Origin: Bombella sp. ESL0385
Lineage (GTDB): Bacteria; Pseudomonadota; Alphaproteobacteria; Acetobacterales; Acetobacteraceae
NCBI RefSeq assembly: GCF_009725755.1
Contig: NZ_WNIJ01000001.1
Span: 558,001 to 622,000 of the forward strand
DNA length: 64,000 nucleotides
Direction of reading: 5' to 3'
Shown here piece after piece: positions 1 through 64,000 of the stretch; within the stretch, counting starts at the first letter, position 1, and every line of letters begins with the position of its first letter. Position numbers and translations under genes: made by a program. The notes under the pieces were generated by a model, which saw only the letters and a program-made list of their open reading frames with translations, was not told where the DNA came from and searched no databases.

Positions 1-1101
1 ATTGAGGATGAAGCCGAGCGTGAGGCTGTTGCCGCCCAAGTGCGGGCGCAAGTTGCGGCAGACCATGAGCGTGTGCATGAGCTTGGCGGGCTTTATGTTA
101 TCGGGACGGAGCGGCATGAGAGCCGGCGTGTTGATAATCAGCTCCGTGGGCGGTCTGGCCGTCAGGGTGACCCCGGTAATTCGCGCTTCTTCTTGTCCTT
201 GCAGGATGATTTGATTCGCATTTTCGGCTCGGATCGTATGGGCGCGATGATGCAGAAGATGGGCCTAAAGCGCGGTGAAGCGATTGTGCATCCTTGGTTG
301 AATCGTGCCTTGGAAAAAGCGCAAAAGAAGGTCGAAGCCCGTAATTTCGATATGCGGAAAAACACGCTGAAATATGACGATGTCATGAATGCACAGCGTA
401 AAGAGGTCTATGCCCATCGGCGCGAATATATGGCCTTGAAGGACCTTTCCGGCGTTATTGCGGATATACGCGGCAAGGTGATTGAAGATATTGTCCATGC
501 GCATATTCCCGAGAATGCCTTTGTTGAAGCTTGGGATATTGAAGGGCTGACACGCGAAGTTAAGCGTGTTTTGAACCTTGAGCTGCCGATTGTAGAATGG
601 GCGCAAGAAGATGGCATGACCGAAGAAGGCGTCATCGAGCGGATTGAGGAAGAAGCCACACGGGCTCATGCTGCGCGTGCAGCGACCATCGGGCCGGATA
701 TGATGCGCTTGATTGAGAAGCATATTCTGCTCACATCTTTTGATGGCGCGTGGAAGGAGCATCTCCACGGGCTAGACCAAGTGCGCCAAGGGATTGGCTT
801 GCGGGCTTATGGCCAGCGCGACCCGCTTAATGAATATAAGCAAGAAGCCTTCCAGATGTTTACATATATGCTGGAAGATATGCGGATGCGCGTTGTGCAG
901 GCGATTGCCCATGTGCAGCCTGTTAGTAAGGCACCTACCATGCCGGAGGTTCCTGCGGCGATGCAGGTGGAGGAGCCCGTAGAGGATGAAGCGTTGGATA
1001 CAGCCACATTTGCGCGTTGGTTGAATGAGGTTCCACGCAATGCCCCATGCCCTTGTGGCTCTGGGCTTAAGTTTAAACATTGTCACGGTAAGATGGTTTA
1101 A
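1..1101 (+). CDS. secA: SecA preprotein translocase ATPase, C-terminal part (5' end outside window)
   Basis: SecA is the cytosolic ATPase that drives Sec-dependent protein export through SecYEG. The frame is open from base 1, so the gene begins upstream and about 366 C-terminal residues are visible. The first part carries the end of the second helicase domain ([25 protein letters not shown]), followed by the helical scaffold and wing region. The extreme C-terminus has the zinc-binding SecB/lipid-interaction motif CPCGSG...HCH (C-x-C-x8-C-H), so the tail is complete. An internal ATG at base 40 is not the true start. The downstream yebC begins 14 bases after the stop. Confidence 0.97.
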
Positions 1102-1115
1102 GAGGAGAGAGGCCC

Positions 1116-1865
1116 ATGGCAGGACATTCCCAATTTAAGAATATTATGCACCGTAAGGGCGCGCAGGATGCAAAGCGGGCCAAGCAATTTGCGAAGGTGA
1201 TTCGCGAGATTACCGTGGCGACACGCTCTGGTATGCCAGACCCGGCTATGAATCCCCGTCTGCGTGCTGCGATCACGGCTGCGCGTGAAGTGAATATGCC
1301 AAAAGATACGGTCGAGCGGGCTATTAAGAAGGCCAGCGGTGCCGGCGGTGGTGAGGATTATGTGGCTGTTCGGTACGAGGGTTATGGCCCCGCTGGTGTG
1401 GCCATCATCATCGAGGGGCTGACAGATAACCGTAATCGTACAGCCTCCGAGGTGCGTGCGGCTTTCTCTAAACATGGTGGCTCTTTGGGGGAGACAAACT
1501 CCGTCTCTTTCGGTTTCGATCATATTGGGGTGATTACCTATCCGCTGGAAGCAGCCTCCGAAGATGATATGCTAGAAGCCGCTATTGAAGCTGGTGCGGA
1601 TAATGTAGAGACCACGGAAGATGGTCATGAAATTATCACCGAGATGGAAGCTCTGATGAGCGTGCGTGATGCGCTGGAGGGCCGTTTTGGGGAGCCGCGC
1701 TCGGCAAAGCTGGATTGGCGTCCCCAAACGACCGTGACTTTGGATGAAGACCAAGCGCGTTCTGTCCTCAAGCTGATTGATGTGCTGGAGGAGAATGACG
1801 ATGTCCAAGCCGTTTATGCCAATTTTGACCTCCCTGATGAGGTTGCTGAGGCTCTCGCAGCTTGA
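1116..1865 (+). CDS. yebC: YebC/PmpR-family protein
   Basis: A 249-residue member of the YebC/PmpR (TACO1-like) family. The diagnostic N-terminus [21 protein letters not shown] is present, followed by the conserved [18 protein letters not shown] segment and the acidic [12 protein letters not shown] region. Family members are described as transcriptional regulators or as factors that help ribosomes through difficult stretches. Length matches the family norm. A GGAGAG ribosome-binding site lies just upstream of the ATG. It sits directly before ruvC, the usual alphaproteobacterial neighbourhood, and its stop codon overlaps the ruvC start. Confidence 0.95.
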
Positions 1866-2368
1866 TTCGTCTGATAGGGATTGACCCCGGCCTACGCTTT
1901 ATGGGCTGGGGTGTGGTGGATGTGGAGGGCAATCGCCTCCGGCATGTGGCTGATGGTGTATTAGCCACGCAGTCCGGTGATGATGTCCCCCGCCGCCTTT
2001 GTGACCTGCATGAGGGTTTGGTGACCCTCATCCGCCGTTATCAGCCAAGTGAGGCCGCGGTGGAGGAAACTTACGTGAATCGCAATGGCTCCTCGACATT
2101 AAAGCTCGGCTATGCGCGTGGTGTGGCGTTGTTAGTGCCTGCTCTTGCGGGGTTAAGTGTGCATGAATATGGCGCGATGGCGGTTAAACGTGCTGTTGTT
2201 GGGACGGGTGCTGCCACCAAGGAGCAAGTGAGCATGATGGTGCGCCGTCTCTTGCCGGGGGCGGAGATAAAACGTGCTGATGCCTCCGATGCGCTTGCGA
2301 TTGCGATTTGCCATGCTCATCATCGGGCGAGTGCCCAGCATGTCGCAATGGGGGTGCGCATGGCATGA
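1862..2368 (+). CDS. ruvC: RuvC crossover junction endodeoxyribonuclease
   Basis: RuvC resolves Holliday junctions by paired nicking, working with RuvAB in recombinational repair. The 168-residue protein starts with the RNase H-like GIDPG motif (catalytic Asp at residue 8), has the second acidic site in AVEETYV, and ends with the [14 protein letters not shown] segment carrying the final catalytic aspartates. The start is a TTG that overlaps the yebC stop (TTGA), which implies translational coupling. The next start (ruvA) likewise overlaps its stop as ATGA. Confidence 0.96.
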
Positions 2369-3003
2369 TAGGACAGCTTACCGGCCTCGTCTCGCATATA
2401 GAGGGGGATCATTGCCTGATTGATGTGCACGGGGTGGGGTATGTGGTGTCGGCCTCTACCCATACATTAGGGCAGTTGCCACGCCCGCCAGAGGTTGCGC
2501 GCCTGTTGGTGGAGACAATTGTGCGGGAAGATGCCATCCAGCTTTTCGGCTTTGCTGATGCGGATGAGCAAGCGTGGTTTCGCCTTCTTACGACTGTTCA
2601 AGGCGTTGGTGTGCGCGTGGCATTGGCGATTTTATCGGCCAGTCGGCCCGCCTTATTATGGCAGGCTGTGCAGGCGGAGGATAAAGCGGTGTTTACGCAA
2701 GCAGCCGGGGTTGGGCCGCGGCTAGCAACGCGTCTATTGACGGAACTAAAAGCCAAAGTCGCCAAGATGCCCGCGCCTGCAAGCCTTAGTGGGCAGCCCC
2801 TTGCGCCGATGAGCCACGGCGGTGGTGGGGTAAGTGGGGCGCATCCTCACGGAGGGGTTGAGCAAGATGCCCTTATGGCGTTGGAGGGGTTAGGTTTTAA
2901 ACGTGCTGAGGCATGGCCTATTGTTAATCGGATTATCGGGGAGACTGAGGGGGCCGGGTTGGATGTGGTGATTCGTCTTGCCTTGAAGGAGCTTGCACGA
3001 TGA
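2365..3003 (+). CDS. ruvA: RuvA Holliday junction branch migration subunit
   Basis: RuvA binds four-way junctions as a tetramer and recruits the RuvB motor. The 212-residue protein starts [11 protein letters not shown], has the N-terminal OB fold, helix-hairpin-helix segments ([14 protein letters not shown] and [13 protein letters not shown]) and a C-terminal domain III ending in the RuvB-contacting helices. An in-frame ATG exists further upstream, but the start at 2365 gives the family N-terminus and overlaps the ruvC stop as ATGA. The linker before domain III is rich in Gly and His, typical of this flexible region. Confidence 0.96.
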
Positions 3004-4058
3004 CACCCTTTATGCCGGAGACGCCCCCCCAGCGTGCCCCAGAGACGGATGCAACACGTCAGGCGGAGGATGTGGCAGATGTTGCTTTGCGCCCTCAAAG
3101 CCTTGCTGATTTTACGGGGCAAAAAGCGAGCCGTGAGAATCTCGCTATCTTTATCGAGGCGGCGCGTAAACGTGGGGAAGCGTTGGACCATGTCCTTTTG
3201 CATGGCCCGCCGGGTTTAGGGAAAACGACCCTTGCTCAAATTGTTGCACGGGAATTGGGGGTAGGTTTCCGTGCAACATCTGGGCCTGTGATTCAACGCT
3301 CAGGCGACTTAGCCGCTATTTTGACGAATCTCCAGCCGCGCGATGTGCTGTTCATTGATGAAATCCACCGCCTTCAGCCTGCGATTGAGGAAATCCTCTA
3401 TCCCGCTATGGAGGATTTTCAGCTTGACCTTGTCATAGGCGAGGGGCCAGCGGCGCGCTCGGTACGGATTGACCTTGCCCCTTTCACACTCGTTGCTGCG
3501 ACAACGCGTTCTGGCTTGTTAGCTACGCCGTTGCGGGATCGTTTTGGCATTCCCTTGCGGCTCGTTTTTTATACACCGGATGAATTGCGGCAGATTGTCA
3601 GCCGTGGGGCTGTAAAGTTGGGCATGGCCCTTACAGATGAAGGCGCGGAGGAAATTGCCCGCCGCTCACGCGGGACACCGCGTATTGCTGGGCGGTTGCT
3701 GCGGCGTGTGCGTGATTTCGCGTTGGTTGCTAAAAAGGATGTGATTGACCGCCACTTAGCGGATATGGCCCTCTCTCGCTTAGAGGTGGATCGCCACGGG
3801 CTGGATGCGATGGATAGGCGGTATTTACGCCGTATTGCCGAGCATCATCGTGGTGGCCCTGTAGGGGTGGAGACCCTCGCCGCAGCATTGGCAGAAGCCC
3901 GCGATACCTTAGAGGATGTTGTAGAGCCTTATTTGATTCAGGAAGGTCTCGTCTTACGGACATCGCGCGGGCGTATGTTGGGGGAGCCGGGATGGCGGTA
4001 TTTGGGTTTGACCCCACCAGCAAGCTCTATAGAGCCACAAGAGCCACGGTTTTTATAA
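3000..4058 (+). CDS. ruvB: RuvB Holliday junction branch migration ATPase
   Basis: RuvB is the hexameric AAA+ motor that pumps DNA through RuvA-bound junctions. The 352-residue protein shows Walker [10 protein letters not shown] near residue 65, Walker B FIDEIHR, sensor 1 AATTRSG, and the arginine-rich sensor 2 [12 protein letters not shown], followed by the C-terminal winged-helix domain. The start ATG overlaps the ruvA stop by four bases. The ruvC-ruvA-ruvB order with overlapping junctions shows one transcription and translation unit. Confidence 0.97.
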
Positions 4059-4070
4059 AAAGGAGAGGGT

Positions 4071-4499
4071 ATGGCGGCCCATCATTGTCAATTTCGTGTC
4101 TATTATGAGGATACGGATGCAGGGGGCATTGTGTATCATGCGCGTTATCTTGGCTTTGCAGAGCGTGCGCGGGCAGAGGCGTTGCGCTCTTTAGGGCTAT
4201 CTGTAGGCGAGATGGCCGCAGAGGATGGGATAGGCTTTGTCGTCCGGCAGTTGAATATCCGTTATCACGCCCCATTGCGGTTGGATGAGCTGTTAGAGGT
4301 GGAGACAAGCCTCCTGCATGCCAGCGGGGCGCGGTTGATGTTGCGGCAAATCATCACCAATCACAGCCGAGCGGGGCAAAAGGCCGTGGTGATTGAAGTA
4401 GAGCTAGCGTGTTTAAAACTCGCCAGCATGACCCCTTTGCGTCTGCCCGCCGTTTATCAAGCGCGGTTGGAGGGGTTAAAAGACCTGACAAAAGATTAA
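4071..4499 (+). CDS. ybgC: YbgC-type hotdog acyl-CoA thioesterase
   Basis: A 142-residue single hotdog-fold thioesterase of the YbgC/FcbC type, acting on acyl-CoA or acyl-ACP; in many Proteobacteria it heads the tol-pal cluster. The EDTDAGGIVYHARYLGFAER segment carries the catalytic Asp and the YHxxY/F signature near residue 12. A clear AAGGAGAG ribosome-binding site precedes the ATG. It closes the ruv operon: the tol genes start only after a strong terminator about 110 bases downstream, so here it may be co-transcribed with ruvCAB rather than with tolQ. Confidence 0.93.
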   Translation: MAAHHCQFRVYYEDTDAGGIVYHARYLGFAERARAEALRSLGLSVGEMAAEDGIGFVVRQLNIRYHAPLRLDELLEVETSLLHASGARLMLRQIITNHSRAGQKAVVIEVELACLKLASMTPLRLPAVYQARLEGLKDLTKD

Positions 4500-4552
4500 C
4501 GATTAAAGATATTTGCTCTTTCCTCCCCTTGTGCCATTGAAAAAAGGTCATC

Positions 4553-4580
4553 CTACTGCAACATGAAGCAGTAGTTTTTT
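4553..4580 (+). terminator. Rho-independent terminator after ybgC
   Basis: A perfect 7-bp stem (CTACTGC / GCAGTAG) with an 8-base loop is followed directly by six T residues. It lies 54 bases after the ybgC stop and 31 bases before tolQ. It separates the ruv transcription unit from the tol genes. Confidence 0.88.
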
Positions 4581-4610
4581 AACTGATGGACTATGAGATA
4601 GGAGAGCGGA

Positions 4611-5342
4611 GTGGATCAGGCTGTGAGTTCGAGTGCCCTGGGTGCTGCTGGGGCAGCGGGGATGTCTCCCCTTCATCTGTTCCTGAATGCTTCGTTCGTG
4701 GTGCAGCTTGTGATGGTGGGGTTGGTGCTATGTAGCATCTTCGTCTGGGCTGTGATTGTGGAGAAGTTCCTTCTTCTTCGCCGTGTGAATCAAGAAGCCA
4801 GCGCGTTTGAGGACCGTTTTTGGTCCGGTGGCTCGTTGGATGACCTCTATGATAGCGAGGGGGCACGGCCTGTTCATCCTATGGCTGCGGTATTTGGTGC
4901 GGCTATGGGGGAATGGCGGCGGTCCTCCCGTATTGCGGGGATTGATGTGATTCATGGCGGTACGTCCGAGCGGATAGACCGTGCCATTGGCATTACGATT
5001 GCCCGCGAGACGGACCGTCTGAACCGCTATGTTGTGCTGTTGGCTACGATTGGCCCGGTGGCTCCCTTTGTGGGGCTGTTTGGGACGGTCTGGGGAATTA
5101 TGCACGCTTTTAGCTCTATTGCCTCAATGCATAACACGAATCTTGCCGTGGTAGCCCCGGGTATCTCTGAGGCTTTGTTTGCTACAGCGATTGGCTTGAT
5201 TACCGCCATCCCTGCCTATGTGGCGTACAACCTTATCAGCCGCGCGATTGATAATTTTGGCGACCGGATGGAGGGTTTTGGTACGGAGTTTGCTGCTATC
5301 CTCTCCCGTCAGTCTGAAGAGCGTGGCGGCGGGAAGGGCTGA
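4611..5342 (+). CDS. tolQ: TolQ inner-membrane proton channel subunit
   Basis: TolQ, with TolR, forms the proton-motive-force motor of the Tol-Pal system, which keeps the outer membrane attached and constricting during division. The 243-residue protein has an N-terminal membrane segment (about residues 27–48), a cytoplasmic loop, and two further membrane segments around residues 140–165 and 180–205, including the ExbB/TolQ signature GLFGTVWGIMHAF. The start is GTG with an AGGAG site 7 bases upstream. tolR follows after 5 bases. Confidence 0.96.
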   Translation: MDQAVSSSALGAAGAAGMSPLHLFLNASFVVQLVMVGLVLCSIFVWAVIVEKFLLLRRVNQEASAFEDRFWSGGSLDDLYDSEGARPVHPMAAVFGAAMGEWRRSSRIAGIDVIHGGTSERIDRAIGITIARETDRLNRYVVLLATIGPVAPFVGLFGTVWGIMHAFSSIASMHNTNLAVVAPGISEALFATAIGLITAIPAYVAYNLISRAIDNFGDRMEGFGTEFAAILSRQSEERGGGKG

Positions 5343-5347
5343 AGGTC

Positions 5348-5776
5348 ATGGCGTTTTCCTTACGGAGTGGGCGGCGGACCCGGCGGAAGCCAGAATCGCA
5401 TATTAATGTGACGCCGCTGGTTGATGTGATGTTGGTGTTGTTGATCATCTTCATGGTTACAGCACCGATGCTCACAAGTGGTGTGAATGTGGACCTCCCG
5501 CAGACGAGTGCTAAGCCTGTTAATGCGGATAATAAGCCTATTACCGTGTCGATTAAGAGCGATGGCAGCCTTTACCTAGGGGAAGACCCGGTGAGTGCGG
5601 AGGAGTTAGTCTCACACTTGCAGCAATTAGCGAGTAATGATTCCGGGCGGCGGATTTTTGTCCGCGCTGATGCGAAGATTGATTACGGTAAGGTGATGAG
5701 CGTCATGGGTCAGATTACCGCTGGGGGCTTTACTCATGTGGCCCTTCTTGCCCAGCAGCCACAGGGCGGGCAGTAA
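5348..5776 (+). CDS. tolR: TolR inner-membrane motor subunit
   Basis: A 142-residue ExbD/TolR family protein. A basic N-terminus is followed by the single transmembrane helix INVTPLVDVMLVLLIIFMVT, whose Asp is the expected proton-carrying residue, then a periplasmic domain ending in the family's SVMGQITAGGFTHVALLAQ segment. It sits between tolQ and tolA in the standard order, with short spacers. Confidence 0.96.
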   Translation: MAFSLRSGRRTRRKPESHINVTPLVDVMLVLLIIFMVTAPMLTSGVNVDLPQTSAKPVNADNKPITVSIKSDGSLYLGEDPVSAEELVSHLQQLASNDSGRRIFVRADAKIDYGKVMSVMGQITAGGFTHVALLAQQPQGGQ

Positions 5777-5786
5777 GGAGCTGTTT

Positions 5787-6809
5787 GTGAGTTTCTCCTC
5801 ATCTTCACCTTTTGATGAGGCTCCACCGCCTTATCCGCGGTTGGGGCGAGAGCCTTCCAGCTTGGTGACAGGCGGGGTAGTGGTCTCGCTTTTGCTGCAT
5901 GGTGGGTTGTTGGTCCTTCTACTGTGGCACCCTCAGCCACTACCACCGGAGCCGCAGCCAGAGCAGACGGTTGCTATGGTCTATGAGAGTACAGGCGGCC
6001 CTCATGCTGCGGCAAAAGCGATGCAGAAAGCCGATGTGCCTGCTCCTCCTGCGCCGGTAGAGACGAAAGCTCCCCCCGCGCCAGAGCCTGCAAAGCCACA
6101 GCCTGTTGAGCCTCCACCGCCTGCCCCGCCACCACCTCCCCCTGCTCAAGCTGAGCCGGAGCCCGCGCAGGTGGCTGCTAAGACGCCCGTGCAGCAAAAG
6201 GCTCCCGTGCAGGAGAAGGGCGAGGTGAGTGATACGCCTAAGCCTCAGCCAGTGCCCGCGCGTAAGCAGGCGCAGGTGAAGGCCCCAGAGCGTGTGGTGG
6301 AGAGGCCGCCGACTAAGGCGCAGCCCTCCCATACGGAGCAGGCGCATGAGGCGAAGAAAACGCAAGCTGATAGTCGCTCTTTGTTGGCCACGCTGGATGA
6401 GTTCCGTAGCCAAGCAAAGCAGGAGCAGCCGCCTAAAGCGCATCCTAACCCGGCACAAGGGGGGTCTCCTCACGGGGGTGGGCGTGTTGATGGTGATACG
6501 GCCGCCCTGACAAGCGGGGAGCAGAATGCCATTGGTTCTTCCGTGCAGCGTTGTTATCAAGAAGATACATTAGCGCGGAATTATCAGAGCTTCTCAGCGC
6601 GTATGATGGTCACTGTCGATGCAACAGGTGAGGCACGTATGGTGACCTTCCTGCCAGAGACGCGCGCCCGCATGGCGGCGGACCCGGCTTATCGTGTTCA
6701 GGCTGAGCGCGCGCGTGATGCGGTGTTGAGCCCTGTATGTTCCCGCTTGCCTGTACCTAAGCGACTTTTGGGGCAGGTGCGGCAGTTTCGCTTCCTTTTT
6801 AAGCCCTAA
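5787..6809 (+). CDS. tolA: TolA-like energy-transducing protein
   Basis: TolA spans the periplasm and links the TolQR motor to TolB/Pal. The frame is open from further upstream, but the GTG at 5787 has an AAGGAG site 6 bases before it and gives a normal TolA layout of 340 residues. There is a short cytoplasmic leader, one membrane helix near residues 26–47, and a long Pro/Ala/Lys/Glu-rich stalk with runs of prolines. A small C-terminal TolA/TonB-like domain follows from about residue 250, with a Cys pair (QRCYQED and SPVCSR). The stalk is proline-rich where E. coli has an alanine-rich helix, as is common in Alphaproteobacteria. Confidence 0.9.
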   Translation: MSFSSSSPFDEAPPPYPRLGREPSSLVTGGVVVSLLLHGGLLVLLLWHPQPLPPEPQPEQTVAMVYESTGGPHAAAKAMQKADVPAPPAPVETKAPPAPEPAKPQPVEPPPPAPPPPPPAQAEPEPAQVAAKTPVQQKAPVQEKGEVSDTPKPQPVPARKQAQVKAPERVVERPPTKAQPSHTEQAHEAKKTQADSRSLLATLDEFRSQAKQEQPPKAHPNPAQGGSPHGGGRVDGDTAALTSGEQNAIGSSVQRCYQEDTLARNYQSFSARMMVTVDATGEARMVTFLPETRARMAADPAYRVQAERARDAVLSPVCSRLPVPKRLLGQVRQFRFLFKP

Positions 6810-6833
6810 GGCTGGATTTATCTGAGGTAGGTC

Positions 6834-8201
6834 ATGTCATTTTTTTCCGATGCTGAAGCTGGTTTTCTTCAGAAACATCTTTCCCGCCGGTCCCTTATGG
6901 GCGGGGTGGCTGCGGGGGGTGTTTTGGCTACGCCGCTGGGCCTTTTAGGGGGGCGTGCTTATGCCAGTGGTGAGGCGGCTCCGGCAGAGATTACTGTAGC
7001 CAATGCTCATCAAGCTCCTATTCCCATTGTGGTGCCTAATTTTGGGGCGGGGCTAGGGGATCAGATTTCTAGTGTGATTGCCGCAGACCTTAGCAGCACG
7101 GGGTTGTTCGAGCTATTAGGTGGTGATGTTCCCGCCTCTCGCCAGCCAGATTTTCATGCGTTGAAAGCCCGTGGCGCGCGCGTTGCTGTAGCGGGGAGCG
7201 CAACAGGGGCGGACAATGTAAGGGTCGAGATGCGCTTGTGGGATGTATTGGCAGGCCAGCAGATGACAGGCCGTGCTTATACGGCCTCTCAAAGCAACTG
7301 GCGGCGGATTGCTCACATCATCGCTGATGAGATTTACAAGCGGTTATTAGGTGAGGACGGGTATTTCGATACGCGGATTGCCTATATCGCGCGGACAGGC
7401 CCGCGGCGGCATCAAACAACCCGTCTTGCGATTATGGACCAAGATGGGGCGAACGCGCATATGCTGACCAATGGCAGCTGGTTGACGTTGGAGCCACGCT
7501 TTAGTCCAATTAGCGAGAAGCTTGCGTTCCTCTCCTATGCCAATAATCGCCCACGCGTTTATGTCTATGACCTCAATAGCGGGCAGCAGACGATTCTTGG
7601 CACATTTGAGGGTATCTCTTTTGCGCCGCGCTTCTCCCCTGATGGGCGGAGCATTATCCTCTCAGCCACAACGCGTGATGGCGGGGCGGATTTGTATCTC
7701 ATTGACCTTGCTACGCAACATCGGCGTAAGCTGACAGGTACCCCAGGTGTGATTGATACCAGCCCGTGCTTTAGCCCTGATGGGCGGAGCATTGTCTTCA
7801 ACTCCGATCGTGGTGGTTCACCCCAGCTTTACGTTATGAGTGCCGATGGGGGGAATGTACGGCGGATTTCTTACGGGAATGGGCATTATGGCTCCCCCGT
7901 ATGGTCACCACGGGGGGATCAAATTGCCTTTACGCGCATTGGTCATGGTGGATTCTCCCTAGGGTTGATGGGCCCAGATGGTGTTGGTGAGCGGACCTTG
8001 ACAGAAGGCTTCACGGTGGAGAGTCCCAGTTTTGCGCCTAATGGCCGGGCTTTGGCCTTCTGCCGTCAAAATGCCGCTGGAACGGGGGGATCTGGTTTTA
8101 CCTCTACCATTGAGGTGATTGATGTTGCTGGGTTTAACGAGCATAGCATCCCCACCACAACGGGCGCGTCAGACCCGGCTTGGTCTCCTTTACGGCGGTA
8201 A
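6834..8201 (+). CDS. tolB: TolB periplasmic beta-propeller protein, with twin-arginine-like signal
   Basis: TolB is the periplasmic partner of Pal and TolA. The 455-residue protein has an N-terminal TolB domain followed by repeated PD40/WD40-like blades, seen as SPDGRSIVFNSDRGG-type repeats from about residue 210 on. Its leader is unusual: about 14 residues precede LSRRSLMGG and a mild hydrophobic stretch, ending in AYA before SGEAAP. That fits a Tat (twin-arginine) signal better than a standard Sec signal. It follows tolA by 24 bases with a GAGGTAGG ribosome-binding site. Confidence 0.95.
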   Translation: MSFFSDAEAGFLQKHLSRRSLMGGVAAGGVLATPLGLLGGRAYASGEAAPAEITVANAHQAPIPIVVPNFGAGLGDQISSVIAADLSSTGLFELLGGDVPASRQPDFHALKARGARVAVAGSATGADNVRVEMRLWDVLAGQQMTGRAYTASQSNWRRIAHIIADEIYKRLLGEDGYFDTRIAYIARTGPRRHQTTRLAIMDQDGANAHMLTNGSWLTLEPRFSPISEKLAFLSYANNRPRVYVYDLNSGQQTILGTFEGISFAPRFSPDGRSIILSATTRDGGADLYLIDLATQHRRKLTGTPGVIDTSPCFSPDGRSIVFNSDRGGSPQLYVMSADGGNVRRISYGNGHYGSPVWSPRGDQIAFTRIGHGGFSLGLMGPDGVGERTLTEGFTVESPSFAPNGRALAFCRQNAAGTGGSGFTSTIEVIDVAGFNEHSIPTTTGASDPAWSPLRR

Positions 8202-8286
8202 GGGGTATTTCGGTTTTTCTTGTTCGCGCAGTGCGGGCGGGGGAAGGCTCCCTCATATAGGGGGAGATTATTTTGGAGGAATGGTT

Positions 8287-8775
8287 ATGAAAATTACAAA
8301 GATTGCCGCTTTAGGCATGGTTTGCGCTTTGGCTGCATGTAGTGGTGGCCATAAAGATGATAATGGTGATGGCAATGGCCAGAACGTATCCCAACAGCAA
8401 TATAATCAGGGTCCCACACCGGGCAGTGAGGGTGACCTTGTTGCCACAGCAGGGGATCGCATCTATTTCGAGCTGAATAAGAATCAGCTTGATGGCGATG
8501 CTCGCGCAACATTGGATAAACAGGCTGAGTGGTTGGCTCGTTATCCGCAGGTGAATATTCTCATCGCAGGGAATTGTGATGATCGCGGGACGGAGGAATA
8601 TAATATTGCTCTGGGGCAGCGTCGTGCCAATGCGGCGCGTGAATATTTGGAGGCCAAGGGTGTTGCTCCAACACGCATCATGACCATTTCGTATGGTAAG
8701 GACCGCCCAACAGCTGATGGTGATACACCAGATGCATGGGCACAAAATCGTAACGCGATTACCTCTGTCCGCTAA
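8287..8775 (+). CDS. pal: Pal peptidoglycan-associated lipoprotein
   Basis: Pal is an outer-membrane lipoprotein that binds diaminopimelate in peptidoglycan through an OmpA-like domain. The start at 8287 is chosen because GGAGGA lies at the right spacing; the in-frame ATG at 8281 directly abuts that site. The product is 162 residues with a lipoprotein signal ending in the lipobox LAAC (Cys about residue 18). A polar linker follows, then an OmpA domain with IYFELNKNQL, GNCDDRGTEEYNIALGQRRA and the final SYGKDRP block. Confidence 0.96.
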   Translation: MKITKIAALGMVCALAACSGGHKDDNGDGNGQNVSQQQYNQGPTPGSEGDLVATAGDRIYFELNKNQLDGDARATLDKQAEWLARYPQVNILIAGNCDDRGTEEYNIALGQRRANAAREYLEAKGVAPTRIMTISYGKDRPTADGDTPDAWAQNRNAITSVR

Positions 8776-8811
8776 GAGTAGTTAGGGGGTTGATGCCCCT
8801 TATGGGGAGAA

Positions 8812-8844
8812 ATCGGGCCGGTTGGAGAGACCGGTCCGATTTTA
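8812..8844 (+). terminator. Rho-independent terminator after pal
   Basis: An 11-bp stem with one G-U pair (ATCGGGCCGGT / ACCGGTCCGAT) and a 7-base loop is followed by TTTATAT. It ends the tolQRAB-pal unit and implies that cpoB has its own promoter or relies on read-through. Confidence 0.85.
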
Positions 8845-8883
8845 TATGTAATGATGGCTCATCGGTGGGGAGTTAAAGAGATT

Positions 8884-9849
8884 ATGCGTCATTCTGCTGA
8901 GACTATGACAAGCATGACATGTGCGGTGATGCGGGGGTTAGGGGGGCTTGCCCTGCTATCTTACGCAGTAGCTTCGGTGGCATGGGCGGATGATTCCCTC
9001 TCGCGCGAGGCGATCATGAAGCAACATCAAGCTCTTGCTCAACAACATGAGCATAATGCGGATGAGGGCGGGGAAGCTCTTGATGACCTAAGCGATAGCG
9101 GTGCCAGCACTGCCGAGCCAGAGACATTGCCTTCACCCGCTCCTAGCACATCAGAGGGGCGCGAGGAGACAACTCGTGCTGCGGCGTCATCGCATCAAAG
9201 GGGCAGCAGCGACCTGGTGACCACGCTGCTTGAGCGCGTCACGGCGTTGGAAGGCCAAGTGCGGGAGATGCACGGGCAGATGGAGCAGATGAGCAATCAA
9301 CTCCATCAAGATGAAGCGACAGTGAATAAGCAGCTTGGTGATATGCAATTTGCTTTGGAGAATGGCCATCATGCTGCGGCTACCCCACATGCGGCGGAGA
9401 GCCATGCAACCCCAGCGGTAGTGGGTGATGCGCCTTCTGCTGCCTCTGCGGCGGTTGTGCCTCATAATGGGGCAGATGCCTTACAAGCGGGGCGAGCTGC
9501 TTTGAAAGCACATAATTACAAAGAGGCTGAGGAGCAGGCCCGTCAGGCTATTAAAGAGGGTAAAACGGGGTGGAGCAAAACAGAAGCTCAGTTCTTGCTC
9601 GCGCAATCTCTAGCGGGGCAGAAAGCTTATAAAAATGCGGCTTTAACATATTATGATATTTATAGCCGTACACCGACCTCTCCTCGCGCGCCGGAATCAC
9701 TGCTTGGGGTTTCGGCCTCTATGTTGGCGTTAGGCAATAAAGCGGCCTCCTGCGAGGCATTGCAGCGGTTACATAAAGAGTTCCCCAATGCATCTGCACG
9801 GGTAAAGGCGTCTGAAAAAATCTTCCGTGAGAGAGCATCTTGCCATTAA
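8884..9849 (+). CDS. cpoB: CpoB (YbgF) cell-division coordinator
   Basis: CpoB coordinates Tol-Pal with septal peptidoglycan synthesis. The frame is open from 8851, but ATG 8884 gives a compact signal peptide ending in VAWA before DDSLS. The mature protein has a polar linker, a coiled coil (LLERVTALEGQVREM and on, roughly residues 105–150) used for trimerisation, and a C-terminal TPR-like region (DALQAGRAALKAHNYKEAEE, then NAALTYYDIYSRTPTSPRAPE). It comes directly after the Tol-Pal genes, as usual. Its 3' end overlaps the proposed tilS start by 23 bases. Confidence 0.9.
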   Translation: MRHSAETMTSMTCAVMRGLGGLALLSYAVASVAWADDSLSREAIMKQHQALAQQHEHNADEGGEALDDLSDSGASTAEPETLPSPAPSTSEGREETTRAAASSHQRGSSDLVTTLLERVTALEGQVREMHGQMEQMSNQLHQDEATVNKQLGDMQFALENGHHAAATPHAAESHATPAVVGDAPSAASAAVVPHNGADALQAGRAALKAHNYKEAEEQARQAIKEGKTGWSKTEAQFLLAQSLAGQKAYKNAALTYYDIYSRTPTSPRAPESLLGVSASMLALGNKAASCEALQRLHKEFPNASARVKASEKIFRERASCH

Positions 9850-11200
9850 GGCGGGGGTAGGGACATCGCCCCCTCATCTCATACAGGCTGGGGAGGCAGA
9901 GCCGCTTACAGAGGTCGAGTTCCGCGCTTTGATGGCGTTGGTGGAGCCTATAGGGCCTGATGAGGCAGGGCATCCGGTTTGTATTGCGGTATCGGGCGGA
10001 GGGGATTCCATGGCCCTTGCCCTTTTAGCTCGGCGATGGCGGCGGCATGTTCTTGCGTTAGTGGTGGACCATGCGTTGCGTGAAGAGTCCGCAGCGGAGG
10101 CCCGTTTAACATGTGAGCGTTTAGTGGCGTTGGATATTCCCGCGCGGTTATTAACATTAGGGCCGTTGGCTGCGGGGGGGCTACAGCAACGCGCACGTGA
10201 GGGGCGTTTTGCTGCTTTGGAGGCAGCATGCGTGGACGCTGGAGCAACGGTTCTTTTGGTTGCCCATCATGAGGCTGACCAAGAAGAAACACTCTGGATG
10301 CGGCATGAGCGTGGCAGCGGTACGCGAGGGCTAGCGGGTATGGCCCATCGTGCTGCGCGTGGGCGGATTATAGTGGCACGGCCATTATTGGGGGTCAGGC
10401 CAGAGCGTTTACGCGCCACATTGCAGCAAGCTGGTGTGGCCTGGTGCGAGGACCCGTCTAATCAAAATCGCCGGTTTCGCCGTGTTCAAGTGCGGCAAGA
10501 TATAACCTCAGCGCAGCGGCGTATGATGAGGGAGTTGCAACAAAAGGCGTGTATAGCCCAGCAAGAGGATGACGCATGGGTAGCGCGCTTCCTTGCTCAT
10601 GGGGTGGCGTGGCAGCCAGAAGGATGGCTAAAGCTGGCTCCTTTTCTGATTCAAACAGCGCATGAGAGGCCGCATATCTTTATAGATGATGGGCTGGATG
10701 AAACGCGCTTTGTCGCTTTATGTGATGAGGTGATGGGCCGATTGATTCGGCTCATTGGGGGGCAGGATTATGCTCCTACGCGGCATGCTGTGGCTGCTTT
10801 GCGCCGTGCTGGGCATGGGGCGTTAGGGCGGGCTTGTCTTACCCCGTTAAAAGGGCAGGAGCGAGGTTGGATGTTGTACCGTGAGGCACGCAATCTTGCA
10901 GGGGCTATGCCCGCTCATACAGGGCAATGGTGGGATGGGCGATGGCGATATTACGGGCCGGAATATTCTGATGTAGTGATTGCTGCTTTAGGCATGCAGG
11001 CTACGCGATGGCGTGAGGGGCGTGATGTGCCTGCCTGCATCTTACCGAGTCTGCCGGCTTTATGGCGTGGGGAGGAGCTTGTGGCTGTGCCAGAGGCTAT
11101 GCGTGGTTTGCGCTCTGATGTCCCCCGGGTGGCTTTTGTATGGGAGGGGGGAATCCCTGTTACGGGTGAGCGTGATTGGCAGAGTGGCTACGCTGAATAG
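9827..11200 (+). CDS. tilS: TilS tRNA(Ile)-lysidine synthetase
   Basis: TilS converts C34 of tRNA-Ile(CAU) to lysidine, allowing AUA to be read as isoleucine. The PP-loop ATPase motif SGGGDS is near residue 56, followed by the family's VVDHALREES and the VAHHEADQEET segment. The GTG at 9827 overlaps cpoB; an in-frame ATG at 9932 is an alternative but would leave few residues before the core. The C-terminal half is less conserved and could not be matched to a domain by eye. tilS next to ftsH is a common alphaproteobacterial order. Confidence 0.92.
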   Translation: MREHLAIKAGVGTSPPHLIQAGEAEPLTEVEFRALMALVEPIGPDEAGHPVCIAVSGGGDSMALALLARRWRRHVLALVVDHALREESAAEARLTCERLVALDIPARLLTLGPLAAGGLQQRAREGRFAALEAACVDAGATVLLVAHHEADQEETLWMRHERGSGTRGLAGMAHRAARGRIIVARPLLGVRPERLRATLQQAGVAWCEDPSNQNRRFRRVQVRQDITSAQRRMMRELQQKACIAQQEDDAWVARFLAHGVAWQPEGWLKLAPFLIQTAHERPHIFIDDGLDETRFVALCDEVMGRLIRLIGGQDYAPTRHAVAALRRAGHGALGRACLTPLKGQERGWMLYREARNLAGAMPAHTGQWWDGRWRYYGPEYSDVVIAALGMQATRWREGRDVPACILPSLPALWRGEELVAVPEAMRGLRSDVPRVAFVWEGGIPVTGERDWQSGYAE

Positions 11201-11369
11201 AGGCTATGTAAAGATGAAATCTCTTACATAAATGCAAAAAAGAGCGTCTTTTGTCCCCTTTCTACGTTGTAAGGGGTAGGAACCGAGGCAGAAATACCTA
11301 TCTTGAGAGGACTAGAGAGAGTCGTGTGGGGTGAAACTGCATGGCCTATTTGATGGGGTATGAAAATAG

Positions 11370-13262
11370 ATGAACAACATTGGCCGTAATGTTGCGATTT
11401 GGGTGGTCATCGTTTTGGCAGCCATTGGTGTGCTGGCAGCATTCCAGCCCGGTAGTCATCAGGTGACTCAAAAAATTGCTTATTCCGATTTTGTGCATGA
11501 CGTGGAAGGCCATGAGGTGCGCTCGGTGACCATTCAGGACCAGAATATTTCTGGTGTGCTGACGAATGGGACAGCCTTTGAGACATACGCCCCAGAGGAC
11601 CCGATGCTCGTCCCGCGTCTTACCTCTGCTGGTGTGCAGGTGACGGCTCATCCATCGCAGAGTGATGATAATTCGGGCTGGCGTTATATCATGGCGTATC
11701 TGCCGATTCTGCTTTTGCTCGGCTTAGGCTTCATGTTGTTCCGTCAGATGCAAAATGGCGGTGCCGGTGGGCGTGGGGCGATGAGTTTTGGTAAATCGCG
11801 CGCTAAGATGATGGTCGAGAAAAAGGGCCGTGTGACTTTTGCCGATGTTGCTGGGATTGAAGAAGCTAAAGAGGAACTGGTCGAGATTGTCGACTTCCTA
11901 AAGGACCCGCATAAATATACCCGGCTGGGGGGGAAGATTCCCAAAGGGGTGTTGTTGGTTGGTCCGCCCGGTACCGGTAAGACCTTGCTCGCCCGCGCCG
12001 TTGCGGGGGAGGCGAATGTGCCTTTCTTCAGCATTTCCGGCTCTGATTTTGTGGAGATGTTTGTCGGTGTTGGGGCATCGCGTGTGCGCGATATGTTCGA
12101 GCAAGGGAAGAAGAACGCCCCCTGCATTATCTTTATTGATGAGATTGACGCAGTTGGCCGCCATCGTGGCGCAGGCATGGGCGGCGGTAATGATGAGCGT
12201 GAGCAGACGCTTAATCAAATGCTCGTGGAGATGGATGGGTTTGATAGTAATGAGGGCGTTATCCTGATTGCTGCGACTAACCGCCCTGATGTTTTGGATT
12301 CTGCTCTGCTGCGTCCCGGTCGTTTTGACCGCCAAGTGGTTGTGTCGAACCCGGATGTGAGAGGGCGTGAGAAGATTCTTCAAGTCCATATGAAGAAGTT
12401 GCCGCTCTCCTCTGATGTGAATCCAAAAGTGATTGCGCGTGGGACCGTTGGCTTCTCTGGTGCGGAGCTGGCTAACCTTGTAAATGAGGCGGCGTTATTT
12501 GCGGCACGTTTGGGCTTGCGGACAGTAAGCATGGCGCAATTTGATGAAGCGCATGATAAGGTACGGATGGGCGCAGAACGCCGCTCTGCCGTTATTGAGG
12601 AAGAAGAGAAGAAGATGACCGCCTATCATGAGGCGGCACACGCTTTGGCGAGTTATTATAGCCCGAGTGCTGACCCAATGCATAAAGCAACGATCATTCC
12701 GCGTGGGCAAGCTTTGGGGATGGTGCAGTCCTTGCCGGAGAAAGATAATCTTGCCTACCGGCGGCAATGGTGCCTCTCTAGGATTGTGATTTGTATGGGA
12801 GGTCGCGTTGGTGAGGAGGTTATCTTTGGGCATGATGAGGTAAGTGCCGGGGCGGCTGGTGATATTCAGTCGGCAACAGGCATTGCTCGGCAGATGGTCA
12901 CACGATGGGGTATGAGCGATAAGCTGGGCATGATGGACTATGCTGATCAGGATACACTCTCTGGCATCACAGCACGGGAGGTGGATCAGGAGGTCCGCAA
13001 AATTCTGGATGAGGCCTATGCCACATGCCGCCATATCATTCTGACCCATATGGAGGCGTTTCACCGTGTTGCGCAGGCCTTGTTGGAGTATGAAACTCTA
13101 ACAGGTGAGGAGATTGGTCGTCTCATCCGTGGGGAGCCTTTAGGCCGTACTGATGAGGAGAATCAGTCCTTCCATGGGCGTAGGCCTTCTGTGCCCTCAT
13201 TTATTCAAGGGGTGAGTGCTTCTGTTGGGGATGATGGGCCGGTAGCTCCACAACCGGCTTAA
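11370..13262 (+). CDS. ftsH: FtsH membrane-anchored AAA+ zinc protease
   Basis: FtsH degrades misfolded membrane proteins and regulators. The 630-residue protein has a first membrane helix (residues 8–25), a periplasmic domain, and a second helix (about 108–125). The AAA+ module has Walker A GPPGTGKT at 198–205, Walker B IIFIDEID at 253–260 and the second region of homology [19 protein letters not shown]. The zinc site is HEAAH at 420–424, where most FtsH proteins have HEAGH; the HExxH ligands are intact. The third ligand is expected near [12 protein letters not shown]. The C-terminal tail is Pro/Gly-rich. Confidence 0.96.
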
Positions 13263-13291
13263 CGATTCCTTTTAAAAAAGAGGGTTAAGAG

Positions 13292-13325
13292 CAGGCGTAT
13301 GGCGGAGGTCATGCGCCTGTTTTGT
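13292..13325 (+). terminator. Probable terminator after ftsH
   Basis: Inverted repeat CAGGCGTATG / CATGCGCCTG (10 bp with one G-U pair) followed by TTTTGTT, about 30 bases after the ftsH stop. It separates ftsH from glmM. Confidence 0.75.
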
Positions 13326-13404
13326 TAGGGGAAGGCCTTGCGTCCTAAAAGGGAGGCTGGCATCACAGCGGCGATGGGTGTTTTAGTCGATAAAGGGGAA
13401 GGGC

Positions 13405-14775
13405 ATGGCAGGTAAACGGACGTTTTTCGGCACGGATGGTATTCGCGGTACGGCGAATATGGCCCCCATGACGGTAGATATCGCCCAGACCCTAGGCCAA
13501 GCGGCTGGCTTGTATTTTTGCCGCCAGAGTGAGACAGGCCGCCAACATCGCCATACGATTATTGTGGGGAAGGATACGCGTCTTTCTGGCTATATGATCG
13601 AATGTGCTTTGGTCTCTGGCTTTTTATCTGCCGGGGTGGATGTCGTGCTGTTAGGGCCTTTACCTACGCCAGCCGTTGCGTTTTTAACGCGGTCTTTGCG
13701 AGCGGATTTAGGCGTGATGATTTCTGCCTCGCATAACCCGTTTACGGATAATGGCATTAAACTTTTTGGCCCTGATGGCTTTAAGCTCTCCGATGCTGTC
13801 GAGGCAGAGATTGAAGCTCTGATGGCGGAGGATTTAAGTGGGCAGCTCGCCTCTCCTGCGGCGATTGGTCGTGCCTCTCGGCTGAATGACGCCGCAGGGC
13901 GTTATATTGAGAGTGTGAAATCATCCTTCCCCCGTGGGCTACGGTTGGATGGGTTGAAGATTATTTTGGATTGCGCTCATGGCTCAGCTTATCGTGTGGC
14001 TCCGGTCGCTTTGTGGGAGTTGGGGGCAGAGGTCATTACTTTGGGGGCTTCCCCTGATGGGCTGAATATTAATGATGGTGTTGGCTCCACCCATCCAGAA
14101 GCCCTATGTGCTGCGGTGCGTGAGCATAAGGCTGATTGCGGTATTGCGTTGGATGGTGATGCAGACCGCGTGTTGATTGTAAATGAGCGCGGCGAGATAG
14201 TGGACGGAGACCAGATTTTGGCTCTGATTGCGACCTTATGGCAGCGGTTAGGCTGCTTAAAAGGGACTGAAATTGTCGCAACAGTGATGTCCAATATGGG
14301 GCTAGAGGCTTACCTTGCCACGCAAGGTTTAAGCTTATACCGCACGGCGGTGGGGGACCGTTATGTTGTGGAGCGGATGCGTCAAACAGGGGGGAATCTA
14401 GGGGGGGAGCAGTCTGGCCATATGGTGTTGTCTGATTATGCGACAACGGGCGATGGGCTGTTAGCGGCCTTGCAAGTGCTGGCGGCGTTGGTCGAGACGG
14501 GTAAAAAAGCGAGTGAACTTTGTCAGTTATTTACCCCTTATCCGCAGCGTTTACAGAATGTGCCGTATCAGGAGGTGAACCCGATGACGCATCCTGATTT
14601 AAAAGAGATTGTGCAATGGGCGGAGGAGCAGCTTGCTGGAAAGGGGCGGCTTCTTTTGCGGGCGAGTGGGACAGAGCCTTTAATTCGCGTTATGGTCGAG
14701 GCGCAGGATAAGGCGTTGGTTGATATGGTTGTAGAGCGTGTAAGTGCGTATATTCGTACATTAACAACAGCTTAG
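13405..14775 (+). CDS. glmM: GlmM phosphoglucosamine mutase
   Basis: GlmM turns glucosamine-6-phosphate into glucosamine-1-phosphate for UDP-GlcNAc, feeding peptidoglycan and LPS. The 456-residue protein begins with FGTDGIRG and has the phosphoserine loop MISASHNPF (active Ser near residue 110). It also has the metal-binding DGDADR loop, the sugar loop GGEQSGH and the phosphate-binding [14 protein letters not shown] near the end. Length and motif order are those of the family. The order ftsH then glmM is common in Proteobacteria. Confidence 0.97.
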
Positions 14776-14786
14776 GGTAAAAAAGA

Positions 14787-14818
14787 GGGGACATTCTGTA
14801 ACAAGAATGTCCCCCCTT
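14787..14818. terminator. Bidirectional terminator between glmM and ctrA homologue
   Basis: A perfect 10-bp stem (GGGGACATTC / GAATGTCCCC) with an 8-base loop lies between two convergent genes. On the minus strand the stem is followed by a T-rich run (the plus strand reads GGTAAAAAAGA before it), so it serves the minus-strand gene best; on the plus strand only CCTT follows. Confidence 0.8.
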
Positions 14819-14843
14819 GGGAGTAGTGAAGCGTCAAGGCTGG

Positions 14844-15608
14844 TTAGCCAGCATGACAGAGGTCAGCGACATTATTGCTATGGCCCACTGTTTGCGGTGC
14901 CGTAGCTGTGAGGGTTGGTGTTGGGGTGGCTGTTGTTGTGGGGTCTTGCAGAATATACCCACGGCCCCAGACAGTGATAATCATATGGCCCACACCAAAC
15001 CGCTGTAATTTACGGCGGAGCTTGCAAATAAAGACATCAATAATCTTCATTTCTGGCTCATCAATGCCGCCATAAAGATGGTTTAGGAACATATCTTTAG
15101 TAAGCACAGCCCCTTTACGGAGGAGGAGAAGCTCTAAGATGGAGTATTCCTTGCTGGTAAGGTTGAGGAATTGGCCATTCACACTTACCATACGTCCCTC
15201 AAGGTCAAGCTCCAGCGGCCCAGCGGTGAGGCGTGGCTCTGGCACCCCATAGGCACGGCGTGTTAAAGCTTGGATGCGCGCTTGGGTCTCGCTCATATCA
15301 AAAGGCTTGGTGACGTAGTCATCTGCCCCAGCAGAGAAAGCGGCAACCTTCGTTTTAGCATCTGCATGGGATGAGAGAACCATGATGGGGGTCGTCAGCC
15401 GGGACCGCCGCAACTGGCGAATCAATTCCTCACCGGACTGGTCTGGTAAGTCCAAAGCGGTGATGAAAAGATCGTATTGGTAATGTTTGAACATGTCGAG
15501 AGCTTCATTAGCTGATTTGACATGCTCAACCTGATAAGAGAACCGTTCCAGCACGGTAATGAGCTGTTCTACAGCGATGCTGTCACTTTCAGCGATAAGA
15601 ATACGCAT
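14844..15608 (-). CDS. ctrA: CtrA-family response regulator lacking the phospho-acceptor aspartate
   Basis: CtrA is the alphaproteobacterial cell-cycle/motility master regulator. This 254-residue protein has an N-terminal receiver domain and an OmpR-type winged-helix domain very close to CtrA: LTSKEYSILELLLLRKG, then FLNHLYGG, KIIDVFICKLRRKL and VWGRGYILQDP. In the receiver, the segment DLFITALDLPDQSG places Ala at residue 51, where Caulobacter CtrA has the phosphorylated Asp51. The acidic pocket reads ESD rather than EDD, while the conserved Ser and Lys (VLSSHAD, VTKPF) remain. A Thr/Pro-rich tail of about 30 residues follows the DNA-binding domain. This suggests phosphorylation-independent control, unless Asp53 substitutes. 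Confidence 0.9.
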   Translation of the reverse strand: MRILIAESDSIAVEQLITVLERFSYQVEHVKSANEALDMFKHYQYDLFITALDLPDQSGEELIRQLRRSRLTTPIMVLSSHADAKTKVAAFSAGADDYVTKPFDMSETQARIQALTRRAYGVPEPRLTAGPLELDLEGRMVSVNGQFLNLTSKEYSILELLLLRKGAVLTKDMFLNHLYGGIDEPEMKIIDVFICKLRRKLQRFGVGHMIITVWGRGYILQDPTTTATPTPTLTATAPQTVGHSNNVADLCHAG

Positions 15609-16089
15609 AATTCAAACTCCCTTAGACTGGTTGTAGTATGGGGAGTTTATTGCCAATAATGCAACCCTAGATTGTTTAATGGGGGTATCACACAACTAAA
15701 AGTATAGGTTTTACGAAAGCTTGTTGCTAGCTCATTTCGAGCAAAAGTGATGTTCAATCACGATAATTTTACATTTTCCCCTAAAGTAAGGGGAAAGTAT
15801 CTTCAACAGTTATTTAAACCTTAAATGATGTATATCGGATATAAATTTTTTTGTATCTGTTTTAAATCAAATATTTAACATTCATTAATAAAAGAATTAT
15901 CTAATTTAATTTTTAAATTAACGTAAAATTATTATATCGTGAACATAATTAACGGGTATGCTTATTATTTTGTGTCTATTTATTGGATTTTTCAATTACT
16001 TGTAAGTCAATTTAATGCCATCTTTTCGCCATAAATAGCCCATTATCAGGGGAGTGAATGAAGACGAATCGCATTTTCGTGAAGTCGCT
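15609..16089. other. AT-rich intergenic region upstream of the ctrA homologue
   Basis: About 480 bases with no convincing gene. The stretch is far richer in A+T than its surroundings and holds about ten TTAA tetramers between 15,810 and 16,015, the half-site of the CtrA box (TTAA-N7-TTAA), though I did not find an exact N7 pair. It must hold the ctrA promoter and the 3' end of the minus-strand unit ending at 16090. The plus-strand frame at 16054–16323 is a shadow of that gene. Confidence 0.6.
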
Positions 16090-16533
16090 TTAAGCCTGCC
16101 CGACATTATTATGCGTTATCGCCAATATATGAGTGATGTGTTCGACCGTTCCAATCAAGGCGCAGGCAACGGGATGGGTTTTATCAGCAACAAAGACAAG
16201 GCGTGTCTGGGCGGAGCTTGGGAAAAGGTCCGTCTGGAGGGTAAAGACGGTGGCGTCCTCTTTATGTTGTTGCTCGGCCTCTTTGGCGGCTTCACTGAGG
16301 AGGCGAGCGCAAATACGCTCTAAGGCAGGGAGGAGGCGCGCTGCAATCTGCGCCTCTGTTTCCTCTGGCGTGGTTTTATGGTGCGCTATTAGCTCCTCCC
16401 ACCCTGCGCGGGTGAGAAAGCAGGGGATGCTCCCTTCTGGCGTCTCTCGCTCAGCACGGAGGATGAGACCGTTTTGAGCGAGGGAGAGGACATCCAACTT
16501 AGGCAGATGGGCAGGGTCGAGCGTAATGGCCAT
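16090..16533 (-). CDS. Conserved-looking protein of unknown function
   Basis: A 147-residue soluble protein that I do not recognise. It has no signal peptide or membrane segment. The N-terminal half looks like a small alpha/beta domain (LPKLDVLSLAQNGLIL, then FLTRAGWEELIAHH). The middle is a charged helix (about residues 55–95), and the end is hydrophobic (CALIGTVEHITHILAITHN). It starts 21 bases after the M29 aminopeptidase stop on the same strand and is probably the last gene of the ankyrin–hisC–aminopeptidase unit. Chosen over the opposite frame because of operon placement and a purine-rich AGGAT site upstream of its ATG. Confidence 0.7.
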   Translation of the reverse strand: MAITLDPAHLPKLDVLSLAQNGLILRAERETPEGSIPCFLTRAGWEELIAHHKTTPEETEAQIAARLLPALERICARLLSEAAKEAEQQHKEDATVFTLQTDLFPSSAQTRLVFVADKTHPVACALIGTVEHITHILAITHNNVGQA

Positions 16534-16554
16534 GGGCGTTTATCCTGCTTGACG

Positions 16555-17799
16555 TTACACCCATTCCCCTGCACGCATGAGAGGAACGCGCTGGCCGTCT
16601 TTCACACCATCAATATCAATCTCGCCAGAGCCAATCATCCAATCAATATGAATCATGGAATGATTGGCCCCACGGGCGATGAGCTCATCTTCGCTCAAGC
16701 CTTCAGGGTCGATCATACATTTTGTGTAGGCTTGGCCGAGGGCTATATGGCACGCGGCATTTTCATCAAAAAGGGTGTTTTGGTAGAGAATACCGCTTTG
16801 GGAAATTGGTGAGGAATGAGGTACAAGGGCCACCTCCCCAATACGGCGCGCGCCTTCATCACTCTCCAAAATCCGTTGGAGGACATCTTCGCCCTTTTGA
16901 GCATGGGCCTCCACGATGCGGCCTTTCTCAAACCGGACCTGAATCCCATCAATGAGGGACCCTTGATGAAACAGCGGCTTCGTGCTGGAGACGGTACCTT
17001 CTACCCGCGCACAATGGGGAGTCGTAAAGACTTCCTCCGTTGGGATATTGGGGTTGCAGACCACACCATTGCCCGCAGCTTCTGCCCCACCTGTCCAGAG
17101 GTGCCCATCTGCGAGGCCAACGGTAAGGTCCGTCCCCGGCCCGGTGAAGTGCAAGGCATCGAACCGAGCATCATTGAGCATAGCCGCGCGGGCATGGAGG
17201 GTTTTATTATGCTCTGCCCAAGCCGCTACAGGGTCTGCAACATCCACGCGGGAGGCATGGAAGATGCCTTTCCATAAGGCAGCGAGGGCTTCATCCTCTG
17301 GGAGATGGGGGAAGACCTGCTGCGCCCAAGCGGGGGTAGCACAGGCGATGATGTTCCAATTAATATCAAAGCTTGTGATAAGCTCCATCGCGGGGCGATG
17401 AGCAGCGGAGCTTGCCCGGCTCGCACGGGAGATATGCTCGGGGTTTTGCCCCTTTAGAAGGGTGGGGTTGCCCCCGGTGATGGCCATGCGGGCTGCGCCA
17501 TTGCGGAAGGCTTCAGCCATGCCATTGGCCAGCCAGCCCGCAGCTGTATCAAAGCTCTCCTCACGGGCGTGGTGGAAACGGGCCAGAGTGGTTTCATCAT
17601 CCTGATACAGCGTTGTGACGAGTGAGGCCCCTGCTTTATAGGCATGGGTGGTGATGCGCCGGATAAGCGGGACGGCTTCCAGCCCTGCGGTAATAACAAG
17701 CTGCTGGCCGGGTGTAATATTTAACCCCGTGCGGACGGCAACTTCTGCTAGACGGTCTAAAAGCTGGTCATGGGTGAAAGAAGATGTAGGCATCGTCAT
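16555..17799 (-). CDS. M29-family (AmpS/PepS-type) metallo-aminopeptidase
   Basis: A cytosolic aminopeptidase of family M29, which removes N-terminal residues using a two-metal centre. The visible signatures are the RVEGTVSSTKPL segment (ligand Glu), the SQSGILYQNTLFDENAACHIALG block (Glu and His), and ANHSMIHIDWMIGS, whose His-x3-His-x-Asp supplies the remaining ligands. The frame stays open into hisC, but an ATG at 17799 with an AAGGAT site upstream gives a standard 414-residue enzyme starting MTMPTSSFTHDQLLDRLA. ATG 17793 is an alternative. It lies 31 bases downstream of hisC on the same strand. Confidence 0.9.
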   Translation of the reverse strand: MTMPTSSFTHDQLLDRLAEVAVRTGLNITPGQQLVITAGLEAVPLIRRITTHAYKAGASLVTTLYQDDETTLARFHHAREESFDTAAGWLANGMAEAFRNGAARMAITGGNPTLLKGQNPEHISRASRASSAAHRPAMELITSFDINWNIIACATPAWAQQVFPHLPEDEALAALWKGIFHASRVDVADPVAAWAEHNKTLHARAAMLNDARFDALHFTGPGTDLTVGLADGHLWTGGAEAAGNGVVCNPNIPTEEVFTTPHCARVEGTVSSTKPLFHQGSLIDGIQVRFEKGRIVEAHAQKGEDVLQRILESDEGARRIGEVALVPHSSPISQSGILYQNTLFDENAACHIALGQAYTKCMIDPEGLSEDELIARGANHSMIHIDWMIGSGEIDIDGVKDGQRVPLMRAGEWV

Positions 17800-17830
17800 A
17801 TAATCCTTTGGAGGAGCTGCATGGGGGCGT

Positions 17831-18895
17831 TTAGCGGGGGAGTATGTCATCAAGGGCGGTGAGGAGGCTATCCATCTCCTCATCTGTGCCGATGGTGATG
17901 CGTAACCAATCGCTGATGCGTGGGCTATCACCTTGATGGCGGACAATGATGGCGCGTTCCCGCAAGGCGGTGAAGATATGCGCCGCAGAGCAAGAGGGAT
18001 GATGGACTAAAATAAAATTAGCCGTGGAGGGGAGGACTTCCATCCCACGCTTCTGCAAAGCCGTGATAATGCGCTCGCGTGTGGCGATGATGCGGGCTGT
18101 TGTTTGTTTAAGCCATGCCTCATCACGGATGGAGGCTTCCGCCCCTACTTGGGCAGGGCGGGAGAGAGGGTAGGAGTTGAAGCTATCCTTCACGCGTGTC
18201 AGCCCTTCAATTAAGGGGGGCGAGCCAATGGCGTATCCTACGCGCAGCCCTGCTAATCCTGATGATTTGGAGAAGGTGCGAATGACAAGAAGATTGGGAT
18301 AGCGGTCGATTAAGCTGATAGCACTCTCCCCACCGAAATCCACATAGGCTTCATCAATCACCACAACCTGTTCCGAGACGCGTTGGAGAAGTGATTCAAT
18401 GGCCGGTAAAGGCAGGCTGATGCCTGTATTGGCATTAGGGTTAGCAATGATGATGCCCCCCGTAGGCCCTTCATAATCTTCTGGCGCGATGGTGAAATCA
18501 TCGCGTAACGGGATGGTGCGGTATGTTAGCCCAAATAATTGGCAATAGATGGGGTAGAAGCCATATGTCACATCGCTGAAGAGGACAGGGGCATCATCTC
18601 GGAATAAGGCGCGGAATGTGTGAGCGAGGACCTCATCAGACCCATTGCCGACAAAAACACACTCAACGGGGACATTTGCTTGTGCGGCAATGGCTGTACG
18701 CAGGGCTAGGGCGGTAGGGTCTGGGTACAAGCGCAGCGTGTCATCAGCACTGGCTTTGATAGCCTCTAGCGCGCGCGGAGAAGGGCCGTAGGGGGATTCG
18801 TTGGTATTGAGCTTAACCAGCTTTGCCATGCGTGGCTGCTCGCCGGGGATATAGGGCTTGAGGGTATGGACCCGTTGGTTCCAAAAGCGGCTCAT
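17831..18895 (-). CDS. hisC: HisC histidinol-phosphate aminotransferase
   Basis: A PLP-dependent class I/II aminotransferase for histidine synthesis; homologues in this group can also transaminate aromatic amino acids. The 354-residue protein has LNTNESPYGPSPRALEAI, the GNGSDE phosphate-binding loop, ANPNANTG, DEAYVDFGG and the PLP lysine in RTFSKSSGLAGLRVGYAIG. The final TIGTDEEMDSLLTAL is the family's C-terminal signature. Its ATG overlaps the stop of the upstream ankyrin gene by four bases, so the two are translationally coupled. No other his genes are visible here. Confidence 0.93.
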   Translation of the reverse strand: MSRFWNQRVHTLKPYIPGEQPRMAKLVKLNTNESPYGPSPRALEAIKASADDTLRLYPDPTALALRTAIAAQANVPVECVFVGNGSDEVLAHTFRALFRDDAPVLFSDVTYGFYPIYCQLFGLTYRTIPLRDDFTIAPEDYEGPTGGIIIANPNANTGISLPLPAIESLLQRVSEQVVVIDEAYVDFGGESAISLIDRYPNLLVIRTFSKSSGLAGLRVGYAIGSPPLIEGLTRVKDSFNSYPLSRPAQVGAEASIRDEAWLKQTTARIIATRERIITALQKRGMEVLPSTANFILVHHPSCSAAHIFTALRERAIIVRHQGDSPRISDWLRITIGTDEEMDSLLTALDDILPR

Positions 18896-19398
18896 GGGTG
18901 TGTTGCCTTTGCTTCAAAGAGGCTGCCAAGACCTTGACGATGGGCAAGGTCGCGTGCGGAGAGGCCCTCAGCATCGCGGAGGTCTGGGTTGGCCCCATGG
19001 TTTAGCAAGAAGCGCGCCATTGCTTGCCGCCCAAACATGATGGCGAACATAAGAGGTGTCCGCCCTGCATGATTAGGATGGTCCACTTTCGCCCCATGCT
19101 CTAAGAGGAGGCGGGCAATGGGTTCAAAGCCTTTAAAGGCCACACCGGAGAGAGCAGTTGCCCCTTTTGCATCCACGCCATTAGGGTCGGCCCCGCGCTC
19201 TAGCAGCAAACGCGCGGTATCGAGCTGCTCATTATAGGTTGCGACAATGAGGGGCGTATAACCTTGGTTGTTGGTGCAATCTGCGGGCATCCCAGCGTCC
19301 AGAAATTGCGTAACAAGGTCAGTCTCCCCATTACGGGCAGCATCAATAAAGAGCGTGGTAATTTGCTCTGGGGTGAAGGACATAGTGGGTTGGGACAT
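18892..19398 (-). CDS. Ankyrin-repeat protein
   Basis: A 168-residue protein made largely of ankyrin repeats. About four can be read, for example GYTPLIVATYNEQLDTARLL, then GATALSGVAFKGFEPIARLL, GRTPLMFAIMFGRQAMARFL and a final degenerate copy. No signal peptide is seen, so it is probably a cytosolic protein-binding module; its partner is unknown. It is the first gene of a minus-strand group with hisC and the M29 peptidase, and overlaps hisC by ATGA. An alternative start is the ATG at 19383. Confidence 0.85.
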   Translation of the reverse strand: MSQPTMSFTPEQITTLFIDAARNGETDLVTQFLDAGMPADCTNNQGYTPLIVATYNEQLDTARLLLERGADPNGVDAKGATALSGVAFKGFEPIARLLLEHGAKVDHPNHAGRTPLMFAIMFGRQAMARFLLNHGANPDLRDAEGLSARDLAHRQGLGSLFEAKATHP

Positions 19399-19708
19399 GG
19401 GCAGGGTGCTTTTTAAAAAAGGAGAACAGACTGATTAACAAGTATATCTACTCTCTTGCGTGTGAGCGGTAAGGTCAAGAGGGGGAGACGGTGCGGCAGG
19501 CATGTGCAGGGAGGGGCGATAATGGTCACTCTGCCGTTATGAGGATGAAATTATAGGGAAAATTAACCTTATTTGCGTGTTAGGCATTGCGTTCTTTTGC
19601 CGTATAAGGCCAGTTGTAGAATGTCTGGACTGTCATTGGGCTGTGTTAAGGGGCACAGGGCTGATGGCAGGCGACCGGACGATGTTTTGACTTAAGGACG
19701 TTAGATCA
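19399..19708. other. Divergent intergenic region between the ankyrin gene and tkt
   Basis: About 310 bases separating a minus-strand and a plus-strand operon, so it should contain two divergent promoters. I could not pick convincing -35/-10 pairs by eye. It contains no supported gene or RNA. Confidence 0.5.
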
Positions 19709-21784
19709 GTGAATAGTATGCTGTCTCAACTTGGCATAGACACGATCCGCACATTGGTGATGGATGGTGTAGAGCGCGCAACATCCGGCCATCCGGGTAC
19801 CGCAATGGCTCTGGCTCCGGCTATGTATGCTTATTGGCAGTTTACAATGTATTATAATCCGGCTGATCCCTTTTGGCCGGGGCGGGATCGATTTATCCTC
19901 TCAGGAGGGCACGCCTCCATCCTGCTTTATGCGACTATTTTCCTCGCTGGTGTGAAGGATATAGAGGACGGAAAGGTCGTGGACCGTCCCGCACTTACCT
20001 TGGAGGATTTAAAGAACTTTCGCCGGTTTGAGGCGCGCACGCCGGGCCACCCAGAATATGGCCTCACCGCAGGGGTGGAGATGACCACAGGGCCTTTAGG
20101 CCAAGGGTGCAGTAGTGCCGTAGGTATGGCGATGGCCGAGCGGTGGTTGGCAACGCGTTATGGCAGGCCGGGGTTTGATTTGTTTGGCTATCACATCACG
20201 GCCTTTTGTGGCGATGGTGATGTGATGGAGGGGGTAGCCAGTGAGGCGGCCTCTTTTGCAGGGCATCTCAAATTAGGCAATCTGACATGGGTGTATGATA
20301 GCAATCGCATCTCGATTGAAGGCTCTACAGATGTGACCTTCACCGAGGATGTTGCTGCACGTTTTGCTGCTTATGGCTGGCAGGTCCTGGAAGTTGAGGA
20401 TGGGAATGACGTCCCCGCTATTTGCGCGGCTCTCAAGCAAGGGCGGGAGGAGACGGACCGCCCGACTTTGATTATCCTGAATACCATCATCGGTTATGGC
20501 GCACCGGGCAAAGCCGGGACGGCCTCGGCCCATGGTGAGCCGCTGGGTATGGAGGCCCTTATAGGGGCTAAGAAGGCCTATGGTTGGCCGCATGATGCCC
20601 CACATTTTACCGTCCCGGATGGAATAAGGGAGCATTTTGAGGCCCTCTCTGGCAAGCGCGGGGCGGAAGCGCAAGCGCGGTGGGAGGAGCAATTTGCGGC
20701 TTATTGTGTGCAATATCCGCAAGAAGGGCGGGAGCTAAAGCATATTTTCGCTGGCACGCTCCCAGAAGGGTGGGAGCATAACTTCCCTCATTATCCCACA
20801 GATGCAAAGGGGATTGCCTCGCGCCAAAGCTCTGGTGAGGTGCTCAATGTCATGGCAACTCATGTGCCGTGGCTTATGGGGGGAGCGGCGGACCTTGCGC
20901 CTTCGACACGGACCCTGATTAAAGGGGAATCCTCTTTGCAGGCACCCTCTAACCAAGGGGAAGGCAGCGGGCATTATGGTGGGCGTAATGTTCATTTTGG
21001 TGTGCGTGAACATGCCATGGCAGCCATTTGTAACGGGCTGGCTTTGAGTGGGCTGCGGCCTTTCTGCGCTGGGTTTGTAATTTTTTCGGATTACATGAAG
21101 CCTGCGATGCGTCTTGCCGCGTTGATGCACCTGCCTGTGATTTATGTGCTGACACATGATTCCATCGGTGTGGGGGAGGATGGGCCAACGCACCAGCCTA
21201 TCGAGCAATTTGCCCAGTTCCGCTCCATGCCGGGGCTTACATTGCTGCGTCCTGCTGATGCTAATGAGGTGGTAGAGAGCTGGCGTGTTGCGATGGGCCA
21301 TCGTGCGGGGCCGGTGGCTCTTGCTCTTACGCGCCAGAATCTCCCCACATTGGATCGTAGCCGCTATGCCTCTGCCGCTGGTGTGGCGCGTGGGGGGTAT
21401 GTTTTGGCAGATTGCGAAGGCACGCCAGAGATTTTGCTGTTAGCATCAGGCTCTGAGGTCTCTTTGGTGGTAGAGGTGTATGAGCGTCTCTCTGCTGAGG
21501 GGGTTAAGGCGCGCGTGGTGTCTATGCCGAGTTTCGATCTGTTCGATGCGCAAGAGGAAGCCTATCGTGATGCTGTATTGCCACCTGCGGTGCGCTTGCG
21601 GGTTGGGGTCGAGATGGCGTCATCCTTTGGGTGGGACCGCTATATCGGCCTAGATGGTGTCGTTATCGCGATGAATCGCTTTGGCGAGTCTGGTGCTGCG
21701 GCGGAATTGATGGAGAAGTTCGGCTTTACGGTAGAGGCTGTGTACACACAAGCACGCCGTTTGTTGGGCCAACAAACGGTTTGA
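19709..21784 (+). CDS. tkt: Transketolase
   Basis: Transketolase moves two-carbon units between pentose and hexose phosphates, using thiamine pyrophosphate. The 691-residue protein has the N-terminal SGHPGTAMALAPAMYAYW, the TPP-binding GDGDVMEGVASEAASFAGH with the downstream NRISIEG, and in the second domain GVREHAMAAICNG with the catalytic Glu. THDSIGVGEDGPTHQPIEQ follows. GTG at 19709 is chosen because AAGGACG lies 8 bases upstream; an ATG three codons later is possible. It is the first gene of the pentose-phosphate operon, with tal-pgi starting 15 bases after its stop. Confidence 0.96.
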   Translation: MNSMLSQLGIDTIRTLVMDGVERATSGHPGTAMALAPAMYAYWQFTMYYNPADPFWPGRDRFILSGGHASILLYATIFLAGVKDIEDGKVVDRPALTLEDLKNFRRFEARTPGHPEYGLTAGVEMTTGPLGQGCSSAVGMAMAERWLATRYGRPGFDLFGYHITAFCGDGDVMEGVASEAASFAGHLKLGNLTWVYDSNRISIEGSTDVTFTEDVAARFAAYGWQVLEVEDGNDVPAICAALKQGREETDRPTLIILNTIIGYGAPGKAGTASAHGEPLGMEALIGAKKAYGWPHDAPHFTVPDGIREHFEALSGKRGAEAQARWEEQFAAYCVQYPQEGRELKHIFAGTLPEGWEHNFPHYPTDAKGIASRQSSGEVLNVMATHVPWLMGGAADLAPSTRTLIKGESSLQAPSNQGEGSGHYGGRNVHFGVREHAMAAICNGLALSGLRPFCAGFVIFSDYMKPAMRLAALMHLPVIYVLTHDSIGVGEDGPTHQPIEQFAQFRSMPGLTLLRPADANEVVESWRVAMGHRAGPVALALTRQNLPTLDRSRYASAAGVARGGYVLADCEGTPEILLLASGSEVSLVVEVYERLSAEGVKARVVSMPSFDLFDAQEEAYRDAVLPPAVRLRVGVEMASSFGWDRYIGLDGVVIAMNRFGESGAAAELMEKFGFTVEAVYTQARRLLGQQTV

Positions 21785-21799
21785 TGGAGGAGGAAAGAT

Positions 21800-24646
21800 A
21801 TGGGGCGTAAGCCGGACACCCCCCTTACGCGTCTGGCAGGATACGGCCAATCTATTTGGCTCGATTTTATCAGGCGGGATTTTATTGAAGAAGGCCGTTT
21901 GGCCTCTCTGGTGAAGGAGGATGCCCTTAAAGGGGTGACCTCCAACCCGGCGATTTTTGAGCAAGCTATCGGCCAAGGGGCGGAATATGAGGAAGCCGTG
22001 CAGGAGCTACTGTGTGAGGAGAGCTTGCCTGCTGGTGCCTTGTATGAAGCCGTAGCGGTGGCGGATATCCGCCAAGCTTGTCGTGTCTTGCGCCCTGTAT
22101 TTGATGAGACATCCGGCCGGGATGGTTATGTCAGCTTAGAGGTCTCACCCTATCTCGCTGATGATGCTGAGGCCACGTTGCATGAGGCTCGCAGGTTATG
22201 GCAGCGTGTTAATCAGCCCAATGTGATGATTAAAATCCCCGCGACAGAGGCCGCCCTCCCAGCGATTGAGCAGGCCATTGCGGAGGGGATAAATGTTAAT
22301 ATCACGCTGCTTTTTGCTCAATCCATGTACGAAAACGTGCTGGAGGCTTATCTGCGTGGATTAGAGGCGCGCGTTCAGAGAGGCCAACCCATTTCCCAGA
22401 TTGGGAGCGTGGCATCCTTCTTCGTAAGCCGCATTGATGGGCGGATTGATGCGATGATCGACCGGCGCATCGCTGCGCGGGACCCGCAAGCGGACGCGTT
22501 GAAGCGTTTGCGTGGGAAGGTTGCTATTGCCAATGCGCGTATGGCGTATCAACATTATTTGCATGTTGTGGCGAGTCCGCGTTGGCAAGCTTTGGCAGAA
22601 AAGGGCGCGCAAACCCAGCGTTTGCTTTGGGCCAGTACGAGTACAAAAGATAAGACCTATCGTGATGTCCTCTATGTAGAGGAGCTGATTGGCGAGGATA
22701 CTGTCAATACGGTACCACCACATACGCTCGAGGCGTTTAGGGACCATGGTGTGCCCCAAGCGCGCTTAGCGGATCATGTGGAGCAATCGCGCCTGATTCT
22801 AGAGGATGCAGACCGGCTAGGACTTGATCTCCCAGCGGTAACCACCACGTTGTTGGGCGAAGGTGTAGCAGCGTTTAAAGCTGCTTTTGATGGATTACTC
22901 GGTGCGGTTGCAGCCCGCCGAGAGGCTGTTTTGGGGGGACGTCTTATGCGAGTATCCTTAGCATTATCGGATGAGTTGGATAACGCTGTTGTCGCAGCGG
23001 GTAAAAGCTGGACGCAGGATGGTAAGGTGCGCCGCCTGTGGGAGCGCGATGCGTCTGTTTGGACAAATGGGCCAGAGAGCAAATGGCTCGGCTGGCTTGA
23101 TGTCGTTAAAGATGGCATGGCCCATATTAATGCCTACGAGGCCTTACAGCGCGAGGTAAAAGAGCGCGGTTATAGCGATGTGCTGCTCCTTGCGATGGGT
23201 GGCTCTAGCCTTGGGCCGGAGGTTCTGGCGGAGATATTTGGCCAGGTATCTGACGGGCCGAAGTTGCATGTGCTGGATAGCACGGACCCGCAGCAGGTTG
23301 CGAGCTTTGCTAAGGCGATTGATCCTACCAAGACACTCTTCATCGTTTCCAGTAAATCGGGCAGCACGCTCGAGCCAAATATTCTTTTTGCGTATTTCTG
23401 GGCCTTAGCGGGGACAGCCCTTGGCCGTAAACCGGGGGACCGCTTTGTAGCGGTGACAGACCCCGGCTCCTCGCTTGAGACTGTAGCGCAGGATCACGGT
23501 TTTGCGCATATCTTCCACGGTAATCCAGAGATTGGGGGGCGGTATTCTGTTCTCTCCCCCTTTGGTCTCACCCCCGCAGCCGCTGCCGGATATGATGTGC
23601 GTGCGTTGTTGAACTGCACACAGCTGATGATTGAGGCATGCGATGCCTCTGTCCCCCCTGTGACGAATCCGGGTATAAATCTTGGTTTGGCTCTCGGTGT
23701 GGCGGCAACGACCTTCCGCCGGGATAAGGTGACCTTTGTTGCCTCTGAGCAGATTGCCTCCCTCGGGGCATGGCTAGAGCAGCTTTTGGCAGAAAGTACG
23801 GGTAAGAGCGGTACGGGGCTCATCCCTATTGATGGCGAGCCGTTGGGCCGGCCGGATGTCTATAGTGATGACCGCATCTTTGTGGAGTTGCGGCTTGGGC
23901 ATGAGCCTGTAAGCCCGGGGCTGAAAGCTCTGCGTGAGGCAGGTCACCCAGTCGTGACACTGCATCTTGATACGGTGGAGCAGATTGTCCAAGCCTTCTT
24001 TGTCTTTGAGTTTGCAACAGCCGTAGCGGGCTCTGTTTTGGGGATTGACCCGTTCGATCAACCTGATGTGGAGTTTAGCAAGGTTGAGACGCGGAAACTG
24101 ACAAAAGCTTATGCAGAGACAGGGCGTTTGCCAGAGGAAGCCCCCTTTGCAAAGGATGGCAACCTCGCTTTTTATGCTGATGAGCGTAATCATGAGGCTT
24201 TGGCGGGGAAGGATGCCAAAGCCATCCTCAAAGCGCATTTTGACCGCGTAGGGAAGAATGATTATATTGGTCTCCTGGCTTACATTGAGCGAAATAAAGC
24301 TCATATCGCTTGGGAGCAGACGGTTAGGGTGGCGTTGAGAGAGCAGCTCCATGTGGCAACAGCAGCGCAGTTTGGCCCGCGTTTCCTCCATTCGACAGGT
24401 CAGGCCTATAAAGGAGGCCCCAATAGCGGTGTGTTCCTCCAAATAACGGCAGATGATGCTGCTGACCTGTCTATCCCGGGCTATGCGTATAGCTTTGGCG
24501 TTGTCAAAGCCGCCCAGGCCAGAGGGGATTTCGATGTTCTTGCCTCGCGTGGGCGTCGTGCTTTACGCGTGCATATTACAGGGCCGTTGCAAGCAGGGTT
24601 GGACCGTCTCGCTCAACTGGTGACAGAGATTTTAAAAGGAGCTTGA
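21800..24646 (+). CDS. tal-pgi: Fused transaldolase / glucose-6-phosphate isomerase
   Basis: A 948-residue bifunctional enzyme. Residues 1 to about 370 are transaldolase: [12 protein letters not shown], the Schiff-base lysine in NVMIKIPAT, and [21 protein letters not shown]. From about residue 400 on it is phosphoglucose isomerase: [38 protein letters not shown] and [12 protein letters not shown] near the end. The fusion links the sugar-phosphate interconversions of the non-oxidative pentose phosphate pathway to fructose/glucose-6-phosphate. This gene fusion is known in Gluconobacter and relatives. The ribosome-binding site AGGAGGAAAG is strong. The stop is followed by gnd after two bases. 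Confidence 0.97.
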
Positions 24647-24648
24647 GG

Positions 24649-25653
24649 ATGCGTATCGGAATTATTGGGCTAGGCCGTATGGGCGGTAATATTGCCGTCC
24701 GCCTGACTCGTAAAGGCCATGATGTCGTTGCGTTTGACCGGACCGCTGCCGTTATCGACCGCACCGTTGAGCGTTGCGAGGCAGGGCGTGCGCAGGGGGC
24801 TCCTACTTTTGAGAAAATGGTGGAGCTTCTCTCTGGGGAGGAACGCCGCGTGATTTGGGTCATGTTGCCAGCGGGGAAGGTCACTGAGGATTGCATCCAA
24901 AAGCTTGCCCCTCTCTTGGGGAAGGGTGACATCATCATTGATGGTGGCAATACCTATTACAAAGAGGATATTCGCCGCGCGAAAGAGCTAGGTGAGCGGG
25001 GCATTGATTATATTGATGTCGGCACATCTGGCGGTGTGTGGGGGTTAGAGCGCGGCTATTGCATGATGTATGGCGGCGAGAAACATGCTGCTGATTATGT
25101 GGACCCGATTCTTGATGCATTGGCACCGGGTGTTGGTGATGTGCCGCGTACGCCAGACCGTGAAGATGATGGCCGTCACGACCAACGGGCCGAGAAAGGC
25201 TATCTTTATTGCGGCCCTGCTGGGGCAGGCCATTTTGTGAAGATGATTCATAACGGCATCGAATATGGCATGATGCAGGCCATTGCCGAGGGGTTTGATG
25301 TTCTCGCCAGCAAGAACTCTGCCAAATTGCCTGAAGATGAGCGTTATGACCTTCACCTAGCTGATATTGCAGAGGTGTGGCGTCGTGGCAGTGTCGTCTC
25401 CTCTTGGTTGTTAGACCTCACAGCCGAGGCTCTTGCCCGCTCTTCCGACCTAAGCGAGTTTAGTGGGGAAGTGCAGGATTCTGGTGAAGGACGCTGGACG
25501 ATTGAGGCAGCGATTGAGGAGGATGTGCCCGCTCCTGTGATGACAGCGGCCCTCTTTACACGCTTCCGCTCTCGGACAGGTAATAATTTTGCCGAGAAAG
25601 CTCTCTCCGCCATGCGTTACGGCTTTGGTGGGCATGTAGAGCGTAAAAAATAA
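24649..25653 (+). CDS. gnd: 6-phosphogluconate dehydrogenase, short decarboxylating type
   Basis: Oxidatively decarboxylates 6-phosphogluconate to ribulose-5-phosphate. At 334 residues it belongs to the short class (YqeC/GntZ-like, often NAD-preferring) rather than the roughly 470-residue class. The N-terminus [19 protein letters not shown] is the dinucleotide fold; [37 protein letters not shown] and [20 protein letters not shown] follow. ATG 24649 is preferred over an in-frame TTG at 24643 because AAAGGAG then sits 8 bases upstream. Confidence 0.95.
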
Positions 25654-25674
25654 AAGGCCTGGTATAGGGCGTAA

Positions 25675-25698
25675 GGGGCGGTTGGGGGCATCCGCCCC
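25675..25698 (+). terminator. GC-rich hairpin between gnd and the HAD gene
   Basis: Inverted repeat GGGGCGG / CCGCCCC with a 10-base loop, in the 70-base gap after gnd. There is no T-run, so it may be an RNA stability or attenuation element rather than a full terminator. Confidence 0.5.
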
Positions 25699-25701
25699 TA
25701 G

Positions 25702-25716
25702 CCTCCTTTAAGGAGG
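25702..25716 (+). promoter_or_regulatory. Hairpin that contains the Shine-Dalgarno of the HAD gene
   Basis: CCTCCT-TTA-AGGAGG is a perfect 6-bp inverted repeat in which the right arm is the ribosome-binding site of the gene starting at 25726. In RNA it could mask the site and lower or gate translation. Seen directly; the regulatory role is inference. Confidence 0.5.
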
Positions 25717-25725
25717 ATGGTCAGG

Positions 25726-26553
25726 ATGAGCGATACAGCCCCCATAATCAAATTGGTGTTGTCTGATATGGATGGCACCATTCTCGGCCCCGATAAACGC
25801 CTTTCCCCCGCGACATGCAAAGCGGTGGAGCAGCTTGCCGCGCATCATGTCCCTGTTGCGCTTGTAAGTGCGCGTTTGCCTGCGGCGATTCTGCCTTATG
25901 TGCGGCAGTTAGGGCTAAAGGGGCCGTGCGCGGGGTTTAATGGGGGGGTGTTCTTTTCCCCTGATGGCACAATTTTAAAAAGCTATCGTTTCCCACCCGA
26001 GGATGTAACAGCCTTGCTGGCACGGCTTGCGCCCTTGCCGGTAGAGCTATGGTTCCAGACCGAACGTGAATGGCTTGTTAGGGATGCAAGTACGGCTTTA
26101 GTACAACGCGAGCATAATCTAACAGGCATTACCCCGCGGGAAGTTGCTGAACTTTCCTTACAAGATGAGGCTGTGAATCGTGTGATGGTATGCTCGGAGG
26201 ATACGGCCTTAATCGCGCGGTTAGAGGCTGAATTGCCTGCGTCTTTTGGGGGGCGGGCCAGTATGTTGCGTTCAGCACCACATAAATTGAACATTACGCC
26301 CGCCCTAGCCAATAAGGGTGATGCGGTGAGGGAGCTTGCCCAGCTTTATGGCGTAACCCCGCAGAATGTAGCGGTTTTGGGTGATGCGCCGAATGATTTA
26401 CCGATGTTGAGCGTAGCGGGGATGAGCATTGCGATGGGCCAAGCCCCAGAGGGCGTAAAGGCGCAGGCACGCTATGTGACAAAAACACCTGCTGAAGATG
26501 GCTGGGCATATGCGGCAGAGAGGTTCATTATACCCGCAGCCCTATCACAATAG
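25726..26553 (+). CDS. Cof-type HAD-superfamily phosphatase
   Basis: A 275-residue Cof/IIB-type haloacid dehalogenase hydrolase, likely a sugar-phosphate phosphatase. Motif I is LVLSDMDGTILGPD, motif II lies in VALVSARLP, the lysine motif in HKLNITPALANKGDAV, and motif IV is VLGDAPNDLPMLSVAG. ATG 25726 has AGGAGG 9 bases upstream; the ATG at 25717 directly abuts that site. Its position inside the pentose-phosphate operon suggests a sugar-phosphate substrate or a metabolite-repair role, but the substrate cannot be read from sequence. Confidence 0.9.
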   Translation: MSDTAPIIKLVLSDMDGTILGPDKRLSPATCKAVEQLAAHHVPVALVSARLPAAILPYVRQLGLKGPCAGFNGGVFFSPDGTILKSYRFPPEDVTALLARLAPLPVELWFQTEREWLVRDASTALVQREHNLTGITPREVAELSLQDEAVNRVMVCSEDTALIARLEAELPASFGGRASMLRSAPHKLNITPALANKGDAVRELAQLYGVTPQNVAVLGDAPNDLPMLSVAGMSIAMGQAPEGVKAQARYVTKTPAEDGWAYAAERFIIPAALSQ

Positions 26554-26582
26554 GGTAGTTAGTGATTCGGAGAGTTATGGGT

Positions 26583-27323
26583 ATGACAACAGATATGCGC
26601 TACGCCGTTGTGGATGTGTTGAAGGATGCTGATGCTGTCGCCATGAAAATGGCAGAGCTATTAATAGAGACGGTGCGTAATAAGCGGGACGGTAAGGCCC
26701 GTATTGCGCTTTCTGGTGGGTCCACCCCTAAAAAGTTATTCTCGATTCTTGCACGTCCAGAGGTAGCGCAACAAATTGATTGGTCACGCGTAGAGATTTT
26801 CTATGGGGATGAGCGTCATGTGCCAGAGGGCCATGAGGATAGCAATCATACGAGTGCTAAGACATTATTGCTCTCCAAAGTAGCGATCCCGGCCGCTCAG
26901 ATTCATCCTATGCCGACAAAAGGGACCGCCCAAGCTGATGCCGCACAGTATCAAACCGTGTTGGAACATGCTTATGGCCGTAAGACATTAGAGGCAGGGC
27001 ATCCCCTTTTTGATATCGTCATGCTGGGCTTAGGGACAGATGGGCATACGGCCTCTCTCTTTCCCGGTGAGGCTGTTTTACAAGAGAAAACCGCTTGGGT
27101 AGGGGTATCCGCCCCCAAAACAGCCCCGCATGAGCGTCTTACCCTGACATACCCAGCCATTGCCTCTAGCAAGTTAGTGGTCTTTTTGGTGACGGGGGAA
27201 AATAAAGTACCAATGTTGGCCCGTTTGCGTCAGGGGGATGGCAGCATCCCATCAGGGTGTATTGTATCAGAGGGAGAAATCCTCATACTGGCCGACAGTG
27301 CTGCTGCTGGAGAGCCTTCATGA
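26583..27323 (+). CDS. pgl: 6-phosphogluconolactonase
   Basis: Hydrolyses 6-phosphogluconolactone to 6-phosphogluconate. The 246-residue DevB-type enzyme has RIALSGGSTPKKLF, VEIFYGDERHVPEGHEDSNH, and MLGLGTDGHTASLFPG, the three family signatures. ATG 26583 is chosen over in-frame starts at 26562 and 26577 for spacing from GGAGAG. Its stop overlaps the rpiA start as ATGA. Confidence 0.94.
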   Translation: MTTDMRYAVVDVLKDADAVAMKMAELLIETVRNKRDGKARIALSGGSTPKKLFSILARPEVAQQIDWSRVEIFYGDERHVPEGHEDSNHTSAKTLLLSKVAIPAAQIHPMPTKGTAQADAAQYQTVLEHAYGRKTLEAGHPLFDIVMLGLGTDGHTASLFPGEAVLQEKTAWVGVSAPKTAPHERLTLTYPAIASSKLVVFLVTGENKVPMLARLRQGDGSIPSGCIVSEGEILILADSAAAGEPS

Positions 27324-28006
27324 ACGTTGATGACTGCAAACGTGCCGCTGCTCATTATGCCGCCAGCCTCGTTGAATCGGGGATGGTTGTTGGGCTTGGC
27401 ACAGGCAGTACTGCCGCCTTCATGATTGAGCGTCTAGGCGAGCGTGTGGCTGAGGGGCTGGATATTCTAGCCATTCCGACATCTGAGGAATCGGCTGCTT
27501 TAGCTCGTGCAGCAGGGATTAAAATCACAACATTTGCAGAGCATTCTGTAGTCGACATCACCATTGATGGTGCTGATGAGGTTGAGCGTAAGACGCTACA
27601 TCTCATCAAGGGGCTAGGGGCGGCTTTGCTGCGTGAGAAGATTGTTGCGCAGGCATCACGGCGTTTTGTCGTTATTGTCGATGCGACAAAACCGGTGAAC
27701 CAGCTTGGCGAGCGGGTGCCCGTACCTGTGGAGGTTGTTCCTTTTGGGTATGAGGCAACGGCGGCCCGTCTGGAAGCCATGGGGGCAAAGATAATCCGCC
27801 CCCGCAGGAAGCTTACTGGTGAGCTTCTTACTACCGATAATGGGAATAGAATACTCGATTGTACCTTTGGCCCTATTGAGGATGTGCAAGCATTAGCGGC
27901 ACGGCTTGATGGGATTGTAGGTGTGGTGGAGCATGGACTGTTCCCCAATATGGCAACCGATGTACTGGTTGCAACCGAACGGGAGGTTGAACAATGGGCG
28001 CCATGA
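27320..28006 (+). CDS. rpiA: Ribose-5-phosphate isomerase A
   Basis: Interconverts ribulose-5-phosphate and ribose-5-phosphate. The 228-residue protein has VGLGTGSTAAFMIERLGERV, TIDGADEVE with the acidic catalytic pair, KGLGAALLREKIVA with the active-site Glu/Lys, and ending GVVEHGLFPNMATDVLVA. The ATG at 27320 overlaps the pgl stop; the open frame upstream lies inside pgl and is ignored. Confidence 0.95.
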   Translation: MNVDDCKRAAAHYAASLVESGMVVGLGTGSTAAFMIERLGERVAEGLDILAIPTSEESAALARAAGIKITTFAEHSVVDITIDGADEVERKTLHLIKGLGAALLREKIVAQASRRFVVIVDATKPVNQLGERVPVPVEVVPFGYEATAARLEAMGAKIIRPRRKLTGELLTTDNGNRILDCTFGPIEDVQALAARLDGIVGVVEHGLFPNMATDVLVATEREVEQWAP

Positions 28007-28560
28007 CAGAGCAAGAGGCAGCCAAAGCTGCCGCTGGTATCGCTCCGCATTATATTGTGGTGATGGGTGTTTCCGGCAACGGTAAGACGACTGTAGCGGA
28101 GTTGCTATCTAAGAGTCTTGGATGGCCGTTTCAGGAAGGTGATGACCTTCACCCCAAGGCGAATGTGGAGAAGATGCGTTCTGGCCACCCGTTGACCGAT
28201 GAGGACCGCGCGCCTTGGCTGGAGCTATGCCATGACTGGCTGGCAAAATGTGCCGAGAAGGGAACAGGTGCTGTGCTGACCTGCTCCGCGCTGAAGAAGA
28301 AATATCGCGAGGCTCTTGCTAAGCATATTCCGGTTCAGTTCGTTTACCTGAAGGTAGACCCGAAGATTATCGAGGAGCGTTTGCAGCATCGCGTGGGGCA
28401 TTATATGCCACCTTCCTTGCTGCCAAGCCAGTTGGCTACTCTTGAGGAGCCAACGGATGATGAGCCTGTTATCCGCGTACCGGGTGATGCTACCCCAGAG
28501 GAATTGCGTGACCGCGTGATTGAGCGTCTGCGTGTTGTTCCTCCGCCGGAGAACTTCTAA
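27994..28560 (+). CDS. gntK: Gluconokinase
   Basis: Phosphorylates gluconate to 6-phosphogluconate, the substrate of the nearby gnd. The 188-residue P-loop kinase has Walker A MGVSGNGKTTVAELL, the GDDLHPKANVEKMRSGHPLTDEDRAPWL block and CSALKKKYREAL. It overlaps the end of rpiA by 13 bases and has GGGAGG 7 bases before the ATG. It closes the operon, which therefore funnels periplasmically produced gluconate into the pentose phosphate pathway. Confidence 0.95.
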   Translation: MGAMTEQEAAKAAAGIAPHYIVVMGVSGNGKTTVAELLSKSLGWPFQEGDDLHPKANVEKMRSGHPLTDEDRAPWLELCHDWLAKCAEKGTGAVLTCSALKKKYREALAKHIPVQFVYLKVDPKIIEERLQHRVGHYMPPSLLPSQLATLEEPTDDEPVIRVPGDATPEELRDRVIERLRVVPPPENF

Positions 28561-28604
28561 CTCAAGGCCGCTTATGCGGTTTAGGACGTTTTTTTAACGA
28601 GATG

Positions 28605-28635
28605 AAATAGCGGGGTTTCGGCCCCGCTATTTTTG
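28605..28635 (+). terminator. Rho-independent terminator of the pentose-phosphate operon
   Basis: An 11-bp stem (AAATAGCGGGG with its complement CCCCGCTATTT) around a short TTTCGG-type loop, running into TTTTT. It lies 45 bases after the gntK stop. Confidence 0.9.
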
Positions 28636-28661
28636 TGAGGAAGGGGGATCATTTTATCAAA

Positions 28662-28690
28662 TTGAGGCTTTGCTATTGTGACGCTAAAAC
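28662..28690 (+). promoter_or_regulatory. Possible sigma70-type promoter of the GT61 gene
   Basis: TTGAGG and TAAAAC separated by 17 bases lie 43 bases before the ATG of the next gene and after the operon terminator. The -35 matches well and the -10 moderately. Prediction by eye only. Confidence 0.4.
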
Positions 28691-28732
28691 AGTAGGACCG
28701 CGTATAAAGAGGGACCGGCTGAGGGATATAAC

Positions 28733-30349
28733 ATGATGACATTAGTAGATTGCCCCATTCCTGCTCTACAGGGCAGTGTTTTCCCCGGGCAGCCTGAGGT
28801 CCAAATAAGGCGTAATGTTATTTATGTTCCACGGGCAGATGGAGGGCGTGATACGGCGTTTGGTCTTTTCTCGGAGACAGGGCGGCAGATACTCGACCAT
28901 GCTTTATTTTCCAACTACCCTCAAACTGTAAAAAGCCAAGGTCTCACAACATCTCTTACGACATCATCGCACCGGCTGCGCCTTAAAGAGCGTATTATTT
29001 ACGGTGGTGTTATTGGCAATCATTATGGGCATTTTATTACGGAATGTCTGGGTGTTTTGGTTTATTGTTTGCAGAACCCCGACCCAGAGCGGCATATTTT
29101 GTTTCATAGTGATATGACCGTGGGGGAGATTTTTGCCACGCCGTGGATGGCAGAGCTTTTCTCTTATTGCGGTATTAAAGCCGAGCAGATTCTTATCCCG
29201 CATTTACCCGTTATTGTGGAGGAGCTGCTCCTCCCCGGGCAGGCTTTTAGCGAGGATGGCTTTATATATGAGACTTATGGCAAAATCTGCCGGCAGATAG
29301 GCGAACGTGCTCTCCCGCAGGAGATGCGAGAGCGTAAGGTGCAGCCTGTTTATTTAAGCCGTGCGGCTTTAAAGACGGGATCCCGCCAGTTGGTGAATGA
29401 GGATGCGCTCATTAAAGCGTTGGAGCAGCGCGGGGTGAAGATTGTGGTCCCAGAGCAATTAAGTGTGCGGGAGCAAATCTCTCTTTTTGCGTGTCATCCT
29501 ATTATTGGTCTTATGGGGTCTGCGTGGCATACGGCCATCTTCACCGATTATGTGTGTGGCGTTGCTTTATGTTTTGATGACCACGTCTATCGCTCCTTCC
29601 CTCTTATGGATGCTGTGCATGATGCGCGTGTCGCTTATGTGCAGGTAAAGCCTAGCGGGCAAACGCATGTCCCTTCGCCACATGGCTTTCATGAAGCCTG
29701 TATGTTCGAAAAGCCCGAGGATGTCGCTAATGCGCTTTTGGTACGCTTAGCGCAGCTTATGCGGGAGGAGAAACATCCTCCTGCGCCGCGTGTATCACGC
29801 GCGATGCTTCCCACGCCCTCCCTTGGGGAGAGGATTGGTATCTTCAAGCTTTATTCTGGTCTTGGTGAGCCGGTGATGTTGCATACTGCTTCCGAGATCG
29901 TCTCTTGTTGTGGCTCTACAAATCGTTGGCATGTGCCTATTCTGGCTCTTATTGTGGGGGATGTGGCCTTCCTCTGTGCAGAGGATGATTGCTTACCATG
30001 CTTGGATATTGTCCATGATGAGCGGGAGCCGCTGCTCTCCTACCGTATCCTTCGGGAGGGAGAGCGTGTGAGCCTGCAACATCCCAAAACAGGCTTATGG
30101 TTAAAGGCTCCGCCCGCCCATATGGGCCTGCCTTTGCATAGTGATGGAACAGAACGTCTTGATTGGGAGCAATTCACCCTACAGCCCCATAATGTAACAT
30201 GGGCGCGCGGGCGGTTGCAGCAGGTTCTTACTTTATTAGGGCATAAATGCCGCTCCGGCACATGGGATGAGCAGAGCGCGCATCAAACCGGCCTTGCTGC
30301 CGCGTGGCACCGTATGTTCCATGAGGTGGAAGAAACAAGCCGTGATTAA
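28733..30349 (+). CDS. GT61/DUF563-type glycosyltransferase with extra C-terminal domain
   Basis: A 538-residue protein. The N-terminal two thirds look like family 61 glycosyltransferases (DUF563), often involved in capsule or LPS. The signs are the IGNHYGHFITECLGVLVY segment, PVYLSRAALKTGSRQLVNEDALIKAL, and near residue 260 the HPIIGLMGSAWHTAIF block, all typical of the fold. After about residue 365 there is an additional region of about 160 residues (for example GERVSLQHPKTGLWLKAP) that reads like a fascin/beta-trefoil module. No signal peptide or membrane helix is obvious. The gene is monocistronic and its stop overlaps the convergent ATPase gene by four bases. Confidence 0.75.
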   Translation: MMTLVDCPIPALQGSVFPGQPEVQIRRNVIYVPRADGGRDTAFGLFSETGRQILDHALFSNYPQTVKSQGLTTSLTTSSHRLRLKERIIYGGVIGNHYGHFITECLGVLVYCLQNPDPERHILFHSDMTVGEIFATPWMAELFSYCGIKAEQILIPHLPVIVEELLLPGQAFSEDGFIYETYGKICRQIGERALPQEMRERKVQPVYLSRAALKTGSRQLVNEDALIKALEQRGVKIVVPEQLSVREQISLFACHPIIGLMGSAWHTAIFTDYVCGVALCFDDHVYRSFPLMDAVHDARVAYVQVKPSGQTHVPSPHGFHEACMFEKPEDVANALLVRLAQLMREEKHPPAPRVSRAMLPTPSLGERIGIFKLYSGLGEPVMLHTASEIVSCCGSTNRWHVPILALIVGDVAFLCAEDDCLPCLDIVHDEREPLLSYRILREGERVSLQHPKTGLWLKAPPAHMGLPLHSDGTERLDWEQFTLQPHNVTWARGRLQQVLTLLGHKCRSGTWDEQSAHQTGLAAAWHRMFHEVEETSRD

Positions 30350-31812
30350 AGAGCCGCGGTTTGCCAGCCCGGCCCAATAATCGCAACACGGCGGTGGCGA
30401 CCTGTCCCTTGTAAGATGATGGCCTCGCATGTCTCCAGATAAGTGAGTTGCCGCCGGGCGCGTCCTAAGGAGTGTGTGCCGTAAGCGCGGGCAAGGGCGG
30501 CATCATCAGGGCATGGCTTGCCTTCCATCGCAGCCCGGGCGAGGAGGAAATAAACAGGCTGCATATCATCCGGTAAGCGTCCGGCCCGTTGTTGAATATC
30601 CTGCCATTCTTCGCTCTCAGCTTGCTCGCGCGTTAGGCCGCATCGGATGGTGCTGAGCATGGTTTGGAAGCGCGCCATAGGCAGTAAATTGCGTGAGAAT
30701 CCTGCTAAACGCGCCCGCATTTGGAAGTCTTGATACAAGGTAGCAAGCGGGCGATAGGCTGCGTCTTTATCCTGCCCTGTTTCTGCAACAAGTTGCCAGA
30801 GGGTCTCTGGGTCTGGCTCGGTGGAGAGGCTGGCTTGCTGTTGCTCCTCTGCGGCACGGTTTGCACTATAGGCATCAAGTTGGGCGAGGAGGTCCGGCTT
30901 GGGGGCAGCAGGCTCTTTACGCGGGCGGGGTGTTGGCTCGGCAACAGGCTCTAAGATGAGGTCGCGTAATTCCTCCACAGGCATGGAGGGTTGCTCTAAG
31001 GGCATAAGGGCTGGGCCGCCTGCATGGCTTGCGGTTTCCACCGGGCCAATCGTGACCCGTTGAGGCCGGCGGGCGAGTGCGGGGCCGAGGGCCATAAATT
31101 GCCCGCGGGCAAGGTCACGAAAGCTCTCAGCAGCGCGGCGTTCCATCCCTAAGAGGTCCGCGGCACGGGCCATATCAATATCAAGGAAGGTCCGCCCCAT
31201 AAGGAAGTTGGAGGCCTCTGCGGCGACATTCTTCGCAAGCTTGGCAAGGCGTTGAGTAGCGATAATTCCCGCCATACCGCGCTTACGCCCGCGGCACATG
31301 AGGTTGGTCATGGCATTGAGGGAGAGGCGGCGCGCTTCATCAGAGGTATCCCCCCCTGCGATGGGGGCAAAAAGTTGCGCCTCATCCACAACGACTAAGA
31401 CGGGATACCAATAAGCGCGTGGGGTATCGAACATTCCACTCAGAAAGGCCCCAACGGAGCGGAGTTGCCCTTCTGCCTCACTTTGTTCCAGATTCAGCAC
31501 AACAGAGGCACGATGCATACGCACGCGTTCCCCCGCCGCGCGGAGGCTGGCCTCGGATTGTGTATCTGTCTCAATCACGAGATGGTCGTATTTTTCAGCA
31601 AGGGTGACGAAGTCCCCCTCTGGGTCGATGATGACTTGCTGGACGAGGGTCGCACTCTGCTCCAATAACCGGCGGAGGAGGTGGGATTTGCCAGAGCCAG
31701 AATTACCCTGCACGAGCAAACGCGTAGCGAGCAATTCGGGGAGGTCAATATGGGCATCCTCACCGCGGGAGGTCGTGCCAAGGAGAAGGGGGCCAAACTG
31801 TGATGAACTCAT
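30346..31812 (-). CDS. HerA-like ATP-binding protein
   Basis: A 488-residue P-loop ATPase of the HerA/FtsK-like group (DUF87/DUF853 style). Walker A is GNSGSGKSHLLRRLL near residue 36, Walker B VLVVVDEAQLFAP near residue 142, and the GRKRGMAGIIATQRLAKLAK segment is the typical sensor/arginine region. The centre is Pro/Glu-rich (about 285–330), and a C-terminal helical domain follows. Free-standing homologues occur in many Alphaproteobacteria with no settled role; no NurA-like nuclease partner is adjacent. It overlaps the upstream flavoprotein by ATGA. Confidence 0.8.
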   Translation of the reverse strand: MSSSQFGPLLLGTTSRGEDAHIDLPELLATRLLVQGNSGSGKSHLLRRLLEQSATLVQQVIIDPEGDFVTLAEKYDHLVIETDTQSEASLRAAGERVRMHRASVVLNLEQSEAEGQLRSVGAFLSGMFDTPRAYWYPVLVVVDEAQLFAPIAGGDTSDEARRLSLNAMTNLMCRGRKRGMAGIIATQRLAKLAKNVAAEASNFLMGRTFLDIDMARAADLLGMERRAAESFRDLARGQFMALGPALARRPQRVTIGPVETASHAGGPALMPLEQPSMPVEELRDLILEPVAEPTPRPRKEPAAPKPDLLAQLDAYSANRAAEEQQQASLSTEPDPETLWQLVAETGQDKDAAYRPLATLYQDFQMRARLAGFSRNLLPMARFQTMLSTIRCGLTREQAESEEWQDIQQRAGRLPDDMQPVYFLLARAAMEGKPCPDDAALARAYGTHSLGRARRQLTYLETCEAIILQGTGRHRRVAIIGPGWQTAAL

Positions 31813-33050
31813 GCAGGTAGTTTACCGGGCAATGCGCCAGAGAGCCAGAGATGAACGCCCTCTGCGCAAAGATAAGCGGTCGAAAAACACCCTTGGAGCA
31901 AATATCCCCCCGTTGGAGCCTCCCAATCAAGCATTTCTCCACAGGCGAATAAGCCGGGCTGATGATGGAACATGAGATGCTCATCCAAAGCATCCTGCTT
32001 GACCCCACCGGCCGTTGAGATAGCACGGTCTAATGCGGCTGGTGCGGTGAGGGTGAGGGGGAGATGCGTAATCGCTTGTGTTAGCTCATCAGGGCTGCGG
32101 GCTTCGGGGCAGAGGAGGGTGAGCAGCTCGCGCATGGTGCGGTCTAACCCTAAGGCTTTGCGGAGCTTATTGCTCCGGCTTTCACGCAGGCGTTGGCGTG
32201 CCAAACGCTCCCTTATTGCGTCCGCCTTTAAGGTAGGGCGTAAGGAGAGATGCAGGGTGATAGGGCGCGGGTGGTTCTGCGCCAGGGCCTCACGCAGAGG
32301 GGCCGAGAGGGCATAAAGGGGAGCCCCCTCAAGCCCGCGTTTGGTGATGATGAGGTCCCCACGTTTGGTCTGGCCTGCAAAGCTGAGCGTAACCCCGCGT
32401 AATGTGGCGCCCTCATGCCGGGTGAGGACGTCATCCGGCCAGTCGGGCATAAAGCCACAATTTGAGGGCGCAAACGGCGTGCAATAAGGGGTTAGGAGGG
32501 AGGCCCATTGGCCATCACTGCCCAAGCGGGACCAGCTACTTCCCCCAAGGGCGAGGATAACCGCCGAGGCAGGCTGCGTTACACCCCCTTTTGGCGTCTG
32601 GAAGGTGAGGGTTAGCCCTTCTTGGCCGATGAGTTTATGATGGGGAAAGAACTGCACCCCTTGCTGTTGCAATCGCGCAAGCCATTGGCGCAGAAGGGGT
32701 GAGGCTTTAAGAGAGTGCAGGAATACCCGGCCAGAGCTGCCCACAAAACAAGGCGTGCCAAGCCCCTCAGCCCAATTTTGGAGGTCTGTGGGGGAAAAGG
32801 CGCGTAAAGCGGGTTCTAACCAATGGCGCGCGGGGCCATAGCGGGTGAGGAAGGTCTCTAGCGGCTCGCTATGGGTGAGGTTGAGGCCACTACGCCCTGC
32901 CATAAGGAGCTTGCGCCCCGGCCGCGCCATATGGTCGTAAAGATGAACCTGATAGCCGCGCTTGCTCAATAATTCCGCAGCGAAAAGCCCTGCAGGGCCA
33001 GCACCAATAATCGCAATAGGGGCAGTAGGAGCCGTAGCATGATGGCACAT
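31809..33050 (-). CDS. HI0933/BaiN-like flavoprotein (NAD(P)/FAD-dependent oxidoreductase)
   Basis: A FAD-binding protein of the HI0933 family; members are known only as flavoproteins with uncertain substrates. IAIIGAGPAGLFAAELLSKRG is the dinucleotide fold, followed by GRKLLMAGRSGLNLTHSE, VILALGGSSWSRLGSDG, and the C-terminal AGGVKQDALDEHLM...GEMLDWEAPTGGYLLQGCFSTA block. ATG 33050 gives a 413-residue protein with a normal N-terminus; a TTG further upstream would add 32 residues with a poor ribosome-binding site. The stop overlaps the ATPase start. Confidence 0.88.
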   Translation of the reverse strand: MCHHATAPTAPIAIIGAGPAGLFAAELLSKRGYQVHLYDHMARPGRKLLMAGRSGLNLTHSEPLETFLTRYGPARHWLEPALRAFSPTDLQNWAEGLGTPCFVGSSGRVFLHSLKASPLLRQWLARLQQQGVQFFPHHKLIGQEGLTLTFQTPKGGVTQPASAVILALGGSSWSRLGSDGQWASLLTPYCTPFAPSNCGFMPDWPDDVLTRHEGATLRGVTLSFAGQTKRGDLIITKRGLEGAPLYALSAPLREALAQNHPRPITLHLSLRPTLKADAIRERLARQRLRESRSNKLRKALGLDRTMRELLTLLCPEARSPDELTQAITHLPLTLTAPAALDRAISTAGGVKQDALDEHLMFHHQPGLFACGEMLDWEAPTGGYLLQGCFSTAYLCAEGVHLWLSGALPGKLPA

Positions 33051-33227
33051 AGAGGGGCGTATCCGGCGATAATATCGTGTGAAGAGGAGGCTGTAGCTGT
33101 TGTTAGCCTGTTCTGTAGCAAGGGGAAAGATGGGCTTTCTATGCAACCCTCTATAGAATCGTCTTATAAGACAGGATAAGGAGGAGCCTCTAGGCTTATA
33201 GGGCCGTTAGATGAAGGGGATGATGAG

Positions 33228-34061
33228 ATGGAACTCTGCACAACAATCCAAGCCATACGGCACGCGCGTGCTGCTTTAGGGACGGTAGGTTTTGTCCCGA
33301 CAATGGGTTTTTTGCATGAGGGGCATCTCTCCCTCGTTAGGCAAGCGCGGGCGGAGAATGATGCGGTGATTGTGAGCATCTTTGTCAATCCCATACAATT
33401 TGGCTCGGCAGAGGACCTCTCAACTTACCCTCGTGCGTTAGAGCGCGATGTGGCCTTGTTACAGCAAGAAGGTGTGGCGTGTGTTTTCGCCCCTGATGTG
33501 GCAGAATTATATCCAGAAGGCTTTGTAACGCAGATGTCCCTTGGCGGTGTGGCTGCTGCATTAGAGGGCACCTCTCGCCCCGGTCATTTTGCGGGGGTCG
33601 CGATGGTGCTGACGAAGTTATTTAACATCATCCAACCACAAAGGGCCTATTTTGGGCAGAAAGACGCGCAGCAATGTGCGGTTGTTCGCCGTTTGGTGGA
33701 GGATGTGAACAGCCCTGTAGAGATTATCACCGCCCCCACATGGCGGGAGGCAGATGGTTTGGCTGGCTCTAGCCGCAATAGCCGCTTAACGGAGGAGGAC
33801 CGCAAACGTGCCCCGGCTTTGTATCGGGCTTTGTGCCATGCGCGGGACTGTGTGCGTGCTGGGGAGCATCGCCGTACTGTGTTGGAGGCGGCAATGCGCT
33901 CTGTCCTAGAGGCAGAAGGGCTGACAGACATTGATTATGCGATGATTGTAAACCCAGAGACATTCCATACCGAGGGGGAGATTATCCCGTCTCATGCCTT
34001 GGCGTTATTAGCAGTCCGGCTAGGGGCGGTGCGTTTGATTGATAATATGCCGTTATTATGA
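33228..34061 (+). CDS. panC: Pantothenate synthetase
   Basis: Joins pantoate and beta-alanine using ATP, the last step of pantothenate synthesis. The 277-residue protein contains VGFVPTMGFLHEGHLSLVRQAR (HIGH-like nucleotide motif), VSIFVNPIQFGSAEDLSTYPR, YFGQKDAQQCAVVRRLV and the SSRNSRLTEEDRKRA loop (KMSKS equivalent). Length is typical. It stands alone here; panB is not adjacent. Confidence 0.96.
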   Translation: MELCTTIQAIRHARAALGTVGFVPTMGFLHEGHLSLVRQARAENDAVIVSIFVNPIQFGSAEDLSTYPRALERDVALLQQEGVACVFAPDVAELYPEGFVTQMSLGGVAAALEGTSRPGHFAGVAMVLTKLFNIIQPQRAYFGQKDAQQCAVVRRLVEDVNSPVEIITAPTWREADGLAGSSRNSRLTEEDRKRAPALYRALCHARDCVRAGEHRRTVLEAAMRSVLEAEGLTDIDYAMIVNPETFHTEGEIIPSHALALLAVRLGAVRLIDNMPLL

Positions 34062-34357
34062 GGTTGATGTAGGGGATAATATTATGTTCTCCTTGCGGAG
34101 GTGATGAGGCCGTAGATGGTTCTGTATAAAATAATAGGGAGAGGGCGGAGTGCCTATAAATAGGGGTATTTTCGTCCCATTATTAAAGGAAAGGGAGAGT
34201 TTTTCAGGTAAAGAAGGGTAATAGTCAAAAACCTATGCAGTTCACTACATGCAGTCATGCCGGGAAATACGCTCCCCCCTCTAGTCAAGCGCGTAAGAAG
34301 GGCGTAGCGTAAGGGGGTATTCAGCATTGTTCATATGCTTGATAGGAGAGTTTGAGT
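34062..34357. other. Intergenic region between panC and gldA
   Basis: About 300 bases with no gene I can support. It contains purine-rich stretches and presumably the gldA promoter; I found no convincing promoter pair, riboswitch fold or repeat. Confidence 0.45.
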
Positions 34358-35479
34358 ATGGTTAACAATATCCCACGCACCGTTGCTTCCCCTAAGAAAT
34401 TTGTCATCGGTACGGGTCTGCTGGCCCAGCTACATGATGTTGTAAAGGATTTCGGCGATAATGCCTTCATCATCAGCGATGAGTTCTTCGTTGAGCGCGT
34501 GCAGAAGGAATCTGTCGCAGGGCTGGAGAAAGCAGGGCTGAAGGGGAAGGCCGAGAAGTTTAATCGCGAATGTACAGATGCCGAGATTAAACGTCTGGGT
34601 GAGCTAGCCAAAAAGCAGGGTGCGAATGTCATCGTGGGTATTGGTGGTGGTAAAACACTCGATACCAGTAAGGCTGTGGCACATTACTACAAACTGCCTA
34701 TCATCCTGTACCCGACCATTGCATCTACCGATGCCCCCTGTATCGCTTTGGCAGTGATTTATACTGAGTCCGGTGAGTTTGACCGTTATCTCTTCCTGCC
34801 GCAGAATCCTGATGTTGTGGTGGCTGATACAAGTGTGATCGCTGGTGCACCGGTACGCTTCTTCGCTGCGGGGATTGGTGATGCGCTCTCTACCTATTTT
34901 GAGGCACGGGCTTGCCATCAGGCTGATGGGATGAACCTTTCTTGTAAGCGTCCGTCCCGTACAGGGTTGGGCCTAGCACGCATGTGTTACGACCTTGTCT
35001 GTAAGAATGTGGATCTCGCTATGGATGCCGTCCGCAATAAAGTGCCGACCCGCGCTTTGGAGGAGATGGTCGAGGCGACTATCTATCTTAGTGGGACCGG
35101 GGCGGAGACAGGCGGCCTTGCCGCAGCCCATGCGGTGCATAACGGTATGACCGCGATTGAGGACCTCCACCACGCTCAGCATGGTGAAAAAGTGGTCTTT
35201 GGTTTGATGACCCAGCTCGTCCTTGAGAATGCGCCGAAGGAAGAGATTGAGGAAGTCTTGCGTGTCGTGCGGGTTGCTGGCCTGCCCATGACGCTGAAGG
35301 AACTTGGCGTAAAAGAGTTTGTTGAGGCAGATTGGCGCAAAGTTGCTGAAATCGCTTGCGATAAGAACGACACAATGGGGAACCTACCCTTTAAGGTGAC
35401 GCCAGATGATGTGTATCACGCTATGGTAGCGGCTAATGCGTTAGGTGAGCGTTATCGCGCAGAGCATCAGGGCAAATAA
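34358..35479 (+). CDS. gldA: Glycerol dehydrogenase (iron/zinc alcohol dehydrogenase family)
   Basis: A 373-residue NAD-dependent glycerol dehydrogenase, oxidising glycerol to dihydroxyacetone in the cytosol. The NAD-binding loop GIGGGKTLDTSKAVAHY and the YPTIASTDAPCIALAVIY segment are diagnostic of GldA. The metal ligands are expected in AGIGDALSTYFEARAC (Asp), AAAHAVHNGMTAI (His) and HHAQHGEKVVFGLMTQL (His). ATG 34358 has AGGAGAG upstream; an in-frame TTG two codons earlier is too close. The gene is monocistronic, followed by two hairpins. Confidence 0.93.
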   Translation: MVNNIPRTVASPKKFVIGTGLLAQLHDVVKDFGDNAFIISDEFFVERVQKESVAGLEKAGLKGKAEKFNRECTDAEIKRLGELAKKQGANVIVGIGGGKTLDTSKAVAHYYKLPIILYPTIASTDAPCIALAVIYTESGEFDRYLFLPQNPDVVVADTSVIAGAPVRFFAAGIGDALSTYFEARACHQADGMNLSCKRPSRTGLGLARMCYDLVCKNVDLAMDAVRNKVPTRALEEMVEATIYLSGTGAETGGLAAAHAVHNGMTAIEDLHHAQHGEKVVFGLMTQLVLENAPKEEIEEVLRVVRVAGLPMTLKELGVKEFVEADWRKVAEIACDKNDTMGNLPFKVTPDDVYHAMVAANALGERYRAEHQGK

Positions 35480-35493
35480 GGCTCTGCTCTATA

Positions 35494-35521
35494 AAGGGGG
35501 GTGGGTTTTCCACCCTCCTTG
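35494..35521 (+). terminator. First hairpin after gldA
   Basis: GGGGGGTGG / CCACCCTCC stem with a TTTT-containing loop and a short TT tail, 15 bases after the gldA stop. Confidence 0.6.
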
Positions 35522-35528
35522 CAAAAAG

Positions 35529-35559
35529 GCCCGGGGATAGATGCTCCGGGCTTTTTTTT
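35529..35559 (+). terminator. Rho-independent terminator after gldA
   Basis: GCCCGG / CCGGGC stem preceded by AAAA and followed by eight T residues. It lies between gldA and the convergent sensor gene and could act in both directions. Confidence 0.88.
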
Positions 35560-35587
35560 ATATGGGTATGCATATGGTGTGGTTAGG

Positions 35588-37093
35588 TTAGTTCTGTAGG
35601 GTGAACTCCCCTAGTAGGTGGCGGAGCTGGCGTGTACGCTGGGCCATATTGGCAGTTGCGGCGGATGTCTCCTCCACCATGGCGGCATTTTCCCGCGTGC
35701 CTTGGTCGATGGTGGCAATGGCACTATTTACATCCTTCAAAGCGGAGGCTTGCTCGGATGTAGCTTTAGTAATTTCTTGGAGATGTGAGTTAATGTTCGC
35801 CACGTTGGAGATGATAGTACCCACGGCATTACTGGCATCCTTCATAATACTGGAGCCTGCGGTGACGTGGTTTTGGGATGTGCTGATAAGTTCTTTCACT
35901 TCTTCAGAGGCGTTACCGACACGGTTGGCTAATTTACGGATTTCTTGGGCAAGCACGCGGAAGCCGCTGCCCGCCTCTCCTGCATGAGCCGCCTCTACCC
36001 CTGTATTGAGGGCAAGGAGGTTGGTTTGGGTGGCAATATTAGAGATCACATTGGTGATTTTATTCACCGCTTCGGCAGAGCGTTCGATTCCTTTCATTGC
36101 CTCATGGGCTCGGTGAATCATCGTGCCGAAATGTTCTGTGGCAGTTTGGCAGTCCTTCACAAAGTGATTAGCTTCTAACACGCGGGCGGCGGTGGATGAC
36201 ACAGTTGCGGTGATTTGCTCCACTGCGGCGGCTGTTTTCTCGACAGATGCCGCTTGTTTTTCAGTCCGGCGAGCAAGGTCGCGGGCAGCACTATTTATCT
36301 CATCGGCTGTATTATCAATGCTGCCAGTTGTTTCCTTAATGATATTGAGGGTTTGGCATAATGTAGCGATGGCGTGATTGAGGTCATCGCGCATGGGGAG
36401 ATAGGTTGTGGGGAGGTCACCTTCCACAGAGAGGGAGAGGTTTTTATCGGCTAATGCGTTGATGATATGGCCGAAGCTTTGAGTGACGAACTGACGCTCT
36501 TGCTCAATAGCGTTATCAAGCTTTGCCATTTCTTCTTTATTGCTCCTCTTAGTCTCCTCAATATAGATAGAGATAGTGAGGTCCACATCTAAAAAGACTG
36601 CTTTTAAGAGGCAGGCGAAAGAAGATGCAAGCTCCCGTAGGGGGAGTTTTGGCGGTAAGAAAGGGACAGCAGGGACAAGTTGTGCGGTAACATCTTGGAT
36701 AATGTGGCTTAAAATAACGGCATAGCCCCCAATATACCAACGGGGCTCTAACCCAATGCGGGCATGGGTTTTACCAACACGCCGGACTGTATCGGCAAAT
36801 TGTGTCCCAAAATTAGCCAGAGCAATATGACGCCAATAGCCAAGTTGTGCCTGTTTGGCCTGTTGCATATGTTGTTTAGAGGAGAAGAATATTTTTGTTT
36901 TTGGCTCTTTAGCAACAAGGTCGTAAAAAATATCCAACGCATGAGGGATGGCTTTGGTAATATAAGGCTCAATCCGCCGGATTATTTGGCATTCTTTTTC
37001 AGTAAGACCAAGAAAATGAAGGCGAGACGGTAGGTTCACAGAATCATCAAGAGGCTTATTGTCGTGAGTAATGGCGGTTGAGATTGTTGGCAT
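35588..37093 (-). CDS. Globin-coupled methyl-accepting chemotaxis-type sensor
   Basis: A 501-residue soluble receptor with no membrane helices. Residues 20–180 resemble the sensor globin of HemAT-type aerotaxis proteins: [18 protein letters not shown], then [19 protein letters not shown], in which the His is the expected proximal haem ligand. A linker leads to an MCP signalling domain from about residue 260, with the highly conserved hairpin tip. Family proteins sense O2 or redox gases and act on CheA/CheW. No che genes are in the window. ATG 37093 with GGAG 6 bases upstream is preferred over a TTG at 37105. Confidence 0.9.
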
Positions 37094-37424
37094 GAAACAC
37101 TCCAAGCGTTCTTTACAGCTTTGGAGGGGAATATGAATGAATAAGATTTTTTTGAAAGTATTTTTTGATGGTATAGGATATTTTCAGATTAAATGAAGTT
37201 ATTTATTAATATTTTTGGAATTATTACCTAACAATTAACAATAAGATTATTATATATATGTGATAAAATACATTTATTTTTCTATGATCTACTTCATAGT
37301 GATGGCGGTGTGAAAGGGGGAGGGGCCTTTTGGGTATAATGCCCTTTCTATGAGCGTAGGGGCTGTGCTGGGCGGTAGCAATTTGGTAAAATGAGGTTGG
37401 CAATTTTTTATCCAGGAGGGCGTT
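37094..37424. other. AT-rich intergenic region between two divergent genes
   Basis: About 330 bases, strongly AT-rich between 37,135 and 37,300. It should hold divergent promoters for the globin-coupled sensor and the orphan acidic protein. No gene, RNA or repeat array was recognised. Confidence 0.5.
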
Positions 37425-37940
37425 ATGGCCACAACTGCCAAAATTACTATTACGCTTGATCGTTCTAAGATGTTGAATTTTAACTCATCTATGTATGGGC
37501 CAGAGTTTCTTGAGCGTGTTTTGGAGGCTGTCCGCACGGTGGTCCCAGACATTTATCAGCTCCAAGCCAATTTCGGGTCTGACCTTGCTACAGTTGAGGT
37601 TTTGACAACGGAAGATGTGGAGGAGTTCCCCAATATTACGGAGATTTATTCCGTCATTAAGCAGACTTTTAAAGAGTGGAACCACGCTGTTCGACAAATT
37701 GATGACGAAAAATTAGAGAAGTTCCCCTTCCAAAAGGGACAAATACTTAAAAAGACAGAGGAGCATCGTGGGGAAGGCGAAGCGAGTGATCGCTTTATCG
37801 TCACGCATGTTCATTATGATAATGATGGTTTTGTGGTTTATGAGATTGAGAAGCTCGACCATGATGGGAAGTCTATCTCCGATAGCTTGGAGAAAGTTTC
37901 TCTTGAGCATTTAGAAGAAATTTTTACAGCGGCGGAGTAA
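37425..37940 (+). CDS. Orphan acidic protein of unknown function
   Basis: A 171-residue cytosolic protein that I do not recognise. It has a strong AGGAGG site 8 bases upstream of the ATG, so it is very likely translated. It is rich in Glu and Asp, has no signal peptide, membrane helix or Cys, and looks like an alpha/beta fold (ITITLDRSKMLNF, then FLERVLEAVRTVVPDIYQL). A beta-rich C-terminal part follows (RFIVTHVHYDNDGFVVYEIEKL). It ends 58 bases before the AspT-like gene, which may be in the same transcript. Confidence 0.75.
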   Translation: MATTAKITITLDRSKMLNFNSSMYGPEFLERVLEAVRTVVPDIYQLQANFGSDLATVEVLTTEDVEEFPNITEIYSVIKQTFKEWNHAVRQIDDEKLEKFPFQKGQILKKTEEHRGEGEASDRFIVTHVHYDNDGFVVYEIEKLDHDGKSISDSLEKVSLEHLEEIFTAAE

Positions 37941-37998
37941 CGACGCCAAGGGGGTAGTGCTATGCCCCCTATTAAGCCGATGAGGAAAAGGGTTTAGG

Positions 37999-39216
37999 AT
38001 GTTGCATTTTATAGCCTCTGGGCTTTCGCATTTATTTGCTGAAAGTCCAGAGCTGGCCTTTTTCCTCTCTATCGGGTTGGGGTATTTGGTAGGGCGTATA
38101 AAGGTCGGAGCCTTCCAGCTTGGTGGGGTGGCAGGGTCTTTATTAGTCGCAGTTTTGCTCAGTCAATATGGTGTGCAGATTAGCTCCAACCTTAAAACGG
38201 TCCTTTTTGTCTTGTTCATCTATGCGGTGGGCTATCGCAGCGGGCCGGGTTTTTTCCGCTCTTTAGGGCGGCAATCCTGTAAGGAAATCGCCTTAGCGGT
38301 GATTATGGCCATGAGCGGCCTTGGCACGGTTGTTATCCTAGGCCGGTTATTTCATTTAGATAAAGGGATGGCTGCGGGCTTAGCGGCTGGGGGATTGACC
38401 CAATCTGCGATGATTGGCACCGCAGGATCGGCCTTAGAAAAGTTAGGTCTGCCTTTAGCGCAAGTACAGCAATTACAAGGTAATGTCGCCATTGGTTATG
38501 CGGTGACCTACATTTTTGGCTCTATCGGCACAATCATTTTTTGTGTGAATATTCTGCCCTTTTGCATGGGCCGGTCTTTAGCGGAGGATGCGCGTAATAC
38601 AGGGCTTACCCCTACTGAGGATGCTGTACTAGAAACGTCAAAACATTCAGCCATCCCGCCGGTGATTCTGCCAGTGGGGACGGACCTTGTTTATAATATG
38701 TTCGGCGTTGCAGCGGGATTGTTGCTGGGATTGGTGGTGGTTCATTGGGGGGATATTCCCCTTACATTAGGGAGCGGGGGCGGAGCGTTGCTCTCTGGCT
38801 TGGTGTTTGGCTGGTGGCAAGGGCGGCACCCTCATTATGGGGCTATGCCCTCATCAGTTTGTGCCTTTTGGAGCATGTTTGGCTTAGCGGGGTTTGTGGC
38901 AGTGATGGGCCTGCAAACCGGGCAACGCGCCGTGGCGGTGATTGCAGAGCATGGGGTTATGTTGTTGTTATTAGGGGGGCTGGTAACGCTTATCCCCCTC
39001 ATGATTACGGCATTGATTGGCTATTTTGTATTAGGCTATCGCAATGTGGCTCTCTTTGCCGGGGCTTTAGCGGGGACGCGTAGTTCTAACCCTGCTTTTG
39101 GGGAGATTTTAGCCAAAGCGGGTCATAGTAGCCCTACAATTCCGTTTGCGATTACTTATGCACTTGCCAATGTATTACTCACATTGCTGGGCCCGCTCAT
39201 CGTGGCCCTTGTGTAG
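37999..39216 (+). CDS. AspT/YidE-type (AAE family) membrane transporter, short form
   Basis: A 405-residue polytopic membrane protein of the aspartate:alanine exchanger (AAEx) family. Two repeated halves of about five helices each are visible; the first contains YAVGYRSGPGFFRSLG and AGGLTQSAMIGTAGSALEKLG, the second ALAGTRSSNPAFGEIL. Family members are usually about 540–560 residues, with a large cytoplasmic loop carrying RCK_C domains. Here the halves are joined by only about 45 residues, so those domains are absent. It lies 15 bases before the asparaginase gene, which suggests a role in aspartate or a related substrate. Confidence 0.82.
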   Translation: MLHFIASGLSHLFAESPELAFFLSIGLGYLVGRIKVGAFQLGGVAGSLLVAVLLSQYGVQISSNLKTVLFVLFIYAVGYRSGPGFFRSLGRQSCKEIALAVIMAMSGLGTVVILGRLFHLDKGMAAGLAAGGLTQSAMIGTAGSALEKLGLPLAQVQQLQGNVAIGYAVTYIFGSIGTIIFCVNILPFCMGRSLAEDARNTGLTPTEDAVLETSKHSAIPPVILPVGTDLVYNMFGVAAGLLLGLVVVHWGDIPLTLGSGGGALLSGLVFGWWQGRHPHYGAMPSSVCAFWSMFGLAGFVAVMGLQTGQRAVAVIAEHGVMLLLLGGLVTLIPLMITALIGYFVLGYRNVALFAGALAGTRSSNPAFGEILAKAGHSSPTIPFAITYALANVLLTLLGPLIVALV

Positions 39217-39231
39217 GGGAGGTGCGTGTTG

Positions 39232-40344
39232 ATGATGAAGGGGGCTATGGGGATGAAAGCTTACATAAGGGCAGTTTTTATGGTGTTGACGATGTTACCT
39301 TGGGGGACAAGCCTTATGGCGGCCGCTCCTGCGTCTGGCGGGGGAAGCACAGGGCAGGGGCCCTTACCGCGTGTTCTTATCTTAGCCACAGGGGGCACGA
39401 TTGCGGGCAAGGCTGACCCACGCTCGGCCATTGGTTATGATGCCGGGGCGGCAACAGGCCAGCAACTCATCGCGAACGTGCCGGGGCTGGACAAGCTTGC
39501 GCATCTTCAGGTGGAGCAAATTGCTAATATTCCCTCGCAGGATATGAATCATACGGTCTGGTTCCGTCTCGCAGAGCGGATTAATGCCGCCTTTGCTCAT
39601 CATGAGGCGGATGCGGTGGTTATCACCCACGGCACGGATACGATGGAGGAGACGGCCTTCTTCCTCGATACTGTGTTGCACCATGAGCAAGCTGTGGTGA
39701 TGACAGGTTCTATGCGTCCTGGCTCAGCCATTAGTGCGGATGGTCCGGCGAATATTTACGAGGCTGTGCAGGTCGCTACCCATCCCCACGCACGCGGGCG
39801 GGGTGTGTTGGTGGTGCTGAATGATACAATCCATGCGGCCCATTGGGTGAGTAAGGCTGATAGCACAGCGTTGCAAACCTTTACCTCCCGTCATGCAGGG
39901 CCTGTTGGGATTGTGGACCCGGCAGCGGTGCGTTTTTTTGCCCCACCGCGCTCGCGTTTGGCGATGGCACTCCCCAAAGAGCAGAGCTTGCCAGCTGTTG
40001 ATGTGATTTACGCTCATGCGGATATGGATGGACGGCAGATTGATGAATCCATTCGTGCAGGGGTAAAAGGGCTTGTGATTGCCGGGATGGGCGATGGCAA
40101 TGTCTCTGCCTCGGCCATGAAAGCACTGGACCGTGCCGTAGCAGCGGGGCTTGTGGTTGTGCGCTCTAGCCATGTGGGGGATGGGTTTGTTAACCGGAAT
40201 GTAGAGGTTGATGATAATGCGCATCATTTTGTGGCATCATATGACCTAAACCCCCAAAAGGCTCGGATATTGCTCCAACTTCTCTTAGCGGCAGATGTGC
40301 GGGATGTTGGAGATGTGCAACAGGCTTTTGCTTTCGGGTATTGA
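39232..40344 (+). CDS. ansB: Exported L-asparaginase (type II)
   Basis: Hydrolyses L-asparagine to aspartate and ammonia. The ATG at 39232 (GGGGAGG 9 bases upstream) gives 370 residues with a Sec signal peptide ending around SLMAAAP, so the enzyme is periplasmic. The two asparaginase signatures are present: LATGGTIAGKAD (first nucleophile Thr) and VITHGTDTMEETAFFL (Thr-Asp pair), plus MTGSMRPGSAISADGPANI. It follows the AAE-type transporter by 15 bases; together they could take aspartate from periplasmic asparagine. A GTG at 39226 is an alternative start. Confidence 0.93.
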   Translation: MMKGAMGMKAYIRAVFMVLTMLPWGTSLMAAAPASGGGSTGQGPLPRVLILATGGTIAGKADPRSAIGYDAGAATGQQLIANVPGLDKLAHLQVEQIANIPSQDMNHTVWFRLAERINAAFAHHEADAVVITHGTDTMEETAFFLDTVLHHEQAVVMTGSMRPGSAISADGPANIYEAVQVATHPHARGRGVLVVLNDTIHAAHWVSKADSTALQTFTSRHAGPVGIVDPAAVRFFAPPRSRLAMALPKEQSLPAVDVIYAHADMDGRQIDESIRAGVKGLVIAGMGDGNVSASAMKALDRAVAAGLVVVRSSHVGDGFVNRNVEVDDNAHHFVASYDLNPQKARILLQLLLAADVRDVGDVQQAFAFGY

Positions 40345-40428
40345 GAAGCAGCCCTGCATCTTCATCAGTTTATAAGCCGGAGCCTTCCGCGGTAGGGTGG
40401 CGAATATTTTAGATGAGGAGGGCAGGGC

Positions 40429-41652
40429 ATGAGCATCAAAGCAAAGGTGTCACAAAGGAGGGCGCGGCATATGTGCTTAACCCGGCGTGGTGTGTTGAGT
40501 GGCCTTGTGGGTTTAGCGGCTACCCCCATTGCAGGGCGGGCCATCGGGCCGATTGCCTCTGGGCTGAGTGTGACGAGCATGCCCCCGCGCCCGTGGGGGG
40601 CAGAGGCTCCGCCGGTTAATCTGCCTGACCCCGATATATTAGTTTTGGACCCCGCCTTTGGGCAGGTGAATTACGGCAACGCCCCTTTACAGCGTGTATG
40701 GCAAGGGGCTGGCTGGTTGGAGGGGCCTGCATGGTGTACGGTTGGGCGGTTCCTCCTACTTAGTGATACGCTTGCAAGCCGGCAATATCGGTATGATCCA
40801 GAGGATGGGCCGCAAGGGCATATCAGCGTGTATCGCCGGGAGAGCTATAATGCTAATGGCAATACATTTGATGAAGAAGGCCGGTTAATTACCTGCGAGC
40901 ATGGGATGCGCCGTGTTATCCGTTGGGAGCATGATGGCAGAGCAAGCGTCTTGGCCGACCGGTATCGCGGTAAGCCGCTTAACTCTCCTAATGATGTTGT
41001 CGTAGCCCCTGATGGGGGCATCTGGTTTACCGACCCCGGCTATGGGGATGGTGTGGTAGAAGGCCATGCCGATGCGGAGGGGCCAGCAAACCCTCATCGG
41101 CATCTGAATCCTTATTTGGATGCTGAGCTGACAAGCCAATATGGCGGGTTGCAGCGGCAGGAGGACCATACATTCCGCATTGATGGGCAGACAGGCAAGA
41201 TAGAGGCTGTACTATCCCAAAAGGATGTTGCTGGCCCTAATGGGCTTTGCTTCTCACCTGATGGCACAAAGCTTTATGTGGTTTCATCAGGTGTTGCTTT
41301 GGGTGCGCAACCGCCCTTGCCAGACCACAGCATCCATGTGTTCGATATAAAGCAGGGCCGCCCGGTAAATGGACGGATTTTTACGGATTTCACCGTAGCA
41401 GGCCATCCGATGCGCCCTGATGGTCTCCGTGCCGATGTGGAGGGTAATCTTTGGTGCGGGGCATGGGGGCCGTTAGGGCTGTGCGGTGTGCTGATTTATA
41501 ACCCAGAAGGAAAGATGATAGGCCGTATTCGCCTGCCCATTGGCTGCTCCAACCTCACTTTTGGTGGGCCGAAACGGAATATCCTATATATGTGCTGTGG
41601 CACGGCCCTCTTTAGCCTCGTGACGGCAACCCAAGGGGCAGGGTATTGCTAA
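40429..41652 (+). CDS. Gluconolactonase (SMP-30 family) with Tat signal
   Basis: A 407-residue SMP-30/gluconolactonase-family beta-propeller that would open glucono-lactone made by periplasmic glucose oxidation. The leader contains CLTRRGVLSGLVGLAATP, a twin-arginine motif, so it is probably exported folded. Core motifs are GWLEGPAWC (ligand Glu), SYNANGNTFDEEGRLITCEHG, LNSPNDVVVAPDGGIWFTDPGYG (Asn and Asp ligands) and GPNGLCFSPDGTKLYVVSSG. It fits the acetic-acid-bacterial lifestyle and would supply gluconate to the gntK route at 28 kb. Confidence 0.88.
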   Translation: MSIKAKVSQRRARHMCLTRRGVLSGLVGLAATPIAGRAIGPIASGLSVTSMPPRPWGAEAPPVNLPDPDILVLDPAFGQVNYGNAPLQRVWQGAGWLEGPAWCTVGRFLLLSDTLASRQYRYDPEDGPQGHISVYRRESYNANGNTFDEEGRLITCEHGMRRVIRWEHDGRASVLADRYRGKPLNSPNDVVVAPDGGIWFTDPGYGDGVVEGHADAEGPANPHRHLNPYLDAELTSQYGGLQRQEDHTFRIDGQTGKIEAVLSQKDVAGPNGLCFSPDGTKLYVVSSGVALGAQPPLPDHSIHVFDIKQGRPVNGRIFTDFTVAGHPMRPDGLRADVEGNLWCGAWGPLGLCGVLIYNPEGKMIGRIRLPIGCSNLTFGGPKRNILYMCCGTALFSLVTATQGAGYC

Positions 41653-41689
41653 TGCTTTTTCCCATGCCCCATGTGTCCCACGCTCCAAC

Positions 41690-41755
41690 GGAGTTACCCA
41701 CAATTTTGGCGGATGAAATAGTGGATGATGTGGGGATGAGGCTGTGGATAGGTGG
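41690..41755. promoter_or_regulatory. Cluster of DnaA-box-like 9-mers
   Basis: TTACCCACA at 41694–41702 and TGTGGATAG at 41743–41751 each differ by one base from the DnaA box (TTATCCACA or its complement), and AGTGGATGA at 41720–41728 by two. They lie in a 160-base gap without a gene. This may be a DnaA-regulated promoter or chance; there is no full oriC layout. Confidence 0.3.
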
Positions 41756-41821
41756 GGAGAAGCATATGTGTCATACTCTGTACATGACGTTACTTCTTAG
41801 AGAGGATAGGGAGTGACAATA

Positions 41822-42703
41822 ATGCACCCTCAAACAATTCAGGTCTTTTTGCCATTTGGTAATCCGCAAAGTCTTCGTGTGGCCTGGGTGACGACCCGCC
41901 TTGTAAATGTCATTGAGATTCCAAGGGCGCAGCTGGATCGTTTTATGAGGATGTCAGAAGCTCAAGCTGTGGGGCTTTATTTTTTGTTTGGTGAAGATGA
42001 ACAAACAGAACATCCCCAAGTTTATATAGGGCAAACAGAGCGGCTAGGTGAGCGATTAAAAGAGCATAATAGGAGTAAGGATTTTTGGAATAAAGCAGTG
42101 GTGGTTGTATCGCGTGCGGAGAGCTTGAATGTAGCACATGGTCGCTTTCTGGAAGCAATGGCGATACAAAAAACAAAAGAGGTGGAACGTTACATATTGA
42201 GCAACGGTAATACGGGTATTTTGCCGCAAGTTCATCCTTCTGTAAAAGCCGAATGTGTAGAGTTATTTGGAACGATTGATATTTTATTGACAACCCTAGG
42301 GTATCCTCTTTTTGAACTAAAATTGAAAAGGAGTGTCGCTAAAGGGCAGGTGAGAGAGGATGAGAAGCTTTCTGAGGTAGAGAAATTATTTTTCTGCCGA
42401 GGAGATGGCGTGGAAGGGTGCGGTATTTATACGGAAGAGGGGATGGTCGTTCTTAAAGGCTCTTACGGGCGAGTAGAATCAAAGGGTTTGAGGGCTTATT
42501 CCCCGAGCTGTGTCGCACAACGAGAGAGGGCTATTAAGGAAGGGATATTGAAGTGGGAGGGGCAGAAATTACGGTTAATGCAAGATAGAGTTTTTACAAA
42601 TCCATCCCCTGCCGCTAGTTTTTTATTGGGGCGTGCAGCAAATGGATGGATAGAATGGAAGGACGAGACAGGGCACACATTGTCGGAATGTGTCAGGGAG
42701 TAA
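41822..42703 (+). CDS. GIY-YIG nuclease-like protein with DUF4357
   Basis: A 293-residue protein. The N-terminal part contains GLYFLFGED, then VYIGQTERLGERLKEHNRSKDFWNKAVVV, the order expected of a GIY-YIG endonuclease-like fold (first Tyr, then YIG/Q, then Arg). HGRFLEAMAIQKTKEVERY follows, with the probable catalytic Glu. From about residue 210 the segment LKGSYGRVESKGLRAYSP to the end matches the small DUF4357 domain that often accompanies such nucleases. Base composition looks AT-richer than the neighbours, a hint of recent acquisition. ATG 41822 is preferred to GTG 41813 for spacing. Its target is unknown. Confidence 0.8.
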   Translation: MHPQTIQVFLPFGNPQSLRVAWVTTRLVNVIEIPRAQLDRFMRMSEAQAVGLYFLFGEDEQTEHPQVYIGQTERLGERLKEHNRSKDFWNKAVVVVSRAESLNVAHGRFLEAMAIQKTKEVERYILSNGNTGILPQVHPSVKAECVELFGTIDILLTTLGYPLFELKLKRSVAKGQVREDEKLSEVEKLFFCRGDGVEGCGIYTEEGMVVLKGSYGRVESKGLRAYSPSCVAQRERAIKEGILKWEGQKLRLMQDRVFTNPSPAASFLLGRAANGWIEWKDETGHTLSECVRE

Positions 42704-42715
42704 AGTGAAGGTGCA

Positions 42716-43423
42716 TTATTCGTCGTGCGCCTTTAAGTAATAAGCGCGTTCTATTTTACCATCGGCTTTAAACTCATAGACGAGCGGGGTGCCGGTGGGG
42801 AGTTCTAGCGTGCAGGTTTCTGCCGGGCTGAGGCTGTTTAGTTGACTGATGAGCGCGCGCATAACCGTCCCGTGGGTGATGACAAGCAAGGATTGCCCCG
42901 CCTGTAAGCTGGGGCGGAGTGTGTTTTGCCAATAAGGAAGGACGCGCTTTATTGTCGTAGCGAGGCTCTCTCCTTTGGGGAGGTCAGCGCGGGGGAGGCT
43001 GCCATAGCGTGGGTCATGGCCGGGATAATGGGGGCTGTTTTCCTTAACTTCCGGTGGGGTAATGGCAAAGCCGCGCCGCCATTGTTGGACCTGCTCAGCC
43101 CCATAGCGGGCAATAATATCGTTTTTCTCCAGCCCTTGTAGGGCACCGTAATGACGTTCATTTAGCCGCCAGCTTTTATGTTCGGGGAGCCATGTTTGGT
43201 TAAGCTCATCCAAGCAATGCCATAAAGTATGGATGGTGCGTTTAAGCATAGAGCAATGAGCTGCATGGAACTGGAAGCCATGTGCACGCATCAGGCGGCC
43301 TGCTCTTCTGGCTTCTTCATGACCTGCGGGGGAGAGGTCTAAATCATACCATCCGGTGAAGAGATTAGCATGATTACCAAGGCTCTGCCCGTGGCGCATG
43401 AGCACGAGTCTTGCATGGGTCAT
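42716..43423 (-). CDS. gpmA: 2,3-bisphosphoglycerate-dependent phosphoglycerate mutase
   Basis: Interconverts 3- and 2-phosphoglycerate. The 235-residue histidine-phosphatase fold has the catalytic LVLMRHGQSLGNHANLFTGWYDLDLSPAG, the LNERHYGALQGLEK block, ITPPEV and the second histidine in VITHGTVMRALISQL. GGGAGG lies 4 bases before the ATG. It converges on the GIY-YIG gene with a 12-base gap. Confidence 0.93.
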   Translation of the reverse strand: MTHARLVLMRHGQSLGNHANLFTGWYDLDLSPAGHEEARRAGRLMRAHGFQFHAAHCSMLKRTIHTLWHCLDELNQTWLPEHKSWRLNERHYGALQGLEKNDIIARYGAEQVQQWRRGFAITPPEVKENSPHYPGHDPRYGSLPRADLPKGESLATTIKRVLPYWQNTLRPSLQAGQSLLVITHGTVMRALISQLNSLSPAETCTLELPTGTPLVYEFKADGKIERAYYLKAHDE

Positions 43424-43581
43424 GGGGCCTCCCTCTTAATGGTTAGGGCTGTAACGCTACAAGAGGATTATAGGGGACGCCAAGAGAGAATGCCCCGCCT
43501 ATCATGCATGGCTTCTCATACTTGCCAGATGGTTAAGGATGGGCCATGCAGAATATGTGATGATATAGAAGGACGCCATTC

Positions 43582-44121
43582 ATGATTGAGAAGAAAGACG
43601 ACTCATTACTACAGCGGGAAGGTAATTCCGGCCTGATTATGGGGATATTGATTGTTATCGCAGGTCTTGTGATGGCAGTGACCCCGGTACTGACCTTCAT
43701 CTCTCTTACCGCTTTGGTAGCTGCTTTGTTGTTTGTGGCGGGGATTTGTACATTGGTTGATGTCTTCCGCCGTAATGCCATGGAGCGTAAAATGCTCGAT
43801 GGGCTTTTGGGGATATGTTTTATCGTCCTAGCGGGTCTGATTTTCTTTAATCCGATTGGTGCCGCGATTGGTTTAACGGTGTGGATCGCCGCTTGGTTCA
43901 TCGTCCGTGGTGTGATGGAGCTTGCAGGTATGGGGGCCTCTCCTTATGGCCGTGGCTTTATGGCGATTGATGCGTTAGTGAATATCGTTCTCGGTGTGAT
44001 GCTGCTGTGCTTAAACCCCATCACCGCACAGGCTGCTTTAGGTTTTTATGTAGCGATTAGTTTGATTTTCTGGGGTTTTTCTTTGATTTACCGGAGCGCG
44101 TTACTGAAGCATTTGCTCTAA
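43582..44121 (+). CDS. HdeD-family (DUF308) membrane protein
   Basis: A 179-residue integral membrane protein with six predicted helices in three pairs, typical of the DUF308/HdeD family linked to acid resistance in enterobacteria. Clear segments include GLIMGILIVIAGLVMAVTPV, TALVAALLFVAGICTLVDVF, GICFIVLAGLIFFNP and VNIVLGVMLLCLNP. AAGGA lies upstream of the ATG. A role in acid tolerance would suit an acetic acid bacterium but is inferred only from the family. A hairpin follows. Confidence 0.88.
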   Translation: MIEKKDDSLLQREGNSGLIMGILIVIAGLVMAVTPVLTFISLTALVAALLFVAGICTLVDVFRRNAMERKMLDGLLGICFIVLAGLIFFNPIGAAIGLTVWIAAWFIVRGVMELAGMGASPYGRGFMAIDALVNIVLGVMLLCLNPITAQAALGFYVAISLIFWGFSLIYRSALLKHLL

Positions 44122-44156
44122 ATGCGTTGATGATGGCATATCATAAGTATAAAGAG

Positions 44157-44187
44157 ACCCGGCCTCGCATAGTGGCTGGGTATCTTT
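44157..44187 (+). terminator. Hairpin after the HdeD-like gene
   Basis: ACCCGGCC / GGCTGGGT, 8 bp with one mismatch and a 9-base loop, followed by ATCTTTATA. A related sequence in the opposite orientation occurs at 45675–45707. Confidence 0.6.
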
Positions 44188-44210
44188 ATATAGGGGTATG
44201 AGACGGATGA

Positions 44211-44852
44211 GTGAAAACGGGGGAATGTTCTCTCTCTATAAAGAATGGCATGTGGGCTGTGGTCATTCTTCTTGTTGGCTATATTGGGGGGCATGCTGCT
44301 TATGCTGAGGATGCCGCCTCTCCAGCCCCAATACCTGTTCGTGCCGGTTTGCTTACAAAGTCAGCGCGTATTGGGACGTGGGGGTATGGTTGTGCGTACC
44401 CTGATAAAACGGGCAAAGCTCATATAATTAGTTGTGGGGTTGGTGGGCCTTTTCGTTCAGGTGTGTTGGCAGGGGCTATTGGTGGGTCTGCAATCTTTTT
44501 GCGCGTAACGTCTGATGTGGCGCAGAAGCCGATCGCCCAACAATTTTGGGGGGTTCTTGTAATATTTCCCAGAGCTGTGGCAGTTGACCAAACAGTGCCA
44601 GCGCAACTTGTGGTAGATCAGACGCATAAAGTTTTAATTCCATGGGCGTTTTGTAGCTTTTTAGGATGTCAGACTATTGCTAGGGTTCTCCATGAGGATT
44701 TTCTCCAGATAATGAAGGCGGGAAAGCAGGCGCGTTTTATAGCGAAGCAGAAAGATGGCACGCTATGGTCTTACGATTTTACCCTGGATGGGGTGAATAC
44801 GGGCATTACACAGATTAACCAGTGGATTGAGCATGGTGAGTTAACCCCTTAA
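44211..44852 (+). CDS. Secreted IalB-like protein, paralogue 1
   Basis: A 213-residue exported protein resembling the invasion-associated locus B (IalB) family of Alphaproteobacteria. The leader (WAVVILLVGYIGGHAAYA before EDA) is a Sec signal peptide. The mature domain has the family's four-Cys layout: GTWGYGCAYPDK, then SCGVG, and in the second half FCSFLGC. Before that comes the VFPRAVAVDQTVPAQLVVDQ-type strand pair. It is the first of four tandem copies. The start could be the GTG at 44211 or the ATG at 44250. Function in this organism is unknown. Confidence 0.65.
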   Translation: MKTGECSLSIKNGMWAVVILLVGYIGGHAAYAEDAASPAPIPVRAGLLTKSARIGTWGYGCAYPDKTGKAHIISCGVGGPFRSGVLAGAIGGSAIFLRVTSDVAQKPIAQQFWGVLVIFPRAVAVDQTVPAQLVVDQTHKVLIPWAFCSFLGCQTIARVLHEDFLQIMKAGKQARFIAKQKDGTLWSYDFTLDGVNTGITQINQWIEHGELTP

Positions 44853-44987
44853 TCGTGCATTAAGGCATTAACTAACAGAGTTTTTAAGGAATATAGGCAG
44901 AGGCATTGGGCGTGTAGTGCTGGCTTTGCGGGGTAAATGCGTTAGCGTCCGTTGCAAAATACGCCTATGATAAGGATAAAGATAAGA

Positions 44988-45605
44988 ATGATGCGTTTTG
45001 TAAAAGGCGGCCTATGCGCGCTGGCTGTGTGTCTTGCTGGTAGCTCTTATGCTCATGCAGGAACCTCCCCTGATGCTGTACCAGCAAGTCCCGGCTTTGT
45101 GAAAAAAGCGATGACAATGGGTCCATGGGGGTATGGGTGTGTCTATCCGGGTAAGGCTAGTCCAGCAAGTGCTACGGTATGTACGGTAGGCCGTGCTTTT
45201 GCCATAGGTAAGACCCCCTAGCAAACTAGCAAAAATGGGATGGTGATGTTTTTACGTCAAACAACGGATATGAAGGCTCGACCCATTGTGCAGCAGCCTT
45301 GGGGGGGGGCCGTCGTTTCCCCGGCATCTGTGGCGGTGGACCAAAGCGTGCCTGCTCAGTTAGTTATTGAGCAAGGTCCAACTTTGTCTATTAATTGGCG
45401 GTCTTGTACAGATTTAGGATGCAGCGCACGGATTCCGGCTATACCGGAGGCTGTTATTCAGGCTTTGAAGACTAAAAAACAGGCGCATTTCACTGCAAAG
45501 CAGAAGAACGGCACAGTCTATTCTTATGACTTTTCTTTGGATGTTGTAAATACAGGTCTAACACAGGTTGATAGCTGGATTGAGCATGGTGAATTAATCC
45601 CCTAA
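44988..45605 (+). pseudogene. IalB-like paralogue 2, interrupted by an in-frame stop
   Basis: The reading frame runs from a signal peptide (MMRFVKGGLCALAVCLAGSS, ending AHA) through MGPWGYGCVYPG and VCTVGRAF to a TAG at 45219–45221. It then continues in the same frame with MVMFLRQTTDMKARPIVQQPWG, a Cys-containing SCTDLGC and IEHGELIP, which match paralogue 1. Nothing else is lost: no frameshift or deletion is visible. It looks like a recent nonsense mutation, or a sequencing error. Translating through the stop would restore a full protein of about 205 residues. Confidence 0.75.
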
Positions 45606-45674
45606 TATGTGGATTATGATGGAGTGGGTTGCGAACTCCCATATTATTTGGGGGCTATGCTCTCGTAAATAGAG

Positions 45675-45707
45675 ATACCCAGCCTTCATTATAAGACCGG
45701 GTGTTTT
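45675..45707 (+). terminator. Weak hairpin with T-run after paralogue 2
   Basis: GATACCCAGCC and GACCGGGT flank a 10-base loop and are followed by GTTTTTG. The stem has two mismatches, so it is weak. Confidence 0.4.
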
Positions 45708-45721
45708 TGTAAGGGGCTATC

Positions 45722-46408
45722 ATGGTACGTTTTGTTCTGCAAAAGAGGGTAATGCCGTTGGTAAAGAGCGGCCTCTTGGCTTGCCTCTTATGTTGGGGCA
45801 GTAACGCTTTTGCGCGCGTGGATTGGGGGAATCCTCATCTGCCTTTTGATACAGGTACTGAGCAGGTGAGAGGCGCGATAAGGACGAGTTTGGCGCGGAA
45901 CTGGTGGAGCTGGGGGTTGGGATGCCTCCCCGGGACGCCAGAGTGGCATAATAACGTTACCAAATGTTGGGTTAGTCGTCCTTTTATGGGAGGGACAGTA
46001 ACAGATAATTTTTTATCAGGTGGCGAGATATTCTTAGCGCGTGAGGAAGCCCCATCGTCGCAGCATCCATGGTTTGTGCTGGTTATCTTCCCAGATATGG
46101 TAGAGGCAGACCAGAGCATCCCTCTACAGCTTGTGGTGGACCACGGCCCACCAATGGCAATAGGGTGGGATGTGTGTTACGGTAAGAAATGCAAAGCGGC
46201 GTTTCGCCCCGAGGTATCAAACGCGTTTGTACAATCTCTTAAACAAGCAAAACATGCCCATCTGACAGTGACATTGAAGAATGGCACAAAATGGTTCTAC
46301 AATCTGGGCTTTATGAACTTTCGGTTCATGCTTGATAATGTGACCAGATTTACTGAGACGCAGCCGGAATGTCAGTCCTGTGAGGCCCCAAAAGCAGCAG
46401 GGCCATAA
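45722..46408 (+). CDS. Secreted IalB-like protein, paralogue 3
   Basis: A 228-residue exported protein. The signal peptide SGLLACLLCWGSNAFA ends before RVDWG. The mature region keeps the same layout as its neighbours: a Trp-Gly-x-Gly-Cys start (WSWGLGCLPGT), KCWVSRPF, GGEIFLAR, VEADQSIPLQLVVDHG and CYGKKC. It is the most diverged copy and has extra residues between the signal and the first Cys and at the C-terminus (a CQSC tail). A GTAAGGGG-type site precedes the ATG. Confidence 0.62.
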   Translation: MVRFVLQKRVMPLVKSGLLACLLCWGSNAFARVDWGNPHLPFDTGTEQVRGAIRTSLARNWWSWGLGCLPGTPEWHNNVTKCWVSRPFMGGTVTDNFLSGGEIFLAREEAPSSQHPWFVLVIFPDMVEADQSIPLQLVVDHGPPMAIGWDVCYGKKCKAAFRPEVSNAFVQSLKQAKHAHLTVTLKNGTKWFYNLGFMNFRFMLDNVTRFTETQPECQSCEAPKAAGP

Positions 46409-46443
46409 GGGGGGGTATGAGAGCGGTGTGGGAAGGAATGAAA

Positions 46444-47094
46444 ATGCGGCATGATGGTTATATGTTTGGGGGTGTGCTTGCTGCATTGCTCGTATTTTTT
46501 ATGCCGGTACCAGCATGGGCGGATGAGGCGGCTCTTGTTGCGTCTGTCACGCAAAAAGGTGGGGGCATGCCGGAGATTATGGCCGCAGAGCATCCGGGTG
46601 TTGCTGCGCGGTCCGCTTTTGCAGGGCCGTGGCGTTATGGCTGTGCGTATCCTGCCAAAGGCAGCCCACAAGTGACGCAATTTTGCATTATTCAGCTTGA
46701 GCATATGAGCGGCACAACGATTGATAGCGGTTTCCTCCTCTTTACACACACCACACCGAATATGAAGACAGCCCCTTTGGCACAACAGCCATGGGAGATA
46801 AGCTTTAACTTACCCACGCGCTTGCCATTTGGGATGCAGGCTGCGCCGTCTCTCCGTATTGACCAAGGGACGACTATCCCGCTGACGATACAATCATGCG
46901 ATGGTACGGGCTGCATGGTGCAGCAGGCTTTGACGGCTGAGCAGCTTCAGGCCCTAGCAACGGGGCAAATGGGGTATTTAAGCGCGCAAACAAAGCAGGG
47001 TGAGGCGTGGTCCTACAGCTTTTCCTTAGCGGATATTCAGCTTGGGATGAGGGAGATTGAGAGCTGGGCCGCTCAAGGAGCCTTGGCCCCCTAA
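46444..47094 (+). CDS. Secreted IalB-like protein, paralogue 4
   Basis: A 216-residue exported protein; ATG 46444 is chosen because AAGGA lies 6 bases upstream, with in-frame ATGs at 46417 and 46438 as alternatives. The signal peptide GGVLAALLVFFMPVPAWA ends before DEAAL. The domain shows GPWRYGCAYPAKG, FCIIQLEH, APLAQQPWEISFNLP, LRIDQGTTIPL and SCDGTGC. It also has the shared ending (WSYSFSLADIQLGM... QGALAP), close to the end of paralogues 1 and 2. Confidence 0.64.
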   Translation: MRHDGYMFGGVLAALLVFFMPVPAWADEAALVASVTQKGGGMPEIMAAEHPGVAARSAFAGPWRYGCAYPAKGSPQVTQFCIIQLEHMSGTTIDSGFLLFTHTTPNMKTAPLAQQPWEISFNLPTRLPFGMQAAPSLRIDQGTTIPLTIQSCDGTGCMVQQALTAEQLQALATGQMGYLSAQTKQGEAWSYSFSLADIQLGMREIESWAAQGALAP

Positions 47095-47119
47095 TGTAGG
47101 GTAGGGAGGGAGATAGGTC

Positions 47120-48361
47120 ATGCCTATGACGGTGCAACATCTCGCACAGCGTGCGCGGATAGCGGCTCAGAGTGTGGCTCTAAGCCCGACAAAACAGCGT
47201 CAAGACGCCCTGTACCATATAGCTGCTGCATTGCGGGCGGATAAGGCGGCTGTGCTGGCAGCGAACCAGCATGATATAGGCGGGCCTGCTCTTAGTCCTT
47301 CTTTACAAGCGCGATTAACATTAACAGATGAGCGTTTGGAAGGGATGGCCCGTAAGGCCGAGGCTCTTGCGGAGATGGAGGACCCTGTTGGGCAGGTTCT
47401 AGGGGAATGGGAACGGCCCAATGGCTTAAAAATCCGCCGTGTTGCCATAGCGTTGGGGGTGTTAGGCTTAATCTTCGAGCATCGCTTGGTGATAGGCTGG
47501 GATGCGGCATTACAAAGCCTTTGGTCAGGTAATGCGATACTGCTTTGCGGTGGGGCGGAGAGTGCCCATAGTATGCAGGCCCTTCATGAAGTGATTCAGC
47601 GTGGCTTGCGACAGGCGGGCTTGCCAGAAGATGCCGTTCTTCTCATTCCACATGGGGATGCGGCACAGCGTGCGGCCTTATTGCAGGCTGTTGGGTTGGT
47701 TGATTTCATCATTCCCCGTGGCGATCGCGCTTTGACAGAGCGTATCAAGCGGGAATCACGCGTGCCGGTTTTGGCGCATGCGGCAGGGTTGTGCCATAGC
47801 TACATTCATGCGGCGGCAGAGCCTATGATGGCAAGGCGTGTGCTGCGTAATGCCAAGCTGCGTAGCCCCGGCATATGTGGGGCGACAGAAACGCTCTTAA
47901 TAGATGCTGCCATTGCACCGCAGCTTCTCCCGTTGATTGTAGCAGACCTCGGCGCAGAGGGCTGTAGCTTTCGCGCGAATGAGGCCGCCTGTGCCCTTCT
48001 GCCAACCTTGCCTGCGGCAATAGAGGAAGACTTCGCGACAGAATGGTTGGATAAAGTGCTTAATATCGCTGTTGTGGCCAATATTGACGAGGCCCTAGCG
48101 CATATTGCACGTTTTTCCTCCCACCATACTGAAGCGATTTTGACAGAGGATGAAGCCGTAGCGCGTTATTTTATGGCGCGTATTCCGAGTGCTATTGTGA
48201 TGTGGAATAGCTCGACCCAGTTTAGCGATGGCGGGGAGTTCGGCCTTGGGGGAGAGGTGGCGATTGTGGCAGAGCGTGCCATACCACGCGGGCCGATTGG
48301 GCCTTTTCAACTAACGAGTTACCGTTATGAGGTGCATGGGGCGGGGCATATACGGCCATAA
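47120..48361 (+). CDS. proA: Gamma-glutamyl phosphate reductase
   Basis: Second step of proline synthesis, reducing glutamyl-5-phosphate to the semialdehyde. The 413-residue aldehyde-dehydrogenase-fold enzyme has VLAANQHDI, IRRVAIALGVLGLIFEHR, ILLCGGAES, IPRGDRALTERIKRESRVPV and the catalytic Cys in SPGICGATETLLID. It ends with the family's NSSTQFSDGGEFGLGGEV... GPIGPFQLTSYRYEV block. The start has a GGGAGGGAG site 8 bases upstream. proB is not adjacent. Confidence 0.95.
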   Translation: MPMTVQHLAQRARIAAQSVALSPTKQRQDALYHIAAALRADKAAVLAANQHDIGGPALSPSLQARLTLTDERLEGMARKAEALAEMEDPVGQVLGEWERPNGLKIRRVAIALGVLGLIFEHRLVIGWDAALQSLWSGNAILLCGGAESAHSMQALHEVIQRGLRQAGLPEDAVLLIPHGDAAQRAALLQAVGLVDFIIPRGDRALTERIKRESRVPVLAHAAGLCHSYIHAAAEPMMARRVLRNAKLRSPGICGATETLLIDAAIAPQLLPLIVADLGAEGCSFRANEAACALLPTLPAAIEEDFATEWLDKVLNIAVVANIDEALAHIARFSSHHTEAILTEDEAVARYFMARIPSAIVMWNSSTQFSDGGEFGLGGEVAIVAERAIPRGPIGPFQLTSYRYEVHGAGHIRP

Positions 48362-48448
48362 TGATGAGATAAGGGCTGCTTGACCTCCTCTTGAGGAAAG
48401 AAGAGGGTAGGGGATGTTTTATAAACGTTCGTTGAGGAAGGAGCCTCT

Positions 48449-49489
48449 ATGTCACGTATTGTAAAAGATGCCCGCCAAACCGAGCATCAACGGGCTGTTG
48501 ATAGGCGGAGTTTTGTCTCTGGGGTTGCCGCTTTGGGGTCACTTTCCTTATTTTCATCTGCTCAAGCTGCGGCGGGGCCGTCTGTCATGCAGACGCACGA
48601 GGCAGGGGGGTTATTTGACCCTGTGACGCGTTATCCCGCTCCCCCTTTTGCGCAACAACCGCAGAATTGGCCCGGCCTGCAAAGTGCGATGACCCCTCGC
48701 CCTGATTGTGGGGAGGCGCATTATCAAGGCTCCGGTCGGCTTGCGGGACGTAAGGCGTTGATCACTGGTGGGGATTCCGGCATTGGGCGGGCCGTGGCGA
48801 TTGCTTATGCGCGCGAGGGGGCCGATGTTGCTATCAGCTACTTGCCGCAAGAGGAAAGTGATGCGCGTGAGGTTGAGGCTCTTATCCGTCAAGCAGGGCA
48901 AAAAGCCGTGTTATTGCCGGGTGATATTCGTAAGGAAGCAACCTGCCAGACCATCATACATAAAGCGGTTGATGCGTTGGGTGGGTTGGATATTCTGGTT
49001 AATAATGCAGGGCGGCAGCATTATTGTGAGGATATTCTTGAGCTTACGACTGAGGAGTTTGACTGGACAGTCAAGACGAATCTTTACGCACTCTTTTGGC
49101 TTGTAAAAGCGGCCATACCGCATATGCCAAAGGGTAGTGCGATTATTAATACGACCTCCCGCAATGCGTATCAGCCTAACCCTATTCTGGTTGATTATGC
49201 GATGACGAAGGCCGGTATAGCCAATATGACCCATAGCTTGGCCCGGCAGCTTCTCCCACGTGGCATCCGGGTGAATGCTGTGGCACCGGGACCATTTTGG
49301 ACGCCTCTCCAAGTATGCGGGGCACAGCCGCAACCAGTTGTGCAACATTTTGGGGAGGAGACGCCTTATCATCGCCCTGGTCAGCCGGTGGAGATTGCCC
49401 CGGTTTATGTCACGCTGGCGTCTCAAGAGAGCAGCTATGTGACGGGACAAGTTTGGGGTATTACCGGTGGTGATGGCGTACCGGGGTAA
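48449..49489 (+). CDS. Short-chain dehydrogenase with twin-arginine-type leader
   Basis: A 346-residue SDR close to the general-stress (YdaD/YhdF) group. The core has the cofactor loop ALITGGDSGIGRAVAIAYAREGADVAI, DILVNNAGRQ, the catalytic IINTTSRNAYQPNPILVDYAMTKAG (Ser/Tyr-x3-Lys) and RVNAVAPGPFWTPL. It is preceded by about 90 extra residues that begin with a leader containing VDRRSFVSGVAALGSLSLF and end AQAAAG. This is a Tat motif, suggesting export as a folded cofactor-bound enzyme. The AAGGAG site is good. Substrate unknown. Confidence 0.85.
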   Translation: MSRIVKDARQTEHQRAVDRRSFVSGVAALGSLSLFSSAQAAAGPSVMQTHEAGGLFDPVTRYPAPPFAQQPQNWPGLQSAMTPRPDCGEAHYQGSGRLAGRKALITGGDSGIGRAVAIAYAREGADVAISYLPQEESDAREVEALIRQAGQKAVLLPGDIRKEATCQTIIHKAVDALGGLDILVNNAGRQHYCEDILELTTEEFDWTVKTNLYALFWLVKAAIPHMPKGSAIINTTSRNAYQPNPILVDYAMTKAGIANMTHSLARQLLPRGIRVNAVAPGPFWTPLQVCGAQPQPVVQHFGEETPYHRPGQPVEIAPVYVTLASQESSYVTGQVWGITGGDGVPG

Positions 49490-49664
49490 GGTGTGATGCC
49501 GCTTATGCAATGTGGTGGCAGCCTGCATGGTTGCCCCCTTGCAGGGGAGCTTTGGGGTGAGAGGAGAATAGAGCGAGATATTTTTTCGCTTCTGTAACAT
49601 TCTCTGGATTGTCGGACGAACATGCTGTAATAGAGCCGCCAAGGAGACCGAGAGAAGGATAGTC

Positions 49665-51194
49665 ATGGCGGTAAAAACGCGGGAACTGCTTTATGCAGCG
49701 TTTATGGCGGTCACGATCATCCCTTTTCCCAAAGCTTATGCTGATCTCACGCTGTTTTCTCGTAAAGATATCACCATCAATGCTGCATTAGATATTGGTG
49801 GCGATGCGTTTTATTTCCCTAATGCTAATTTTGCGACAGGTTCTTACGCGCCGCATAAAGGGGGGTACTATACACGCACGAAGAATGTCACCCTTGGGGA
49901 GCTTTATGGCCAGCCTATGCTTTCTGGCACATGGAAGACACCGTGGGGATTTTCAGTTTTTGGGCTAGTTTCAGCCATTGGCTCTACCACCCTTGGCGAT
50001 GGTGATGCAGAGAGTGTGAGCCAAACCTCTGGCACACCACGGCAGGTGAATCTTGAGGATGCAAATCTCGGTGTCAAAATCCCTCTCACGAAAACAAAGC
50101 GGCTGATTATTGAGGGCGGGCGGCAGAAGTTCCAAATTGATGATGGGTTTTTGATGGGGAAGGGGGCCTATAGCTCCGGTGAGAGAGGGGCGTGGTGGTA
50201 TGCGCCACGTTTTGCTTTTTCTGGCCCGGGGGTCATTAAATATGAGGGGAAATCTTTACGCTCTGATGTATTTATGTTGGAGAATAATAGTAATAACCGC
50301 CAGACTTATGGAAATGATAAGCCAGAAACAAAGTTTGTTGGGTTTGATGTTACGTTATTCCGCAGTAAGCCGGGGGGTGATGGGGCTTCTACTTATGGTG
50401 ATAGAGCCGCCTATATTACGCTGACCTATTTTTATGTGCGTCATGCGGATAAAGGTGCGGCCTATGATTACTCCAATAGGGCAGATAGGCAGGGGATGAA
50501 TGTCGTAGCTCTTAGCTGGGGCGGGACACCCTTTGCGATGAAGGCTCATCCTTTTACAAAGAATATCACATTTTACGGCAATTTTGTTTCGGAGCAGAAT
50601 AGCCATGCAGGCAATGGCTATAAGGGTGTAAGTGCTTATGCTGTATATGTAGAGCCCGGCTATACATTTGCAAATGCACCTTGGCGGCCTCATATATTCT
50701 ACCGTTATACACGCTTTAGTGGCGGAAGGGATTTACATAGCCGGACAAAGCATAATTACGATACTTTCTTTTTATATGATGGCGCGCGCTATACTTATGG
50801 CGGCTATTGGCCGGGTGAGATTGTAGGTAATAATCTCTCGCCTTTATCTAATATGGAGATTCAGCAATTTGATATTACAGGTGTGCCACCTGTTCATTTA
50901 TGGAAGAAGGATGACGAGCTAAAGCTTGGCCTGCATTTTTATGACCTCGCTTATCTTTATCCTACCGGGGCAGGGCTGCCAGCGGGGACAAAACGGCGTA
51001 TGTCTGATGAGGTGAATATCTCTGCCGAATATGCGTTGGACGCTAATACATCAGGTGCGATTGCTGCGGGGGCGGCGTTTTCTGGTCCAGCAGGGCGAGC
51101 TTTAGTGCGTGCTGGTGTGCCTGCTGGGCAGACGATGCCGGGGGTACATGGGGCGTCTGGCGTGGTGGAGTTATATTTTTATAAACATTTTTGA
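49665..51194 (+). CDS. Porin-like outer-membrane beta-barrel protein, copy A
   Basis: A 509-residue exported protein with a Sec signal peptide (residues 1–26, ending KAYA before DLTLF). It is rich in Tyr/Phe/Gly with alternating hydrophobic strands, and its last residues (VELYFYKHF) end in the C-terminal Phe used by the Bam machinery, so it is an outer-membrane barrel. Long blocks match copy B, for example KFQIDDGFLMGKGAYSSG and AWWYAPRFAF. No specific porin family was recognised with confidence, and the substrate is unknown. Confidence 0.75.
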   Translation: MAVKTRELLYAAFMAVTIIPFPKAYADLTLFSRKDITINAALDIGGDAFYFPNANFATGSYAPHKGGYYTRTKNVTLGELYGQPMLSGTWKTPWGFSVFGLVSAIGSTTLGDGDAESVSQTSGTPRQVNLEDANLGVKIPLTKTKRLIIEGGRQKFQIDDGFLMGKGAYSSGERGAWWYAPRFAFSGPGVIKYEGKSLRSDVFMLENNSNNRQTYGNDKPETKFVGFDVTLFRSKPGGDGASTYGDRAAYITLTYFYVRHADKGAAYDYSNRADRQGMNVVALSWGGTPFAMKAHPFTKNITFYGNFVSEQNSHAGNGYKGVSAYAVYVEPGYTFANAPWRPHIFYRYTRFSGGRDLHSRTKHNYDTFFLYDGARYTYGGYWPGEIVGNNLSPLSNMEIQQFDITGVPPVHLWKKDDELKLGLHFYDLAYLYPTGAGLPAGTKRRMSDEVNISAEYALDANTSGAIAAGAAFSGPAGRALVRAGVPAGQTMPGVHGASGVVELYFYKHF

Positions 51195-51444
51195 GATTTT
51201 TTGAGAGGTAATTTTCATACGGGAAAGGCCGTCCCCATAGTGCTTTCAAAGAGAGGAAAAGGCACGGAGAACAGGGCATTAACGGCTGATAAACAAAAAT
51301 CTACATTCTACAATAATAAAAGAATAACTTTATATATAGATGAGTAATTATAGGTTTAGTTAATAACTAATTATGTCATGATATAGACAGAGTTAGATTA
51401 TCCTGTAATAAAAGAGCGACAAAATACCCCAAAAAGGTTTGAAT
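51195..51444. promoter_or_regulatory. AT-rich upstream region of porin copy B, with a palindrome
   Basis: About 250 bases, AT-rich after 51,290. At 51356–51370 lies TTAGTTA-A-TAACTAA, a perfect palindrome with 7-bp arms, about 75 bases before the ATG. It has the form of an operator for a dimeric regulator. No obvious promoter pair was fixed. Confidence 0.4.
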
Positions 51445-52974
51445 ATGGCATCAAAATTGCGGAGATTGCTTATCTCTCTGGCCGCATTAGGCAATGTCTA
51501 TGCAGTTTCTGACGCTTATGCAGATCAGACACTTATTGAGAGTAAGAATGTTACGATTAAAGCCGGGTTGGATATTGGCGGGGATGCGTTTTTTCTACCC
51601 AATACGAATTACGGTGCGGGTTCTTATAGGCAACGCCGCTCAGGCGGTTATGCGTTGATTCAAGATACGACCTATGCGGAGCTCTATGGCAAGCCAATTC
51701 TCTCAGGGCAATGGAAGACCCCGTGGGGCTTTACGGTCTTTGGTCAAGCATCGGCGATTGGCTCGACAACCTTAGGCGATGGGGATGCAGAAAGCCTCTC
51801 CCAAACCACGCGTACGCCGCGGGCGATTACGTTGGAGGAAGCTAATTTGGGGGTCGATATACCGTTTAATAAAGACCAAAAGCTGATCCTCGAAGGAGGG
51901 CGGCAAAAGTTCCAGATTGATGATGGCTTTCTTATGGGTAAGGGGGCTTATAGCTCTGGGGATCGTGGGGCGTGGTGGTATGCGCCGCGTTTTGCTTTTG
52001 CAGGACCTGGGGTGATTAAATATCAAGGTAAGCATATCCGTGCCGATGCGTTTATGCTGGAGAATAACACTAATAACAATCAGACTCGCAATAATGACCG
52101 CCCGGAGACGAAGTTTGAGGGGTTTGATGTTACCCTTTTTCGCAGCAAAGAGGGTGGTAACGGTGGTGCAGTTTATGAGGATAGAGCGGCCTATATTACG
52201 TTAGCGTATTTTCATGTGCGTAAGGCGAATATTGGGGCCGCTTATGACTACGCAAACCGTGCGGACCGGCAGGGGATGAATGTTACGCAGCTCAGTTGGG
52301 GTGGGACGTTCATTCCTGTAAAAACATGGGGCATTGACAAGCATTTCTCCTTATATGGGACATTTGTTTCTGAACAAAATAGCCATGCAGGTAATGGTTA
52401 TAAGGGTGTTAGCGCCTATGCAACCTATATAGAGCCGGGATATACGTTTACATCTCTGCCATGGAAGCCCCATATATTCTACCGCTATACGCGCTTTAGT
52501 GGAGGGAAGAACCCTCATAGCCGGACAAAACATAATTATGATACATATTTTCTCTATGATGGTCGCCGCTATACTTATGGCGGATATTGGCCGGGAGAGA
52601 TTACAGGCATGTATCTTGCTCCGCTCTCGAATATGGAAATTCATCAGGTGGACTTGACAGGCGTGCCCCCAATCCATTTATTACGCAAAGGCGATGAATT
52701 AAAGTTGGGTCTGCATTTCTATGACCTTTCTTTTCTCTATCCCAGTGGCTCTGGCCTGCCGAGTACGGTAGGGCGGCATATGTCGGATGAGGTTGATTTT
52801 TCTGCTGAATATTCGTTTGATGCCAATACATCTGGAGCCATTACAGGAGGGGCCGCATTTGCAGGCCCTGGGGGTAAGGCTCTTGCAAAAGCAGGGATCC
52901 CTAGTGGGATGAATGTTCCGCCCATGCATGGGACATCAGGCGTTCTGGAACTTTATTTTTACCGGCATTTTTAG
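51445..52974 (+). CDS. Porin-like outer-membrane beta-barrel protein, copy B
   Basis: A 509-residue paralogue of copy A in tandem. ATG 51445 has AAAAAGG 7 bases upstream. The signal peptide ends DAYA before DQTLI, and the protein ends LELYFYRHF with the terminal Phe. The layout is collinear with copy A over the whole length, including TLGDGDAESLSQT, KFQIDDGFLMGKGAYSSG, YDYANRADRQGMNV, SEQNSHAGNGYKGVSAYA and YTYGGYWPGEI. The differences concentrate in what look like loops. Its own long AT-rich leader suggests separate regulation. Confidence 0.75.
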   Translation: MASKLRRLLISLAALGNVYAVSDAYADQTLIESKNVTIKAGLDIGGDAFFLPNTNYGAGSYRQRRSGGYALIQDTTYAELYGKPILSGQWKTPWGFTVFGQASAIGSTTLGDGDAESLSQTTRTPRAITLEEANLGVDIPFNKDQKLILEGGRQKFQIDDGFLMGKGAYSSGDRGAWWYAPRFAFAGPGVIKYQGKHIRADAFMLENNTNNNQTRNNDRPETKFEGFDVTLFRSKEGGNGGAVYEDRAAYITLAYFHVRKANIGAAYDYANRADRQGMNVTQLSWGGTFIPVKTWGIDKHFSLYGTFVSEQNSHAGNGYKGVSAYATYIEPGYTFTSLPWKPHIFYRYTRFSGGKNPHSRTKHNYDTYFLYDGRRYTYGGYWPGEITGMYLAPLSNMEIHQVDLTGVPPIHLLRKGDELKLGLHFYDLSFLYPSGSGLPSTVGRHMSDEVDFSAEYSFDANTSGAITGGAAFAGPGGKALAKAGIPSGMNVPPMHGTSGVLELYFYRHF

Positions 52975-53104
52975 GGCAATACGGGCTTTTCTTCTGTTCT
53001 GCCTTCCATTTTGTCGGGAGATGTCACAAAATGGGTTACCGTAGCGGAGTGTTCATCTTTTTTACTGGGTGCCCCGTACAGCCAACTATCATAAGGACCT
53101 TTTC

Positions 53105-54535
53105 ATGAAGGAACCAACTAGCGATCAAACCGTGTCCGAGGATAAAGGACTTTCGAGTCGTCATATCGCGATGATTGCCCTGGGCGGTGTGATTGGCGCG
53201 GGACTTTTTGTCGGGAGTAGTGCGGCTATAGCAAAGGCGGGACCGGGCATTGCGCTCGTTTTCGTTGCTGTGGGCTTCTTAATCATGGCGATCATGCGCA
53301 TGCTGGGCGAGATTGTCGTGAGTGACCCGGGCCGTGGCTCCTTTGTGGAATATATTCGTCTTGCCCATGGGGATCGGATCGGCTTTGCCTCTGGCTGGCT
53401 TTACTGGTTTTTCTGGGTGGTGGTGATTGGCTCGGAGGCTATCGCTGGGGCCATGATGCTGCGGGATTGGATCCATCTGCCTGTCTGGGTGTTGTCTGTC
53501 CTGCTCATCATCAGCATGAAGCTGGTGAACTTCTTTGCGCCAAAGATTTTTGGTGAATGTGAGTTCTGGCTTTCCAGCATCAAAGTGTTCACCATTGTGG
53601 CCTTTATCTTACTGGCATTGCTTTATGTCCTGCATGTTTTTGGTCATGGTGTGTCCGTGCATGAGAATCTCTTTGGTCGCCGTGGTTTGTTCCCTAATGG
53701 TATTGTGCCGCTGCTTGCCCTTGTGCCAACGGTGTTGTTCACCATGATGGGGTCTGAGATTTCCACCGTTGCGGCGGCTGAAACATCCGATCCGGGCGAG
53801 AACGTCTCCCGCGTGACACGGACACTCGGTTTGCGGATTATGATGTTCTACGTCTCCTCCATCTGCTTGATTACAATGATCGTGCCGTGGTGGAGCCTTT
53901 ATCCGGGTAAATCCCCCTTCGTGGCTGTGTTGAAGGTTATGGGTGTGCCGGGTGCTGCGCTCATTATGCAGATTGCTATCTTGAGTGCCGTTCTGTCCTG
54001 CTTGAACTCCAGCATGTACATCACCTCTCGTATCCTGACAGAGTTGGCGATTCAGGGTGACGCCCCGGCCTTCCTTGTGCGCTCTGCACCAGATAAAGCC
54101 CCGCGTATGGCGATTACGATCAGCTCTATTGCTGGGTTGTTGGTGGCGTTCTCCTCCATCTTCGCACCGAGTGAGATTTTCGGCTTCTTGCTGAACTGTA
54201 GTGGTGGGTTAATCCTCTTAACCTACGCGCTTATTGCCACATCTTATATTGTTCTGCGTGGGCGTAGTAAGCGTGCTGGGACGAGTGAGCATTTCACCAT
54301 GATGCTCTATCCGTATCTGAGCATTGCCTCGTTGATTGCTATCATCTTGGTGTTTGTCGCCATGTTGATTAATCCCGGCGAGCGGGAAACGGCTTTTGCC
54401 TCCCTTGGTACAGCCGTGGTGTGTTATCTCATGGCATGTAACTTTGCGAGCCGTTTGGCCCCTGTCGCTATCTCCGAGCCTGTGGTGACGGAGGAAGAGA
54501 CAAAGGACGAAGAGTCTAAAGACGGTAACGCCTAA
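53105..54535 (+). CDS. Amino-acid permease (APC superfamily, AAT type)
   Basis: A 476-residue inner-membrane transporter with about twelve helices. The first helix region HIAMIALGGVIGAGLFVGSSAAIAKAGPG is the consensus of the AAT family (GabP/AnsP/LysP relatives); VFTIVAFILLALLYVL and the QIAILSAVLSCLNSSMYITSRIL segment fit too. ATG 53105 has AAGGAC 6 bases upstream; an upstream in-frame ATG at 53069 is unlikely. The C-terminus ends in a charged EEETKDEESKDG tail. The substrate cannot be assigned from sequence. Confidence 0.88.
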   Translation: MKEPTSDQTVSEDKGLSSRHIAMIALGGVIGAGLFVGSSAAIAKAGPGIALVFVAVGFLIMAIMRMLGEIVVSDPGRGSFVEYIRLAHGDRIGFASGWLYWFFWVVVIGSEAIAGAMMLRDWIHLPVWVLSVLLIISMKLVNFFAPKIFGECEFWLSSIKVFTIVAFILLALLYVLHVFGHGVSVHENLFGRRGLFPNGIVPLLALVPTVLFTMMGSEISTVAAAETSDPGENVSRVTRTLGLRIMMFYVSSICLITMIVPWWSLYPGKSPFVAVLKVMGVPGAALIMQIAILSAVLSCLNSSMYITSRILTELAIQGDAPAFLVRSAPDKAPRMAITISSIAGLLVAFSSIFAPSEIFGFLLNCSGGLILLTYALIATSYIVLRGRSKRAGTSEHFTMMLYPYLSIASLIAIILVFVAMLINPGERETAFASLGTAVVCYLMACNFASRLAPVAISEPVVTEEETKDEESKDGNA

Positions 54536-54548
54536 GTTAGGCATAAGA

Positions 54549-54581
54549 ATAGGGATGGAGGGGGCTTCCTTCCATCCCTAT
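54549..54581. terminator. Hairpin between the convergent permease and EamA genes
   Basis: An 11-bp perfect stem (ATAGGGATGGA / TCCATCCCTAT) between two converging stops. It lacks a good T-run on either strand. Confidence 0.6.
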
Positions 54582-54588
54582 GGGCGGG

Positions 54589-55017
54589 CTAACCTATAGA
54601 GACGAGGATAGCCCCCAGCCCTATAAAAAGAATCCCCATCCAGCCTTTAAGTGATAGCTGCTCACCTAAGAATGTGACGCTTAGTAAGGCGACAAACACA
54701 ACGCTGAGTTTATCGACTGGTGCAACACGGGCCGCATCCCCCAGCTTGAGGGCGCGGAAATAACAAAGCCATGAGGCCCCCGTCGCCAAACCAGAGAGCA
54801 GCAGGAAAAAGCACGCCCGTGGCGTAAAGCCTGCGGTATTATGAAACTTTCCTGTCGCCAGCAATAAAGCGGCCAGAATAGCAAGAATAACGATTGTACG
54901 GATGAATGTTGCAAGGTCGGAATCTATCTCATTAACACCGACCTTAGCGCACAGAGCCGTTAATGCCGCAAAGCCTGCGGAAAGTAAGGCCCAAAAGAGC
55001 CATGAGGTAGAGGGCAT
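54589..55017 (-). CDS. Single-domain EamA-family transporter
   Basis: A 142-residue membrane protein with about five helices, one EamA (DMT superfamily) unit instead of the usual two. Family features are the start FWALLSAGFAALTALCAKVG, GLATGASWLCYFRALKLGDAARVAPVDKLSVVFV, and the ending GWMGILFIGLGAILVSI. Such one-domain members exist and probably work as dimers. No partner copy lies next to it; the gene is alone and convergent with the permease. Confidence 0.85.
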   Translation of the reverse strand: MPSTSWLFWALLSAGFAALTALCAKVGVNEIDSDLATFIRTIVILAILAALLLATGKFHNTAGFTPRACFFLLLSGLATGASWLCYFRALKLGDAARVAPVDKLSVVFVALLSVTFLGEQLSLKGWMGILFIGLGAILVSIG

Positions 55018-55341
55018 TATACCTCCTCATATTATGCTGATCTTTTTCTAAAATATGGAAGATGGTCTGAAAAGGGGGCTTGCCGGATTAATGGTTCGGG
55101 TCTCCAACGTTCTATTTAATGGGCTTTTTGGTGGTAATATCTTTTGTAATTTTTTGAATTACAGTTTCTTCTGACTGTTTGTGTCAGTTCTCATATTCAG
55201 CAGGGGGGTATGCTCCCAGCGTGAGCAGAGAGGTAGAGCAAAAGGAAAGATCATAAGCTAGTTAGGATGAGAGCCGTCCTGCTTGGCGTTCCTTGCTTCA
55301 CTGTGTAGTGTGAAAACACTATTATGAACCGGAGACCACCC
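55018..55341. other. Intergenic region upstream of the R-M gene
   Basis: About 320 bases separating the minus-strand EamA gene from the restriction-modification gene. It is AT-rich around 55,125–55,200. Near its end, at 55306–55321, is TAGTGT-GAAA-ACACTA, a perfect 6-bp inverted repeat just before the start codons. No gene was found. Confidence 0.5.
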
Positions 55342-58300
55342 ATGTCCAATTCACAAGGCACTGCTTTTCGCACACTTCTAGCGAGTTTTGATGAGGATGG
55401 GCAGGGCCATAAGACAGGCCAGCGGGACCGGGGCACGGGGTTTGAAAAACTGGCCCAAATTTATCTTCAGAATGAGCCGAAGTTTCAGGAATTATTCTCG
55501 GAGGTTTTGACCTTCGCAGATTGGGTTAAAAAATACATCCCCGGTGGTTCGGCGCGTGATACGGGGGTTGATCTTGTTGGTGTTATGCAGGATGGCTCCG
55601 GCTTTGAGGCCATTCAGGCCAAATTTTATAGCCCGGACCATACAATCTCCAAAAAGGAATTGGATAGCTTCATCGCGGCAAGCAATCGTGCGGACTTCAT
55701 CAGTCGTCGGATCATCGCTACAACGGGCAAGTGGGGTGATAACGCTAAGGCTACCATGCAGATGGTCGAGCCGCTCATCCATTTAACAACGCTTTCCGAC
55801 CTTGAAAATGCGGCCATAGATTGGAGCCAGTATTTCAAGACGGGTGAACCGACATTACTACCCCGCAAAACACCTCGTGAAGAACAGCAGGAAGCCATCG
55901 TAAAAACCGTCTCAACCTTGAAGGGGGGGACTATAGAACATCCTACTAAAGGTCGCCTTCTTATGGCTTGTGGAACGGGCAAGACCTTTACATCCCTCAA
56001 AATTGCGGAAAATCTCGCAGGCAAAGGGAAGGTTGTTCTGTTTTTAGCGCCATCGCTTCATCTTGTGTCTCAGACATTGACGGAATGGACGCAGCAATCT
56101 GCTATTAAGTTGTCCTGCTTTGCCGTTTGCTCAGATAGCGAAGTGGGTAAAAAACGTGATGATGTTGGACGGGTGGAAAATGACTTGGATTACCCCGCCA
56201 CTACCGATGCCCTCGGCCTGACAAACGCCCTTACCAAAGCGCGTTCTGCTAAAGATGCTGATGAGCGGATGATCGTCATCTTTTCGACCTATCATTCTTC
56301 GCCTGTTATTGGGGAGGCGCAGAAGCTTGGTTTGCCTGCTTTGGACCTCGTCATATGCGATGAGGCGCACCGTACGAGCGGTGCTAAAAGGCGAGATGAA
56401 GAGACAAAGGCCTTCCAGTTCATTCATCAGCCGGACGGCATAAAACGGGCGCGCACTCTTTTTATGACGGCAACGCCGCGTATCTTCTCATCCGACGCGT
56501 TGGAGAAGGCCAAGGATGCCGATACAACCTTGTATTCCATGGATGATGAGGAGCTATATGGCCCCATTATTCATGAAATCTCTTTTGCTGAGGCGGTGAA
56601 GAAGGAGCGTCTCTGCCCCTATAAGATTGTTGTTCTCGGTGTGTCAGAGAGCGATGTGGCGGAGTTCGTCCCCAGTACCTTGTCTGATAAAGATAATAAC
56701 ATCACGTTGGATGTCGCCTCGCGTATTATTGGTGCATGGAAGGGCCTCTCCCGTGATGATATGCGAGGTGAGGATGAGACACGCCCGATGCATAGGGCGG
56801 TGGCTTTTTGCTCTACGATTGATCCGTCTAAAAAACGTAGCGGCAATGTTGCCTCCCGTGTGATTGAGAAGGGGTTCTCCGATGTTGTGGAGGAGTACCG
56901 TAAGCGCAAGAGTAAGCTACCAGAAGAGGCAGCCAAGAAGGAAAAGCCTGGGGCTTATTGCGAGATTAGGCATGTTGATGGCGGGATGAACGCTGCCGAA
57001 AAAAGCGCACGGCTGGACTGGTTGAAGGATGATGCCCCACCCTTTATTGATGAAGATGGGAAAGAACGGGAGGTCTGTCGTATCCTCTCTAATGTGCGTT
57101 GCTTGTCTGAGGGGGTGGATGTCCCCGCATTGGATGCCGTGGTGTTTTTAGCTCCTAGCAGCAGCGAGGTGGATGTTGTTCAGTCCGTAGGGCGGGTGAT
57201 GCGCCGTGCGCCGGGTAAGAAACGTGGCTATATCATTATTCCCGTTGTGGTGCCGCATGGTTATACGGCTGATGAATATTTCGCTAAAGGGTCATCAGGC
57301 TTTCGTACGGTTTGGATGGTTCTTCAGGCCCTCCGAGCGCATGATTCTTCTTTGGATGATGAGCTAGACCGTGTGAATCTTGGTGGCCAGCTGGACTATA
57401 CGAAGATGGAAGTCGTATGCGTCTCAGCTCGTATTCCAGCTAAAAAGAAAAAGGGCAAAGCTGAATCCGCCGCCAATAGTGTGAATAAACATCTCAATGG
57501 TCAGGGTGCGGATGAACGTGCCTCTGAGGAGGAGATTACCGATTACGGCCAGCAGCTTGTCATGCAATATGGCCAGCGGGAAAAGCTGGCTGATGCGCTT
57601 TATGCTCGTATTGTGCAGAAGGTTGGCAATCGTAATCCCTTTGCTCGGTGGTCTAAAGACGTCAAACGCATTGTGGACCGGCATATTATTAGCATCACCC
57701 GCCTTTTGGATGGTCAGCTCCCCCTTGGGGCCGAGCATGATGCAGAACGTACCCTGCAAGACGCATCCGCCAGGGCCCGGAAGGTCTTTGACAAGCTAAA
57801 GGCGGAAATCCACGCCTCTATCAACCCGAACGTCCCGGATAGTGACATCATCGAGATGCTAGGCCAGCACCTTGTGACAGGCCCGGTTTTTGATGCTCTT
57901 TTTGGGGAAAATGGTGGTCATAGCTCCAACCCCATGACACAAGCTCTTGATGCCGTCACGCAGGAGCTTTACGCCAACGGCTTGACGAAGGAACAACAAG
58001 GGCTGGAGAGCTTTTATGACAGCATCCGTGCCCGCCTGAAGGATGCCAGCCCGGAGAGCCGACAGGCCCTGACCATCCAGCTTTATGATGATTTCTTCCG
58101 AGAGGCCTTCAAAAAACAAGCTGATAAGCTGGGCATTGTCTTTACACCGGTCCCCGTGGTGGATTTTATCATCCGCTCTGTTGAGCATGTGCTTCAGACG
58201 CAGTTTGGCTGTGGCATGGGGGATGAGAACGTCTCGGTTTTGGACCCCTTTACCGGTACTGGCAGCTTTATCGCCCGCTTGATTGACCTGCGGCAACGTC

Positions 58301-60600
58301 AGGCCGATGGTAGTGAGGGAGACTACATCATCCCTACTGAAAAACTGGCTGCCAAATATGAGGCCGCCGGGAAAGAAGATGCCATCCTTGGCAAGCCCGG
58401 CCTTTGGGCCAATGAGCTTGTCTTGCTCGCTTATTACGTAGCGGGTATTAATATCGCGACCTCTTATACCGCCCGTACAGGCAAACAAGCACCCTTTGGT
58501 GGCCTCTGCCTAACAGACACGTTTAATCTGACAGAGCATGTCCAGACAGATAGAACCCTGCATGACGGCATGGGAGGATACCTGAAAGGCAATAGTGACC
58601 GCATCCTTGCACAGGAGAGTGCTCCCATCCGGGTGATTATGGGCAACCCACCTTATTCTGCGGGGGCTAGTAAAGCCGGACAGGCTCAGAATGATAAATA
58701 TGAATATCTCGATAAGCGGATTGAGGAGACTTACGCTAGAGCCTCTAGGGCCGTTAGGAAAGCTGCTCTTTATGATAGTTATATCCGCAGTATTCGTTGG
58801 GCTTCTGATCGCATAGGTGAACAAGGCGTCATAGGGTTTGTGACCAATGCAGGCTTCATAGATAGTGCTGCCAGTACTGGCCTCCGTAACGCTTTGGAAA
58901 GTGAATTTTCCGAAATCTGGATTTTCCATCTGCGTGGGAATGCGCGGACATCAGGTGAACAACGACGGCAAGAAAAGGATAATATTTTTGGACAGGGAAG
59001 CCGGGCTCCAGTTGCCATCACCATTCTAGTTCGAAAGAAAACTCATACAGGCAAAGGCCAAATCCATTTCTGCGATATTGGTGACTACCTTTCAGCGCAG
59101 GAGATATATGCCCGGGCCGGGGCAGAGCTGAGCAACGCTCCGGAAACAGACAAGTTCCATTGGCTGCATCGCTTTGGGTCTATCGCAGCGATCCCGAGCG
59201 AGGCCTTAGATGCAGGGAAAGAGACCAACCCTGATGGTACGTTCCGCCGCTGGCAGACATTGACACCTGATGAGCATGGCGACTGGTTAAACCAGAGAGA
59301 TGATAGCTTCTCAGTCTTTATGACAATGGGCAGTAAAAAAGGTGAAAAGGGGATTCTTTCATTATTTTCCAATGGAGTAGTTACAGCCCGTGATGCTTGG
59401 GTTTGGAACTTCTCTCGTGAGCGTATTCAGCAGAGTGTAGAGCAACAAGTTGCGACTTATGAAGCTGAGCGGGAACGGCTCAATGAGCTTTTGCCTCATG
59501 GCAAGAAAGAGGCTCGGTTAAATGAACTGAAACGTTCTCCTGATTTTGAGACAACGGCACTGAGCTGGACAAGAGCCCTGCAAAACGATGTGGTACGGGA
59601 TAAGCCATTATTCATTTCCGATGGGGAGGTACGTACTGGCATGTACCGTCCTTTTACGAAGGAGGTTTTTTTCTTTAGTCGCAGGCTGAATGAAATGGTC
59701 TATCAACTTCCCCAACTCTTTCCAGAAGTGGGGATGGAGAATAAGGTGATTTGTGTAACAGGAAATAGTGCTTCAGATTTCTCTGCAATCATGATGGACT
59801 ATATACCTGATTACAATTTGTTACAGGCTGGGGCCCAGTGCTTCCCCCTCTATCATTATGAACCCATAAAAACTATACAGCCTGAAGGGGATATGTTTGA
59901 AGGGATGGAGGAGCCAGCTGCGGCTCGTTACAAAAAGAAAAGAGCCATCACGCCGGAGGGCATGGCCTATTTCCGTAAAGCATGGCCCAAGGCGCAGTTT
60001 GATGAAGAAGATGTGTTCTATTACATCTATGGTCTGCTTCATGCCCCGGATTATCGCAGCCATTACGCCACCAGTCTCTCCAAGGAACTCCCCCGTATCC
60101 CTTGCGTAAAGACGGAAGATGACTTCTGGGCGTTCTCCAAAGCAGGACGGGCGCTTGCGGAGCTTCATTTGGGGTATGAGGCGGCGGTGCCTTATTTCGC
60201 GCTGGATGATGCGACGCATGTGCATATCAAAACCAAAGCGGGCCTTACGGAGGAGCAGCTTTATCGTGTCGAGAAGATGGCCTTTGCCAAAACCCGTGGT
60301 GAGGATGGCAAGCGCATCCCTGACAAAACCCACCTGATTTATAATAATCACATCGAGATTACAGGTATTCCGCTGGAAGCCTATGAATATCAGGTCAATG
60401 GCAAATCTGCTCTTGAGTGGGTCATGGATCGTCAGCAGGTCAAGACTGATAAACGCTCCACCATCACCAATGATCCGAACGATTGGGCTCTTGCCGAAGC
60501 TCAAGACCCTAAATGGCCCCTCTTGCTCTTTTTAAAAGTGTTGCATGTGGCATTAGAGACGAGAGAGGTGCTAGCTATGTTGCCTAAGATGGCGTTGTGA
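55342..60600 (+). CDS. Single-polypeptide restriction-modification enzyme (type ISP-like)
   Basis: A 1752-residue protein combining nuclease, helicase and methyltransferase, as in the type ISP enzymes LlaGI and LlaBIII. Order seen: an Mrr-like PD-(D/E)xK nuclease near residues 70–95 (GVDLVGV, EAIQAKFY); then a superfamily 2 translocase with Walker A MACGTGKTFTS near 208, DEAHRTSG near 339, TATPRIF, and RVMRRAPGKKRG. A coupler follows, then a gamma-class N6-adenine methyltransferase with motif I DPFTGTGSF near 967 and motif IV NPPYSAG near 1102. A C-terminal target-recognition region completes it. ATG 55342 (SNSQGTAF) is preferred; ATG 55324 is possible. No frameshift is visible. Confidence 0.92.
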   Translation: MSNSQGTAFRTLLASFDEDGQGHKTGQRDRGTGFEKLAQIYLQNEPKFQELFSEVLTFADWVKKYIPGGSARDTGVDLVGVMQDGSGFEAIQAKFYSPDHTISKKELDSFIAASNRADFISRRIIATTGKWGDNAKATMQMVEPLIHLTTLSDLENAAIDWSQYFKTGEPTLLPRKTPREEQQEAIVKTVSTLKGGTIEHPTKGRLLMACGTGKTFTSLKIAENLAGKGKVVLFLAPSLHLVSQTLTEWTQQSAIKLSCFAVCSDSEVGKKRDDVGRVENDLDYPATTDALGLTNALTKARSAKDADERMIVIFSTYHSSPVIGEAQKLGLPALDLVICDEAHRTSGAKRRDEETKAFQFIHQPDGIKRARTLFMTATPRIFSSDALEKAKDADTTLYSMDDEELYGPIIHEISFAEAVKKERLCPYKIVVLGVSESDVAEFVPSTLSDKDNNITLDVASRIIGAWKGLSRDDMRGEDETRPMHRAVAFCSTIDPSKKRSGNVASRVIEKGFSDVVEEYRKRKSKLPEEAAKKEKPGAYCEIRHVDGGMNAAEKSARLDWLKDDAPPFIDEDGKEREVCRILSNVRCLSEGVDVPALDAVVFLAPSSSEVDVVQSVGRVMRRAPGKKRGYIIIPVVVPHGYTADEYFAKGSSGFRTVWMVLQALRAHDSSLDDELDRVNLGGQLDYTKMEVVCVSARIPAKKKKGKAESAANSVNKHLNGQGADERASEEEITDYGQQLVMQYGQREKLADALYARIVQKVGNRNPFARWSKDVKRIVDRHIISITRLLDGQLPLGAEHDAERTLQDASARARKVFDKLKAEIHASINPNVPDSDIIEMLGQHLVTGPVFDALFGENGGHSSNPMTQALDAVTQELYANGLTKEQQGLESFYDSIRARLKDASPESRQALTIQLYDDFFREAFKKQADKLGIVFTPVPVVDFIIRSVEHVLQTQFGCGMGDENVSVLDPFTGTGSFIARLIDLRQRQADGSEGDYIIPTEKLAAKYEAAGKEDAILGKPGLWANELVLLAYYVAGINIATSYTARTGKQAPFGGLCLTDTFNLTEHVQTDRTLHDGMGGYLKGNSDRILAQESAPIRVIMGNPPYSAGASKAGQAQNDKYEYLDKRIEETYARASRAVRKAALYDSYIRSIRWASDRIGEQGVIGFVTNAGFIDSAASTGLRNALESEFSEIWIFHLRGNARTSGEQRRQEKDNIFGQGSRAPVAITILVRKKTHTGKGQIHFCDIGDYLSAQEIYARAGAELSNAPETDKFHWLHRFGSIAAIPSEALDAGKETNPDGTFRRWQTLTPDEHGDWLNQRDDSFSVFMTMGSKKGEKGILSLFSNGVVTARDAWVWNFSRERIQQSVEQQVATYEAERERLNELLPHGKKEARLNELKRSPDFETTALSWTRALQNDVVRDKPLFISDGEVRTGMYRPFTKEVFFFSRRLNEMVYQLPQLFPEVGMENKVICVTGNSASDFSAIMMDYIPDYNLLQAGAQCFPLYHYEPIKTIQPEGDMFEGMEEPAAARYKKKRAITPEGMAYFRKAWPKAQFDEEDVFYYIYGLLHAPDYRSHYATSLSKELPRIPCVKTEDDFWAFSKAGRALAELHLGYEAAVPYFALDDATHVHIKTKAGLTEEQLYRVEKMAFAKTRGEDGKRIPDKTHLIYNNHIEITGIPLEAYEYQVNGKSALEWVMDRQQVKTDKRSTITNDPNDWALAEAQDPKWPLLLFLKVLHVALETREVLAMLPKMAL

Positions 60601-60627
60601 GAGAAAGACAACGGTAAGAGGCTAGCA

Positions 60628-60647
60628 AGGGGCTGAAATACGCCCCT
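60628..60647 (+). terminator. Hairpin after the R-M gene
   Basis: AGGGGC / GCCCCT 6-bp stem with an 8-base loop, 28 bases after the R-M stop, before the convergent tRNA. There is no clean T-run. Confidence 0.4.
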
Positions 60648-60674
60648 AACGTCTTTGCTTTTAGGACTGTTGGA

Positions 60675-60751
60675 TGGTGGACCCGGCGCGATTCGAACGC
60701 GCGACCTTTGCCTTCGGAGGGCAACGCTCTATCCAGCTGAGCTACGGGTCC
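60675..60751 (-). tRNA. tRNA-Arg (anticodon CCG)
   Basis: Read on the minus strand, the gene starts GGACCCG, has the D-arm GCTCAGCTGGATAGAGC, an anticodon loop CTCCGAA (anticodon CCG, reading CGG), and the T-arm with TTCGAATC. The acceptor strand CGGGTCC is followed by discriminator A and an encoded CCA. All arms pair. Its 3' end points towards the R-M gene, the orientation commonly used by integrating islands. Confidence 0.96.
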
Positions 60752-60818
60752 GCTGGTCGTTCTTTTAACGGGAAGTTGCTGTTTTGCCTAGCCCTTGTGG
60801 CCTCTTTTTTCATCTATA

Positions 60819-61799
60819 TCAGCGTGTTTCTTTCAGCCAAAGCCACATGGTGGCAGCATTATCCCCGCCGGAGGGGAGGAAATGCCCCGGCTGCTCAAGC
60901 CATGAGAGAATGTCTCGGGCAGGGCGGTTCTGCGGCTCGCGGGAGATGAGGTGATAGCCATGGGGGAGTTCATCTAGCCGGAGGAGGCCTTGGGGTGATC
61001 TCTGGATAAGGTGACGTGTGGCAGAGGCGGGGACAAATTGGTCGCGATCACCCCATATCAGTAAGGTGGGTGTGTGTAGTTTTGGGGTCTCTTGGGCAGC
61101 ATGGCTCATCAGATGCGTTAGTCCCCGGAGGGCGTGGACGGTTGTGCCATGGCGGGTGAGAGGGTCGAAAAACATGCGACGGAGGGCTTTGATATTGCGC
61201 GTTGCAATATGGTGGCCCGGCATATGGGCCCCTGTTAGGCGGGCTTGAGGGGTGATGAGATTCCAGCCCTCCAAAAGGCTTTGCCATGGCTGGCCTAATG
61301 TCATGATGGCTGGGGCGAGGAGGATTAACCCGGTGGGGTGGGGGGCATGCAGTGCGGTGCTGGTGAGAAGGGCAATAGCACCCCCCATGCTCTCGCCCAT
61401 TAGGTAAAGCGGTTGCTTGGGCCATTGCTGATGGCACCATTGGGCCTCTGTTACGCTATCAGCAATGAGGCGTTGGGTGTTGCTCCATGTCCGTGGTGTG
61501 GGGAAGGCCCCAAAGCCGCGTATATCAGGGGCAACGATGAGGAACCCAGCCTGCGTTAAGGGTGGTGCCATAACCTCCCACGCATCGCGGCTATCCCCAA
61601 AGCCGTGAAAGGCCAGAATCACCCCGCGTAGGGGCTTGTTTTGGGGTGGCGTGTAAAGCCGTATGGGCGCACCCTTCCCATCGGAGAGCGGGAGGGAGAG
61701 GCTCGCGGGGATGAAGGCGGATTCTGTAGGGCTGTGAGGCCATGTTTCCGGGCGCGGCCCCGTGCTGCACCCTGTGAGACATAGCGCATAACAGAGCAT
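60819..61799 (-). CDS. Alpha/beta-hydrolase lipoprotein (monoacylglycerol-lipase-like)
   Basis: A serine hydrolase with the alpha/beta fold, related to lysophospholipases/monoacylglycerol lipases. The start is uncertain: the frame is open back to 62003, across the polA start on the other strand. ATG 61799 gives a 326-residue lipoprotein with signal MLCYALCLTGC (lipobox Cys). Core motifs are the oxyanion region LAFHGFGDSRDAWEV, nucleophile elbow MGESMGGAIAL, acid in WGDRDQFVP and His in PHGYHL. No ribosome-binding site is clear. It is divergent from polA. Confidence 0.82.
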   Translation of the reverse strand: MLCYALCLTGCSTGPRPETWPHSPTESAFIPASLSLPLSDGKGAPIRLYTPPQNKPLRGVILAFHGFGDSRDAWEVMAPPLTQAGFLIVAPDIRGFGAFPTPRTWSNTQRLIADSVTEAQWCHQQWPKQPLYLMGESMGGAIALLTSTALHAPHPTGLILLAPAIMTLGQPWQSLLEGWNLITPQARLTGAHMPGHHIATRNIKALRRMFFDPLTRHGTTVHALRGLTHLMSHAAQETPKLHTPTLLIWGDRDQFVPASATRHLIQRSPQGLLRLDELPHGYHLISREPQNRPARDILSWLEQPGHFLPSGGDNAATMWLWLKETR

Positions 61800-61917
61800 G
61801 AGAGGGAGAAATACAGCCTTATCGGCATGTGAGGCGTTTTTAAAGCGGCGGAAATCCGCTAGAGAGAGCCTATAGAGCAAAAGTAACGTGCCCAATATGG
61901 CAAGGGAGAGGGACGGC

Positions 61918-64000
61918 GTGACGTCAAAAAACACACATCTGGTTTTGGTGGATGGTTCTGGCTTCATCTTCCGTGCCTTTTTTGCCATCCCCCCGATGAC
62001 CAACCCGGAGGGTGTGCCTGTTAATGCCGTTTATGGCTTTACCAATATGCTCTCACGCCTCATTAAGGAGCATGAGGGCCAGCCTATGGCTGTCATCTTC
62101 GATGCAGGGCGCAAAACATTCCGTAACGATATTTATCCCGAATATAAAGCCCATCGGCCAGAGCCGCCGGAGGATTTACGCCCGCAGTTCGACCTCATTC
62201 GCCAAGCGACGGACCAATTCGGCATCCCCGCGATTGAGCTACCCGGCTGGGAGGCGGATGACCTCCTAGCAACTTATGCGCGGCTGGTGGTGGAGCAAGG
62301 CGGGAGTTGCACCATCATTTCCTCCGATAAAGACCTCATGCAGCTTGTGCGTGAGGGGGTGATGCTGAAGGACCCGATGAAGCAAAAGCCCATCGGCCTA
62401 GCGGAGGTTGAAGCGAAGTTCGGTGTAACGCCTGATAAAGTGGTGGATGTGCAAGCCCTCATGGGGGATTCTACCGATAATGTGCCGGGTGTGCCGGGCA
62501 TTGGCCCAAAAGGGGCGGCACAGTTGATTAATGAATATGGCTCGCTAGAGGCGGTGTTGGAGGCCGCACCGGGGATGAAGCCTTCTAAAAGGCGGCAGAA
62601 CCTGATTGACCATGCCGAGGGGGCCCGTATTTCCCGCCAGTTGGTTTTATTAGCGGATGATGTCGCTGTGCCGACCCCGGTTGATGAGCTACGTCCCCGC
62701 GAACCTGATGCCGAGACGTTGCGGCATTGGCTGGAGAGCATGGGCTTCTCCTCCATTCTTCAGCGCATGGGTTTTGGGGGCAAGGCCCGCTCGCCAGCGC
62801 GGCATAAGCCTGATGTGAGCCCAGCCTCTAGTGGCGAGGCTGAGGTGGAGGGCGATATGGTGCCTCGCAGTGAGGCTCCTTTTGGCCCTTATGAGACGGT
62901 GACAACGCAGGAGGCACTTCAACAATGGGTGGAGGCTGCTTATAAGGCTGGGTTCGTTGCGGTGGATACGGAAACAACGGGCCTGAATGCACGCACGGCG
63001 GAGATTGTTGGTTTGTCTCTCGCGATTGCACCGGGGAAGGCGTGCTATGTGCCGTTCCGTCATGAAGGCACGTTGGAGGCTCCTGTTGGGGAGCAGCTCG
63101 CTGTAAAAGATGCGCTCGCCCTGCTTGCCCCATTGATGGCTGATGAGGCGGTGTTGAAGATTTTCCAGAACGCGAAATATGACCTCACGATTTTGCGCCG
63201 TGCGGGATTGGAGGTTATTACGCCGCTGGATGATACGATGCTGCTGTCTTACGCGCAGTCTGCTGGGGCGCATGGGCAGGGGATGGATGAGCTCTCCCGC
63301 CTGCATTTAGACCATACGCCCATCTCGTATGATGATGTTACGGGCACGGGGCGGAATCGCATCGCCTTTACGCAAGTTCCGTTGGATAAAGCAACCGCTT
63401 ATGCGGCGGAAGATGCGGATGTAACATTGCGTTTGTGGAAGATATTGCGCCTGACCTTACCACGGCAGAAAGCCACCGCCTTGTATGAGGAGATGGAGCG
63501 TCCCCTTATCACCGTGCTGGAGGGGATGGAGGACGCTGGCATCCGTGTGGATGCGGAGGAATTGCGCCGTCTCTCGGAAGATTTCGCAACACGCATGGCG
63601 GAGATGGAGGAGGGGATTTATGACCGCGCTGGGCGGCCCTTTAATATTGGCTCGCCTAAACAATTAGGGGAAATCCTGTTTGATGAGATGGGTCTGCCGG
63701 GGGGCAAGCGGACGAAAACCGGCGCATGGGGGACAGATTCCCGCGTGTTGGAGGAGCTTGCTGTACAAGGGCACGATTTACCAACGGCTATCCTAAATTG
63801 GCGGCGTTTGGCAAAGCTGAAATCCACCTATGCGGATGCGCTGCTTAAGCTGATGGAGCCGAAGACCCAGCGTGTGCATACGACCTTCCAGATGACGACA
63901 ACCACAACAGGGCGGCTTTCCTCCAATGAGCCGAACTTGCAGAATATTCCCATCCGCACGGAGGAAGGGGCGCGTATTCGGCGGGCTTTTGTGGCAGCAC
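61918..64000 (+). CDS. polA: DNA polymerase I, N-terminal part (3' end outside window)
   Basis: Starts at a GTG preceded by AAGGGAGAGGGA and stays open to the end of the window, about 694 residues. The 5'-3' exonuclease domain is intact (LVLVDGSGFIFRAFFAIPP, WEADDLLATYA, SSDKDLMQL, MGDSTDNVPGVPGIGPKGA). The 3'-5' exonuclease domain keeps its DTETTG motif (FVAVDTETTGLNA), FQNAKYDLTIL and YAAEDADVTLRLW, so proofreading should be active. The polymerase domain begins with TTTTTGRLSSNEPNLQNIPIR and is cut off by the window edge. It works in Okazaki-fragment processing and repair. Confidence 0.97.
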   Translation, partial: MTSKNTHLVLVDGSGFIFRAFFAIPPMTNPEGVPVNAVYGFTNMLSRLIKEHEGQPMAVIFDAGRKTFRNDIYPEYKAHRPEPPEDLRPQFDLIRQATDQFGIPAIELPGWEADDLLATYARLVVEQGGSCTIISSDKDLMQLVREGVMLKDPMKQKPIGLAEVEAKFGVTPDKVVDVQALMGDSTDNVPGVPGIGPKGAAQLINEYGSLEAVLEAAPGMKPSKRRQNLIDHAEGARISRQLVLLADDVAVPTPVDELRPREPDAETLRHWLESMGFSSILQRMGFGGKARSPARHKPDVSPASSGEAEVEGDMVPRSEAPFGPYETVTTQEALQQWVEAAYKAGFVAVDTETTGLNARTAEIVGLSLAIAPGKACYVPFRHEGTLEAPVGEQLAVKDALALLAPLMADEAVLKIFQNAKYDLTILRRAGLEVITPLDDTMLLSYAQSAGAHGQGMDELSRLHLDHTPISYDDVTGTGRNRIAFTQVPLDKATAYAAEDADVTLRLWKILRLTLPRQKATALYEEMERPLITVLEGMEDAGIRVDAEELRRLSEDFATRMAEMEEGIYDRAGRPFNIGSPKQLGEILFDEMGLPGGKRTKTGAWGTDSRVLEELAVQGHDLPTAILNWRRLAKLKSTYADALLKLMEPKTQRVHTTFQMTTTTTGRLSSNEPNLQNIPIRTEEGARIRRAFVAA

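Follow-up and report, generated by a model that had tools for sequence, protein, structure and literature searches.

The window analysed here, a 64,000-nucleotide stretch of the genome (1,899,972 bases, 1.90 Mb, 100% complete) of Bombella sp. ESL0385, an acetic acid bacterium associated with bees, contains a ctrA gene whose product has alanine at residue 51. Phosphorylation-gated control of the cell cycle is classically exemplified by CtrA, whose switch is Asp51. The window CtrA is probably a true orthologue with a pseudo-receiver, working independently of phosphorylation, dimerising with itself and having its activity set by its abundance. The replacement of Asp51, the loss of Asp8, the absence of ChpT, and the retention of the DNA-binding domain, the dimer contacts and the predicted receiver fold are all apparent from the sequences, and the coordinates of the features are given in Table 1.

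Table 1. Features of the ctrA locus, in window coordinates.
Feature	Position	Strand	Basis or remark
ctrA, 254 aa, ATG start	14844..15608	-	The genome's single CtrA orthologue
Receiver domain, residues 1-118, lacking the phospho-acceptor	15255..15608	-	Gapless alignment to 4qpj_C (E 4.5e-24); predicted (beta-alpha)5 fold
Codon 51, GCT (Ala), site of the phosphorylated Asp in CtrA	15456..15458	-	Structure alignment and codon reading
Codons 7-9, E-S-D, with Ser in place of Asp8	15582..15590	-	CtrA column comparison
Codon 53, Asp, predicted to be no substitute acceptor	15450..15452	-	Asn opposite in 4qpj_C; Gly in Ala51 relatives
Codon 101, Lys, pocket lysine kept	15306..15308	-	CtrA column comparison
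Winged-helix DNA-binding domain, residues 126-223, highly conserved	14940..15233	-	Pfam and alignments of relatives
Conserved block upstream of ctrA, GTTGT ... ACAATCTAGGGTTGCA, possible operator/-35 region	15660..15697	-	Comparison of upstream regions

The assignment to CtrA rests on an orthologous receiver and OmpR-type winged helix (Pfam Response_reg, residues 3-112, and Trans_reg_C, 146-220), on alignment with a CtrA receiver of determined structure, and on its single copy; the top NCBIfam match is a CtrA model (NF045991), at 271.9 bits and thus under its cut-off of 350. The alignment with the CtrA receiver of PDB 4qpj_C, which we take to be from Brucella, is gapless over all 118 receiver residues and places an aspartate opposite Ala51. 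The first-pass annotation of this DNA had described a CtrA homologue with Ala51, encoded by GCT on the minus strand, and an acidic pocket reading ESD instead of EDD, and both descriptions hold (codon 15458..15456; E7-S8-D9). The residue lost from the pocket is Asp8, presumably a Mg2+ ligand in receivers, so that neither the phosphorylatable aspartate nor the complete acidic pocket of CtrA is present, and the protein falls in the class of aspartate-less pseudo-receivers, in which the receiver fold is kept and the phospho-aspartate replaced. Ala51 is not a sequencing error, because Bombella saccharophila, Parasaccharibacter apium and B. dulcis encode it by GCG in other assemblies. The genome encodes no further CtrA of canonical type, the next best matches being ordinary response regulators with 33-36% identity; among these other matches (eight in all), five of the six compared (L002-L007) keep the Asp. 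A second OmpR-type regulator without an acceptor Asp (L004, contig C3 of this genome, 1345-2220, minus strand) adjoins a FliL-like gene near a flagellin match and appears to us to resemble the Rem/FtcR flagellar regulators. No Rfam families were found in window positions 13000-19500.

The phosphorelay that would feed CtrA was sought throughout the family. ChpT was searched for with PF10090 in 150 genomes of the family, and a profile of eight Acetobacteraceae ChpTs, which recovered all eight positive controls at E <= 3e-27, was then applied to the 65 apparent negatives. This added three genomes (G109, G027 and G130) to 85 identified by PF10090 (matches in long kinase frames being judged false), giving 88 of 150 with ChpT. 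The best E among the other profile negatives was 1.8e-9, and nearly all of their matches fell in long kinase frames; the frames matched were at least 362 aa, the one exception being a partial frame of 219 aa in G039 (E 2e-4). Completeness falls below 90% in nine of the 62 genomes scored as negative, which leaves some of these absences uncertain. In the window's genome there is no PF10090 match, and the profile found there only a 502-aa histidine kinase (6e-4). The RpoB clade containing this genome (SH-aLRT 98) comprises 34 genomes, and ChpT is absent from all of them.

The window's genome has twelve HATPase matches, of which eight are histidine kinases by Pfam (one being CheA) and four are by eye GyrB, ParE, MutL and HtpG. 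None of the eight kinases has the CckA architecture, with PAS, kinase and receiver in that order and the receiver C-terminal. NF046020 gave no match at E <= 1e-60 among the five of 13 candidates scored in this genome, and proved unusable as a marker of CckA in the family, paralogues matching in 135/150 genomes at 1e-60 (five candidates scored in each). Two histidine kinases, L255 and L261, lie side by side (contig C2 of the window's genome, 33681-35603), and one of them combines a receiver at the N-terminus with a kinase core resembling that of CckA. The core of L261 matches solved CckA, but its receiver is N-terminal and none is C-terminal; because of this order, and because full-length relatives with the same order occur in ChpT-containing genomes beside other kinases, we treat it as a different family and not as a disguised CckA. 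The earlier suggestion of a CtrA outside phosphorelay control is thus well supported, with ChpT and any CckA-architecture kinase missing along with Asp51 and Asp8. The same suggestion had placed this CtrA in a lineage with reduced motility control and had proposed looking for flagellar genes as well; three flagellin matches and CheA are present, and this part is not borne out as a loss of motility genes.

Across the family the receiver residues go with ChpT. Asp51 is kept in 77/78 genomes with ChpT and 17/51 without it (Fisher p 2.6e-17, uncorrected for ancestry), and Asp8 and Asp51 together in 76/78 and 8/51 respectively (Fisher p 1.5e-23, likewise uncorrected). These counts come from 131 genomes with a CtrA orthologue; residue 51 is missing in two (G062 and G086), a third (B. 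dulcis, G032) was counted as non-Asp from a frame-shifted gene that reads Ala, and second CtrA copies (L217-L223) were left out. The other 19 of the 150 (nine with ChpT, ten without) were judged to have no CtrA orthologue and include those with the diverged CtrA-like proteins L229 and L241. An RpoB tree of 90 of the 150 genomes, picked to cover most of those without ChpT, has at least 11 changes of ChpT. Eight independent pairs on this tree gave, for Asp8 plus Asp51, averages of 4.6 with the association, 1.0 against and 2.4 showing no difference (sign test p ~0.22), and for Asp51 alone 2.0, 1.0 and 5.0 (p ~1); the CtrA tree yielded four pairs, with p 0.5 and 1 respectively. Shared ancestry therefore accounts for much of the association, and the tree-corrected test is not significant.

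In the 34-genome clade 30 CtrAs are readable, 23 of them with Glu51, two with Ala51 and five with Asp51, and Asp8 survives in three. Altered pockets also occur in ChpT-less genomes outside this clade, including G081/G146, G108, G053, G148 and G068/G140/G023/G096. There are exceptions of both kinds: G133 has ChpT yet its CtrA (L139) carries Glu51 with the EDD pocket intact, and G103 has ChpT yet Asn8, while eight genomes have Asp8 and Asp51 yet no ChpT (G099, G013, G030 and G017, 97-100% complete, and the less complete G039, G041, G075 and G087). It is safe to say on this comparison that the ancestry of the acetic acid bacteria saw the loss of both ChpT and the pocket, and G013, G030 and similar genomes suggest that the relay may have been lost before the pocket.

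Glutamate is the usual residue at position 51 in this group. The 49 named acetic-acid-bacterial loci comprise 44 with Glu51, two with Ala51 and three without a readable residue, so that the readable set (n=46) is Glu apart from the two Ala loci, those of B. saccharophila and P. apium, whose ctrA sequences are identical; B. dulcis, one of the three unreadable loci, has Ala51 in its own frame. All ten named loci outside the group have E7-D8-D51. This count uses 59 of 78 loci, those omitted including L095 (Plastoroseomonas, Gly51) and L096 (Ser51), which we took to be diverged copies. Elsewhere in the family Ala51 occurs in G066 and G001. Residue 51 is encoded by GAG or GAA where it is Glu and by GCG where it is Ala in relatives, as compared with GCT in the window; the closest kin have Glu codons, so that Ala replaced Glu, not Asp, inside Bombella. 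In the RpoB tree B. dulcis pairs with a Glu51 genome (G118, support 92) away from the window's genome, which implies either two Glu-to-Ala changes or one reversal. On this codon and tree reading, Ala51 is a later step in a lineage already Glu51 and ChpT-less, not the event that freed CtrA.

Several CtrAs of the family have changed further. In B. dulcis (L087 / L130), compared with B. mellum, ctrA as assembled carries a frameshift inside the receiver; Ala51 precedes the shift, and the DNA-binding domain is open in another frame than the receiver start. Four ChpT-less genomes have CtrA orthologues (L226, L227, L228 and L233) whose receiver pockets are heavily altered, with Arg or Ser in position 51 and Lys101 missing, and two near-complete genomes of the same clade (G029 and G116; 1.9-2.1 Mb) have no CtrA match at E <= 1e-30.

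The divergence of the receiver is uneven. Column entropies of all 30 readable CtrAs of the clade were compared with those of 77 CtrAs from ChpT-containing genomes. In the clade the mean is higher by 0.91 bits in the beta1 pocket (1.25 against 0.34), by 1.00 in alpha1 (2.66 against 1.66) and by 0.89 around residue 51 (1.56 against 0.67), while it differs by only 0.16 in the DNA-binding domain (0.90 against 0.74) and by -0.03 at residues 93-98 (0.48 against 0.51). In 100 random draws of 30 sequences from the ChpT-containing set the maximum was <= 0.47 in the pocket and <= 0.73 around residue 51. Of the 30 clade CtrAs, 29, 29, 30 and 30 keep K87, E107, D97 and R111 respectively, residues that we take to pair in salt bridges across the dimer as in PhoB (K87-E107 and D97-R111); a third pair (92/113) is missing in the clade and the ChpT-containing group alike. 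Residue 101 is Lys in 18/30 and Arg in 9/30. AlphaFold2 predicts an ordinary receiver (mean pLDDT 84.6) in which beta3 stops at residue 51; over 118 columns this receiver superimposes on 4qpj_C at 1.2 A. Matches of the full-length model to DNA-bound-like PDB chains (PmrA 4s04_A and CosR 8uvx_B) were discarded as evidence of activity, because a predicted monomer gives no reliable picture of how its domains are arranged.

Among named Bombella, dN/dS (finite dS only) is 0.05-0.12 for the receiver, 0.056 against P. apium, and 0.005-0.013 for the DNA-binding domain; these are rough values, with several dS above 1 or saturated, but constraint on both halves is plain. The receiver/DNA-binding ratio in pairs from one genus has a median of 0.46 without ChpT (n 13) and 0.27 with it (n 21), a trend at p 0.08. 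Continuing purifying selection on a receiver predicted to fold normally would also be expected had the receiver been re-purposed, with a protein partner or small ligand on an altered face switching CtrA without phosphate. Partner-controlled pseudo-receivers such as Rem/MirA are described in the available part of PMC12632262, but alpha1 and alpha3, the surfaces that such a partner might use, are the most diverged in the clade, and we regard this alternative as unlikely, though worth keeping in view.

The region upstream of ctrA is conserved as well. The block ACAATCNNNGGTTGCA, with GTTGT before it, is exact in 12/13 ctrA upstream regions of the Bombella/Saccharibacter group, with one change in B. 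dulcis, and has one exact match in the whole genome; two near matches elsewhere were set aside as both lie inside open frames. Through this putative operator block the ctrA promoter could set CtrA abundance. Gluconobacter ctrA upstream regions share a common motif of another kind, with GGTAGTAACCAT. CtrA boxes of the form TTAA-N7-TTAA are not enriched, either in the window (17 vs 17.0 expected) or genome-wide (118 vs 101 for a control pattern), and no exact box lies within 500 bp upstream of ctrA in any of 12 regions; these counts therefore lend no support to binding at the known site.

This lack of box enrichment, the frame-shifted B. dulcis gene and the two clade members without a CtrA match are what might be seen if ctrA were decaying after loss of the relay and on its way out, with Ala51 as one step of the decay. 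The strong purifying selection on both halves of CtrA in Bombella, and the conservation of the DNA-binding domain and upstream block, argue against this and make it improbable. Phosphorylation of Asp53, or of some other residue, in place of Asp51 is less probable still: Asp53 is only two residues from the lost site and Lys101 is kept, but the gapless 118-residue alignment leaves no compensating indel to move Asp53 to the acceptor site, as the first-pass annotation had considered, an Asn lies opposite it, the Ala51 relatives have Gly53, Asp8 is lost too and there is no ChpT.

We therefore return to a CtrA that works without phosphate. With ChpT, Asp8 and Asp51 all missing, the window protein is very probably not phosphorylated, and from the selection on its dimer contacts, fold and DNA-binding domain we infer that it is a constitutive dimer whose output tracks its amount. 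The acetic-acid-bacterial ancestor would have been without ChpT, and with no phosphate input Asp51 and Asp8 would have been free to change. Glu51, in most of the lineage, may imitate the phosphorylated state; in part of Bombella it would then have given way to Ala, the mimic being no longer required, and the presence of Ala51 there implies that the mimic is dispensable. Because alanine, unlike glutamate, is not a phosphate mimic, constitutive activity can only be inferred for the Ala51 form. The receiver would dimerise through alpha4-beta5-alpha5 without phosphate and so position a pair of DNA-binding domains at their sites; CtrA activity would be set by synthesis and degradation.

A bolder form of this proposal, which we put forward tentatively at somewhat less than even odds, is that the group has replayed the D51E and D51A mutations in nature. 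Loss of ChpT, with a group-wide Glu mimic and loss of the Mg2+ pocket, would have made CtrA kinase-free, and Bombella would then have gone to Ala, repeatedly or with reversal, its receiver being a constitutive dimeriser. If so, the family spans an intact relay, a lost relay with an intact receiver, the mimic, Ala, a receiver frame-shifted or changed beyond recognition, and complete absence of CtrA. If this industrial and insect-associated group runs CtrA without its switch, comparison can reveal what phosphorylation contributed, and it can be asked how a master regulator persists once its relay has gone and which genes stay under its control. Because the site is Asp, Glu or Ala depending on the species, such questions can be put to the test in Gluconobacter and other tractable hosts.

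The poor phosphorelay of the Rhodospirillales and the aspartate-less receivers as a class are already in print. Brilli 2010 did not find chpT in part of the Rhodospirillales and reported Granulibacter to lack ctrA (PMC2877005), and chpT, cckA and divL were reported in 27-36% of Rhodospirillales genomes, with the caution that ChpT may merely be hard to detect (PMC8116508); the receiver is not addressed in the portions of these two papers available to us. A search of the open-access literature, with most subscription papers outside its scope, found nothing on CtrA position 51 in acetic acid bacteria.

The window protein resembles canonical CtrA in its orthologous receiver and winged helix, with the receiver gapless to 4qpj_C and the DNA-binding domain conserved, and differs in lacking Asp51, Asp8, ChpT, a CckA-architecture kinase and TTAA-N7-TTAA enrichment. 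With the aspartate-less OmpR/PhoB receivers ChxR, HP1043, CosR and RitR it shares loss of the acceptor, retention of the first acidic residue with loss of the second, and retention of the fold and alpha4-beta5-alpha5. According to the available excerpts, Glu is the commonest replacement in such receivers (26%, with Ala at 9%) and Asp-to-Glu by itself is often insufficient as a mimic (PMC4395418), and ChxR and HP1043 are dimers without phosphate (PMC12632262); CtrA has no occurrence in either paper. It differs from these proteins in being a cell-cycle regulator normally under phosphorelay control and altered group-wide, with a dimer predicted from sequence, and in having many intact orthologues and a missing relay protein with which to make comparisons. 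The closest parallel at the residue itself is with laboratory alleles, ctrA(D51E) having been used as an active or phosphomimetic form in Caulobacter and D51A and D51E in Rhodobacter capsulatus (PMC5189948 and PMC6363796, in the parts available). The residue and the two replacements are the same, but in the lineage of the window the changes are natural, fixed in species, and accompanied by loss of Asp8 and ChpT.
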